Shown here: positions 1-38,553 of the stretch, piece by piece
Layout of the letters: each line of letters opens with the position of its first letter
How positions within the stretch are numbered: the first letter of the stretch is position 1
DNA from: Promethearchaeota archaeon
Lineage (GTDB): Archaea > Asgardarchaeota > Lokiarchaeia > Sigyniarchaeales > SOKP01
Direction: 5' to 3'
Length of the DNA stretch: 38,553 nucleotides
Assembly: GCA_004524535.1 (NCBI GenBank)
Contig: SDNY01000022.1
Coordinates: forward strand, 1-38,553
Notes under the pieces: model-generated
Seen by the model: the letters and a program-made list of their open reading frames with translations, nothing else
What the model was told of the DNA's origin: nothing
Databases searched by the model: none
Translations under genes and position numbers: made by a program

Positions 1-588
1 CTAAAACCAGAAATAAATCATGAATTGCTTTTTATATTCAAAATAAATCGAGATTTTCCAATATTTTTCATAACCAAATAATCTTGTGGATTAAAACTGA
101 GTTATGAAAAATTGATCATACAAAATCTTTCTTGTTACATTTAAATAAGCATTCATAGTAATTTATCTTAAATCAATTGATAAGAATTAGAAAAATTACC
201 TACAAAAGTGTTAAATACTTAATTGTCAATTTTTAAAATAATACAAAAATTTTTTGGTGAAAAAAAAAAAAAGCAAAAGAAATAATTCGGAAGGTGAAAA
301 ATAAAGTTTAGCTTAAATAAACATAAAAATAAAAAGGAGATTGTTATTTTTTCCTTCTACGTGGTTGGATTTTAAATCCCTCCATGCATATTATAAATAA
401 TAATTAAAAAATTCCGTATATTTACTATGAACTTTTTCCGAAGTTTTGGTAAAAAATCCTCCCTATCCAGGTTAAATATGAAAAAAAAATTCATTATACT
501 GTCAATCTAATAAGGAGCTTCAACAATTAATAGAAATTATTTCTCAAATAACAAAAATCTAATTTAAAAAGAAAATAAACTGACTAAA
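1..588. other. AT-rich intergenic region before the giant gene
   Basis: No gene could be supported here. The stretch is very AT-rich with poly-A runs (for example near 258-272) and stops in all frames. A short open stretch around 492-562 reads like the end of a helical protein (..ELQQLIEIISQITKI then stop) but is under 30 codons and has no convincing start, so it is at best debris. No Shine-Dalgarno site precedes the ATG at 589. Confidence 0.5.
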
Positions 589-3500
589 ATGATAAAAAAG
601 CTAAAAACAAAAATAGTAGTAATTTTTGTGTTATTCTTAATTGGAATTGCAGCATCAATCATCTCAACAACTTTCTCTGCTGATGTTGCCGCAGGGTCCA
701 AGAAAGCAGGCTCCTTAAGCACACCATATTCTAATGGAGCGACCTATGGTTGGATGTGGATGTCAGGGAATAAAACCATAAATCAAAATGGTATATATGG
801 CGAGAAGGGAGTTCCTGATATGGCGAATTATCCAGGAGCCAGAACTAGGTCTGTTTCTTGGAGGGATACGGACGGAAATTTTTGGTTATTCGGAGGTTAT
901 GGTTATCCCCAATCAGGTGGAGATGGGCATTTGAATGACCTCTGGAGGTTTACCCTCACCTCAAAGGAGTGGGCGTGGATGTCAGGGAATAAAACCATAA
1001 ATCAAAATGGCGTATATGGCGAGAAGGGAGTTCCTGATATGGCGAATTATCCGGGAGGTAGATGGAGGTTTGTTTCTTGGACGGATACGGAAGGAGATTT
1101 TTGGTTATTCGGAGGAACTGGTTATGCCGAATCAGGTGGTGAGGGTTATTTGAATGACCTCTGGAGATTTAACATCACCTCAAAGGAGTGGGCGTGGATG
1201 TCAGGGAATAAAACCTTAAATCAATATGGCATATATGGCGAGAAGGGAGTTCCTGATATAGCGAATTATCCGGGAGCTAGATACACTTCTGCTTCTTGGA
1301 CGGATACGGAAGGAAATTTATGGTTATTTGAAGGTTTTGGTTATGCCGAATCAGGTGGTACTGGGCGGTTGAATGACCTCTGGAGATTTAACATCACCTC
1401 AAAGGAGTGGGCGTGGATGTCAGGGAATAAAACCTTAAATCAATATGGCATATATGGCGAGAAGGGAGTTCCTGATATAGCGAATTATCCGGGAGCTAGA
1501 TCTTTTTCTATTTCTTGGACGGATACGGACGGAAATTTTTGGTTATTTGGAGGTTATGGTTATACCGAATCAAGTGGTGATAGGTGGCTGAATGACCTCT
1601 GGAGATTTAACATCACCTCAAAGGAGTGGGCGTGGATGTCAGGGAATAAAACCATAGATGAATATGGCGTATATGGCACGAAAGGGAATCCTGATATGGC
1701 GAATTATCCGGGAGCTAGAGGGAATTCTGTTGTTTGGACGGATACGGATGGAAATTTATGGTTATTCGGAGGTTATGGTTATGCCGAATCAGGTGGTCTT
1801 GGGTGGTTGAATGACCTCTGGAGATTTAGCATCACCTCAAAGGAGTGGGCGTGGATGTCAGGGAATAAAACCATAAATCAAAATGGTGTATATGGCGAGA
1901 AGGGAGTTCCTGATATGGTGAACTATCCGGGAGCTAGATCCGCTTCTGTTTCTTGGACGGATACGGACGGAAATTTCTGGTTATTCGGAGGTGATGGTTA
2001 TGCCGAATCAGGTGGTACTGGGCGGCTAAATGACCTCTGGAGATTTAAACTTGGCTGTGCTGAAGAATCGCAACCAGATGGAGCAACCTATGGTTGGACG
2101 TGGATGGTAGGGGATAAAAACATAGATCAATATGGTGTATATGGCGAGAAGGGAGTTCCTGATATGGCAAATTATCCTGGAACTAGAGAGAGATCTGTTT
2201 CTTGGATGGATACGGACGGAAATTTTTGGTTATTCGGAGGTGAGGGTTATGCCGAATCAGGTAGTTATGATCGGCTGAATGACCTCTGGAGATTTAACAT
2301 CACCTCAAAGGAATGGGTGTGGATGTCAGGGAATAAAACCACAGTTGAACATGGTGTATATGGCGAGAAGGGAGTTCCTGATATAGCGAATTATCCGGGA
2401 GCTAGATGGAGTTCTGTTTCTTGGACGGATACGGATGGAAATTTTTGGTTATTCGGAGGTGATGGTTATGCCGAATCAGGTGGTAATGGGCGGCTGAATG
2501 ACCTTTGGAGATTTAACATCACCTCAAAGGAGTGGACGTGGATGTCAGGGAATAAAACCACAGGTGAACATGGTGTATATGGCGAGAAGGGAGTTCCTGA
2601 TATGGCAAATTATCCAGGAGCTAGATCTTTTTTTGTTTCTTGGACGGATACGGACGGAAATTTTTGGTTATTCGGAGCTCTTGGTTATGACGAATCAGGT
2701 GGTTATGGGCATCTGAATGACCTTTGGAGATTTAACATCACCTCAAAGGAGTGGGCGTGGATGTCAGGGAATAAAACCATAAATCAAAATGGTATATATG
2801 GCGAAAAGGGAGTTCCTGATAGGGTGAATTATCCAGGAGGAAGAGAGAGATCTGTTTCTTGGACGGATACGGACGGAAATTTTTGGTTATTCGGAGGAAT
2901 TGGTTATAACGAATCAGGTGATTATGGGCGGCTGAATGATCTTTGGAGATTTAACATCACCTCAAAGGAGTGGGCGTGGATGTCAGGGAATAAAACCATA
3001 AATCAAAATGGTGTATATGGCGAGAAGGGAGTTCCTGATATAGAGAATTATCCGGGAGGTAGAGTCGATTCTGCTTCTTGGACGGATACATATGGAAATT
3101 TATGGTTATTCGGAGGTTATGGTTATGCCGAATTAGGTGGTAATTGGTGGTTGAATGACCTCTGGAGATTTAACATCACCTCAAAGGAGTGGGCGTGGAT
3201 GTCAGGGAATAAAACTACAGGTGAACATGGCGTATATGGCGAGAAGGGAGTCCCTGATATGGCGAATTATCCGGGAGCTAGATCCGCTTCTGCTTTTTGG
3301 ACGGATACGGATGGAAGTTTATGGTTATTCGGAGGTTTTGGTTATGCCGAATCAGGTGGTGTTGGGCGGCTGAATGACCTCTGGAGATTTAAAGATTCTA
3401 TTGCTCCATATATCATGATTATTGAGCCTAGGTATAATAAATTATTTAATGCGACGGCTCCTTCATACAACTTAACCTTTATTGATGCTCATTTAGATGA

Positions 3501-6500
3501 TACATGGTATCGGCTCTGGAATGGTACTGAGTGGTCAATAAATTATACTATTCCGGGTTTAGGCTCAGAAAGAACCGGACAAATCAATCAAGATGCTTGG
3601 AATGACTGTCCGAATGGTACTGTCGTTATCGAATTCTATGCGAATTATACCTTCGGCAATTTGAGGATGAATTCTACAACGGTTAGGAAGGATATTCTGG
3701 GACCTTTAATAACTATTAATGATCCTGCTCCAAATGAATTATTTTTATTTAAAGCTCCAGATGACACGGATTGTGATGTAATTTTTAGTGATGTAAGGGG
3801 TATTGATGCTCGATGGCACATGCTAATAAATGCCACAGACAGCAATCACTATACGAACAATTATACGTGGAATGATGAAGTTAATCAGACTGCTTGGAAT
3901 CAAATGGGCAATGGAACTGTTATCATCCGTATTTTTGCGAATGATTCATCGGGGTACATTGGAATGGCAGAAGTTACTGTAAGAAAAAATATTGTAGACC
4001 CATTTATTTCTATTACTAAACCCGATTCAAATGATATTTTCGGGAATAATACAATGAATTTCACAATTTCAGTGTCGGGAAAAGACCTAGATACCATTTG
4101 GTATATGCTAATAAACGGAACAAACAGTAATGATTATACCAACAATTTAACATATTCTAAGACCGTCGTTGCAGGAGAAATTGAAGATACAATTCAATAC
4201 AATTTATGGAATCAATTTGAAAATGGGACGGTTATTATTCGATTCTTCTTGAACAGAACAAACGGAGTGATGGCGTTTGATGATGTTTTAGTGAGAAAAG
4301 ATATTTTGGGACCTTTAATAACTATTAATGCTCCCACTCCAAATGAATTATTTTCCTCAACCGCACCAGGCTTGGCAGATTGCGATGTAATTTTTAGGGA
4401 TGGGAGTGGTATTGCTGCTCGATGGTATATGCTCATAAATGGAACGGATAATACGGACTATACTAATAATTACACTTGGAATGACGAGGTGGATCAATTC
4501 GTCTGGGATTATATGGATAATGGATTTGTTATCATCCGAATTTTTGCGAATGATTCGTTAGGTTACATTGGAATGGCAGAAGTAACCGTAAGGAAAGATA
4601 TTCATTTACCAAGTAATGGAGCGCCCTATAGTTGGGCGTGGGTGTCAGGGAAAAAAACCACAGATGAACCTGGCGTATATGGCACGAAGGGAGTTCCTGA
4701 TATGGCGAACTATCCGGGAGCTAGATACGGATCTGTTTCTTGGACGGATACGGACGGAAATTTTTGGTTATTCGGAGGTTCTGGTTTGAATGACCTCTGG
4801 AGATTTAACATCACCTCAAAGGAGTGGGCGTGGATGTCAGGGAATAAAACCAAAAATCAATGGGGCGTATATGGCACGAAGGGGGTTCCCGATACGGCGA
4901 ATTATCCGGGAGCTAGAGTATGGTCTGTTTCTTGGACGGATACGGACGGAAATTTTTGGTTATTCGGAGGTTCTGGTTATGACGAATCAGGTGGTTCTGG
5001 GTCTTTGAATGACCTCTGGAGATTTAACATCACCTCAAAGGAGTGGGCATGGATGTCAGGGAATAAAAATATAAATCAAAATGGCGTATATGGCACGAAG
5101 GGAGTTCCTGATATGGTGAATTATCCGGGAGGTAGATGGAGTTCTGTTTCTTGGACGGATACGGACGGAAATTTATGGTTATTCGGAGGTTCTGGTTATC
5201 CCGAATCAGGTGGTGCTGGGCGAATGAATGACCTCTGGAGATTTACCATCACCTCAAAGGAGTGGGCGTGGATGTCAGGGAGTAAAACCTTAGGTGATTA
5301 TGGCGTATATGGCACGAAGGGAGTTCCTGATATGGCGAATTATCCGGGAGTTAGACGGGGATCTGTTTCTTGGACGGATACGGACGGAAATTTATGGTTA
5401 TTCGGAGGGTATGGTCGTGCCGAATCAGGTGGTGGGCAGCTGAATGACCTCTGGAGATTTACCATCACCTCAAAGGAGTGGGCGTGGATGTCAGGGAATA
5501 AAACCGTAAATCAAGGTGGTGTATATGGCACGAAGGGAGTTCCTGATATGGCGAATTATCCGGGAGCTAGACACTCTTCTGTTTCTTGGACGGATACGGA
5601 CGGAAATTTTTGGTTATTCGGAGGTTCTTATAGGAATGACCTCTGGAGATTTACCATCACCTCAAAGGAGTGGGCGTGGATGTCAGGGAATAAAACCGCA
5701 AGTGAATATGGCGTATATGGCACGAAGGGAGTTCCTGATATGGCGAATTATCCGGGAGGTAGATACGGTTCTGTTTCTTGGACGGATACGGACGGAAATT
5801 TATGGTTATTCGGAGGTTGGGGTTATGCCGAATCAGGTTTTGATGGGCAGCTGAATGACCTCTGGAGATTTAAAAATTCTATTGCTCCACATATCACGAT
5901 TATTGAGCCTAGGTATAATAAATTATTTAATGCGACGGCTCCTTCATACAACTTAACCTTTATTGATGCTCATTTAGATGATACATGGTATCGCCTCTGG
6001 AATGGTACTGAGTGGTCAATAAATTATATTATTCCGGGTTTAGGCTCAGAAAGAACCGGACAAATCGATCAAGATGCCTGGAACGACTGTCCAAATGGTA
6101 CTGTCGTTATCGAATTCTATGCGAATGATACCTTCGGCAATTTGAGGATGATTTCTACAACGGTTAGGAAGGATATTCTGGGGCCTTTAATAATTATCAA
6201 TAGTCCTGCTCCAAATGAATTATTTTCATTTAAAGCTCCAGATGACACGGATTGCGATGTAATTTTTAGTGATGTAAGTGGTATTGATGCTAAATGGCAT
6301 ATGCTAATAAATGCAACAAATAGCAATCACTATACGAAAAATTATACGTGGAATGATGAAGTTAATCAGACTGCTTGGGAACAAATGGGGAACGGGACCG
6401 TCATTATTTGGATTTTCGCCAATGATTCTCTTGGTAATATCGGGATGGCAGAAGTGATCGTACGAAAGGATATTGAATTACCAAGTATCGTTATTAATGA

Positions 6501-8220
6501 TCCTACTTTAAATGATATTTTCGGCGTGAATACTTTCAATTTCACAATTACGGTTTCGGGAAAAAATCTCGATACCATTTGGTATATGCTAATAAATGGT
6601 ACAGACAGTAATGATTATACCAATAATTTAACATATTCTAAGACCGTCGCTTCTGGTTCAATTGAAGATATGATTAATTATAACCTCTGGAATCAATTTG
6701 AAAATGGAACGGTTATTATTCGATTCTTCTTGAATAGAACGAACGGATTGATATCATTTGATGATGTTTTAGTGAGAAAAGATATAATAGCTCCTGATAT
6801 CATGATAATTGAGCCAGGATATAATAAATTATTTAATGCGACAGCTCCTTCCTACAATTTAATCTTTATTGAAGCTCATTTAGATGATATATGGTATCGG
6901 CTCTGGAATGGTACTAATTGGTCAATAAATTATACAATCGGGGGTTCAGGTTCTCAGAGATTGGGGCAGATAAACCAAGATGCATGGGATGACTGCCCGA
7001 ATGGTACCGTCATTATTGAATTCTATGCGAATGATACCTTAGGCAATTTGAGGATGAATTCTACAACTATTAGGAAGGATATTCTGGGGCCTTTAATAAC
7101 TATTAATGAACCCACTCCGAATGAATTTTTTTCCTCAACCGCACCAGGCTTGGCAGATTGTAATGTTCTATTTAGTGATGGGAGTGGTATTGATGCTCGT
7201 TGGTATATGCTCATAAATGGAACGGATAACACAGACTATACTAATAATTACACATGGAATGAAGAGGTGGATCAATTTGTCTGGGATTATATGGATAATG
7301 GTACCGTCATCATCCGTATTTTTGCGAATGATTCATTAGGTTACATTGGAATGGCAGAAATTATTGTAAGGAAAGATATTTTAGGACCGATAATAAATAT
7401 CAATGATCCTACTCCGAATGAATTATTTTCCTCAACCGCACCAGGCTTGGCAGATTGTAATGTTCTATTTAGTGATGGGAGTGGTATTGATGCTCGATGG
7501 TATATGCTCATAAATGGCACGGATACCACGGACTATACTAATAATTACACCTGGAATGGCGAGGTGGATCAATTCGTCTGGGACTATATGGATAATGGTA
7601 CCGTCATCATCGTTATTTTTGCGAATGATTCGTTAGGCAACATTGGAAGGGCAGAAATTATTGTAAGGAAAGATATTGAATCGCAACCAGGTGGGCAAAT
7701 TCCCGGTGATGATGATGACGATGATGATGACGATGATGATGACGATGATGATGGAATAATAATAATAATAATAATAATCTGTTTCGGTTCTGTAAGTGGT
7801 ATTGCTGCTACTTCTTTATATTATAAACAACACAGAAATAAAAATTTATATAATAAGCCACACAGAAATAAAAAAGCTAAATCAATTCTTAAAAGAAAAT
7901 TTCAAGAATCTAACAAAATTTTCCCTTCTACTCCATCTTCTAAAGAAATCTTAATGGAACTAACTAATAAAAACTTATTACGCCAAATATTTGATACAAA
8001 AAAGATCAAAAAAATTAATGCTATATTAGATAATATATTAGATAATATCGATTTAACTGCGGTATCTGACGAGTTTCTAAGAAAATTGGATTCTTTAAAG
8101 GTAGACAATGAAGAAAAAAGAGAATTTCTTAAAGAAATGCTGCTTTTTTCTCCCGAAGAAAGAAATGAAATTCTTGATAAGATCTTAAAAAGAGTTAATT
8201 CTTATTCTGAAGGCGAATAA
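589..8220 (+). CDS. Giant secreted membrane-anchored kelch-propeller / Ig-like repeat protein
   Basis: A 2543-residue surface protein. Residues 1-31 form a signal peptide or signal anchor (basic start, then VVIFVLFLIGIAASII). Eighteen kelch-like blades of about 70-75 residues follow, each with W-A-W-M-S-G-N-K-T, V-Y-G, NYPG-A/G-R, SWTDTDGN, LWLFGG and LNDLWRF. They fall into three groups of six at about 53-486, 500-934 and 1343-1760, consistent with three six-bladed propellers. Two blocks of Ig-like modules of about 100 residues (four at 936-1340, six at 1762-2364) end in VRKDI and carry many N-x-S/T sequons. The C-terminus has 15 Asp residues, an Ile-rich membrane helix (about 2389-2410) and a basic cytoplasmic tail of about 130 residues. 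The likely role is cell-surface adhesion, glycan or ligand binding; the ligand is unknown. The next frame (8189-8929) may be its true C-terminus. Confidence 0.9.
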   Translation: MIKKLKTKIVVIFVLFLIGIAASIISTTFSADVAAGSKKAGSLSTPYSNGATYGWMWMSGNKTINQNGIYGEKGVPDMANYPGARTRSVSWRDTDGNFWLFGGYGYPQSGGDGHLNDLWRFTLTSKEWAWMSGNKTINQNGVYGEKGVPDMANYPGGRWRFVSWTDTEGDFWLFGGTGYAESGGEGYLNDLWRFNITSKEWAWMSGNKTLNQYGIYGEKGVPDIANYPGARYTSASWTDTEGNLWLFEGFGYAESGGTGRLNDLWRFNITSKEWAWMSGNKTLNQYGIYGEKGVPDIANYPGARSFSISWTDTDGNFWLFGGYGYTESSGDRWLNDLWRFNITSKEWAWMSGNKTIDEYGVYGTKGNPDMANYPGARGNSVVWTDTDGNLWLFGGYGYAESGGLGWLNDLWRFSITSKEWAWMSGNKTINQNGVYGEKGVPDMVNYPGARSASVSWTDTDGNFWLFGGDGYAESGGTGRLNDLWRFKLGCAEESQPDGATYGWTWMVGDKNIDQYGVYGEKGVPDMANYPGTRERSVSWMDTDGNFWLFGGEGYAESGSYDRLNDLWRFNITSKEWVWMSGNKTTVEHGVYGEKGVPDIANYPGARWSSVSWTDTDGNFWLFGGDGYAESGGNGRLNDLWRFNITSKEWTWMSGNKTTGEHGVYGEKGVPDMANYPGARSFFVSWTDTDGNFWLFGALGYDESGGYGHLNDLWRFNITSKEWAWMSGNKTINQNGIYGEKGVPDRVNYPGGRERSVSWTDTDGNFWLFGGIGYNESGDYGRLNDLWRFNITSKEWAWMSGNKTINQNGVYGEKGVPDIENYPGGRVDSASWTDTYGNLWLFGGYGYAELGGNWWLNDLWRFNITSKEWAWMSGNKTTGEHGVYGEKGVPDMANYPGARSASAFWTDTDGSLWLFGGFGYAESGGVGRLNDLWRFKDSIAPYIMIIEPRYNKLFNATAPSYNLTFIDAHLDDTWYRLWNGTEWSINYTIPGLGSERTGQINQDAWNDCPNGTVVIEFYANYTFGNLRMNSTTVRKDILGPLITINDPAPNELFLFKAPDDTDCDVIFSDVRGIDARWHMLINATDSNHYTNNYTWNDEVNQTAWNQMGNGTVIIRIFANDSSGYIGMAEVTVRKNIVDPFISITKPDSNDIFGNNTMNFTISVSGKDLDTIWYMLINGTNSNDYTNNLTYSKTVVAGEIEDTIQYNLWNQFENGTVIIRFFLNRTNGVMAFDDVLVRKDILGPLITINAPTPNELFSSTAPGLADCDVIFRDGSGIAARWYMLINGTDNTDYTNNYTWNDEVDQFVWDYMDNGFVIIRIFANDSLGYIGMAEVTVRKDIHLPSNGAPYSWAWVSGKKTTDEPGVYGTKGVPDMANYPGARYGSVSWTDTDGNFWLFGGSGLNDLWRFNITSKEWAWMSGNKTKNQWGVYGTKGVPDTANYPGARVWSVSWTDTDGNFWLFGGSGYDESGGSGSLNDLWRFNITSKEWAWMSGNKNINQNGVYGTKGVPDMVNYPGGRWSSVSWTDTDGNLWLFGGSGYPESGGAGRMNDLWRFTITSKEWAWMSGSKTLGDYGVYGTKGVPDMANYPGVRRGSVSWTDTDGNLWLFGGYGRAESGGGQLNDLWRFTITSKEWAWMSGNKTVNQGGVYGTKGVPDMANYPGARHSSVSWTDTDGNFWLFGGSYRNDLWRFTITSKEWAWMSGNKTASEYGVYGTKGVPDMANYPGGRYGSVSWTDTDGNLWLFGGWGYAESGFDGQLNDLWRFKNSIAPHITIIEPRYNKLFNATAPSYNLTFIDAHLDDTWYRLWNGTEWSINYIIPGLGSERTGQIDQDAWNDCPNGTVVIEFYANDTFGNLRMISTTVRKDILGPLIIINSPAPNELFSFKAPDDTDCDVIFSDVSGIDAKWHMLINATNSNHYTKNYTWNDEVNQTAWEQMGNGTVIIWIFANDSLGNIGMAEVIVRKDIELPSIVINDPTLNDIFGVNTFNFTITVSGKNLDTIWYMLINGTDSNDYTNNLTYSKTVASGSIEDMINYNLWNQFENGTVIIRFFLNRTNGLISFDDVLVRKDIIAPDIMIIEPGYNKLFNATAPSYNLIFIEAHLDDIWYRLWNGTNWSINYTIGGSGSQRLGQINQDAWDDCPNGTVIIEFYANDTLGNLRMNSTTIRKDILGPLITINEPTPNEFFSSTAPGLADCNVLFSDGSGIDARWYMLINGTDNTDYTNNYTWNEEVDQFVWDYMDNGTVIIRIFANDSLGYIGMAEIIVRKDILGPIININDPTPNELFSSTAPGLADCNVLFSDGSGIDARWYMLINGTDTTDYTNNYTWNGEVDQFVWDYMDNGTVIIVIFANDSLGNIGRAEIIVRKDIESQPGGQIPGDDDDDDDDDDDDDDDGIIIIIIIICFGSVSGIAATSLYYKQHRNKNLYNKPHRNKKAKSILKRKFQESNKIFPSTPSSKEILMELTNKNLLRQIFDTKKIKKINAILDNILDNIDLTAVSDEFLRKLDSLKVDNEEKREFLKEMLLFSPEERNEILDKILKRVNSYSEGE
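745..2046 (+). repeat. Kelch-type propeller 1 (six repeats)
   Basis: Six tandem repeats of roughly 210-225 bp encode blades 1-6. Conservation is high at the DNA level too: the stretch encoding S-K-E-W-A-W-M-S-G-N-K-T is nearly identical from unit to unit, and the starts of units 3 and 4 are almost the same. A short linker (KLGCAEESQPDG, nt 2047-2084) with a Cys separates this set from the next. Confidence 0.85.
2086..3390 (+). repeat. Kelch-type propeller 2 (six repeats)
   Basis: Six further tandem units (blades 7-12), opening with a divergent first blade (WTWMVGDKN) and ending in LWRFK just before the first Ig-like block. The same core words recur as in propeller 1. Confidence 0.85.
3391..4610 (+). 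repeat. Ig-like module block 1 (four modules)
   Basis: Four modules of about 100 residues share the plan I-x-I-x-x-P-x-x-N-x-x-F ... WY-x-LING ... NYTW ... NGTVII-R-I/F-FAN ... VRKDI. Two module types are visible (those with W-Y-R-L-W-N-G and those with W-Y/H-M-L-I-N), and they recur in block 2. An Ig or fibronectin-like beta sandwich is inferred from pattern only. Confidence 0.7.
4617..5871 (+). repeat. Kelch-type propeller 3 (six repeats)
   Basis: Six units mostly of the VYG-T-K-G-V-P-D subtype, whereas propellers 1 and 2 mainly use VYG-E-K-G-V-P-D. Two units (blades 1 and 5 of the set) lack the GYxESGG loop and are about ten residues shorter. The E/K versus T/K split suggests that units are homogenised within a propeller. 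Confidence 0.85.
5877..7680 (+). repeat. Ig-like module block 2 (six modules)
   Basis: Six modules of about 100 residues. The first two are close copies of the first two modules of block 1 at both protein and DNA level, and the last two modules of this block are near-identical to each other. This points to segmental duplication of a propeller-plus-Ig cassette. Confidence 0.7.
7708..7779 (+). repeat. Asp-tract and Ile-tract trinucleotide repeats
   Basis: Codons GAT/GAC give 15 Asp residues in a regular GAT-GAT-GAT-GAC pattern, then GGA, then seven ATA and one ATC codon giving eight Ile. The acidic run directly abuts the membrane helix. A second gene at 21446-22012 has the same arrangement. 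Such tracts can change length by slippage. Confidence 0.9.
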
Positions 8221-8929
8221 AATTCCAAATAAAATTTTATATGAAACGTTAAATAACATTTCAGAAGAACAGATATTAGTATTAAATATTATTCAGGAAT
8301 ATCTTAACAAAAATAGAACTTTTAATAAAATCGAAATAGTTCCTTTTATTAATGCTAAAATAGCAAAAAAAAAATTAAATATTAGTTATATTAGAATAAT
8401 TGAAATTCTCAAATCACTTGTAGAAAAAAATATCATTGTTGAAGGATCTAAATTAATAAAATTTGATCTCTTAGCAAATTTAAATAGAAAAGATATTTAT
8501 GATTATATTATAAAAAATCCCGGGATTCATTTCAATAAGCTCGTTAAAGTTCTAAATATTAGTGTATTTAGTGTTGAATGGCATTTGAATATATTATTAA
8601 AATTTAATCTCATCAGGAAAGTAAAAATAGAAAACTTTGATGCATATTTCGATTCAAAATTACCTTCCAAAAACGATGAAATTCTTCATATCATTTCAAG
8701 AGAGAAATGTAACGAAATAATCCAATATATTAAGCAAAACAACGAAGGCTATTCAAAAAATTACCTTTCAAAAGAACTTAAAATCCATTCTAATACAGTC
8801 TCAAAATATATTGAAAAACTTGAGGAATTGGGTCTTTTATTGAAAAAAGAATTATCTAATATGACATTGTATTTCTTAAATGAAGGTTATTTCGCACATT
8901 TGATTAGTGAAATTAAATCTATACCTTAA
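8189..8929 (+). CDS. Triple winged-helix ORF, probable frameshifted C-terminus of the giant protein
   Basis: The frame is open from 8189 to the stop at 8927-8929 and contains no ATG, GTG or TTG before a TTG at 8585, which lies inside a domain. Translation from 8219 (KIPNKILYETLNNISEEQ...) gives about 236 residues with three winged-helix-like modules. The second carries the pattern NPGIHFNKL...SVEWHLNILLKFNLIRK, typical of archaeal membrane-associated HTH regulators. The third carries SKNYLSKELKIHSNTVSKYIEKLEELGLL. The giant gene stops at 8218-8220 in the frame just before; skipping one base at GAA-T-AAA would fuse the two. Alternatives are a separate gene with a non-standard start, or a sequencing indel. 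The DNA-binding fold is a confident reading; the fusion is inferred. Confidence 0.65.
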   Translation, partial: KELILILKANKIPNKILYETLNNISEEQILVLNIIQEYLNKNRTFNKIEIVPFINAKIAKKKLNISYIRIIEILKSLVEKNIIVEGSKLIKFDLLANLNRKDIYDYIIKNPGIHFNKLVKVLNISVFSVEWHLNILLKFNLIRKVKIENFDAYFDSKLPSKNDEILHIISREKCNEIIQYIKQNNEGYSKNYLSKELKIHSNTVSKYIEKLEELGLLLKKELSNMTLYFLNEGYFAHLISEIKSIP

Positions 8930-8978
8930 AAAATATAAAATTAACCTTATTGAACTTTATTTTTTTAGTAAAAGAAGT

Positions 8979-9133
8979 AAAAAGAAAGAATATTTTAATT
9001 TAAAGATTTTAGAGATCTCTTCCATATCTTCTTAATTGATTCTGTATTATAAATAGCTGTATGTTCCTTGCACCTCCGATAACTTCTTCTATTTTACTCG
9101 TGTCCATAAACTCGTCTATGGGCGTATTATCTG
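8979..9133 (-). pseudogene. Duplicated 3' end of the acyl-CoA dehydrogenase gene
   Basis: This 155-bp segment matches 9810-9964 without gaps and with four mismatches. Read on the minus strand it encodes the last residues of the dehydrogenase (DNTPIDEFMDTSKIEEVIGG... to RRYGRDL stop). Two of the base changes are silent (AGG/AGA, TAC/TAT) and two fall in one codon (Leu/Gln). The match breaks off abruptly inside the coding sequence. Confidence 0.9.
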
Positions 9134-9152
9134 AGATTAAAACTTAAAATCG

Positions 9153-9184
9153 CTGAGAATTTTATATGGGAAAGAGATTCTCAG
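9153..9184. repeat. Inverted repeat CTGAGAAT / ATTCTCAG
   Basis: An 8-bp perfect inverted repeat (9153-9160 and 9177-9184) with a 16-base loop lies between the duplicated dehydrogenase end and the gene at 9267. It could be a hairpin, an operator for that gene, or part of the junction; nothing in the sequence decides between these. Confidence 0.45.
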
Positions 9185-9266
9185 AAAAGGATTGATGAAA
9201 TCTAAATTAATTGTTTACAAAATTAGATTTAAATAATAAAATCTTTTTGTTATAATTGAGTATGGT

Positions 9267-9782
9267 ATGAATAGAGAAAATATCGATATGAACGAGCATT
9301 GGTCATACGCTATTAATGGCAATTGGAGAGCTAATTATTATTATGAAGATCTATTCTATATCTGTTCCAGTTCATGTACTGCTGGAGAGAGAGAAATTAT
9401 CAATCGAAATGATCATCTAATTCCTTTAGACATATGGAAAGTCTTGATTATTAGATGTTATGATAAATTAATCAAATATGCTGATGAACAGAAATCAAGA
9501 TTGGCTTATCTTGTTTTAGGGATGTTTCTTATGGAACATGGCGGAAAGATGACCAAAGAAGTTAAAGACAAAATACTTAAATATTCAAGATGGAAATATG
9601 AGAAACATCAACTAAAGTCGAAGGAAGAAAGAGAATTTAGAAAAAAATATTTATTTGAATTCCGTGAGAAAGTTATTAACTATGTAGATGGTGTTCAAAC
9701 AAAGGTTACTGATGGGACCTTAACAGAACATCGAGATCAATTTGGTTTCCTTAATCTAACTTATATAGATTATAAAATATAA
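9267..9782 (+). CDS. Unknown 171-residue helical protein
   Basis: I do not recognise a family. The N-terminal third is rich in aromatic residues (WSYAINGNWRANYYYEDLFY) and includes CSSSC. The middle is helical (LAYLVLGMFLMEHGGKMTKEVKDKIL), followed by a highly charged helix (KYEKHQLKSKEEREFRKKYLFEFREKV). No signal peptide or membrane segment is seen. It sits on the opposite strand to the acyl-CoA dehydrogenase, inside the interval bounded by the two copies of that gene's 3' end, so it is probably a recent arrival at this locus. ATG at 9267 is used; Met at codon 8 is an alternative. Confidence 0.6.
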   Translation: MNRENIDMNEHWSYAINGNWRANYYYEDLFYICSSSCTAGEREIINRNDHLIPLDIWKVLIIRCYDKLIKYADEQKSRLAYLVLGMFLMEHGGKMTKEVKDKILKYSRWKYEKHQLKSKEEREFRKKYLFEFREKVINYVDGVQTKVTDGTLTEHRDQFGFLNLTYIDYKI

Positions 9783-9809
9783 ACTATTTCTTTGCATTTT
9801 ATAGACATA

Positions 9810-9964
9810 AAAAAGAAAGAATATTTTAATTTAAAGATTTTAGAGATCTCTTCCGTACCTTCTTAAGAGATTCTGTATTATAAATAGCTGTATGTTCCTT
9901 GCACCTCCGATAACTTCTTCTATTTTACTCGTGTCCATAAACTCGTCTATGGGCGTATTATCTG
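9810..9964 (-). repeat. Resident copy of the 155-bp direct repeat
   Basis: The intact counterpart of 8979-9133 in the same orientation. It covers the last codons and stop of the acyl-CoA dehydrogenase gene and about 30 bp of downstream DNA. The start-to-start distance between copies is 831 bp. Confidence 0.9.
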
Positions 9965-11102
9965 TGACCGTAATCCCTCCACATGCCTGTTGAACTTCAT
10001 AACATACGGTATTAGTTAATTTAGATAAAATATATTTTCCTTGAGATGATACAGAAGCACACCATTTTTCTGCTGCGGGACTTCTTCTTTCCGCAAATAA
10101 TACTTTATCATCATAAATAGTCGCAACATTTAATGCTAAAGCTGTCGCAGCGGTTGCTTGAGATAATAAGTCCGCTAAAGTAAAACCAACACCTTGATAT
10201 TTAATTATTTGCTGACCGAATTGCTTTCGTAGATTGGCGTATATAATTCCATAGATTAACCCACCCCAACATATACCAACTCCACTTCCCATTATCCCTA
10301 ATCTCTCAGGTACTAAACCTTCGAAAAGTCTTGTATATCCAGCTCCATCATCAGCTAGAATATAATCTTTAGGTACCTTAACATTATTCATTATTGTATG
10401 AGCAATATGGACTCTCGGGACTGAATTTATTTTTAACCTTCTAGTTTCATATCCGAAATCACGACTGATCATCGATTGTATCATTGTCTGCCGGGGATGT
10501 TCTTCATCATATACACCATAAGTGCAAACATAGTCTGATTTTGGTCCGTTTGTAGTAAAGACTTTTTCACCATTATAGATAACGCCATCATCGGTTTTTG
10601 TACATTTCATTAACATATTTACTGCGTCTGACCCTCTTTCTGGCTCTGTAATGCCGATGCATCCAATTTTTTGACCTGATAGCAAACCATCTTGAACTTT
10701 GTAAATTTCATCACTTTCACCTCCGTGATGATAGTAATGAAAAGTAGGATTTCCACATAGAATACCGCTTGCTAAACGAGCTAATTCTAATTGAGGATCC
10801 AAGATTGATAAATGTAATGCCATTAAAATTTCTTTTTTCATTCCATAAGGAGTAAAATCTCTCCATTTATTAATTCGCTGCATATATCCTGCTTTTCCTA
10901 ATTCTGGGAATAAGACATATACATCTTTACTTTTATCTATTTTGGGATGTAATTCTAAGCAAAATTCTTGAAGCTCTTTACAAAATCCCTGTTCTTCATC
11001 ATTTAGCATTGGAAATAGATTATCATTGAGAATTTTAAAAGCGTTTTCTAAACTCATTTTTTCAAGGATTTCATCCTTGATAATTTTTTCTTGCATATCC
11101 AT
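9840..11102 (-). CDS. Acyl-CoA dehydrogenase family flavoprotein
   Basis: A 420-residue protein of normal length for the family, which oxidises acyl-CoA thioesters at C2-C3 using FAD and passes electrons to an electron-transfer flavoprotein. The signature G-x-I-G-I-T-E-P-E-R-G-S-D is at about 147-159, and the C-terminal helical domain holds the usual CGG-I-x-V segment. The classical catalytic Glu of the I-Y-E-G-T loop is absent (VIGGARNIQ instead). Glu266 in the sequence VPERLGIM instead matches the base position used by isovaleryl-CoA and long-chain dehydrogenases. Substrate is therefore unassigned but activity is plausible. The upstream region 11103-11279 is AT-rich and divergent with the next gene. 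Its 3' end is duplicated downstream (8979-9133). Confidence 0.88.
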   Translation of the reverse strand: MDMQEKIIKDEILEKMSLENAFKILNDNLFPMLNDEEQGFCKELQEFCLELHPKIDKSKDVYVLFPELGKAGYMQRINKWRDFTPYGMKKEILMALHLSILDPQLELARLASGILCGNPTFHYYHHGGESDEIYKVQDGLLSGQKIGCIGITEPERGSDAVNMLMKCTKTDDGVIYNGEKVFTTNGPKSDYVCTYGVYDEEHPRQTMIQSMISRDFGYETRRLKINSVPRVHIAHTIMNNVKVPKDYILADDGAGYTRLFEGLVPERLGIMGSGVGICWGGLIYGIIYANLRKQFGQQIIKYQGVGFTLADLLSQATAATALALNVATIYDDKVLFAERRSPAAEKWCASVSSQGKYILSKLTNTVCYEVQQACGGITVTDNTPIDEFMDTSKIEEVIGGARNIQLFIIQNLLRRYGRDL

Positions 11103-11279
11103 ATTTATCTCAAGAAGAGTTATTAATATTTAAATTTAAAAGAAATTGTATTAAATATTTTAAATGTATAATTACAATTAAATTTAAGATATCGAATGGA
11201 AAAAAAAAAAATATTCCATAATAATTTTAATTTAGCTAATAATTATTAACTTAAGAATGAAAGAATAAAAGGCTATTGA

Positions 11280-12902
11280 ATGAAAAAAAATATCATATCT
11301 GATTTTTTAAATAAAATTAAAACATTTAGGGACAGAAAGCAATTTTTAGAAGAAATTGAGAAAGAAGAAAGTAGTTCAATAGATAATATTTTAGTCAAAT
11401 TCGTACTAGACAAAAATAGGGCTTTAGCGAAGGAAAAATTCACTCAAACTGCAGAACTTATCGCCAAAACTCAAGATGAAATTGAGAAGGAAGTCAAAAG
11501 TAAAACGTTGTTCGGGCTCTTCGATAAAGTGAGAGAAGTTTCTGAAGATCAATTTCAATATAATTTTAAAGAAAAAAGACAAATTAAAAAAGCAGGTAAA
11601 CAATTCGATACTTTTGTGGATAGATTAGATTCTGCTATGCCGGCAACTGAAGAAGAGAGACTATCAGATATGAAGGAGCTTAAAGCAGCTATTACGTTGC
11701 TTGAATCATATGATGAGGAATCTTATAGAGTTAGTCCTAAAAAAACTGACGCAGGAGTAGGAATGTTTTATGATCGAATGTCTCGTCAATTTAAATCATT
11801 AATTAGTGAACATAAATTAGATCATTATAGATTAATCCCTATTCAACGATTAAAATATCATGTGCTCTCAAATAATAAAAGGCTAAAAGATGAGGATATT
11901 CTTCCAATCGTAAACATCATGAAGGAAACTAACTTGGTGGGAGATGTTATTGAAGTTAATCCAACTCTTCATGTTATTGTATTAGGAGATGAACAATTTG
12001 ATTTTTCGCTCGCTGAAAAAGTTCTTTTAACTTTTGCCTACGATGAGGACCTAACGTTTCGAAAATTATTGGAATTAACGGAATGGAAAGAAGAACATGC
12101 TAATAATGTAATTAAAAGTTTAACCGATCAAGGATTAGATACTCGTTTTGATGATAGAATTGCTGTTAGAGGATTTGGAAAAATAGAGGATAGAAAGGTG
12201 TGGAATGATACTATTGAAAAAATAATTCAAGAGGCTAAAGATAAAGAATTAGACAAGAAAAAACGACAAATAGAAAGAAAGGAAAAATTAAAACAAAAAC
12301 TTTCTCAGGTCGAAAAAATGGAAATCCCTTCAGCAGAAGTGAAAGATATGACCAGTGAAAAGCAGAAACTCCAAGAAGAACAAGAAATTATGGATAAAGA
12401 TGCCTTATTGGGTGCGATGGAGGCTCTAGATGATATAGTGCCAGTAAAAGCAGATAAGGGTTTAATAAGTGATCCCCAAATTTTAGAAAATCAGATCTCT
12501 GAAAATGTTTTAGAATATCATGAAAAATTCTCTCTAATTAACGGCGGTATAGCGCAATATGAAAAAATTAAAGAATATCTGACCCAGGAATTAGGAGACT
12601 TTTCTGATGAGGTTTTAAAAACAGTACTTAATCAATTAATAGAATTCAAAATGATTGTTGAAACAATAAAAATTGGAGAATATGACTTTTATCTGTTTAA
12701 TGAGATTGATTTAACTGAAAGTCAGATAGAGTTTCTTAATTTTGCCATTGGTAAAGAAACAATGAAGAAAGAAGACTTTATTAATGGATTAGAATGGAAC
12801 GAAGAAAAAACATTATTAACAATGAAACAACTTCAACAAAAAGGGATTCTGGTATTAGCACAACAAAATATACTCATACCTGGAGTTATTCAAAAGGATT
12901 AA
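11280..12902 (+). CDS. Multi-winged-helix coiled-coil protein, possibly EAP30-like (ESCRT-II)
   Basis: A 540-residue soluble protein. Residues 1-150 are charged and helical. The middle (about 180-305) has a pattern reminiscent of EAP30/Vps22-Vps36: LIPIQRLKYHV...L-K-D-E-D-I-L, then VIVL, then a winged-helix-like LTFRKLLELTEW...IKSLTDQGL-x-x-RFDDRIAVRGFG. A basic coiled coil follows (about 320-370). The C-terminus (about 425-540) has two more winged-helix-like units, including MKKEDFINGLEW...MKQLQQKGILVL. If the reading is right it would combine EAP30-like and extra winged-helix parts in one chain. Other possibilities are a UFL1-like scaffold or a generic winged-helix adaptor. No other ESCRT gene is in the window, so the assignment rests on pattern alone. 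Confidence 0.4.
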   Translation: MKKNIISDFLNKIKTFRDRKQFLEEIEKEESSSIDNILVKFVLDKNRALAKEKFTQTAELIAKTQDEIEKEVKSKTLFGLFDKVREVSEDQFQYNFKEKRQIKKAGKQFDTFVDRLDSAMPATEEERLSDMKELKAAITLLESYDEESYRVSPKKTDAGVGMFYDRMSRQFKSLISEHKLDHYRLIPIQRLKYHVLSNNKRLKDEDILPIVNIMKETNLVGDVIEVNPTLHVIVLGDEQFDFSLAEKVLLTFAYDEDLTFRKLLELTEWKEEHANNVIKSLTDQGLDTRFDDRIAVRGFGKIEDRKVWNDTIEKIIQEAKDKELDKKKRQIERKEKLKQKLSQVEKMEIPSAEVKDMTSEKQKLQEEQEIMDKDALLGAMEALDDIVPVKADKGLISDPQILENQISENVLEYHEKFSLINGGIAQYEKIKEYLTQELGDFSDEVLKTVLNQLIEFKMIVETIKIGEYDFYLFNEIDLTESQIEFLNFAIGKETMKKEDFINGLEWNEEKTLLTMKQLQQKGILVLAQQNILIPGVIQKD

Positions 12903-12918
12903 TTCAAACTGATTAAAG

Positions 12919-14673
12919 TTAGAGATATTTTTTTTTAACATATTCTTGTACTTTTTGTAACTCATTCGTATGAGTCTCCCTATTCCCAAAAATATAGAAC
13001 CTAACATCAGGTCCAGTGCCTGACGGTCTAAACATAATAGTTGAATCTACGCTTTTTAATTGATAGATATCTATCATGTTATTATTATCTGATAACGATT
13101 TAATCTGATATTCTTTTCCTTCAATATTTAAGGTTTTTTTATCGTTCTCTTCAAAATCCTTCATCAATTTAACTTTTTGCTCGTCATTCGCAGGAATTGT
13201 CTTATTTATTCCCACAATTGACCAATCTATTGATTCAGAGATTATATATCCTCGACATATTAATTCAGTAATTAAAACTAATGCAGGAACAGGATATTTA
13301 TCTGCAATCACAGCAAAATCAGTTGAAAACTCAAATTCACCAGTTTCTTTATTTTTAGAAACTTTTAATATATTCAGAGTGTGCCCCCCTGATTCCTCCC
13401 AATAAACCATTAAAAACTGCTCTTGTTCAATATTTTGTTTTTCCATAAGATTGATAATCTGTGTTCGTAGAGGTGTTGGGTTATTAATTTTTATTAGATT
13501 TCTGTTTTCATCCTCTATATAAAGGATAGCGGTATCTATTTTTGATTTCTCCACATCTATTCCCAAAAGAAAATACATTATTACTCCTAAGTGTTTATAA
13601 CCGACTCCTGTTAAGATGTTTATAAAACTTGTTTCATCACTCCTTAAATCAGTCGGTATTGTTCTTACATTTATGATTTTTTTATTGAAATTTTTAGCCA
13701 GAATATTATGTAGAGCAGAATAGATTTCATTAGGAATATATGTAAAATATTCTCCATTTTGTTTTACATACAAGGCAATACGGTCTCTATCGGCATCAAG
13801 CAATAAAGCAATATTAGAATTCTCTCGAGACATTATTTTTTGTAACTTATCTTCCCGAATTTCTTTGATTGGATTTGGCGGATTAATTTCTTCCTCGATT
13901 AAAACTATATTTGCTCCATAATCCTTGAATAATTCAACAATACCACGTGCTTTACCTAAATAGGGCCATATTATTATCTTTTTATCCTTTAGGGTTTTTA
14001 TTTCTAATACGTTTAATAATAATTTTTTAACATATTCATTATTTTTTTGTTCTGCGTCTATGCGAATCGGTGTAAATTTTGTTTGTAAATGAATTTCTTT
14101 TACCTCAAGAGCTTTTTTAGAAATATCTTTAAAAATATCACCTGACATGGGGATAGGATAATCTATATATAATTTGATACCATTCCAAGATAAATCATTG
14201 TGACTAGCAGTTAATACAATAATTAAATTTATATCTTCATATAAAGCAACCGAAGCTGCTCCATATGGAGAAGAGATTTTAGATTCACCAGGATTATCTT
14301 TTTGATAATAGATTTCAAAGCCATCATAAGCAAAAACCTGTGAACTGTAGTTTAATAAGATGTCCTTACTCGGTCTATCATCAGTGAATATAAGAATTTT
14401 TAAATTTTGATTATTTTTTAATTCTTTAAATTTTAGGCTGATTGCTTTAAATATTCTAAGAAATAGGTATAAGTTGCGTTTTGTTAGCAAATATTTTTCA
14501 TTCTCTTCAATAATATCATAGATTTGAATTCTCAACCCAGATGTTGGAGCGACGATTGGATCGATTATATTTTTCTCTTCCTTAGTTAAGGAGGGTAATT
14601 TTATGATTCTTGTATCATTTTTACCTTCTTCAAATTCTATATCTTCTATTTCGTATTCAACCAAATAATTCAC
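12919..14673 (-). CDS. Alpha-D-phosphohexomutase (phosphoglucomutase/phosphomannomutase family)
   Basis: A 584-residue enzyme that moves phosphate between C1 and C6 of hexose phosphates via a phosphoserine. Visible motifs are the active-site loop VLTASHND (Ser157), the metal loop LLDADRDR (Asp293, Asp295), the sugar-recognition loop WEESGGH and the phosphate-binding loop RPSGTGPDVRFYIFG near the C-terminus. It is over 100 residues longer than typical 450-residue archaeal members. The gene converges on 11280-12902 with 16 bp between stops. It would supply sugar phosphates for glycans or nucleotide sugars; the precise sugar cannot be read from sequence. Confidence 0.9.
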   Translation of the reverse strand: MNYLVEYEIEDIEFEEGKNDTRIIKLPSLTKEEKNIIDPIVAPTSGLRIQIYDIIEENEKYLLTKRNLYLFLRIFKAISLKFKELKNNQNLKILIFTDDRPSKDILLNYSSQVFAYDGFEIYYQKDNPGESKISSPYGAASVALYEDINLIIVLTASHNDLSWNGIKLYIDYPIPMSGDIFKDISKKALEVKEIHLQTKFTPIRIDAEQKNNEYVKKLLLNVLEIKTLKDKKIIIWPYLGKARGIVELFKDYGANIVLIEEEINPPNPIKEIREDKLQKIMSRENSNIALLLDADRDRIALYVKQNGEYFTYIPNEIYSALHNILAKNFNKKIINVRTIPTDLRSDETSFINILTGVGYKHLGVIMYFLLGIDVEKSKIDTAILYIEDENRNLIKINNPTPLRTQIINLMEKQNIEQEQFLMVYWEESGGHTLNILKVSKNKETGEFEFSTDFAVIADKYPVPALVLITELICRGYIISESIDWSIVGINKTIPANDEQKVKLMKDFEENDKKTLNIEGKEYQIKSLSDNNNMIDIYQLKSVDSTIMFRPSGTGPDVRFYIFGNRETHTNELQKVQEYVKKKYL

Positions 14674-14814
14674 CTATAAATAGAATAATTTAATTTTAGA
14701 TATTAAATTTTAATATTTTTGTTTCTATTAGCATCTGGCTCTAATGAAAAAGTCAAATTTAAATTAAGATTCTTTCACCTTAAAAAAAACAATCATAGGT
14801 TTTTAAAGTTACCT

Positions 14815-15693
14815 TTACAATGAATTAATAGCGTTTCTTAATATTGCTAAAATTTTTTCACGATAATTTGGATTGATAGCAATCATTCCATGAACTTTTA
14901 TGGGGGGAATTTTATCAGATAAATTTGCAAGAATTTTTTCACAAAATTCAGGAGTAAGCCTATTAGGTAAATCTTGTTTGTTTGCTATTCCTATAATTAA
15001 ATAACCTTTGTAATATTTTTCCAACACTTCTTTAATAATTTCTTTAGAAGAATTCAAATTTTCATAAGTAGAATCTAATACTAAAAGTGCGATTTGTGTA
15101 TTGTCTAATAAGCTCCCCCATAAAGTCCGGAACTGTGCTTGTCCCGCGAAATCCCAAAAAGTCACTGGCAAAAAACTGAGCTCTTTATCCTCATAATTCG
15201 TTATATTTGCAGTAATCGTTGGAACATACTCAAGATTAATATCTTTTCCGCATATAAGATGAAGTAAACTAGTTTTTCCTACTCCACCGAATCCAATTAT
15301 ACTAACTTTTATTGCGCCTAAAACGATAGTATCTAATTCCTTTTCAAAATCGTAAAAAATAGCGCGGTTTCCATCCCATTTACCTTCCTCAAAGAGAGTG
15401 CCATAATTTTTAATAAATTGAGCTCTAATTTTATTAATCTTTGAATAAACCTGAGCATCGTCATCTTCTAAATCCGCACATACAACTATTATAAAGGAAT
15501 TAACTACTGTATAATGATATTTAAAATCTTCTGTAGAGGTACTTTTAATGTCAGAACGACTAATTTCTTTCATGAATCCTGAAAAAGCACTTAAAAACCC
15601 TGCCAATAAATCTCTATCAATTTCGGAATCTCCATAATTCCTAAATAGCAATGATTTGCCATCCTTGGTCATGATATTAATATATTGGATCAT
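14815..15693 (-). CDS. Longin/roadblock-like domain fused to an Arf-like small GTPase
   Basis: A 292-residue protein. Residues 1-125 (MIQYINIMTKDGKSLLFR..., a helix, then FIIVVCADLED) fit a longin or roadblock-type alpha-beta fold. Residues 127-292 form a GTPase with P-loop GFGGVGKTS (134-142), a switch I Thr in VPTITAN, DFAGQ (181-185) and NKQD (238-241). WDFAGQ-x-QFR-x-LW resembles Arf/SR-beta types. In eukaryotes longin and GTPase partners are mostly separate chains; here they are joined. No Cys prenylation motif or N-terminal Gly is present. The gene is divergent from 15807, with an AT-rich 113-bp shared promoter region. Confidence 0.85.
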   Translation of the reverse strand: MIQYINIMTKDGKSLLFRNYGDSEIDRDLLAGFLSAFSGFMKEISRSDIKSTSTEDFKYHYTVVNSFIIVVCADLEDDDAQVYSKINKIRAQFIKNYGTLFEEGKWDGNRAIFYDFEKELDTIVLGAIKVSIIGFGGVGKTSLLHLICGKDINLEYVPTITANITNYEDKELSFLPVTFWDFAGQAQFRTLWGSLLDNTQIALLVLDSTYENLNSSKEIIKEVLEKYYKGYLIIGIANKQDLPNRLTPEFCEKILANLSDKIPPIKVHGMIAINPNYREKILAILRNAINSL

Positions 15694-15806
15694 TGATATC
15701 AGTTGATCAGTTTTTTATTAGTCTTGAGAAGCTTTTTATTTAAAAAATATATTAATTAAATAAAAAAATATTTTATTCCAAATATTCTTTATTTAGGAGA
15801 TAATTT

Positions 15807-16394
15807 ATGTCAAACTCAGATGATCCAAAACAAGAGGAGAACGTTAAAAAACTATTAAAAAATATGGATAAAAAAATGGATGAACTTTCAAATATCCTTC
15901 AGAAATTTGGGTTAGATCTTATAACTCAATTTGGGAAAACCACGCACACAGTTAAGTACCTGTCTGATAAAATTGAAGATTTAGACAAAGCCACGATTGA
16001 AATTAAGGGGCTTACTCCTCAATTAATTAAAATCATCGATAATCAAAATGCGATAGAAATGGAACTTGGTCTAATAAAATCTTTAATTCAAAATATTACA
16101 CCACATAAAAAAAGTGAAAGTATTGAAAGAAATGTTTCAATCACAGAAATTAAAGAGTCAATTTCAGGCCAATTATCAGAATTTATGGTTGAAATGGATA
16201 AGATGGAAGATATTCAATTGATTAAAACATATCTGGAATCTATTAAACATAAAATTTTTACATCCATAGGGGGTCATAAAATCTCTTACGAGATTTCACA
16301 GGTTATAAATTTACTAAATAATAAAAAATCATTAACAGAGGATTTAAGAAATAACATTAAAGAAAAAATCGGGTTCTGGATAAATAGGTTATAA
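15807..16394 (+). CDS. Coiled-coil protein of unknown function
   Basis: A 195-residue hydrophilic, almost wholly helical protein with heptad-like spacing at about 10-60 (VKKLLKNMDKKMDELSNILQKFG) and 65-110, then a second helical part from 130. No membrane segment or catalytic motif is seen. A Shine-Dalgarno-like AGGAGA at about 15795 supports the ATG at 15807. It lies between two GTPase genes and shares a promoter region with the longin-GTPase, so an effector or scaffold role is conceivable but not shown. Confidence 0.7.
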   Translation: MSNSDDPKQEENVKKLLKNMDKKMDELSNILQKFGLDLITQFGKTTHTVKYLSDKIEDLDKATIEIKGLTPQLIKIIDNQNAIEMELGLIKSLIQNITPHKKSESIERNVSITEIKESISGQLSEFMVEMDKMEDIQLIKTYLESIKHKIFTSIGGHKISYEISQVINLLNNKKSLTEDLRNNIKEKIGFWINRL

Positions 16395-16425
16395 CTAAAA
16401 TGAGAATTTGAAAAAATAGACAAGG

Positions 16426-16485
16426 TTACCCTACATTAACAATAATTTCTAATCTCTCTTTGACGATATTCACTCCCGCTGTAGG
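16426..16485 (-). pseudogene. Remnant of a second small-GTPase gene (switch I segment)
   Basis: Read on the minus strand, 16485 to 16426 gives PTAGVNIVKERLEIIVNVG and a stop. This closely matches residues 49-66 of the adjacent GTPase (PTVGVNIVKERLETTINN). The DNA aligns without gaps at roughly 70 percent identity. It lies 14 bp beyond that gene's stop codon and lacks all other GTPase motifs, so it is a decayed or transposed fragment of a paralogue. Confidence 0.75.
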
Positions 16486-16498
16486 TGAAAAAAAAACA

Positions 16499-17068
16499 TC
16501 AATGTTTTGTTTTTGAAAGAAATACTTTCTTTGCAATCGTTTCAAAGATTTTTTTTACATTAATACCTGTTTTTGCGGAAGTCTCAAAATACTCAGCATT
16601 TAATTCTTCACTTAAATGATCTGCGTGAGGTTGGACTATTTTTCTATCATCTTTCAAATCAACCTTATTACCGATTAAAACCCGAGGGATTGAACTAAGC
16701 CCATGTTTTATGCATGTATTCCACCAATTTTTTACATTGGAAAAACTAGAACTGCGGGTAATGTCAAAAACTAGAATTATACCATCAGCTCCATTGAAAT
16801 AGGGTTTATGTAGCATGTAGAACTGTGGTTGTCCCGCGATATCCCACATCATTAAGGTAGCAACTATATCCTCGTTGTTAATAGTGGTTTCTAACCGCTC
16901 TTTTACAATATTTACACCTACCGTTGGAAGGTACTGCTCTGGGAAGAGATTCGTTGAGTATTTGCTTAACAGACTCGTTTTACCAACAGAGGGGTCACCA
17001 ATTACGATTATCTTATAAATTGTCTCAGTTTGACCTTGAAACACAATTTTATCGTTATTTTCACTCAT
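16499..17068 (-). CDS. Ras/Rab-like small GTPase
   Basis: A 189-residue GTP-binding switch protein. All five G motifs are present: GDPSVGKT (24-31), Thr49 in LPTVGVN, WDIAGQ (75-80), NKVD (134-137) and ETSAKTG (162-168). The order and spacing are those of the Rab/Ras family, with Gln80 in the position needed for hydrolysis. The C-terminus (FLSKTKH) has no cysteine, so lipid anchoring of the eukaryotic kind is not expected. A strong ribosome-binding site lies upstream. A fragment of a related gene lies just downstream. Confidence 0.93.
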   Translation of the reverse strand: MSENNDKIVFQGQTETIYKIIVIGDPSVGKTSLLSKYSTNLFPEQYLPTVGVNIVKERLETTINNEDIVATLMMWDIAGQPQFYMLHKPYFNGADGIILVFDITRSSSFSNVKNWWNTCIKHGLSSIPRVLIGNKVDLKDDRKIVQPHADHLSEELNAEYFETSAKTGINVKKIFETIAKKVFLSKTKH

Positions 17069-17077
17069 AAAGGGGAA

Positions 17078-17084
17078 ACCTCCT
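17078..17084 (-). promoter_or_regulatory. Shine-Dalgarno site AGGAGGT of the Rab-like GTPase
   Basis: The minus strand reads AGGAGGT, 9 bases before the ATG at 17068. It is one of the few full consensus sites in the window and fixes the start. Confidence 0.8.
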
Positions 17085-17186
17085 TTTATAATATACTAAA
17101 AGATATTGTTTTTTTCTAATCTATAATAAATTATAAACTTATATAGATATTTATTTTTTAGAGTCTGTTTATAAAAAGCTTTTTGC

Positions 17187-17744
17187 TTAAATTAATTTCT
17201 GCAAAGCAATTTTCTTTTCAATATGAAATTTTGATGATTTATTCTTTTCTCGTGAAATAAAAAAAATGGAGTTTAGAATAAAGGTTAATTCTTCCCACTG
17301 ATTTTGTAGCTTTTCTAATATAGATCTTAATTCTTTTTTTCCCCTAATCTGCCCGAGGCTTAAATGGGGAGTAAAACCATTTTTATGTTTATTTGCATCA
17401 TTGCAATCAGGTACGATTTTTAACAATTTTTCTTGAAGTTCTATTATTAAATTAGCGGGTTCTGGATTTAACCATATTGTGTATCTTTGATTTCCGTGAT
17501 GAAAGTAATTAAATATTTTGAGCGATATCTCAAATGAATTAATTTGTTGACAAGTTTTATGAAAATCTTTTTCAAGGTTATTGAACTCATTAATAGGTCT
17601 AAAAGGATAAAAAAGATTGACATGAGGCATCCATCGATTAATTTTTCGGTCATGGATCTTCCGAATTTCTTGGATCGGTGTCCATACATTTTCAGGAGGG
17701 ATTATTACAACTGCAGATGTATAAACTTTGCTCATAAAACTCAT
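17187..17744 (-). CDS. 2H phosphoesterase (2'-5' RNA ligase-like)
   Basis: A 185-residue protein with the two H-x-[T/S/N] motifs of the 2H superfamily, PHVNLFYPF (about 40-48) and TPHLSLGQ (about 124-131), separated by about 85 residues as usual. These enzymes cleave or join 2'-linked or cyclic phosphodiester bonds in RNA or nucleotides. The first motif has Asn where Thr/Ser is common. The preceding segment (VVIIPPENVWTPIQEIRKIHD...RWMPHVNL) resembles a eukaryote-archaeal subgroup. The gene is divergent from the PUA protein, with 45 bp between starts. Two in-frame Met codons (1 and 4) are possible starts. Confidence 0.82.
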   Translation of the reverse strand: MSFMSKVYTSAVVIIPPENVWTPIQEIRKIHDRKINRWMPHVNLFYPFRPINEFNNLEKDFHKTCQQINSFEISLKIFNYFHHGNQRYTIWLNPEPANLIIELQEKLLKIVPDCNDANKHKNGFTPHLSLGQIRGKKELRSILEKLQNQWEELTFILNSIFFISREKNKSSKFHIEKKIALQKLI

Positions 17745-17789
17745 AAAAAGTAGGTTTTTATAATATTAATTTTTATTATTTTATGAATA

Positions 17790-18296
17790 ATGAACATTAG
17801 ACAACGGCATTTTATCAAGCATACAGAAATTCGGGATCTTAAAGAAGATATTCTAAAGCAGTATAATAATGATTTTATTGAGCAAATTTTTCCAAAGAAA
17901 TGCAATATTGAGCTGATTTTAACGGAAGCAGGAGATATTTTATACGCTGTTAACAATGAGCTAACACTTTGGAAATCAGAAGATGGATATATTCCAGTTT
18001 TAACCTTATTATTAGATAATAAGGTTGATTTAAAAACTATAGTCGTAGACAAGGGTGCAATTAGATTTGTAACAAATGGAGCGGATATTATGCGCCCTGG
18101 TATTACAGAAATTGACGCTTCCATTAAAAAGGGAGATATTATGCAAATAGTTGATGAGAATCATAAAAGACCTTTAGCTGTAGGTAAAGCCCTTTTTAAT
18201 GCGAAAGAAATGGAGGCAAAAACTTCTGGAAAAGTAGTCAAAAATCTGCATACAATTCAGGACTCTGTTTGGAACTTTGAAAAGAATTTTAAATAA
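17790..18296 (+). CDS. PUA-domain protein, MCT-1/Tma20-like
   Basis: A 168-residue RNA-binding protein. The N-terminal half (1-80) is a pre-PUA domain. The C-terminal PUA domain (about 82-160) shows VDKGAIRFVTNGADIMRPGI, then KKGDIMQIVDENHKRPLAVGKALF and NLHTIQDSVWN. Eukaryotic MCT-1/Tma20 acts with DENR/Tma22 in ribosome recycling and re-initiation; archaeal homologues are assumed to act in translation. It is of normal length. Its last 58 coding bases reappear at 21394-21451 beyond the glycosidase gene, with a different C-terminal ending (SVWKLISK). Confidence 0.87.
   Translation: MNIRQRHFIKHTEIRDLKEDILKQYNNDFIEQIFPKKCNIELILTEAGDILYAVNNELTLWKSEDGYIPVLTLLLDNKVDLKTIVVDKGAIRFVTNGADIMRPGITEIDASIKKGDIMQIVDENHKRPLAVGKALFNAKEMEAKTSGKVVKNLHTIQDSVWNFEKNFK
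18217..18274 (+). repeat. Copy 1 of a 58-bp repeat, PUA gene 3' end
   Basis: This segment is repeated at 21394-21451 in the same orientation with five mismatches and no gaps. Four of the five changes are at silent codon positions, so both copies evolved under coding constraint. Confidence 0.85.
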
Positions 18297-18309
18297 TCGT
18301 GAAACTGAC

Positions 18310-21300
18310 ATGTCTTTCAATTTAAAAGAGGTTGATTGGTCTGAATTTAAGAGCCCACCGAAGTATGCTCGTCCTCTTGTAAGATGGTGGTGGACCGGAT
18401 TAGATGTTGAAAAGGAAGAATTAATAAATGAAGTTAAAGAGTTAGACGAAGCGGGATTTTTAGGTGCTGAAATCCAAGCTTTTATGATTGGTTCACCTAT
18501 GGATTTAGAAAAGAAGGATAAAGAGAGAGCTGCTCGTTCGCATAGATTTATGCAACCTTATTATTATGAAATGGTAAAAGCAGTTTTAGACGAAGCATCT
18601 AAGCGAGGGATGATAATGGATTTAACGATTGGATCTGCTTGGCCTGCTGGGGGTACTCATATTTCAAACGAAGATTCCATGAAAGTATTAATGGTAGGTC
18701 AGCAAATTATTGAAGGTCCATTAGAATATTCTGATAAAATTCCAGAATATACTAGGCCACCAAAAAGAGGACTTGGTCTCATAGAGGATATTGAGGAGGG
18801 AATAAAATTAGAAGCAGTAGTTGCATTTAAACCTATTAATCAGGTTGATAAACCTGGAAAAATTGCATATAGAAAATTTAAAACCACCAACATTGATAGA
18901 GATTCGATTATAGATTTAACTGATAAAGTTGATGATGATCTATATTTAAATTGGAACATTCCTGAAGGAATTTGGCAAATTCTCTCTTTTTATAGTGGCC
19001 CTTCAGGAATACATCCATTAGCAGATAGCCGTTCAGAACCAGGAAAGGGAAGTTTAGTATTAGATCATCTTTCATCCAAATCAATTAAAAAACATATGGA
19101 TTTACATCTCGGAGAGGGTAAAAAGTATTTTGAAAATCATTTCGGCACAACACTTCGAGCAATTTTCACGGATAGCCTTGAATTAGCTTCTAGTTGGTTA
19201 TGGACTGAAGATCTTCTAAATCAATTTGAAAAAAGACGAGGATATAATCTTAGACCATTTTTGCCAATTTGTTTTGCTCCATATAGAGATAATAAATATC
19301 TCCAAGCATTTTTTGGGTCTGGAGGAGACATGCCGCTGTTTGATTTTCAAGGAACTATTGGAGAAAAAATAAGATATGATTATGAAAAAACTATTTCTGA
19401 TCTTTTTTCTGAAGAATTTGTGAAGACTATGACAATTTGGGACGAAAATAATAAATTAAAAAATCGTATCCAAGCTTATGGAATCAGAGCAGACACATTA
19501 AAAACATATGGTATTGCTCATATCCCTGAAACCGAAAATTTATATGCGGGAGGTGCAATTGATTTTTTAAAATTTGCGGGTTCAGCGGCTATTCTCTACA
19601 ATAAACCTTTAATTACTGCTGAATCAATTGTTTGGAATCAGAGAGATTATATGACAACACCGCTTAAATGGAAAGTTTGTGCTGATAGATTATTTAGTTC
19701 GGGAATAAATCAAATGATATATCATGGATTTCCATATCAAAATAAGCAGTTCCCTTATCCTGGATTTTGTGGGTTTTCCACACCATATCTCCCAAAAATG
19801 GCGAATTTTTCATCTAATTTTAGCAGAATGAATCCGTTTTGGGATTTTTTTCCAATCATGAATAATTATATAACAAGATGTCAATATATATTACAGCGCG
19901 GAAAGCCAGTATCTAATATAGCGATCTATTATTCAGTTTTTAATTATTGCGATGCTGTATTAAAAAAAGAGGAATTAATGGTTGGTTATTTGGATGAGTT
20001 TGATGCTCCCCTAACAGAAAGCGCTGCTCTTTCAAGTAGAAAGAAAAAACTGGATCCTAATGATAAATGGACATTAAAATTATTAGAATTAACGGATAAT
20101 TTAAGTGCTAATGGATTTTTTTATACTCATATTAACGAAGAAAGTGTTTTAAATGCAAGTAACAATCTCATTGCGGGATGTGGAGATTTTGACATTTTGA
20201 TATTCCCAAACATAGAAAAAATTTCATTAGATATTGCACGAAAATTAAAAGAAATAAATAATTCAGGCATTCCTATAATTTTCGTAGGGACATTACCAGA
20301 TGGCCAACCAGGCTTTTTAAATTTCGAGAAGAATGACAAAGAAATTAAAAAGATTATAAATGAGTTAATTGAAAATAGAAAAGCATTTTTGATTGAAAGT
20401 AATCAAAATATCTCCCAATTTCTAATCCAGAAGCTAAAAATAAATCCGGAATTAATGTTTGATCAAGAACAACCAACTATTAATTATATTCTTAAAAAAA
20501 GTGAAGGAGCAGACTATTACTTTTTAAGACACTCTCTTAACAAGCCAAAAAAGGTAAATATTAGATTTCCCGCTACAGATAAAATACCATTCATTTTAGA
20601 TCCTTGGAGTGGAAACATATGTCAAGCCGCACAATATAAAAAGGAGGGTAATTCAATAGAAATGGATTTGTGGTTTAACGCCTATGGTTCAATAATCATA
20701 GAATTCAAAAAAACAGAAGAAAAACTGCATATTATCGAAAGCAAGTTAAAATCTGAGAGGATTAATGGTGAGCTTGTATGCTATGGTGATACTCCCGGAA
20801 AATTTATAATAAAATTAAGTAATGGTGATGAAAAAGTAATAGAAATCAATGATGAATATTTAATCTCTATTCCTTTAAACAAATGGCATTTAAAAACTAA
20901 CATTAGAGACCACCTGGGAAATATTTCATCAATTGAAAAGAGTTTAGAAGAATTAAAAGATTGGCGAGAAATTCCTGAATTAAAATATTGTTCAAGTAAA
21001 GGTCTTTATACCACAAAATTTACTATAGAAGAAAATAACATCCAAAATAATCTAAAATTTCTTCTATCCCTTGGAAGAGTTCATGATGTCGCTGTAGTAA
21101 AAATTAATGGCTCTATAACAGATCCTTTGTTAGTATATCCATATGAAATTGATATAACACCTCATATAAAAAGTGGTGAAAATGAAATTGAAATTGAAAT
21201 AACTCCAACGCTTAGAAATCGGTTAAATGGCTACGGTGAAAAAGGAGGTAAAAACTGGAAAAATCATAAAAACAGAAAGGAATTTATGCCATCGGGTTTA

Positions 21301-21351
21301 ATTGGTCCAGTTATTATTAAAACTATTAAACTTTTTAAAATTAGATATTAA
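18310..21351 (+). CDS. GH106-like glycosidase (alpha-L-rhamnosidase family)
   Basis: A large glycosidase of about 1013 residues. The N-terminal motif (PPKYARPLVRWWWTGLDV...EELDEAGFLGAEIQAF) and the segment FTDSLELASSWLWTEDLLNQFEKRRGYNLRPFLP are characteristic of the GH106 alpha-L-rhamnosidase family. A later conserved-looking stretch is ITAESIVWNQRDYMTTPLKWK. The C-terminal 200 residues look like a jelly-roll sugar-binding module. There is no signal peptide, so it should act in the cytoplasm. An upstream ATG at 18277 overlaps the PUA gene; the ATG at 18310, 14 bp after its stop, fits better. GH106 is mainly known from bacteria, and the flanking 58-bp repeats support acquisition by transfer. 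Specificity is unproven. Confidence 0.8.
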   Translation: MSFNLKEVDWSEFKSPPKYARPLVRWWWTGLDVEKEELINEVKELDEAGFLGAEIQAFMIGSPMDLEKKDKERAARSHRFMQPYYYEMVKAVLDEASKRGMIMDLTIGSAWPAGGTHISNEDSMKVLMVGQQIIEGPLEYSDKIPEYTRPPKRGLGLIEDIEEGIKLEAVVAFKPINQVDKPGKIAYRKFKTTNIDRDSIIDLTDKVDDDLYLNWNIPEGIWQILSFYSGPSGIHPLADSRSEPGKGSLVLDHLSSKSIKKHMDLHLGEGKKYFENHFGTTLRAIFTDSLELASSWLWTEDLLNQFEKRRGYNLRPFLPICFAPYRDNKYLQAFFGSGGDMPLFDFQGTIGEKIRYDYEKTISDLFSEEFVKTMTIWDENNKLKNRIQAYGIRADTLKTYGIAHIPETENLYAGGAIDFLKFAGSAAILYNKPLITAESIVWNQRDYMTTPLKWKVCADRLFSSGINQMIYHGFPYQNKQFPYPGFCGFSTPYLPKMANFSSNFSRMNPFWDFFPIMNNYITRCQYILQRGKPVSNIAIYYSVFNYCDAVLKKEELMVGYLDEFDAPLTESAALSSRKKKLDPNDKWTLKLLELTDNLSANGFFYTHINEESVLNASNNLIAGCGDFDILIFPNIEKISLDIARKLKEINNSGIPIIFVGTLPDGQPGFLNFEKNDKEIKKIINELIENRKAFLIESNQNISQFLIQKLKINPELMFDQEQPTINYILKKSEGADYYFLRHSLNKPKKVNIRFPATDKIPFILDPWSGNICQAAQYKKEGNSIEMDLWFNAYGSIIIEFKKTEEKLHIIESKLKSERINGELVCYGDTPGKFIIKLSNGDEKVIEINDEYLISIPLNKWHLKTNIRDHLGNISSIEKSLEELKDWREIPELKYCSSKGLYTTKFTIEENNIQNNLKFLLSLGRVHDVAVVKINGSITDPLLVYPYEIDITPHIKSGENEIEIEITPTLRNRLNGYGEKGGKNWKNHKNRKEFMPSGLIGPVIIKTIKLFKIRY

Positions 21352-21393
21352 AATAGTATTTTTTAAATGAAAGTTAAGAAAATTCTTTTTTTC

Positions 21394-21451
21394 CAAAAAT
21401 TTCTGGAAAAGTAGTTAAAAATTTGCATACAATTCAGGATTCTGTGTGGAA
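21394..21451 (+). pseudogene. Copy 2 of the 58-bp repeat, orphan PUA gene 3' end
   Basis: The frame reads SGKVVKNLHTIQDSVWKLISK and stops, matching the PUA protein C-terminus up to SVW and then diverging. The rest of the gene is absent. It may be the original end of the resident gene, displaced when the glycosidase arrived with its own version of the end, or a piece of a paralogue. Confidence 0.8.
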
Positions 21452-22012
21452 ATTGATCTCAAAATAGTCTTAATTATAGATAAATTAATTCTTTTTAATT
21501 GGTTTAGTCTCGATGGAGATCAAGGTGCGATAATCTCATGGTATAATGCGACTGCAAGTGATATGGATATCATGGTAAATCGTATTGATAAGAATGGAAA
21601 CGTCCTATGGGGTAAAAACGGTACGGAGGTGTCTAATCCTGCAGGAAACGACAATCAGCGCTACGTTGATTATAATACCTATAAGGATCAATATATGTAT
21701 CAAATGTGCAGCGATGGTAAAGGGGGAGCAATCATGGCTTGGACAGATGACAGAGCTTCTGGTGTTACTGATGATGATATCTACGCAGCAAAAGTTCTAT
21801 TTCCTCTACAAAGAGCGCCAGGTTATGTCCCTCCAGGTGATGATGACGATGATGATGATGATGATGATGATGATGAGGATACGGGAATGGTGGTTGTCGT
21901 TGTGGTTATAATAGTTATTGCGAGTGTGGCTGGTGGATTAGTCGTTATTTATGTATTAATTCAAAAAGAGATAATTGACATTTCCAAGCTGAAAGCTAAA
22001 CTTAAAAGATGA
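21446..22012 (+). pseudogene. Truncated surface-protein gene, C-terminal end only
   Basis: The frame can start at a GTG (21446), but the first 25 or so codons overlap the PUA fragment and look accidental. From about 21515 the protein is convincing: GAIISWYN...DIMVNRIDKNGNVLWG and GGAIMAWTDDRASG...DDIYAAKV are units of a beta-propeller-like repeat. Then come PPG, twelve Asp, Glu-Asp, a strongly hydrophobic helix (MVVVVVVIIVIASVAGGLVVIYVLI) and a short basic tail. There is no signal peptide. The likely parent was a membrane-anchored surface protein with the same kind of C-terminal anchor as the giant protein, cut off at its 5' side by a rearrangement. Confidence 0.75.
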
Positions 22013-22033
22013 CAAATATAAATTAATTAATCT

Positions 22034-22046
22034 ATTTTTTTTTTTA
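22034..22046 (+). terminator. T-rich stretch after the surface-protein fragment
   Basis: A run of about a dozen T residues lies some 20-30 bp after the stop at 22012, consistent with archaeal oligo-T termination on the plus strand. Confidence 0.35.
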
Positions 22047-22173
22047 CTTTTACTTTTTCTTTAAGAAATGAGTTTAATAGTTTCTAAAAAATTTCTTAAT
22101 AAAACGGAAAGAACAAGGATAAAAGAAAACATTTAAAAAATTAAGGAGCTAATTCTCTCTAAATTAGAGAATT

Positions 22174-22518
22174 TTATGCACGAATTCTAATTTGATTCGG
22201 TTCAACTATAATAATTTTTCCGATAACATCTTTCAGATTATAACCAATCATGAAATCCTCAAATAGAGTTTTAACTGCTTTTTTCCCCTGAGTTTTTGGT
22301 CTTAATACAATTATTCCATAAAATGGATCTGTAATATTGATAAAATCCGTGTCTAAGGTAATCAATATTTGCTTATTATCGAAACATTTGTGATTTAAAC
22401 TTTTATCATCAATACCTGTTAACTTTTCATGAAAAACAGAATCTACTTTATAATTCCCTTTTTTTTCAATGATATTTTTCAAAATAAAAGGAGTATTTTC
22501 ATCTAATTTAAATCTCAC
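22174..22518 (-). CDS. DUF5615-type PIN-like toxin
   Basis: A 114-residue PIN-like protein. It begins with RFKLDENTP, has the central ILITLDTDF and then GIIVLRP, the usual acidic positions of the family. Such proteins are predicted ribonucleases paired with DUF433 antitoxins. The start overlaps the end of the upstream DUF433 gene by 11 bp, so the two are translationally coupled in the order antitoxin-toxin. Confidence 0.83.
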   Translation of the reverse strand: MRFKLDENTPFILKNIIEKKGNYKVDSVFHEKLTGIDDKSLNHKCFDNKQILITLDTDFINITDPFYGIIVLRPKTQGKKAVKTLFEDFMIGYNLKDVIGKIIIVEPNQIRIRA

Positions 22519-22768
22519 TTGCTTGACCTCGGGAATTAGTTAGAGGTAGAACTTCTTCTCTTGCTAACATTGCCCCATATTGTAATGCCGCTAAAATGTG
22601 TTCCTTCTTAAGTGATGGATATTCTTTTAATATTTCATTTTCTTCCATCCCTTCAGCTAAACAATCTAATATAACAGAAACTAACACTCTAGTATCTTTT
22701 ATACATGCTTTTCCATGACAAACTTTTGGATCGAACGTAATATATTCTTTCCAACTTATTTTATCCAT
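22508..22768 (-). CDS. DUF433-type antitoxin
   Basis: An 86-residue helix-turn-helix-like protein with the DUF433 pattern: YITFDPKVCHGKACIKDTRVLVSVILDCLAEGM then EEILKEYPSLKKEHILAALQYGA. It should bind DNA and neutralise the partner encoded downstream. I chose the ATG at 22768 because the family usually begins a few residues before Y-I-T-x-D-P; an ATG at 22789 adds seven hydrophobic residues and is less likely. Confidence 0.83.
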   Translation of the reverse strand: MDKISWKEYITFDPKVCHGKACIKDTRVLVSVILDCLAEGMEENEILKEYPSLKKEHILAALQYGAMLAREEVLPLTNSRGQASEI

Positions 22769-22833
22769 ATGGATAATAATAAAATTCAAAGATATTAATT
22801 TTTGCTATTTTAAGCTGAAAAAATGAAAATAAA

Positions 22834-23091
22834 TTAAAGAGCTAATGCTTCTCTTAAATCATCAATCAGTTCTAATTTATCGCTTTCAGTTAATTGTTTG
22901 ACATTATCACTTTTTCGATAAAATGAGTCCTTAAGATAATCTTCAAACAAAGCTATAACAACAACGAGGGCGTTTTGGACAAAATCAACATCATGTTCTT
23001 CTTTCAACTTATTCATTAAATCAATAAGAAAGCGATCTTTAAATAATTCTGTTTGGAAATTCGAAAAATCGTTTAAATGAATAATAATGAT
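22834..23091 (-). CDS. Small helical protein, paralogue of 23346-23645, start uncertain
   Basis: From the ATG at 23016 the product has 60 residues (MNKLKEEHDVDFVQNALVVV...). The frame is open up to 23091 and the extra residues (FKDRFLIDLMNKLKEE) still resemble the neighbour at 23346-23645 (NNRFIWECHKIIELMNILKES). The coding region therefore probably extends upstream, but no ATG, GTG or TTG is found there. The core, NAL-V/I-x-x-x-x-LFED, is a hydrophobic helix ending in acidic residues. I do not recognise a family. It may be a 5'-truncated copy of its neighbour. Confidence 0.5.
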   Translation of the reverse strand: MIIIHLNDFSNFQTELFKDRFLIDLMNKLKEEHDVDFVQNALVVVIALFEDYLKDSFYRKSDNVKQLTESDKLELIDDLREALAL

Positions 23092-23129
23092 TTAATTTTA
23101 AAGAGATATAGTTAATTTTTTGTATTGAA

Positions 23130-23295
23130 TTATTTAGTTATTTTTTCTTTCCTCGTTTTATATTCAGGACAGATCATAAAATTAGGAGATTTATAACATA
23201 CATAATGAATCTATTTTGTGTAAAGAGCATTTTTCGAAAAAAGCGCATTTTAATCCAAGATTTTCGTCTAAACTTGTCCCAGTACTCATCATCAT
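23130..23295 (-). pseudogene. Frameshifted Cys-rich mini-ORF
   Basis: From the ATG triplet at 23287-23295 the minus strand encodes MMMSTGTSLDENLGLKCAFFEKCSLHKIDSL and then stops at 23191. A +1 shift continues into CYKSPNFMICPEYKTRKEKITK and a stop at 23130. Joined, it would give a protein of about 55 residues with five or so Cys and one His, a plausible zinc-binding finger. It is either a frameshifted small gene or a sequencing indel. Confidence 0.35.
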
Positions 23296-23345
23296 CTCTC
23301 TAATTTTTATAATTTTGACTTTTCTTTTTTTCCGAAATGTGTAAT

Positions 23346-23645
23346 TTAAGTTATAATCTCTGATTTTAATATATTAATTAAGAGCTCCTTTTCCTGTTTA
23401 GAGGATTCATCCAAGTCTACGTTTTTTAAATCAACTGAGGCTTTATAAACATCTTCAAATATAGATAATAATAAAATTAGGGCATTTTTAATGATTAATT
23501 TAAAATTTTCTTTCTCCGATTCTTTTAAAATATTCATTAGTTCTATAATTTTATGGCATTCCCATATAAATCTATTATTATTATCATTTAAAATATCAAA
23601 TGCCTGTTCCATAATTTCAGAATAAAAGATAACTTCCCAATCCAT
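23346..23645 (-). CDS. Small helical protein of unknown family
   Basis: A 99-residue acidic helical protein (MDWEVIFYSEIMEQAFDILNDNNNRF...) with the core LMNILKESEKENFKLIIKNALILLLSIFEDVYK. The same core, with NAL-x4-LFED spacing, is found in the product at 22834. No catalytic motif is seen. It follows a toxin-antitoxin pair on the same strand, but there is no direct evidence that it belongs to it. Confidence 0.6.
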   Translation of the reverse strand: MDWEVIFYSEIMEQAFDILNDNNNRFIWECHKIIELMNILKESEKENFKLIIKNALILLLSIFEDVYKASVDLKNVDLDESSKQEKELLINILKSEIIT

Positions 23646-24078
23646 AAAAATGCCCTAAAATCCTTAACCCTTCTACTTTTATGTATAATAAAATTATATT
23701 ATACAATACTATTAAAAAAGCTTAAAAAAACCTTATTATGTTCTTTTATTACGAAAAAAGAATATTTTATAGAGTAATATAAAGCAATGGAAATTGACCC
23801 CAAGTAAATTATTTGTAGTATTAACTTAAAACAATTTTACTTGGTTATTTATAAATAAAATCTGCGTTTTTTAGATTATGATAAGGCAGAGTAATATGAA
23901 TAAATTTGTGTGTGTGGAATTATTAAATTTGTATTGTGTAATCTGGATAATACACTATTCTATATTCTGAAATTTATTTGTATTACTTAGATCTTACTGC
24001 AAGGGTCATAATTGAATATATCAAGATGACTCTCAGAAAATATATAAAAATAAAAATTAGGTGGTGTTTGTTATTTCG
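23646..24078. other. Intergenic region with an inverted repeat
   Basis: No gene is supported. The 9-bp arms CCAAGTAAA (23800-23808) and TTTACTTGG (23836-23844) form an inverted repeat with a 27-base loop. The rest is AT-rich. A GGTGGTG at 24060-24066 may be the ribosome-binding site for the gene at 24079. Confidence 0.4.
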
Positions 24079-24372
24079 ATGTACAGAAGTTTTCTACTAA
24101 AAAATAATTTTTGGGCCAAGAAAGGTAATGAAAAGAATCCTGACTCAGAGAAGGTATTTATTAAACATGATGAGTTAGGGGGAGTTTATGCGATTATTCA
24201 AAAAGGTGAAAAAAAGGGAGTTAAAATTATTACGGATGGGGAAGCGAAGTTTTTTGATAATTTTGATAAACTTGATACATTTTTGAATAGCCTAAAACAA
24301 AGACAAGACAATTTTGTTAAAATTCTAAAGAGAAGAAGTATTTCGCATAAACTGAGAACTCTCGATATCTAA
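24079..24372 (+). CDS. Unknown small basic protein
   Basis: A 97-residue protein (MYRSFLLKNNFWAKKGNEKNPDSEKVFIKHDELGGVYAIIQKG...) with alternating strands followed by helices and a basic end (KILKRRSISHKLRTLDI). No family recognised. A GTG at 24061 is also in frame, but the ATG at 24079 stands a suitable distance behind the GGTGGTG motif. It is a single isolated gene, facing the MFS transporter tail to tail. Confidence 0.5.
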   Translation: MYRSFLLKNNFWAKKGNEKNPDSEKVFIKHDELGGVYAIIQKGEKKGVKIITDGEAKFFDNFDKLDTFLNSLKQRQDNFVKILKRRSISHKLRTLDI

Positions 24373-24378
24373 AAAGGA

Positions 24379-24386
24379 TTTTTTTT
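24379..24386 (+). terminator. Oligo-T terminator
   Basis: Eight T residues shortly after the stop at 24370-24372, suited to archaeal plus-strand termination. Beyond it, 24400-24495 is unusually GC-rich for the window and open in one frame (EEPTLQRWTEVNGFNVGSM...), possibly gene debris. Confidence 0.45.
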
Positions 24387-24484
24387 CTTATTATATTGAA
24401 AGGATAAGGAAGAACCAACGCTTCAGCGGTGGACGGAGGTAAATGGATTCAACGTAGGATCCATGTCAATTAGTACAATTCTTT

Positions 24485-25846
24485 TCATTGATTAGATTTA
24501 GTTTTTTTTAAAATTTCAGCTCGTTCATCTAAAATTTTTTTAATTGCATTCTTATCTTCACCATACCATCTTAAAGCTAAAAACCACAGCAGAATTCCAG
24601 GAATTATTAAAAGAGAAACTATTACAACGGTTAATTGATAATTTAAACTGGTCATAGTTAAAATAATTCCGACAATCAGAGGTCCTGCGCCAAAACCGAA
24701 ATTTTCTAAAAGTTGATTCCAGGAAGTAATTTTCCCTTGGGCTTCAGGAAGGTTTATTTCTTGGAGAAGAGGAGCTTGATTAACCATATATAGTGAAGAT
24801 ATTATGCTAGAAGTAAAAAATAATGCCCCCCAGATCCATATCATTGGTATCGAGAATAGATATGGAATATCCCGCCCTTGTTCTACTGTTAAATGTGGCA
24901 AAGGAATAAAAAACAGAAGAATAAAAGTAATAACATTCACGCTAAGAGCTATAATTATAAAATAGATTCTACTTATAGGATGGGTTTTAGCAACTTTATC
25001 CGAGAACCTAGCAAGAAATAATTGACCAATTAATCCCCCAGTTAAACTAAATACAATTAAAAAGATACCAGTAAAAACGGGAGAAAGATTATGGGGTTCA
25101 GTTTGTATAAAAGGTAAAATTAATAAATATAGGCTACCCATTAGAATATTTGTTGAAATACCTTCAATTAGCGCAACAATATTAGTTTTACTTAACATGG
25201 TTTTTTTCATCATTTTGCGATCAATTTGGAATTCATATTCAATAGAATCATCTTTAAGAAGCTCATTAAGTTGTTCTTCTTGGCTCCCTCTTTTAGGCTC
25301 TTTAATGTGAATAAAAAAGAAAAAACCAGCAACTATTATCGACAACCCAATCCACCAGAAATAAAGCCTCCAATATCCATATTGAACAAAAGCAGAAGCT
25401 ATTAAAAACCCAAATGTAGTAAATAAACCCATTATAATCCCCAGAATCCCAAAAAAGCGGGAACGATAATCCTTTGGAACGATATCGTTTGAGAGGGAAA
25501 CGATAGAAGGCCAAGAACCTCCCGTAAAAAAAGCAAAAATAATGATATATAATAAGAAATACCACCATGTTTCCATACCTTTCCCCTCATCCACAAATCC
25601 AATCAAGAACATACTAATTCCTCTAAAAATCGAAATTGCAAAAATTATCTTAGTTCTTCTAAATTTATCGATATAGAATCCAAAAAAAATCCCTGCCGCT
25701 GCCGATACCCAAAATAATACAGTAATTAAAATTCCCATTTCTAGCGCATGATATGGATCATTGGGCCATATTATAAATGATAATGGGACAACAAGAACAA
25801 TTAATCCTCCAAAAGCTAAACTTTGAAAACCGCCTAAGAGGAACAA
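24485..25846 (-). CDS. MFS transporter
   Basis: A 453-residue membrane protein with about twelve hydrophobic segments, a central loop at about 185-215 (KEPKRGSQEEQLNELLKDD) and the MFS motif A equivalent GFYIDKFRRTK after the second helix. It is a secondary transporter; the substrate cannot be inferred. The start at 25846 is a TTG. The frame stays open upstream and adds NESKFSINRHFWS before SLFLLGG, which looks like a normal MFS N-terminus but offers no ATG or GTG, so the true start is uncertain. It is not clearly part of an operon. Confidence 0.85.
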   Translation of the reverse strand: MFLLGGFQSLAFGGLIVLVVPLSFIIWPNDPYHALEMGILITVLFWVSAAAGIFFGFYIDKFRRTKIIFAISIFRGISMFLIGFVDEGKGMETWWYFLLYIIIFAFFTGGSWPSIVSLSNDIVPKDYRSRFFGILGIIMGLFTTFGFLIASAFVQYGYWRLYFWWIGLSIIVAGFFFFIHIKEPKRGSQEEQLNELLKDDSIEYEFQIDRKMMKKTMLSKTNIVALIEGISTNILMGSLYLLILPFIQTEPHNLSPVFTGIFLIVFSLTGGLIGQLFLARFSDKVAKTHPISRIYFIIIALSVNVITFILLFFIPLPHLTVEQGRDIPYLFSIPMIWIWGALFFTSSIISSLYMVNQAPLLQEINLPEAQGKITSWNQLLENFGFGAGPLIVGIILTMTSLNYQLTVVIVSLLIIPGILLWFLALRWYGEDKNAIKKILDERAEILKKTKSNQ

Positions 25847-26263
25847 TGACCAAAAGTGACGATTTATAGAAAATTTTGACTCATTTGTTATTAGAAAGCA
25901 CCTTTTATTTATGGAGAATTTTTTTATCGTGTTTTGAAAATGAGATCTAAGATTTTAATATAATGAAATAACAATTCTGTACTTTTGTCTACTGAAATTG
26001 CCAATGCAATTTTCTGTTATTAAATTTTTACGCAAATTTTAATATAATTCTGAACGTTTTTAGTGATAATATTTATAAAAAGAAATATGACCTATGATAT
26101 CTTTAACTTTAAAAGCTCTTTTCATATTTTTTTTATTAATATTATTAATACTTTATTACTTCGGATTATCTTTTTATATAACATTATAATTTTTCTTATA
26201 AATACATATTTGATTAAAAGATATCTCTTGCTATAGAGTGGTAGAACATTCTTAGGTTTGAAA
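25847..26263. other. Intergenic region between MFS and HAD genes
   Basis: No separate gene is supported. The first about 95 bases continue the MFS frame upstream without a start. The remainder is AT-rich with T-runs near 26128-26160 and probably holds the promoters of both divergent genes. Confidence 0.45.
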
Positions 26264-27049
26264 ATGAATGACCAAAAAATAATTAAAAAATTACGGGAAC
26301 GCTCGTTTCGTGGTGTAATTTTTGATTTTGATGGAACACTGTTGGATGTTATGGAACCGCTTAAAAGATCAATTGAAGAAGTTTACACTGAAAAGAACAT
26401 CCAAGCAGACATGGAACTTACAATACAAGAAATTGGAACTACATTGGAATCAATCCAGGGATATCCTATACCTAAAATACTACTCCAATCATATGAAATT
26501 TTCAAGGCCATCTCTAGTTTGAGCCATTTAAGATATCTCAAAAAATTGCGTATTGCAATGAAAATCTTTGGAAAATACCAGGAATATTCAAAAGAAGCAT
26601 CGATATTTCCTGGCTCAAAAGAACTAATTTCTTTTCTTAAAAAAGATTGCGTTCTTTTTATTGTATCTCACAATCAAACAAGAAGTGTTATAGAATCAAT
26701 AGAAAAGGAGGGGCTTGAAAAATATTTTGAAGATTTTTATGGGGCCGATAAACTTCCCGCTCTAAAACCACACCCAGACGCTTTTCTCCCTGTTTTAGAG
26801 AAATATAAAAAGATTAAAGGATCTGAGTGGTTATTATTTGGAGATATGCCCACTGATATTGAAGCTGGTAAAGAAGCTGGATTGTGTACTGTAGGAATAG
26901 CAAGTGGGATTAGTAAAAAAGAAGTCTTAGCTGAGTTCCGGCCAGATTTATTGGTCAATTCAATAACAGAATTATTAGAGCTCCTTGGTATTAAAAATGG
27001 TCATAGTTCAAATTCTAATGTTCAAACATCATTAAAAATTAAATCTTAG
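26264..27049 (+). CDS. HAD-superfamily phosphatase
   Basis: A 261-residue haloacid dehalogenase-type hydrolase of the phosphoglycolate phosphatase kind. Motif I is DFDGTLLD (21-28, nucleophile Asp21 and acid Asp23), motif II is the Ser of IVSHNQT, motif III is the Lys of KPHP and motif IV is GDMPTDIEAG. A helical cap lies between motifs I and II. The ATG at 26264 is preferred over the TTG at 26258. It is the first gene of a run with the acyltransferase (13 bp on) and the DUF2229 gene, suggesting removal of phosphate from a metabolite or lipid precursor in that pathway. Confidence 0.85.
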   Translation: MNDQKIIKKLRERSFRGVIFDFDGTLLDVMEPLKRSIEEVYTEKNIQADMELTIQEIGTTLESIQGYPIPKILLQSYEIFKAISSLSHLRYLKKLRIAMKIFGKYQEYSKEASIFPGSKELISFLKKDCVLFIVSHNQTRSVIESIEKEGLEKYFEDFYGADKLPALKPHPDAFLPVLEKYKKIKGSEWLLFGDMPTDIEAGKEAGLCTVGIASGISKKEVLAEFRPDLLVNSITELLELLGIKNGHSSNSNVQTSLKIKS

Positions 27050-27054
27050 GAGGT
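27048..27054 (+). promoter_or_regulatory. Shine-Dalgarno site AGGAGGT of the acyltransferase
   Basis: AGGAGGT overlaps the TAG stop of the HAD gene and precedes the ATG at 27063 by 8 bases, indicating coupled translation. Confidence 0.75.
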
Positions 27055-27062
27055 TAAAATAA

Positions 27063-28715
27063 ATGGAAATTCCTAAAACTGATTTAAAAGAAGCACAAAA
27101 ACAAATAAAAAAAGAAAAAGTAAATTTGGAAATTGAAGAGAAAGATCAAGATTTATATGAGAAACCTCATGAAAAATTGCTATATAAAATATTAAAACAT
27201 AACCCTATCGATTATATAAATAATATATTACGTTCTATCTGCGATAAGTTCACAATACAAGATGAAGTTGACGAATTCCAATGGTGGCTTGCTTATGCTT
27301 TTTGGTGTAAATCATCGATGCGTCTCTTCTGGAACTATCGCACAGAAGGTCCCGTGGCTCCCGAGCATGGTGGTGCGGTAATAGTATCAAATCATAATTC
27401 TCATTTAGATCCATTCTTCGTTGGTGGATCAGTCAATAGACCAATTAGATGGATGTCTAAAAAAGAAAATTTTAAAACGCCTATAGTAACTACTCTTTTC
27501 AAAAATTTAGGTGCTTTCGAGCTTGATCGTGATAATCCAGATGAGGGGATGGATAAGGCGAGGGAATTACTTAAAGATGGAGAGTATGTAGGTATATTCC
27601 CTGAAGGAACTCGAGCTGAGAACGGAGAGATGGGAGAATTTCGTACTGGAGCAGTTAGACTTGCAATTGAAACGGGTGTACCAATATTACCATGCGTAGT
27701 TTTAGGATCTCGCGATGCACTTCCAAAAGGCAAGTTAGTGATGAGACCAACTAAAGTAACTTGTCGGCGCGGAGAACCAATTTATTATGAGGATTATTAT
27801 GGAAAGGAAATATCTTATCCCGAAATCAAAAGACTAACTGACGAATTACGAGAGGTTATAATCGACTTATATGAAGGCAATAATGAGGAATCAAAAGAAT
27901 TATCGATTGGATATCCTAAAGATATGGAAGATAAACCCAAATCAAGTGGATTTAAAGGAATCCTTAAAAATATACAACATCATATTTTATGGAGTGTCGA
28001 TGATTTTTGGTATGCACTTCTTAAAAGTCTAGATATGATCGGAGCACGAGACGCATTTACAAAACCAATATATGGCTTGACAGGCGTGTTATTAACTGCT
28101 TATACTGATTTAATTAATCCAATTAAAGTCATAGATTTTGATAAACATATCCCTGAAGAAGGTGGAGCGCTTATTGCATGTGGTCATAGCTCAGAGTGGG
28201 ATGTATTAATGCTTCCTTTAGCCATATGGCAAAATGGAAGTCGACAATTATATCAAATGGCAAAAGAATCTTTATTCAAAATACCAATCGTAAACGCTTG
28301 GGTAAGAACACATCACGCATTTCCATTAAGAAGAGGGGACCATGATATAAGCTCATTCAATACTGGCAAAGATCGATTAGAAGAGGGTCAGCTTGTTGTT
28401 GTTTATCCTGAGGGAACAACCAATCTAGGAGGGGGAGAACTATTAGAAGGTCATACAGGAGCAATTCGCTTGGCGATCGAAGCAAAAGTACCTATTATCC
28501 CCGTTGGAGTAACTGGTACCGAAAATATATATCCAAAACATGCAAAAATGCTCAATTTTGGAAAGGGATGTATATTTAAGGCTGGAAAGCCTTTTATGGA
28601 GCATTCACAATATTTCGATAAACCAATGCCAAAATATGACGAGCTTAGAAGATTAACTAATATCTTGATGGAGAGAATTAAGGATCTAATGTTTTATAAT
28701 AACCCTAATGTTTAA
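27063..28715 (+). CDS. Tandem PlsC-like acyltransferase (two catalytic domains)
   Basis: A 550-residue protein containing two complete glycerolphosphate acyltransferase-type domains. The first has NHNSHLD (about 110-116, H-x4-D) and FPEGTRAENGEMGEFRTGA (from about 179). The second has GHSSEWD (about 374-380) and YPEGTTNLGGG with HTGAIRLA (from about 447). PlsC enzymes transfer acyl chains to lysophosphatidate. Archaeal membranes are normally ether lipids, so the acceptor here is open. Both H-x4-D motifs are intact, so both halves may be active. No clear membrane helix. It is translationally coupled to the HAD phosphatase, and the next gene starts 2 bp after its stop. Confidence 0.9.
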   Translation: MEIPKTDLKEAQKQIKKEKVNLEIEEKDQDLYEKPHEKLLYKILKHNPIDYINNILRSICDKFTIQDEVDEFQWWLAYAFWCKSSMRLFWNYRTEGPVAPEHGGAVIVSNHNSHLDPFFVGGSVNRPIRWMSKKENFKTPIVTTLFKNLGAFELDRDNPDEGMDKARELLKDGEYVGIFPEGTRAENGEMGEFRTGAVRLAIETGVPILPCVVLGSRDALPKGKLVMRPTKVTCRRGEPIYYEDYYGKEISYPEIKRLTDELREVIIDLYEGNNEESKELSIGYPKDMEDKPKSSGFKGILKNIQHHILWSVDDFWYALLKSLDMIGARDAFTKPIYGLTGVLLTAYTDLINPIKVIDFDKHIPEEGGALIACGHSSEWDVLMLPLAIWQNGSRQLYQMAKESLFKIPIVNAWVRTHHAFPLRRGDHDISSFNTGKDRLEEGQLVVVYPEGTTNLGGGELLEGHTGAIRLAIEAKVPIIPVGVTGTENIYPKHAKMLNFGKGCIFKAGKPFMEHSQYFDKPMPKYDELRRLTNILMERIKDLMFYNNPNV

Positions 28716-28717
28716 AA

Positions 28718-29743
28718 ATGAGAGTAGGTATCCCCCGAGCACTTCACTATTACAAATTCTTCCCTTTTTGGAAAAAATTATTTGATGAATTGAATGTCGA
28801 AATAATCCTTAGTTCACCAACTAATAAAAAAATAGTAGAAGTTGGAGTAATGCATGGATTTGGAGAATTATGTCTCCCTGTGAAAGTTTATTACGGCCAC
28901 GCTCTCCAATTAATAAATGAACATCCTGAGTTAGACTTTCTATTTGTTCCGAGATATGTTTCTGAGTTAAAGGAATCCTTCTGGTGTCCAAAATGGATAT
29001 CTCTTCCGGATGTTATTAAAATTCTGCCAAACTGCCCAAAATTATTAAATTTTGAAGTAAATGTGAAAGAATTTCCGATTGCCACAGCAGTAATAGAACT
29101 TGGTAAGCAATTAGGGAAAAGTCAGTCTGCTTCATTAGGGGCATATAAAAAAGCCCAAAAATATTATGATGAGTATTTAGAATTTTTAAGGAAAGGAGTT
29201 TCTGTCATTCATGCGTTAAGGCTAGTGTTAAGAGACGCCCCTTTCAAAGTGCCAAAAAGAAAAAGTAAGGGTTCTATTAAATTCCTATTATTAGGGCATG
29301 CTTATAATCTCTTTGATACTTATATAAATTTAGATTTCGCAAAAAAATTGAATGATCAAGATGTTGAGGTTATCACGATTGAAAATATGCCCGAGCACAT
29401 TTTTAAAGACCCCGTAATTGTCAATAAGAAGCTTCTAAATTATTGGCGTCATGAAGAAGAAATAATGCAGGCTATTAGATATTTTTTAACTAAAGGGCGT
29501 AATGAAATCGATGGAGTAATCTTTCTCATAAGCTTCGCTTGTGGTCCGGATAGCCTTATATCAGAATTAATAATGCACGACATGAAAGCTGTAGGAATTC
29601 CTTATCTCGCAATAATAATCGATGAGCATTCTAGTGATTCTGGACTTTTGACACGCGTAGAATCCTTTACCGATATGATTAAAAGGAAAATACAAAAACA
29701 AGAATTAAAAATAAAACAGGAACCAAAATTAAAAATAACTTAA
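28718..29743 (+). CDS. DUF2229-type CoA-enzyme activase component (N-terminal half)
   Basis: A 341-residue protein starting RVGIPRALHYYKFFPFWKKLF, followed by SSPTNKK, GELCLPVKVYYGH and FWCPKWISLPD, the usual opening of the DUF2229 region found in long BcrA/HgdC-related proteins. Cys residues in ELCLPVK and FWCPKW, and further on in FACGPD, are candidates for iron-sulfur ligands. In many bacteria this region is fused to the ATPase and a second half; here the parts are separate genes (32004, 33202). It starts 2 bp after the acyltransferase stop. A basic, Lys-rich tail ends the protein. The overall role is inferred as ATP-driven electron activation of a CoA- or lipid-linked substrate. Confidence 0.78.
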   Translation: MRVGIPRALHYYKFFPFWKKLFDELNVEIILSSPTNKKIVEVGVMHGFGELCLPVKVYYGHALQLINEHPELDFLFVPRYVSELKESFWCPKWISLPDVIKILPNCPKLLNFEVNVKEFPIATAVIELGKQLGKSQSASLGAYKKAQKYYDEYLEFLRKGVSVIHALRLVLRDAPFKVPKRKSKGSIKFLLLGHAYNLFDTYINLDFAKKLNDQDVEVITIENMPEHIFKDPVIVNKKLLNYWRHEEEIMQAIRYFLTKGRNEIDGVIFLISFACGPDSLISELIMHDMKAVGIPYLAIIIDEHSSDSGLLTRVESFTDMIKRKIQKQELKIKQEPKLKIT

Positions 29744-29759
29744 GATAATATCAGAAAAA

Positions 29760-29929
29760 TCAATTTCTATAAGCAAAATTTTTTAAATCTTTTATTTTTA
29801 ACATTTCTTTAATTTTCTCATTGGAAGGCATATTAATATCTAAGAAATAGGCTTCGTAAATATTTTAAAATCTGATATGTCTAAATCATGTAAAAGAAGC
29901 GTCCAAAGATAGGAGTTATCTTTGGCATT
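29760..29929 (-). pseudogene. Frameshifted gene remnant
   Basis: On the minus strand one frame reads NAKDNSYLWTLLLHDLDISDFKI and another continues EAYFLDINMPSNEKIKEMLKIKDLKNFAYRN to a stop at 29760. The two join by a single frame change around 29850-29860. Composition and helix patterning look coding; no family recognised and no start seen. Confidence 0.45.
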
Positions 29930-29947
29930 AAAAAAAAAACTAAGAGC

Positions 29948-30127
29948 TTATTTTTTCGTGAGATCTATTATCTCATTCTTTAGATTGGAATAAAAATCCG
30001 CTAATTTACCATCATAATCAACATTTTCTAAATCTTTCAATAATACTTCTACAGCTTCTTTTGATTTTAAAACGAGGTCGTCATTAGTAGAAACGATATA
30101 GAAATCTTTTGGTTCTAGAACGAAAAG
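29948..30127 (-). pseudogene. 5'-truncated small ORF
   Basis: An open frame of 59 codons reads LFVLEPKDFYIVSTNDDLVL...KEAVEVLLKDLENVDYDGKLADFYSNLKNEIIDLTKK and stops, directly upstream of the remnant at 29760-29929 on the same strand. It has no ATG, GTG or TTG near its beginning. Together the two suggest a decayed operon, most likely brought in with the toxin-antitoxin island. Family unknown. Confidence 0.45.
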
Positions 30128-30282
30128 TCAGAGTAAATATTTAAATTGAAATATTTCCTTTCTCTCTATTATATTAATGAGTTTAACTTTATGTTTGAAG
30201 TAAATTCAGATCAAAAATATTGTATAAAGATTTAATCTACTTCTTATAAAAAAATAAATATCCAAATTACTTTTAATTATAT

Positions 30283-30525
30283 ATGACACATCGAACGATA
30301 GATTTACCTGAACAAATTTATAAAGAATTGATGAAATTAAAACAAAAAAATGAGACCGTTTCCGAGGTAATTTCTCGTTTGATTAAAAAGGAAAAACCTA
30401 TAAAATCAATTAAAAAATTCGCAGGTATTTTTCAAAATTTTTCCGAAGAATGGGAATCTATTGAAAGAGCTCTTTATAAAGATCGTTTAAGGCAAACGAA
30501 CGAAAGAACACTTAATTTTGAATAA
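30283..30525 (+). CDS. VapB-like antitoxin
   Basis: An 80-residue protein that opens as a ribbon-helix-helix-like or DUF217-type antitoxin (THRTIDLPEQIYKELMKLKQKNETVSEVISRLIKKE) and ends in a flexible toxin-binding part (FAGIFQNFSEEWESIERALYKDRLR). The ATG at 30283 is supported by the family start. Its stop lies 16 bp before the preferred start of the toxin gene, or overlaps a TTG alternative, so the two form an operon. Confidence 0.83.
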   Translation: MTHRTIDLPEQIYKELMKLKQKNETVSEVISRLIKKEKPIKSIKKFAGIFQNFSEEWESIERALYKDRLRQTNERTLNFE

Positions 30526-30541
30526 ATCTATTTTTGATGAG

Positions 30542-30946
30542 ATGCCAATATTAGATAGTGATATTATTATCGCTTATTTCCGAAATGTTCCAAAAGCAGT
30601 TGAGATTATTGATAAGTTTGTTAAGGAACAGAAAATTCTGAAAACTACTATTTTCAATGTGGCAGAATTATATAAAGGAGCATATCTCTCCTCGAAAGTA
30701 AAAGAGAATATTAAAGAAATAGAAGAATTTTTAGAAAATGTAACGATTATTGATTTTACTATAAATGATGCCATAAAATTTGCCAAAATTTCAGCAGAAT
30801 TAAGACAAAAAGGTGAAATGATTGGTGATTTTGATGAATTAATAGCAAGTGTAGCTATTAATAATAATGAAACTATTTTCACGAGAAATATCAATCATTA
30901 TGAAAGAATTCCTCAATTATCATTTAAGAATTGGGAAAAAACATAA
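30542..30946 (+). CDS. VapC-like PIN-domain toxin
   Basis: A PIN-domain ribonuclease of 134 residues from the ATG at 30542 (a TTG at 30518 would add eight residues and overlap the antitoxin). Conserved acidic sites are visible in ILDSDIIIAYF, TTIFNVAELYKG and GDFDELIASVAI, followed by the terminal TRNINHYERIP. It is expected to cleave a specific tRNA or rRNA until bound by the upstream antitoxin. Confidence 0.87.
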   Translation: MPILDSDIIIAYFRNVPKAVEIIDKFVKEQKILKTTIFNVAELYKGAYLSSKVKENIKEIEEFLENVTIIDFTINDAIKFAKISAELRQKGEMIGDFDELIASVAINNNETIFTRNINHYERIPQLSFKNWEKT

Positions 30947-31018
30947 ATTAAACAATATAAAAATTAAAAATAACCTCAATCTAACTTCGTTTGTTATACT
31001 ATTCTTCTCTATCTATCT

Positions 31019-31432
31019 TTATTTTCTCTTTTTCCAAGATCTTAGTTGTAGCTTGAATATATCTTCAAATTTTTTATCTGTAGAGTATATAATATTCGTG
31101 TCATGCTTTTTACAGGTCATTGCAATTATTTCATCGTGCAATTCGTGGCTCTCCATATTCTCTAGCATTAATTTAAGGATCTCTAAGTTAAAATCATCTA
31201 TAATGATATTTTCTGATTTTTCCCATCGATCAAGAGCTTCTCTAATCACATTTATTTTCCCTACTTTTCTCATTTTCCAAAATAACTCCGCTATTGCGAT
31301 AGTAGGTATAATTACTGTTATTTTTCCATCTATCACTTTTTTCTTCAGTTCTTGAAGCATTGAAGGGATTTTCTGATAGTCATAATGAAAATAAAATAGG
31401 ACTTGAGCGTCGATTACTACTATCTCTGTCAT
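31019..31432 (-). CDS. PIN-domain toxin, VapC-like
   Basis: A 137-residue PIN-domain protein: VIDAQVLFYFHY at the N-terminus, IPTIAIAELFWKM in the middle, then HELHDEIIAMTCKKHDTNIIYSTDKKFEDI, giving the expected acidic active-site positions. It is encoded with an AbrB-type antitoxin 25 bp upstream and runs towards the other VapBC pair, tail to tail. Confidence 0.85.
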   Translation of the reverse strand: MTEIVVIDAQVLFYFHYDYQKIPSMLQELKKKVIDGKITVIIPTIAIAELFWKMRKVGKINVIREALDRWEKSENIIIDDFNLEILKLMLENMESHELHDEIIAMTCKKHDTNIIYSTDKKFEDIFKLQLRSWKKRK

Positions 31433-31457
31433 TTTAAATCAACTGGAAATTATATAA

Positions 31458-31733
31458 TCAATTTTCATTAGGAAATAATGATTTTTTCGCTTCATCTAAC
31501 TCCTCCTCACTAAACGGAGATATTCCTTCAAATAAGTTATCTTCAATTTCGAGAGGATGAATCTTTTTTTTGATTAAAATCGTTTTATCATCTTTCAATT
31601 CCATTTCGACTAAATTCTTATCGTCAATAGCTAATTTGTCCCTCCAATCTTTTGGTATGACAATTCTTCCGTTTGATGAAACTTTTTGAGTTATTTTCTC
31701 AGTCATTTTTACCATTATTTTGTTGATTGTCAT
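31458..31733 (-). CDS. AbrB/SpoVT-type antitoxin
   Basis: A 91-residue protein with a swapped-hairpin AbrB motif (ITQKVSSNGRIVIPKDWRDKLAI) and an acidic C-terminal tail (LFEGISPFSEEELDEAKKSLF) that would contact the toxin. Met codons at positions 1, 7 and 10 are possible starts; the last (31706) gives the most typical AbrB N-terminus. It should repress its own operon. Confidence 0.82.
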   Translation of the reverse strand: MTINKIMVKMTEKITQKVSSNGRIVIPKDWRDKLAIDDKNLVEMELKDDKTILIKKKIHPLEIEDNLFEGISPFSEEELDEAKKSLFPNEN

Positions 31734-31928
31734 TATACTATAACAAATGACAACAAATAAATCTTTTCAAATTTAGAATATTTTAAACAAAATATCTTGA
31801 TGAAATTGAATAATTAGAAGATAGTATCTACAATAGTTGCTTAGATCTAAATTAAAAGCATTATGTAATTTATTTTTCTCATACTATTGATAATATTTAT
31901 CTATTGGAGATATTTTTATATAAAACTG

Positions 31929-31960
31929 ATTTATTTAAACAAAATTTTGTTTAAGTAAAT
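31929..31960. promoter_or_regulatory. 32-bp palindrome, likely operator, before the DUF2229 C-half gene
   Basis: A perfect 20-bp core, TTAAACAAAATTTTGTTTAA, is extended on both sides by ATTTA and TAAAT with one mismatched pair. It ends 43 bp before the ATG at 32004, within the AT-rich promoter region. Such a long dyad is suited to a dimeric regulator; no regulator is encoded next to it. Confidence 0.6.
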
Positions 31961-32003
31961 TTAGAATTTAAATTTAAATAAGTTTAAAAAGATTTACGAT
32001 AAG

Positions 32004-33194
32004 ATGCTAGCTTCATTTCCAAATATGGGTCTGAGTTGGGTGGCTTTCAAGACATTAGTTGAATGTATGGGGGTAGATGTAGTTTTGCCTGACCCTACTA
32101 ATCGAGAAGCAATAAAAATAGGTGTAAAATATAGTCCCGAATTTGTTTGCTTTCCTTTTAAAGCAACACTCGGAGATCTCAAAAACGCACTTGACAAGGG
32201 AGCAGATACCCTAATAATGGCCATAGATTGCGGACCCTGCCGTTTCGGATTTTATGCAAGCGTTCAGGAGCGGCTTTTAAAAGAAATGGGTTATAAAAAC
32301 TTTAGATTAATTCCTCTTGACCAGGCTGATTTACTATCGTTCCGGTGGCTTAAACTCATATTCAAGATTGGTCCTTCCAATAGATTGGCATTATATTCAA
32401 AAGCTCTAAAAGCTGCCAAGTTTTTCCTGAAAAAAGCCAAATATCTTGAAGATATTCAAACTGCAGAGGGAATTTTTCGGGCTTACGAGCGAAATCAAGG
32501 AGATACTACTAGAGTAGTTAATAAATTAGTAAAACAACTTGACGAAACTAATACAAGTAAAGGATTTCGTGAATTCCGCAACGTTATAAAAGATACATTT
32601 AACAATATGGATATTGATAAGAATCGCAATCCCCTAAGAGTAGGGATTTCAGGAGAGATTCATATCAGTTTAGAACCTTATGTTAATCTTGATATTAGAC
32701 GGAAATTAGGGGAAATGGGGGTTTTAGTTACTCAATCTCTAAGTCTTTACGATTGGATTGTTCATAAATTCCATCTCAATTATCACAGGAAGTGGCTTGA
32801 GCATCTTGCACGTCCTCATATACCTATGGATATCGGGGGAGAAGCTGTATGGGTGATAGGAGAATATATTGAAAAAGCTAAAGCTGGATTTGATGGATTT
32901 GTGCACCAATATCCTTTCACCTGCATGCCTGAGGTTACTGCCCGAACAATTATTACAAATCATTTACAAAAGAAATACGATTTACCTGTAATTTATTTCT
33001 CATTTGACGAACAGACGAGCTCTACAGGGGGATTTCGCACAAGGCTGGAAGCGTTTGTAGACTTAATGCACGCTAGACGAGATAAAAAAATTGAGGATCA
33101 ACAAATTTCAATAGAAGCATATAAAAAAATCGCTTATGATCATTACGGAAACAATTTTTATAATGAATGTGTTCAATTTGTTCAAACAAAATAG
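32004..33194 (+). CDS. DUF2229/HgdB-like CoA-enzyme activase component (C-terminal half)
   Basis: A 396-residue protein of the same system as the gene at 28718. It has MLASFPNMGLSWVAFKTLVE, LPDPTNREAIKIGVKYSPEFVCFPFKATLGD and IDCGPCRFGFY, the last with two Cys that fit an iron-sulfur ligand set, then a second Rossmann-like half with FTCMPEVTARTI and SFDEQTSSTGGFRTRLEAFVD. Its own promoter region carries a 32-bp palindrome. It is followed 7 bp later by the ATPase gene. It is intact, unlike the ATPase. Confidence 0.82.
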   Translation: MLASFPNMGLSWVAFKTLVECMGVDVVLPDPTNREAIKIGVKYSPEFVCFPFKATLGDLKNALDKGADTLIMAIDCGPCRFGFYASVQERLLKEMGYKNFRLIPLDQADLLSFRWLKLIFKIGPSNRLALYSKALKAAKFFLKKAKYLEDIQTAEGIFRAYERNQGDTTRVVNKLVKQLDETNTSKGFREFRNVIKDTFNNMDIDKNRNPLRVGISGEIHISLEPYVNLDIRRKLGEMGVLVTQSLSLYDWIVHKFHLNYHRKWLEHLARPHIPMDIGGEAVWVIGEYIEKAKAGFDGFVHQYPFTCMPEVTARTIITNHLQKKYDLPVIYFSFDEQTSSTGGFRTRLEAFVDLMHARRDKKIEDQQISIEAYKKIAYDHYGNNFYNECVQFVQTK

Positions 33195-33201
33195 AGGTTA
33201 A

Positions 33202-34262
33202 ATGAAAATGGTACAAGTTTCAGATAAGGTCGCTCCTAGCGATAATAAGAAAGACGCTTTCCTTGGTATAGATGCTTTCTAAATTATAGAAGCAATACAA
33301 ATGTTGGAAGCGTCAGTTTAAAATTTGTTCTAATAGACACAGATGGGAATGTACTTACAAGCGTATTCTTAAGAAATAAGGGGTCACCTATCGAATCTGT
33401 TAAAGAAGGAATGGCACAATTAAGAAAGCAAGTAGAGGCAAGTGAAGAATTGCAAGGGTTTGAAATACGAGCTTGTGGAACGACGGGTTCCGCTAGATAT
33501 TTAACCAAAGCCGTTGTTGGCGGAGATCTTGCTAAGACGGAGATTATAGCTCACGCTGTAGGTGCCCAATCTGAATATCCTGATGTGAGAACAATACTAG
33601 AGATTGGAGGACAAGACTCGAAGATGATCCTCCTCCGAGATGGGATCATAGTTGATTTTGCGATGAATTCTGTCTGTGCAGCTGGGACGGGCTCTTTCCT
33701 TGATCATCAAGCTTCAAGGCTTGAAATCCCTATTGAAGAGTTTGGAAGTTATGCTGTAAAATCGACAAATCCAGTTTCAATAGCCGGGAGATGTACCGTA
33801 TTCGCTGAATCTGATATGATTCATAAGCAAAATGCGGGATATTCTCGTGAAGACATTATTGCTGGTTTATGCGATTCATTGGTTCGAAATTATTTGAATA
33901 ATTTATCCAAGGGAAAGGATTTAGACTCCCCAATTGTTTTTCAAGGCGGTGTTTCTTTTAACGCAGGGATTGTACAAGCTTTTGAGAGACACCTTGGTGT
34001 TAAAGTGGTCGTCCCTAAGCATAACGTTTTAATGGGGGCAATAGGCATGGCAATTCTAGTGAGAGATCATTACCTTAACCATGAAACTGAAACTGTATTT
34101 AGGGGATTTGAAGTTGCAGAAATAGATTTTGTCACGTCAGCCTTTAACTGCGGTGATTGTCCCAATAATTGCGAAATTGTTCAAGTTAAAATGCCAGATG
34201 AGGAGGATAAGGTGATAGCTCGATGGGGAAGTCGCTGTGGAAAATGGAACGAACTCATATAA
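33202..34262 (+). CDS. BcrA/BadF/HgdC-type activase ATPase, frameshifted near the N-terminus
   Basis: The gene starts at ATG 33202 (or 33208) after a GAGGT ribosome-binding site. It reads MKMVQVSDKVAPSDNKKDAFLGIDA and then stops at 33280. The next frame continues FLNYRSNTNVGSVSLKFVLIDTDGNVL and runs unbroken to 34262. One missing T in the GCTTTCT run at 33275-33280 would restore one protein of about 353 residues. The rest is typical of the activators of 2-hydroxyacyl-CoA dehydratases and benzoyl-CoA reductases: ILEIGGQDSK, FAMNSVCAAGTGSFLDHQA, GRCTVFAESDM, VFQGGVSFNAGI and the C-terminal FNCGDCPNNC. The alternative ATG at 33411 would lack the phosphate-1 loop and give a dead protein. Indel, decay or -1 recoding are all possible. 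Confidence 0.8.
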
Positions 34263-34355
34263 AAAAGAAAGAAAGAGATTTAAGAGTCTATAATTTTTAA
34301 CAAATTGCTGTAAGTCCTTAACTCTGGCTTTAGTCTTGGATTCCATTAGATTCAT
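34263..34355 (-). pseudogene. 5' end of a truncated gene
   Basis: ATG at 34353-34355 abuts the TGA of the upstream ORF (34356-34358) and has an AAGGAGA site before it, so a real start is likely. It encodes MNLMESKTKARVKDLQQFVKNYRLLN and then runs into sequence antisense to the activase gene, where it loses sense. The gene was evidently cut at about 34270. Confidence 0.5.
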
Positions 34356-34694
34356 TCACTCTCCTTCTTGGATTGATTTTATTAGACATTTCCCGATATA
34401 GCCGAGAAAATGCGTCACATTCCCGTTATGGTAGTCGATTATTACAAGCTTTTCTTTAATCTTCTTCTGGTTGGCAAGACTTAAGCTTTCAAACATTTCG
34501 GTTATTACTTTAATGGGCATAAGGTGGTGCATGTTACTGTCGTCAAAAAACTCTATGATTTTATCATCCAAATTCTTTTCTTCGACGAATCGGTTTAACC
34601 AACTAATGATTTCTGAGGATTCCTCAAACTCGGTTTCCCAGCTATCATCAATAATAAGAATAATAATATCTTTTCTCCAAAATAATTGATTGAT
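34356..34694 (-). CDS. Unknown acidic helical protein, 5' end unclear
   Basis: From a TTG at 34571 the product has 71 residues (..DKIIEFFDDSNMHHLMPIKVITEMFESLSLANQKKIKEKL...). The frame is open to 34694 and the extra part (IIDDSWETEFEESSEIISWLNRFVEEKNL) is just as coding-like, so the protein is probably about 110 residues. No ATG, GTG or TTG lies in that extension. No family recognised. It is coupled by TGA-ATG to the truncated gene downstream. Confidence 0.45.
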   Translation of the reverse strand: MNQLFWRKDIIILIIDDSWETEFEESSEIISWLNRFVEEKNLDDKIIEFFDDSNMHHLMPIKVITEMFESLSLANQKKIKEKLVIIDYHNGNVTHFLGYIGKCLIKSIQEGE

Positions 34695-35319
34695 TTATTT
34701 TAACCTGTACAAAAGTGGTTTTTGCTCCTTTCCAATTTAATTAGAAAAGAAGAAATAGAAAAAATAGATTTGATTTTAAATTTAAAAAAATTAGAGAAAA
34801 TGGATTTGATTCTATGCGTGTAGGCGTATTTCAAGTTATCTCTCTTTATTTTTTTATTTTTTTCTCTCTTTCTTTTTTATTCTTTTTCTATCATGAGCAA
34901 AAAAAATTAAGATGGGTATATTCTCTAAAAAAAGATCTTCACTCTATGCACAATCATCCCGACCATACACAATATACAATACACTACACCACGCCAAAAG
35001 CCTTTGAAAGATGTAGTCAATAGCTATTGAAAATAGCTATCATTGGATCTCTCACGATTAACGGTTTAAAAGGCTTCACTATGGAGATATTAATTACATA
35101 ATGAGGGCACATACTATATATTTGGCGTAAAAATGAAGGGTCTTGGTGAAGTCTTCAACTTATCGACTAATCATTATATCTAATCAGAATTTCCCTTAAA
35201 GAAAAATCGGTAAAACTCTGAATTTATCTTTAGGGGAAAATCAGAGTAAATTAAGATAAGTGATAATAAAATAAAAAAAATATAAAAAAAAAAAAAGTGT
35301 TTTCAATTATTTTTCAAGT
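34695..35319. other. Gene-free region with nested inverted repeats
   Basis: No gene is convincing. Arms AAGCCTTT (34999-35006) and AAAGGCTT (35069-35076) enclose a hairpin of ATAGCTAT (35020-35027) and ATAGCTAT (35033-35040). This could be a structured RNA or a cruciform site. A further inverted repeat at 35215-35247 is listed separately. Confidence 0.4.
35215..35247. repeat. Inverted repeat ACTCTGA / TCAGAGT, 3' of the PCNA gene
   Basis: Arms 35215-35221 and 35241-35247, about 70 bp beyond the PCNA stop. The same arms occur at 36731-36765, just beyond the next minus-strand gene. Confidence 0.6.
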
Positions 35320-36516
35320 TTAAAAATCCTCGTCTTCATCAAAATCATCATCATCAAATTCAGCCTCGCTAGGTCTAGGGGCGAGAAAAACCTTCATTTC
35401 AGTATTATCTAACTCCTTAAATTTCATATATGTATTTAAGGGGTGATCGGTCTTCACGCTAAAATCTACTGTATCTCTTTTAGATAATATCTCGGACATT
35501 TTGCCTATCTGCTTTAAAAAGGTAAAAGAATACGCGCCACAACATTCTTTTTTCTGTAGCATATTCTCCAATATGGTTTTACTGCTCAACGATAACTCCC
35601 CGTCTTTGAGCTCTTCTTTAATAGGACTTAAATCAAAATAAAGGTTCTTAATGTTGTTTTTCTTCCAAATAATGTCCCCTTCTCCCAGTTGTCCTTCCTC
35701 CGAGAAGCTAATTTCATTTGGTCTGACCTTAATCGTTATGATTTCGCTGTATAAATCCATATTCCTTAAGACATACTCTAACTTGGAAGGGGAGATCGAA
35801 AACCCGGACGGGTAAACTATTCCTGAAACCATTTCTATGGGTACTTCTTCCATATCAAGATCTAAGGGTTGTAGGGTTCTGTTGATGGTGGAATTGTATT
35901 CTCTGGATTTAATGGTTATATAGAGGCGATCTTCTGCAAAAGTTAAGGTCGTCTGTGAATTATCGGTGCTATTACATTTGATTAGCTTTTGAAGATCATC
36001 AAGATTGATGCCTAATTTGCCTTCTCTTAAAAATTGATAAGATTTGCCTCTTAGTTCTATGTGAAATAAACAGATTCTTGAAGGATCCATAACAGCTATT
36101 TTGATATAGTCTTTTGTGGCCATGAATTCTATCTCGTCTATAATTGAGCTAAAAATTCTAAAAAAATTGTGCAAGGGATAAGAAGGAAAAGAGATTCTGC
36201 AAAATGCATTCTTATTTATCAGCAACTCCAATCTCCCCTGTAAATCTCTTAAAAACTTTTTCTTTCTCTGGATGATTTCCTTTGGTTTGATAAATGAATA
36301 TTCGGTAAAAATGGCGTCTAATTTAGAATTAATCTCGCTTGAGAATCTTTTCTGGAAGGTGCTGGTCTTCTCTACGAAGATAGAGGAGGATGATTTTTTA
36401 TTATAGGAAAAAAGTAGAGCGTCGAGCTTTTCGCTAAGCTCTTTGTCCTGCTCTCCTTTTTCCGCTAAGTCTGCCCAATAACTATCCTTTTCTGCTTCAA
36501 CCATTTTTCTGATCAT
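35320..36516 (-). CDS. Divergent PCNA-like sliding clamp with N-terminal extension and acidic tail
   Basis: A 398-residue protein. Residues about 104-385 follow the PCNA plan: LHNFFRIFSSIIDEIEFMATKDYIKIAVMDPSRICLFHIEL, then GINLDDLQKLIK, the interdomain-connector-like LQPLDLDMEEVPIE, SISPSKLEYVLRNMDLYSEIITIKV, and CCGAYSFTFLKQIGKM with VKTDHPL in the last part. PCNA is a trimeric ring around DNA that tethers polymerases and other PIP-box proteins. Usual length is about 250. Here about 100 charged helical residues precede the clamp and a tail of Asp/Glu (DDDDFDEDEDF) ends it. It is probably not the housekeeping clamp and may belong to a mobile element. The promoter TATA-like box is at 36581. 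Confidence 0.82.
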   Translation of the reverse strand: MIRKMVEAEKDSYWADLAEKGEQDKELSEKLDALLFSYNKKSSSSIFVEKTSTFQKRFSSEINSKLDAIFTEYSFIKPKEIIQRKKKFLRDLQGRLELLINKNAFCRISFPSYPLHNFFRIFSSIIDEIEFMATKDYIKIAVMDPSRICLFHIELRGKSYQFLREGKLGINLDDLQKLIKCNSTDNSQTTLTFAEDRLYITIKSREYNSTINRTLQPLDLDMEEVPIEMVSGIVYPSGFSISPSKLEYVLRNMDLYSEIITIKVRPNEISFSEEGQLGEGDIIWKKNNIKNLYFDLSPIKEELKDGELSLSSKTILENMLQKKECCGAYSFTFLKQIGKMSEILSKRDTVDFSVKTDHPLNTYMKFKELDNTEMKVFLAPRPSEAEFDDDDFDEDEDF

Positions 36517-36580
36517 CTTTTAAATTTTTGAATTAAAGTAAAAAATATAATTTAAAGTATGGATAAGATGTAAATACTGT

Positions 36581-36592
36581 TATTTAAATAAA
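36581..36592 (-). promoter_or_regulatory. TATA-like box of the PCNA gene
   Basis: TATTTAAATAAA (minus strand TTTATTTAAATA) lies about 65 bp before the ATG at 36516, with AT-rich DNA around it, giving a leader of about 40 nt if transcription starts 25 bp downstream. Confidence 0.45.
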
Positions 36593-36730
36593 ATGAGGGT
36601 GGTGGTTTCGTGATATATCTTTGGAATACAAGAATATAAAGGCAAAAAGCTAAGGTGTCTTCTCTGAGCTTCAACTCATTATAAAATAAATCAAGGACAT
36701 ACTATTTAAATTAGAATGATCTTTCAGAAA

Positions 36731-36765
36731 TACTCTGAATTCTCCCAATTGTAAAATTCAGAGTA
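36731..36765. repeat. Inverted repeat TACTCTGAATT / AATTCAGAGTA, 3' of the winged-helix gene
   Basis: Perfect 11-bp arms with a 13-base loop, starting 9 bp beyond the stop of the minus-strand gene at 36774. It shares its arm sequence with the repeat at 35215-35247. It could be a terminator or processing hairpin, or mark the boundary of a cassette. Confidence 0.7.
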
Positions 36766-36773
36766 AAAATAAA

Positions 36774-37310
36774 TCACGCAAAACTATCCTTAAAGAATTT
36801 AGAAAGGTGTTCATATATAAAATCTGTGGTTGAGCTGGTCAAATCCTCCAATAATGCGTTGTCTATGTTAGACTTGGGGATATAATCGCTTAAAGAATCC
36901 TTAATTGAACTCTTTAAAGGGGTATAAATTTGACTAATGAATTTTTCCATAAGTTTTTCAAAATCCTTTCTTACAGGAAGATTTTTTTTTACCTCTTTTT
37001 TTTGGGGTGTTTTTTGTCTTTGAATTTCAAGTGGGGGTTGTATGATATGATTGTTAAGTAAGTGTGTAAGGAAGTCGATATATCTTTGAGCTTTCCTTAT
37101 TCCTTTGGGAGTTATTTGAATAATGCTGAAATATTTCTTACTTTCTGGTTTCTGGATTAATCCCTTTTTCTCATTGATCTTTAAACATTGGGATAGCTGA
37201 CTTTTTCCTAAGGGTAAAAGCTCTTGGAGTCTTCTAAAATGGATTATGTCTTTTTTATCTCTTAATTTACAAAGACTAATTAAGACAATTATTGGGGTGT
37301 TAAAGTTCAT
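36774..37310 (-). CDS. Winged-helix transcriptional regulator
   Basis: A 178-residue DNA-binding protein. Residues 1-75 are a MarR/PadR-like winged helix (DIIHFRRLQELLPLGKSQLSQCLKINEKKGLIQK... wing ...ITPKGIRKAQRYI). A basic linker (RQKTPQKKEVKKNLPVRKD) and a helical C-terminal part (EKLMEKFISQIYTPLKSSIKDSLSDYI) follow, probably for dimerisation or a partner. Three GTTTA-N7-TAAAC palindromes lie over its promoter (37332-37414), so autoregulation is likely. The PCNA gene follows 257 bp downstream on the same strand with its own promoter. Confidence 0.8.
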   Translation of the reverse strand: MNFNTPIIVLISLCKLRDKKDIIHFRRLQELLPLGKSQLSQCLKINEKKGLIQKPESKKYFSIIQITPKGIRKAQRYIDFLTHLLNNHIIQPPLEIQRQKTPQKKEVKKNLPVRKDFEKLMEKFISQIYTPLKSSIKDSLSDYIPKSNIDNALLEDLTSSTTDFIYEHLSKFFKDSFA

Positions 37311-37331
37311 TTTTATCCCATCTCATGTATT

Positions 37332-37348
37332 GTTTACAACTTCTAAAC
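37332..37348. promoter_or_regulatory. Operator-like palindrome 1
   Basis: GTTTACAACTTCTAAAC, 21 bp upstream of the ATG at 37310, inside the expected leader. It shares GTTTA-N7-TAAAC with the next two sites. Confidence 0.75.
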
Positions 37349-37355
37349 AAAAAAT

Positions 37356-37372
37356 GTTTACAAGTACTAAAC
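37356..37372. promoter_or_regulatory. Operator-like palindrome 2
   Basis: GTTTACAAGTACTAAAC, centre 24 bp from site 1, near the expected transcription start. Confidence 0.75.
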
Positions 37373-37382
37373 AATCTGTATA

Positions 37383-37390
37383 TTTAAATA
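37383..37390 (-). promoter_or_regulatory. TATA-like box of the winged-helix gene
   Basis: TTTAAATA (minus strand TATTTAAA) lies between sites 2 and 3, about 75 bp before the ATG, with site 3 where transcription factor B would bind. Confidence 0.5.
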
Positions 37391-37397
37391 AAAAAAA

Positions 37398-37414
37398 GTT
37401 TAGAGGTTCTAAAC
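37398..37414. promoter_or_regulatory. Operator-like palindrome 3
   Basis: GTTTAGAGGTTCTAAAC, the most symmetrical of the three, centre 42 bp from site 2. Binding to sites 2 and 3 would cover the TATA box from both sides. Confidence 0.75.
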
Positions 37415-37519
37415 ATTTAAGTGCCTGAAGAAAATATAAAGCAATTAGAAATACCCTAAACAAATTTGTCGAGTGAGTGGGGATTAACATTTAAGAAAAA
37501 AAAGGAAAAAAAAAAAAAA

Positions 37520-38188
37520 TTAATAAATTTGGCGTCCACATTTAGGACAGAATTGATCAATAGGTCTAAGGCCAGCACCGCATGAAGGACACGTAGAGGC
37601 GCTTGGGGAGGGTACTGGTTGTAATGTGGTTTGTTGGGGCATGATTCTTGCTGGTGTTGGGGTTTTTTTAGGTGTGGGTTCATATCTGGTTAGACCGAAT
37701 CCAATTAAAGTTATTATTGCACCCATGAAGACTCCAATAACACCAAAACCGACCTGATGATAAGACCAAATATTTGTTGTTGTAGTTGTTGTTGTTGTTA
37801 AAGTAGTTCTTGTTTGTGTACTTGTGGTAGCTATAGATAATATGACGATCCAAATAATTATAGCGACGATAGCTAAAATTGATAATTCAAGCCATAGTAA
37901 ATCTACATCTTTAAGATCCATTCTTCCTAACCTCACTTTATTACTTGTTTCGATTAATTTGATCCCAGCAATTAATATTAATATTGTACAAACAACGTAA
38001 ACTACTAGATCTATATAATTGAACCCAGACACCCATGAAGATCCGCTGCTCGTTACCTTTAAACCCCATAACCAAATATAGCTATATATAGGACCCAATC
38101 GATAATATACGGCTGGTGTTAAAACTGCTAAAATTATTAAGAATCCTCCAATAAGAGGAAATACCCAAATGTAATCCTTAATAGTCAT
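37520..38188 (-). CDS. Membrane protein with C-terminal zinc ribbon
   Basis: A 222-residue protein with four hydrophobic segments (about 8-28, 59-79, 97-119, 146-166), a Thr-rich loop between the third and fourth (STQTRTTLTTTTTTTTN), a Pro-rich cytoplasmic linker (PTPKKTPTPARIMPQ) and a zinc ribbon C-P-S-C-G ... F-C-P-K-C-G at the end. Such architecture is widespread in archaea; the function is unknown. The poly-Thr stretch is encoded by a near-perfect ACA/ACT-type repeat. It is transcribed away from the right edge of the window. Confidence 0.8.
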   Translation of the reverse strand: MTIKDYIWVFPLIGGFLIILAVLTPAVYYRLGPIYSYIWLWGLKVTSSGSSWVSGFNYIDLVVYVVCTILILIAGIKLIETSNKVRLGRMDLKDVDLLWLELSILAIVAIIIWIVILSIATTSTQTRTTLTTTTTTTTNIWSYHQVGFGVIGVFMGAIITLIGFGLTRYEPTPKKTPTPARIMPQQTTLQPVPSPSASTCPSCGAGLRPIDQFCPKCGRQIY

Positions 38189-38553
38189 TAATTTTCTTCT
38201 CCTTAATATTTTTGACTTTTTTTTATAAAGATATCAAATAAGTATTAATTCAAATATATTTAAATCTTTTTGATAAACACTTTAATGGATATTAATAATT
38301 CACAAAGTTCCTTGGTTTCAGGAAAAAGGGATAATCGAGAAGTACAACTATAATGCGTTATCCAATTGTGTCGTATAATATTTTAATAAAAAAAATTAAT
38401 AATTATGGTATTAACACCTTTTAGGTGATAAGCCATTTTTTTTTCTTTTACTTATTTAGTAAAAATTTAGATTAATATTATTTAAACTCTTGGAATTATC
38501 ATTCTTTTCTCTCGCAAACTATCAATCTTTGTGGTGTGTGGAGCCTCAGCTTC
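38189..38553. other. Right-end intergenic region
   Basis: No gene of useful length. A 22-codon plus-strand ORF begins at ATG 38285 and ends at 38353, with no support. A short hairpin CACCT-TTT-AGGTG (38415-38427) is followed by a T-run. The rest is AT-rich up to the edge. Confidence 0.4.

Follow-up and report, generated by a model that had tools for sequence, protein, structure and literature searches.

A giant surface sensor and an overlapping triple helix-turn-helix gene in Lokiarchaeota: a putative two-protein transmembrane regulator with interchangeable outer domains

The stretch of DNA analysed here (the window, 38,553 nucleotides at its full length) carries a gene for a giant kelch-repeat surface protein, whose end is overlapped by an open frame coding for helix-turn-helix (HTH) modules. 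Comparison with relatives gives good support to the view that the two frames are neighbouring genes with a slight overlap, rather than the parts of a single frameshifted protein. In our reading, the pair forms a transmembrane regulator made of two proteins, the outer domains of which can be exchanged, and the system is widespread in Lokiarchaeota. The whole explanation, in which a sensor docks a soluble triple-HTH protein on its cytoplasmic tail and gene regulation follows, seems probable to us. The features referred to below, all on the + strand, are as follows.

589..8220, +: sensor gene, 2543 aa (ORF list; Pfam Kelch_4, 1.7e-67; translation)
7753..7815, +: transmembrane (TM) segment GIIIIIIIICFGSVSGIAATS, located by reading the sequence; its hydropathy peaks at 2.7
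7894..8205, +: conserved cytoplasmic tail domain (..TAVSDEFLRKLD..EKREFLKEMLLFSPEERNEIL..), profile match E 4.9e-29, alignment
8207..8929, +: separate triple HTH/winged-helix gene, 240 aa, putative CTG start (alignment with the ATG of G014; dN/dS; structure)
8207..8209, +: putative start codon CTG; ATG in G014, CTG in G013 (junction alignment)
8207..8220, +: 14-nt overlap of the two genes, ending with the sensor TAA (8218-8220; sequence)
8215..8221, +: proposed slip site GAA-T-AAA; the sensor stop of orthologue G014 lies upstream (junction alignment)
8264..8476, +: predicted HTH module 1, residues 20-90, hardly any wing (AlphaFold2 model)
8480..8653, +: predicted winged-helix module 2, residues 92-149, Pfam HTH_HVO_0163_N (Pfam; AlphaFold2 model)
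8666..8878, +: predicted winged-helix module 3, residues 154-224, Pfam HTH_24/HTH_11, recognition-helix motif HSNTVSKYIEKL (Pfam; AlphaFold2 model)

The sensor gene and the second frame

As judged from its translation, the sensor has a hydrophobic N-terminal segment, kelch and Ig-like repeats outside (the latter read from sequence only), one TM segment directly preceded by a poly-Asp stretch at about 7703-7752, and a cytoplasmic tail of about 135 aa. The tail domain proper (about 100 aa) is conserved across relatives, matches no Pfam family above cut-off, and is predicted with moderate confidence to form a small helical domain.

The second frame, at +1 relative to the sensor, is open from 8189 to 8929 (246 codons) and shares 32 nt with the sensor end. 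Its earliest ATG, GTG or TTG lies at 8585, i.e. 396 nt into the frame. A preliminary description of this DNA had these sequence facts right, having noted an overlapping +1 frame that codes for winged helices and lacks a start for more than 390 bp. The chance of finding no canonical start over 126 codons is about 0.04 at the given composition, which is mildly unusual only. This frame is a real coding sequence and not a chance open frame, because its product has HTH matches in Pfam (HTH_24, 2.1e-9; HTH_HVO_0163_N, 2e-9) and orthologues at 96%, 86% and 53% identity, close ones being present within the genus, and because dN/dS is low along the full length: about 0.3 against G013 and 0.37 against G014, with similar values in the first 378 nt, which hold no canonical start. 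The whole 8207-8926 frame is under purifying selection.

The AlphaFold2 model of the HTH protein (mean pLDDT 89.7) contains three HTH modules, and its wing strands are clear in modules 2 and 3 but hardly present in module 1; the three winged-helix modules described previously thus stand as three predicted HTH modules, of which two are clearly winged. Tandem winged helices could also serve as a protein-protein adaptor resembling EAP30 of ESCRT-II, rather than as a transcription factor. Foldseek lists ESCRT-II and UFL1/DDRGK1 chains, there is a weak EAP30 match (E 0.003), and the putative recognition helices bear no net positive charge. However, the EAP30 match reaches 17.8 bits and so falls below the cut-off of 26.8, and what Foldseek returns for the model are partial winged-helix matches only, superposed with poor rmsd, whereas HTH_24, HTH_11, HTH_36 and HTH_HVO_0163_N all exceed their curated Pfam cut-offs. 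The best profile matches are HTH families and archaeal DNA-binding proteins, and DNA-binding proteins are also the best PDB sequence matches. We consider an adaptor role unlikely.

Two side observations concern the neighbourhood. A 540-aa protein with no Pfam match is encoded at 11280-12902, and since a 540-aa ORF likewise lies downstream of the HTH gene on the G013 contig, the neighbourhood seems conserved between the two. Further on, 14815-15693 encodes a small GTPase of Arf/Ras type whose N-terminus is extended by about 125 aa.

The gene junction and the putative CTG start

In the 86% identical orthologue G014, the sensor ends AAT TCT TAA and, 2 bases on, the HTH gene starts ATG AAG GCG AAT AAA ATT. 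Aligned to it, the window reads AAT TCT TAT T-CTG AAG GCG AAT AAA ATT, and the same CTG junction is present in the 96% identical G013, which is a different MAG. As one A is missing in comparison to G014, the sensor stop is lost and the sensor runs 14 nt into the HTH gene; as CTG stands where G014 has ATG, the start of the HTH gene is hidden in the window.

We infer that the HTH gene of the window starts at CTG 8207, although CTG is rare as a start codon and no Shine-Dalgarno sequence can be clearly made out here at the spacing normally seen. The pairs that have no usable ATG, GTG or TTG upstream of the domain, namely window/G013, L043 (G012) and L072 (G009), all carry CTG at the family start position, even though just 0.5% of the codons in these genes are CTG. 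L043 and L072 are more distant relatives. In L043 the CTG (699-701) has AGAGGT upstream, while in L072 it is the first codon after an in-frame stop and opens the HTH frame. Ribo-seq in Methanosarcina mazei found CTG starts in about 5% of unannotated small ORFs (PMC11456600). With L043 and L072 as further cases, such starts may be under-annotated in Lokiarchaeota, and gene callers restricted to ATG, GTG and TTG would probably truncate or miss the CTG-started partners found here. An ATT at 'NNISEEQ', considered as the HTH start from comparison with the paralogue, was supported neither by the ungapped alignment nor by the G014 junction.

The ATG to CTG difference relative to G014 might be taken as the mark of a gene that is decaying after loss of its start codon. 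This is very improbable, for the frame is open in two MAGs, both with CTG and with a dN/dS of about 0.3 between them, and CTG occupies the start position in two other lineages. It would be at least as surprising if a sequencing or assembly indel had broken a single gene. The sequence does come from a MAG, and near the junction it differs from G014 by one base; nevertheless, the different MAG G013 has the same junction, separate genes are the rule in this family, and the G014 ATG would still be in the HTH frame even without its extra A.

The preliminary description had joined the two frames by a +1 shift at GAA-T-AAA into a single receptor of about 2780 residues. In favor of a programmed +1 frameshift one may list the overlapping frames, the 396 nt without a canonical start, and the occurrence of in-frame fusions in one relative. 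On the other hand, the relation is not kept even in G014, whose sensor stop lies 5' of the slip site and whose HTH gene opens with ATG. Among 35 sensor/HTH pairs, the frame relation is 0, +1 and +2 in 3, 17 and 15 cases, respectively, with a stop between the genes in the frame-0 pairs, and therefore one kind of slip cannot serve all. Moreover, the gene order is reversed in a sister clade. The variable frame relation, together with the G014 sensor stop before the slip site, excludes a conserved +1 slip, and we find a programmed shift giving one chain in the window hardly credible. A winged-helix gene standing alone with its own start, which had been named beforehand as the observation that would speak against the join, was found: an ATG lies close to the start of the domain in 26 of the 35 pairs, and 6 more have GTG or TTG only. 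Programmed frameshifting in archaea has been documented mainly as -1, for the Sulfolobus solfataricus alpha-fucosidase (PMC8211752). That gene resembles the window in having two overlapping ORFs in different frames. Its ORFs, however, encode the two halves of a single enzyme and are linked by a slippery site, whereas here neither the frame nor the slip site is conserved, the junction varies, and in relatives the second ORF is provided with a start of its own.

Pairing of tail domain and HTH protein across Lokiarchaeota

The source genome contains exactly two tail domains and two full-length HTH family proteins, each pair adjacent. In the paralogous pair (C123, L004:4629-8892), a sensor of 1191 codons bears a NosD-type beta-helix instead of kelch repeats, and it has the same poly-Asp stretch, TM segment and tail, followed by an HTH gene with an ATG. 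The tail domain is present in 63 of the 228 genomes of the phylum sample. For the 99 tail matches listed in the family, the HTH gene is directly downstream or fused in 42 and directly upstream in 35; at least five more tail matches have it upstream of a long sensor. The remaining category, with no listed HTH gene within 400 bp, counts 22 of the 99, some of them in the long-sensor order, and no HTH gene was found beside the tail in the stretches read of L141-L146. Pairing also occurs in other families (L147, L152, L153).

Four arrangements can be told apart: sensor followed by HTH gene; HTH gene followed either by a long sensor or by a tail protein that is short and has two TM segments; compact HTH protein with two TM segments and no tail; and true fusions. 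The outer domains vary (kelch, NosD beta-helix, SBBP propeller, Ig-like, cadherin, Big_7) while the tail stays constant.

The true fusions are known from one genome only (G007), in which sensor, tail and HTH part lie in one frame and form four uninterrupted chains of 1000-1553 aa (L055-L058). These four make up one clade (support 100/99) inside paired and compact sequences, so fusion looks like the derived state, on a tree rooted at its midpoint only. Three of them (L055, L056, L058) combine a TM segment with a putative DNA-binding domain in one polypeptide; in L057, hydropathy gave no second TM peak above threshold. In the model of a fused chain (pTM 0.61), a long helix joins the tail to the HTH part, and no contact between the two can be claimed from it.

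Several variants were seen in passing. Compact HTH proteins of 333-390 aa (L047, L048, L054, L066, L070, L073, L083, L085, L086, L089, L090, L095-L098) have N-terminal TM segments without ectodomain or tail. In L064, L065, L067, L068 and L071, an extra Cys/His-rich, zinc finger-like segment (e.g. CQVHRGPIEGIIFSCPKCKTKYCLKCA..CWFCG) lies between TM and tail domain. In the sensor at L045:764-1327, the tail domain occurs twice in tandem ahead of the HTH gene. Finally, at L148:1862-2608, in another family of the order, tail and HTH pieces lie in overlapping frames with gaps, as if a fused or paired gene had been damaged.

The proposed receptor and known systems

The one-receptor idea of the preliminary description survives in part: adjacency in two gene orders and four one-chain relatives back a sensor/HTH system, not a single 2780-residue chain in the window. 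We propose that both genes belong to one probable transcription unit. The product of the first would be a surface sensor that crosses the membrane by one helix and carries the conserved cytoplasmic tail domain, and that of the second, read from CTG 8207 with a 14-nt overlap, a soluble protein of three HTH modules; the overlap may keep both products in step by translational coupling. The tail domain would bind this protein or hold it at the membrane; in response to a signal at the ectodomain, the protein would be changed or set free, and would go on to regulate genes through DNA binding. Since the pairing is independent of gene order and ectodomain, fusion occurs in a relative and compact forms are membrane-anchored, we infer that the tail is a docking or control site for the HTH protein.

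Adjacent regulators of their own operon are common, and the HTH regulator might thus merely share an operon with the sensor gene, regulating it or other genes with no contact to the tail domain. The fused-chain model, from which no interface can be read, would agree with that. Yet the HTH gene tracks the tail domain and not the ectodomain, the outer domains changing while the tail stays, and both natural fusions and compact membrane-anchored versions exist, so that a shared operon without contact appears to us an unlikely explanation.

In a bolder form of the docking model, Lokiarchaea would have a large class of receptors that work without phosphorylation: a new tail domain, borne by interchangeable surface sensors, would dock a triple-winged-helix transcription factor at the membrane, and the class would occur in split, reversed-order, compact and fused forms, some members being CTG-initiated. 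We put this forward tentatively, at slightly less than an even chance. Little is known on how Asgard archaea pass outside signals to genes. A constant inner tail, a constant partner of DNA-binding type and swappable outer domains would together make a testable receptor family, and the natural fusions make the predicted tail/HTH contact directly testable. Our literature search, with many subscription papers outside its reach, found no description of the tail/HTH pairing, and no phage homologues were found; the arrangement appears to be a route from external signals to genes that has not been described before.

With regard to known systems, Pfam detects no histidine kinase or receiver domain of a two-component system in the sensor, tail or HTH protein. 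Module 2 matches the HVO_0163-type HTH family (PF24266; 37.8 bits against a gathering score of 31), but this family covers one of the three modules and its domain definition includes no membrane partner. ArnR of Sulfolobus is a single chain whose HTH lies at the N-terminus and whose two TM segments lie at the C-terminus, with putative HAMP and sensor domains in addition (PMC6396743). ArnR and ArnR1 are likewise archaeal membrane-bound HTH regulators, and their two-TM anchoring recalls the compact versions in relatives; ArnR differs from the pair in the window in domain order and gene structure, being one chain with no large ectodomain. A close parallel in layout is offered by the transmembrane transcription regulators (TTRs) such as ToxR and CadC of bacteria (census in PMC10269533), which share an external sensing part, a membrane helix and a cytoplasmic HTH output with no phosphorelay domains seen. 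The TTR definition of a TM segment and a DNA-binding domain in one polypeptide applies to most of the fused G007 proteins. It does not apply to the window, whose genes are separate: unlike in TTRs, the HTH part here and in the 35 sampled pairs is a separate soluble protein, the sensor carries a conserved tail domain, and the HTH part consists of three modules and lies at the C-terminus of the fusions.

Follow-up and report, generated by a model that had tools for sequence, protein, structure and literature searches.

The window, meaning the whole 38,553-nt stretch analyzed here, is contig C65 of a 3.66-Mb Asgard genome (G000) that is 99.1% complete. Its minus strand carries an open reading frame at 35320–36516, open through 398 codons, that encodes an N-terminally extended PCNA paralogue; named relatives of the gene belong to MAGs of Lokiarchaeia. 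Because family members align from Met5 onward, translation probably starts at 36504, leaving the first four residues (MIRK) untranslated. The Pfam model PCNA_N matches residues 119–222 above its cut-off (E = 3.7e-7), PCNA_C falls just below (E = 1.5e-4, 22.4 bits vs. a cut-off of 23), and all matches shown in a comparison with PDB sequences are clamps.

A recognizable clamp core preceded by about 100 helical residues had been described in the original prediction, and structure modeling bears out both. The AlphaFold2 monomer model (mean pLDDT 82.2) comprises helices at residues 3–39, 52–70, and 78–101, followed by a complete two-domain clamp. A first model, built from four sequences, had a pLDDT of 60.7, and the addition of one viral-contig PCNA raised it to the final value. 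Residues 105–384 superpose on solved PCNAs with a Z score of 28.5 and an RMSD of 2.0 Å over 242 residues, residue 105 falling on residue 1 or 2 of the solved structures. The clamp core (residues 105–384; 35365–36204, minus strand) has the full two-domain PCNA fold in the model. The preceding three-helix domain (residues 5–104; 36205–36504, minus strand) is recognized by alignment, profile search, and the model, and is present in six of the seven family members. No significant homolog of this domain was found by sequence among solved structures (best E = 0.052); whole-model fold searches were filled by PCNAs, and the negative result for the N-terminal domain therefore rests on the sequence search. 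By that comparison the domain is new, with no known homolog found. A further addition, which the original prediction did not mention, lies in clamp domain 2 (residues ~290–325; 35542–35649, minus strand). Alignment and model place this insertion of approximately 35 residues after the strand bearing a conserved Trp (residue 284), with two short helices modeled at 297–304 and 310–322. In the window copy each of the four inner helices has at least one Lys or Arg, as positioned by alignment and not in a ring model. The protein ends in an acidic tail (35323–35364, minus strand).

The same genome encodes two further PCNAs: a standard one of 267 residues on contig C72 and another extended paralogue on contig C45. 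The window clamp is not the housekeeping clamp of its genome, since a separate canonical PCNA exists, and the expectation that it would not be the only clamp is borne out. The housekeeping PCNA (C72) is 39% identical to the window clamp and shares with this subtype the clamp fold, the ligand loop, and the acidic tail, but it lacks the N-terminal domain and the domain 2 insertion, and its outer interface strand is acidic. Standard PCNAs of relatives are likewise without the N-terminal extension, which is accordingly not a regular part of the lineage's housekeeping clamps, as had been anticipated. The acidic tail had also been taken as unusual for PCNA. That claim fails: 24 of the 26 standard Lokiarchaeal PCNAs listed end in a complete acidic tail, the other two being cut by contig ends, and the tail was discarded as a distinguishing mark. 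Identity between the two extended copies is 72%, and both are intact; at a dN/dS of 0.17 between them, the coding sequences indicate that the extended clamp is under purifying selection. Their synonymous divergence is 0.48 in the N-terminal domain vs. 1.36 in the core, and gene conversion may lie behind this inequality.

Upstream of the window clamp gene lies a 178-residue ORF (36774–37310, minus strand), a possible regulator. The proposal of a private regulator stands in so far as the ORF is there and a search of 68 genomes found one weak relative outside its own genome. The regulator part is less secure, as the winged-helix matches are below threshold (HTH_34, 22.8 bits vs. a cut-off of 27). 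A conserved upstream regulator was considered and is not claimed: the winged-helix-like ORFs align poorly, and the ORF on C45 has no HTH Pfam match. The inverted repeats noted previously are present as two similar hairpins of ~34 nt each (35215–35248 and 36731–36765, minus strand), found with a pattern expected 0 times by shuffling. Since each sits just downstream of a stop codon, that of the clamp gene and that of the 178-residue ORF, they resemble 3'-end hairpins, and their reading as the ends of a mobile element is not favored.

Beyond the clamp gene, 34359–34661 (minus strand) holds a truncated copy of a 152-residue gene that also follows the extended clamp on C45 (88–89% amino acid identity). 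The intervening spacer (34665–35281) is 81% identical to C52:25224–25819, with shorter matches on other contigs. Pieces of this cassette recur in the genome (C45, C52, C191, C188, C114, C90, C189, C105, and others); a segment that is mobile or has been duplicated repeatedly would fit this pattern of matches. Neither a transposase nor an end structure was found to explain the repeated cassette. The 152-residue gene (also at L036:2267–2725) encodes N-terminal cysteines; copies or pieces of it occur on C45, C188, C65, C191, C105, and C187, and matches were found in two of 67 other genomes searched. The other neighbors of the window clamp are metabolic or structural genes. Elsewhere, positions 589–8220 of the window encode a 2543-residue protein consisting largely of kelch-type repeats.

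Searches of 227 Asgard genomes with a profile of the N-terminal domain identified six full-length members in five genomes. A full-length profile run over the same genomes brought in one more, that of G052, in which the N-terminal domain is missing. The total is seven ORF-length members in six of the 227 genomes (G000, with two copies, G004, G013, G020, G052, and G053), all within the family of 65 genomes to which the window genome belongs. Weak matches to the N-terminal domain (E = 1e-4 to 1e-2) were treated as chance helical matches, and the count leaves out G022:C3 (E = 2.3e-6), G049:C46 (E = 6.3e-7), G010:C1, and a partial match where the G020:C11 contig ends. In a maximum-likelihood tree of 37 rows, several on long branches, the extended clamps form one clade with support of 100/99. 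Scores with core profiles separate this family from canonical PCNAs (164 vs. 29.5 bits in the case of the G052 member, which was outside the training set). The extended clamps are a separate, lineage-specific family of accessory PCNA paralogues with an extra domain. At least eight decayed remnants were also found, in G018, G062, G010, G026, G017, G043 (two), and on C105 of the window genome, the last being 47 nt long and 94% identical. Canonical PCNAs of G000 and G004, which belong to the same genus, are almost identical (branch sum about 0.012), whereas their extended clamps are 33% identical; this pattern is that of an accessory gene, moving horizontally or rapidly replaced.

A normal PCNA coexists with the extended clamp in five of the six host genomes, the exception being G052, where the divergent family member is the only PCNA found. 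As a separate observation, searches with PCNA_N and the extended clamp found no canonical PCNA in G015, G016, G035, G036, G037, G041, and G052; these assemblies include one that is 99% complete (G015) and one in a single contig (G037), and gaps in the MAGs are possible.

The alignment shows that basic residues are kept in the four clamp helices of the extended family. The loop that holds ligand peptides in PCNAs matches the canonical one in G000 and G053, less closely in G013, and has diverged in G004, G020, and G052, the same three members that lack the acidic tail. The outer strand, presumably one side of the subunit interface, has a net charge of −4 to −8 in the five housekeeping clamps used for comparison, −3 in a viral PCNA, and −6 in two element-borne PCNAs; in the extended family it is near neutral (−2 to +4), with a Trp in six of seven members. 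Because the clamp fold is kept, as are basic residues of the inner helices and, for the window subtype, the ligand loop, the extended clamp most likely forms a ring of its own kind, apart from the normal clamp.

Restriction enzymes directly adjoin three of the seven members. In G004 the clamp gene lies 73 nt downstream of McrC on the same strand, in the order two DrmMI/IIG-like methylases, DrmD-like helicase, McrB, McrC, clamp, GmrSD, and then, farther on, a TmtA-like gene and a second DrmD-like helicase; the island spans ~30 kb. It also contains, at L040:13507–18972, a gene for an 1821-residue protein that matches nothing in Pfam or PADLOC at the thresholds applied. The G020 clamp is divergent from a Type IIG-like enzyme, which is followed by a PLD-SNF2 helicase, and in G052 a Type ISP specificity domain lies 127 nt upstream of the clamp. 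A C-terminal clamp remnant in G018 directly follows, and abuts, a defence-type ATPase resembling NsnB, HEC-03B, and AriA. No PADLOC model matches the clamp itself, and on the stretches read no defence neighbors were evident for the other four members (both G000 copies, including that of the window, G053, and G013), part of these assignments being judged by eye.

Among the 227 genomes McrC occurs at 17 places in 16 genomes. Within the 65 family genomes it occurs at five places, Type_ISP_C at six places in five genomes, GmrSD at 11 places in eight, and Eco57I in all 65. The extended clamp stands beside McrC at one of the 12 McrC places inspected, and no family clamp was found at the 11 others; the inspection covered all McrC places but those of G171 (two), G221, G106, and G148. 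The chance of three of seven members immediately adjoining McrC, Type_ISP_C, or Eco57I genes is 5e-6 in a rough binomial estimate that sets each genome at 3,400 genes with nine Eco57I places, gene counts being approximate, and 0.004 with a generous 5% background. As the defence category was picked after the loci had been seen, the estimate is only suggestive of an adjacency beyond chance. In the three members next to restriction enzymes the tail and much of the ligand loop are gone, and one of the three is without the N-terminal domain; their mode of action may therefore not be that of the window copy.

Extended clamps were sought on viruses and plasmids, where the original prediction had pointed; the 50,697 phage records, the IMG/VR viral contigs, and the 72,556 plasmids searched held none. 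The one PCNA that the plasmid search returned is of the ordinary kind; it lies on P-10H_0, a plasmid from an uncultured archaeon, where it is followed by a wHTH gene and Orc/Cdc6 and TFIIB genes (L155:5944–13089). Mobile elements of this lineage do encode PCNAs. The 115-kb viral contig IMGVR_UViG_3300032046_000005 carries an ordinary PCNA 60% identical to the canonical clamp. Like the window clamp, this protein and that of P-10H_0 are extra PCNAs in the same lineage, but both lack the N-terminal three-helix domain and cluster with normal clamps. The viral-contig locus L130:6001–11112 encodes an Asgard-type PCNA, a NUMOD3/GIY-YIG protein, and a DnaG-like primase. An element-like contig (L051:2409–4266) has two tandem PCNA genes, the second of which (347 residues) is very divergent with a cysteine-rich N-terminal stretch.

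A clamp is as a rule an essential part of replication that evolves slowly. We tentatively read the extended protein as something else: an accessory sliding clamp with its own ring, recruited to anti-element DNA targeting and not to replication. What we infer in this reading is that the clamp forms a ring, that it is orthogonal to the normal clamp, and that it serves in defence. The extended clamp would assemble its own ring around DNA, with the N-terminal helical domain and the domain 2 insertion supplying private partners. Gene order makes restriction enzymes the best candidates, and our best guess at these partners would be the enzymes with which anti-element systems target DNA (McrBC, Type ISP, Type IIG-like), which the clamp might tether to, or license on, DNA being copied. 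An anti-element role, as originally suggested, is thus plausible from the restriction neighbors at related loci; such neighbors do not occur at the window locus itself, and a defence partnership for the window copy would follow by kinship with those loci only. In a more specific and less probable version, the clamp is dedicated to immunity, its separate ring bringing McrBC, Type ISP, and IIG enzymes to invader-replicated DNA, possibly by sensing or mis-pairing with invader PCNAs.

The repeated cassette pieces, the plentiful remnants, and the ordinary PCNAs on element-like contigs, one viral contig, and one plasmid could instead mark the extended clamp as selfish or element-derived, that is, as cargo, or as what is left of plasmids or viruses that integrated and once brought a replication clamp of their own, for which defence islands are landing sites. 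We consider this unlikely, though still a real contender, because element-borne PCNAs group with normal PCNAs outside the extended clade (the second L051 copy, on a long branch, being of unsure placement), no replication genes were recognized near the extended clamp, and the phage, viral, and plasmid records searched hold no extended member. The suggested mobile-like behavior is supported by the two copies and the 47-nt remnant in one genome, the patchy distribution, and the remnants elsewhere; that a known virus, phage, or plasmid carries the clamp is not supported. A specialized repair or alternative-ring subunit would enter a heteromeric ring with the normal clamp, as in crenarchaeal PCNA paralogues and the eukaryotic 9-1-1 clamp, and redirect repair enzymes. 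Coexistence with a normal PCNA agrees with such a subunit, as does the resemblance of the window subtype to the normal clamp in ligand loop and tail. Yet a gene so patchily present (six of 227 genomes) and prone to decay does not look like a core repair factor, and the outer interface strand has lost acidic residues kept by all normal PCNAs compared; we rate this slightly below an origin from elements. That the gene is a functionless, decaying duplicate might be supposed from the truncated neighbor gene and the many remnants in relatives, but with both copies intact and a dN/dS of 0.17 it is very improbable.

To our knowledge, no crenarchaeal PCNA1, 2, or 3 has a 100-residue helical N-terminal domain. 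The crenarchaeal paralogues are core genes, stably inherited, unlike the patchy extended clamp. The crenarchaeal PCNA1/2/3 heterotrimer, as far as described in the portion of PMC4894655 available, is like the window genome in that an archaeal genome has more than one PCNA gene. McrBC, GmrSD, Type ISP, and Type IIG systems are direct gene neighbors of three members, but neither PCNA nor a sliding clamp, as a subunit of restriction systems or otherwise, is mentioned in the available main text of two Asgard/archaeal defence surveys (PMC11291487, PMC12988326). The available part of a paper on sliding-clamp evolution (PMC8357120) does not mention Asgard, and no description of a defence-linked or N-terminally extended Asgard PCNA was found in the literature searches. 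If the accessory-clamp reading is true, part of the replication toolkit has been drafted into genome conflict in relatives of the eukaryotic ancestor, and McrBC and the clamp of G004 provide a concrete, testable set.
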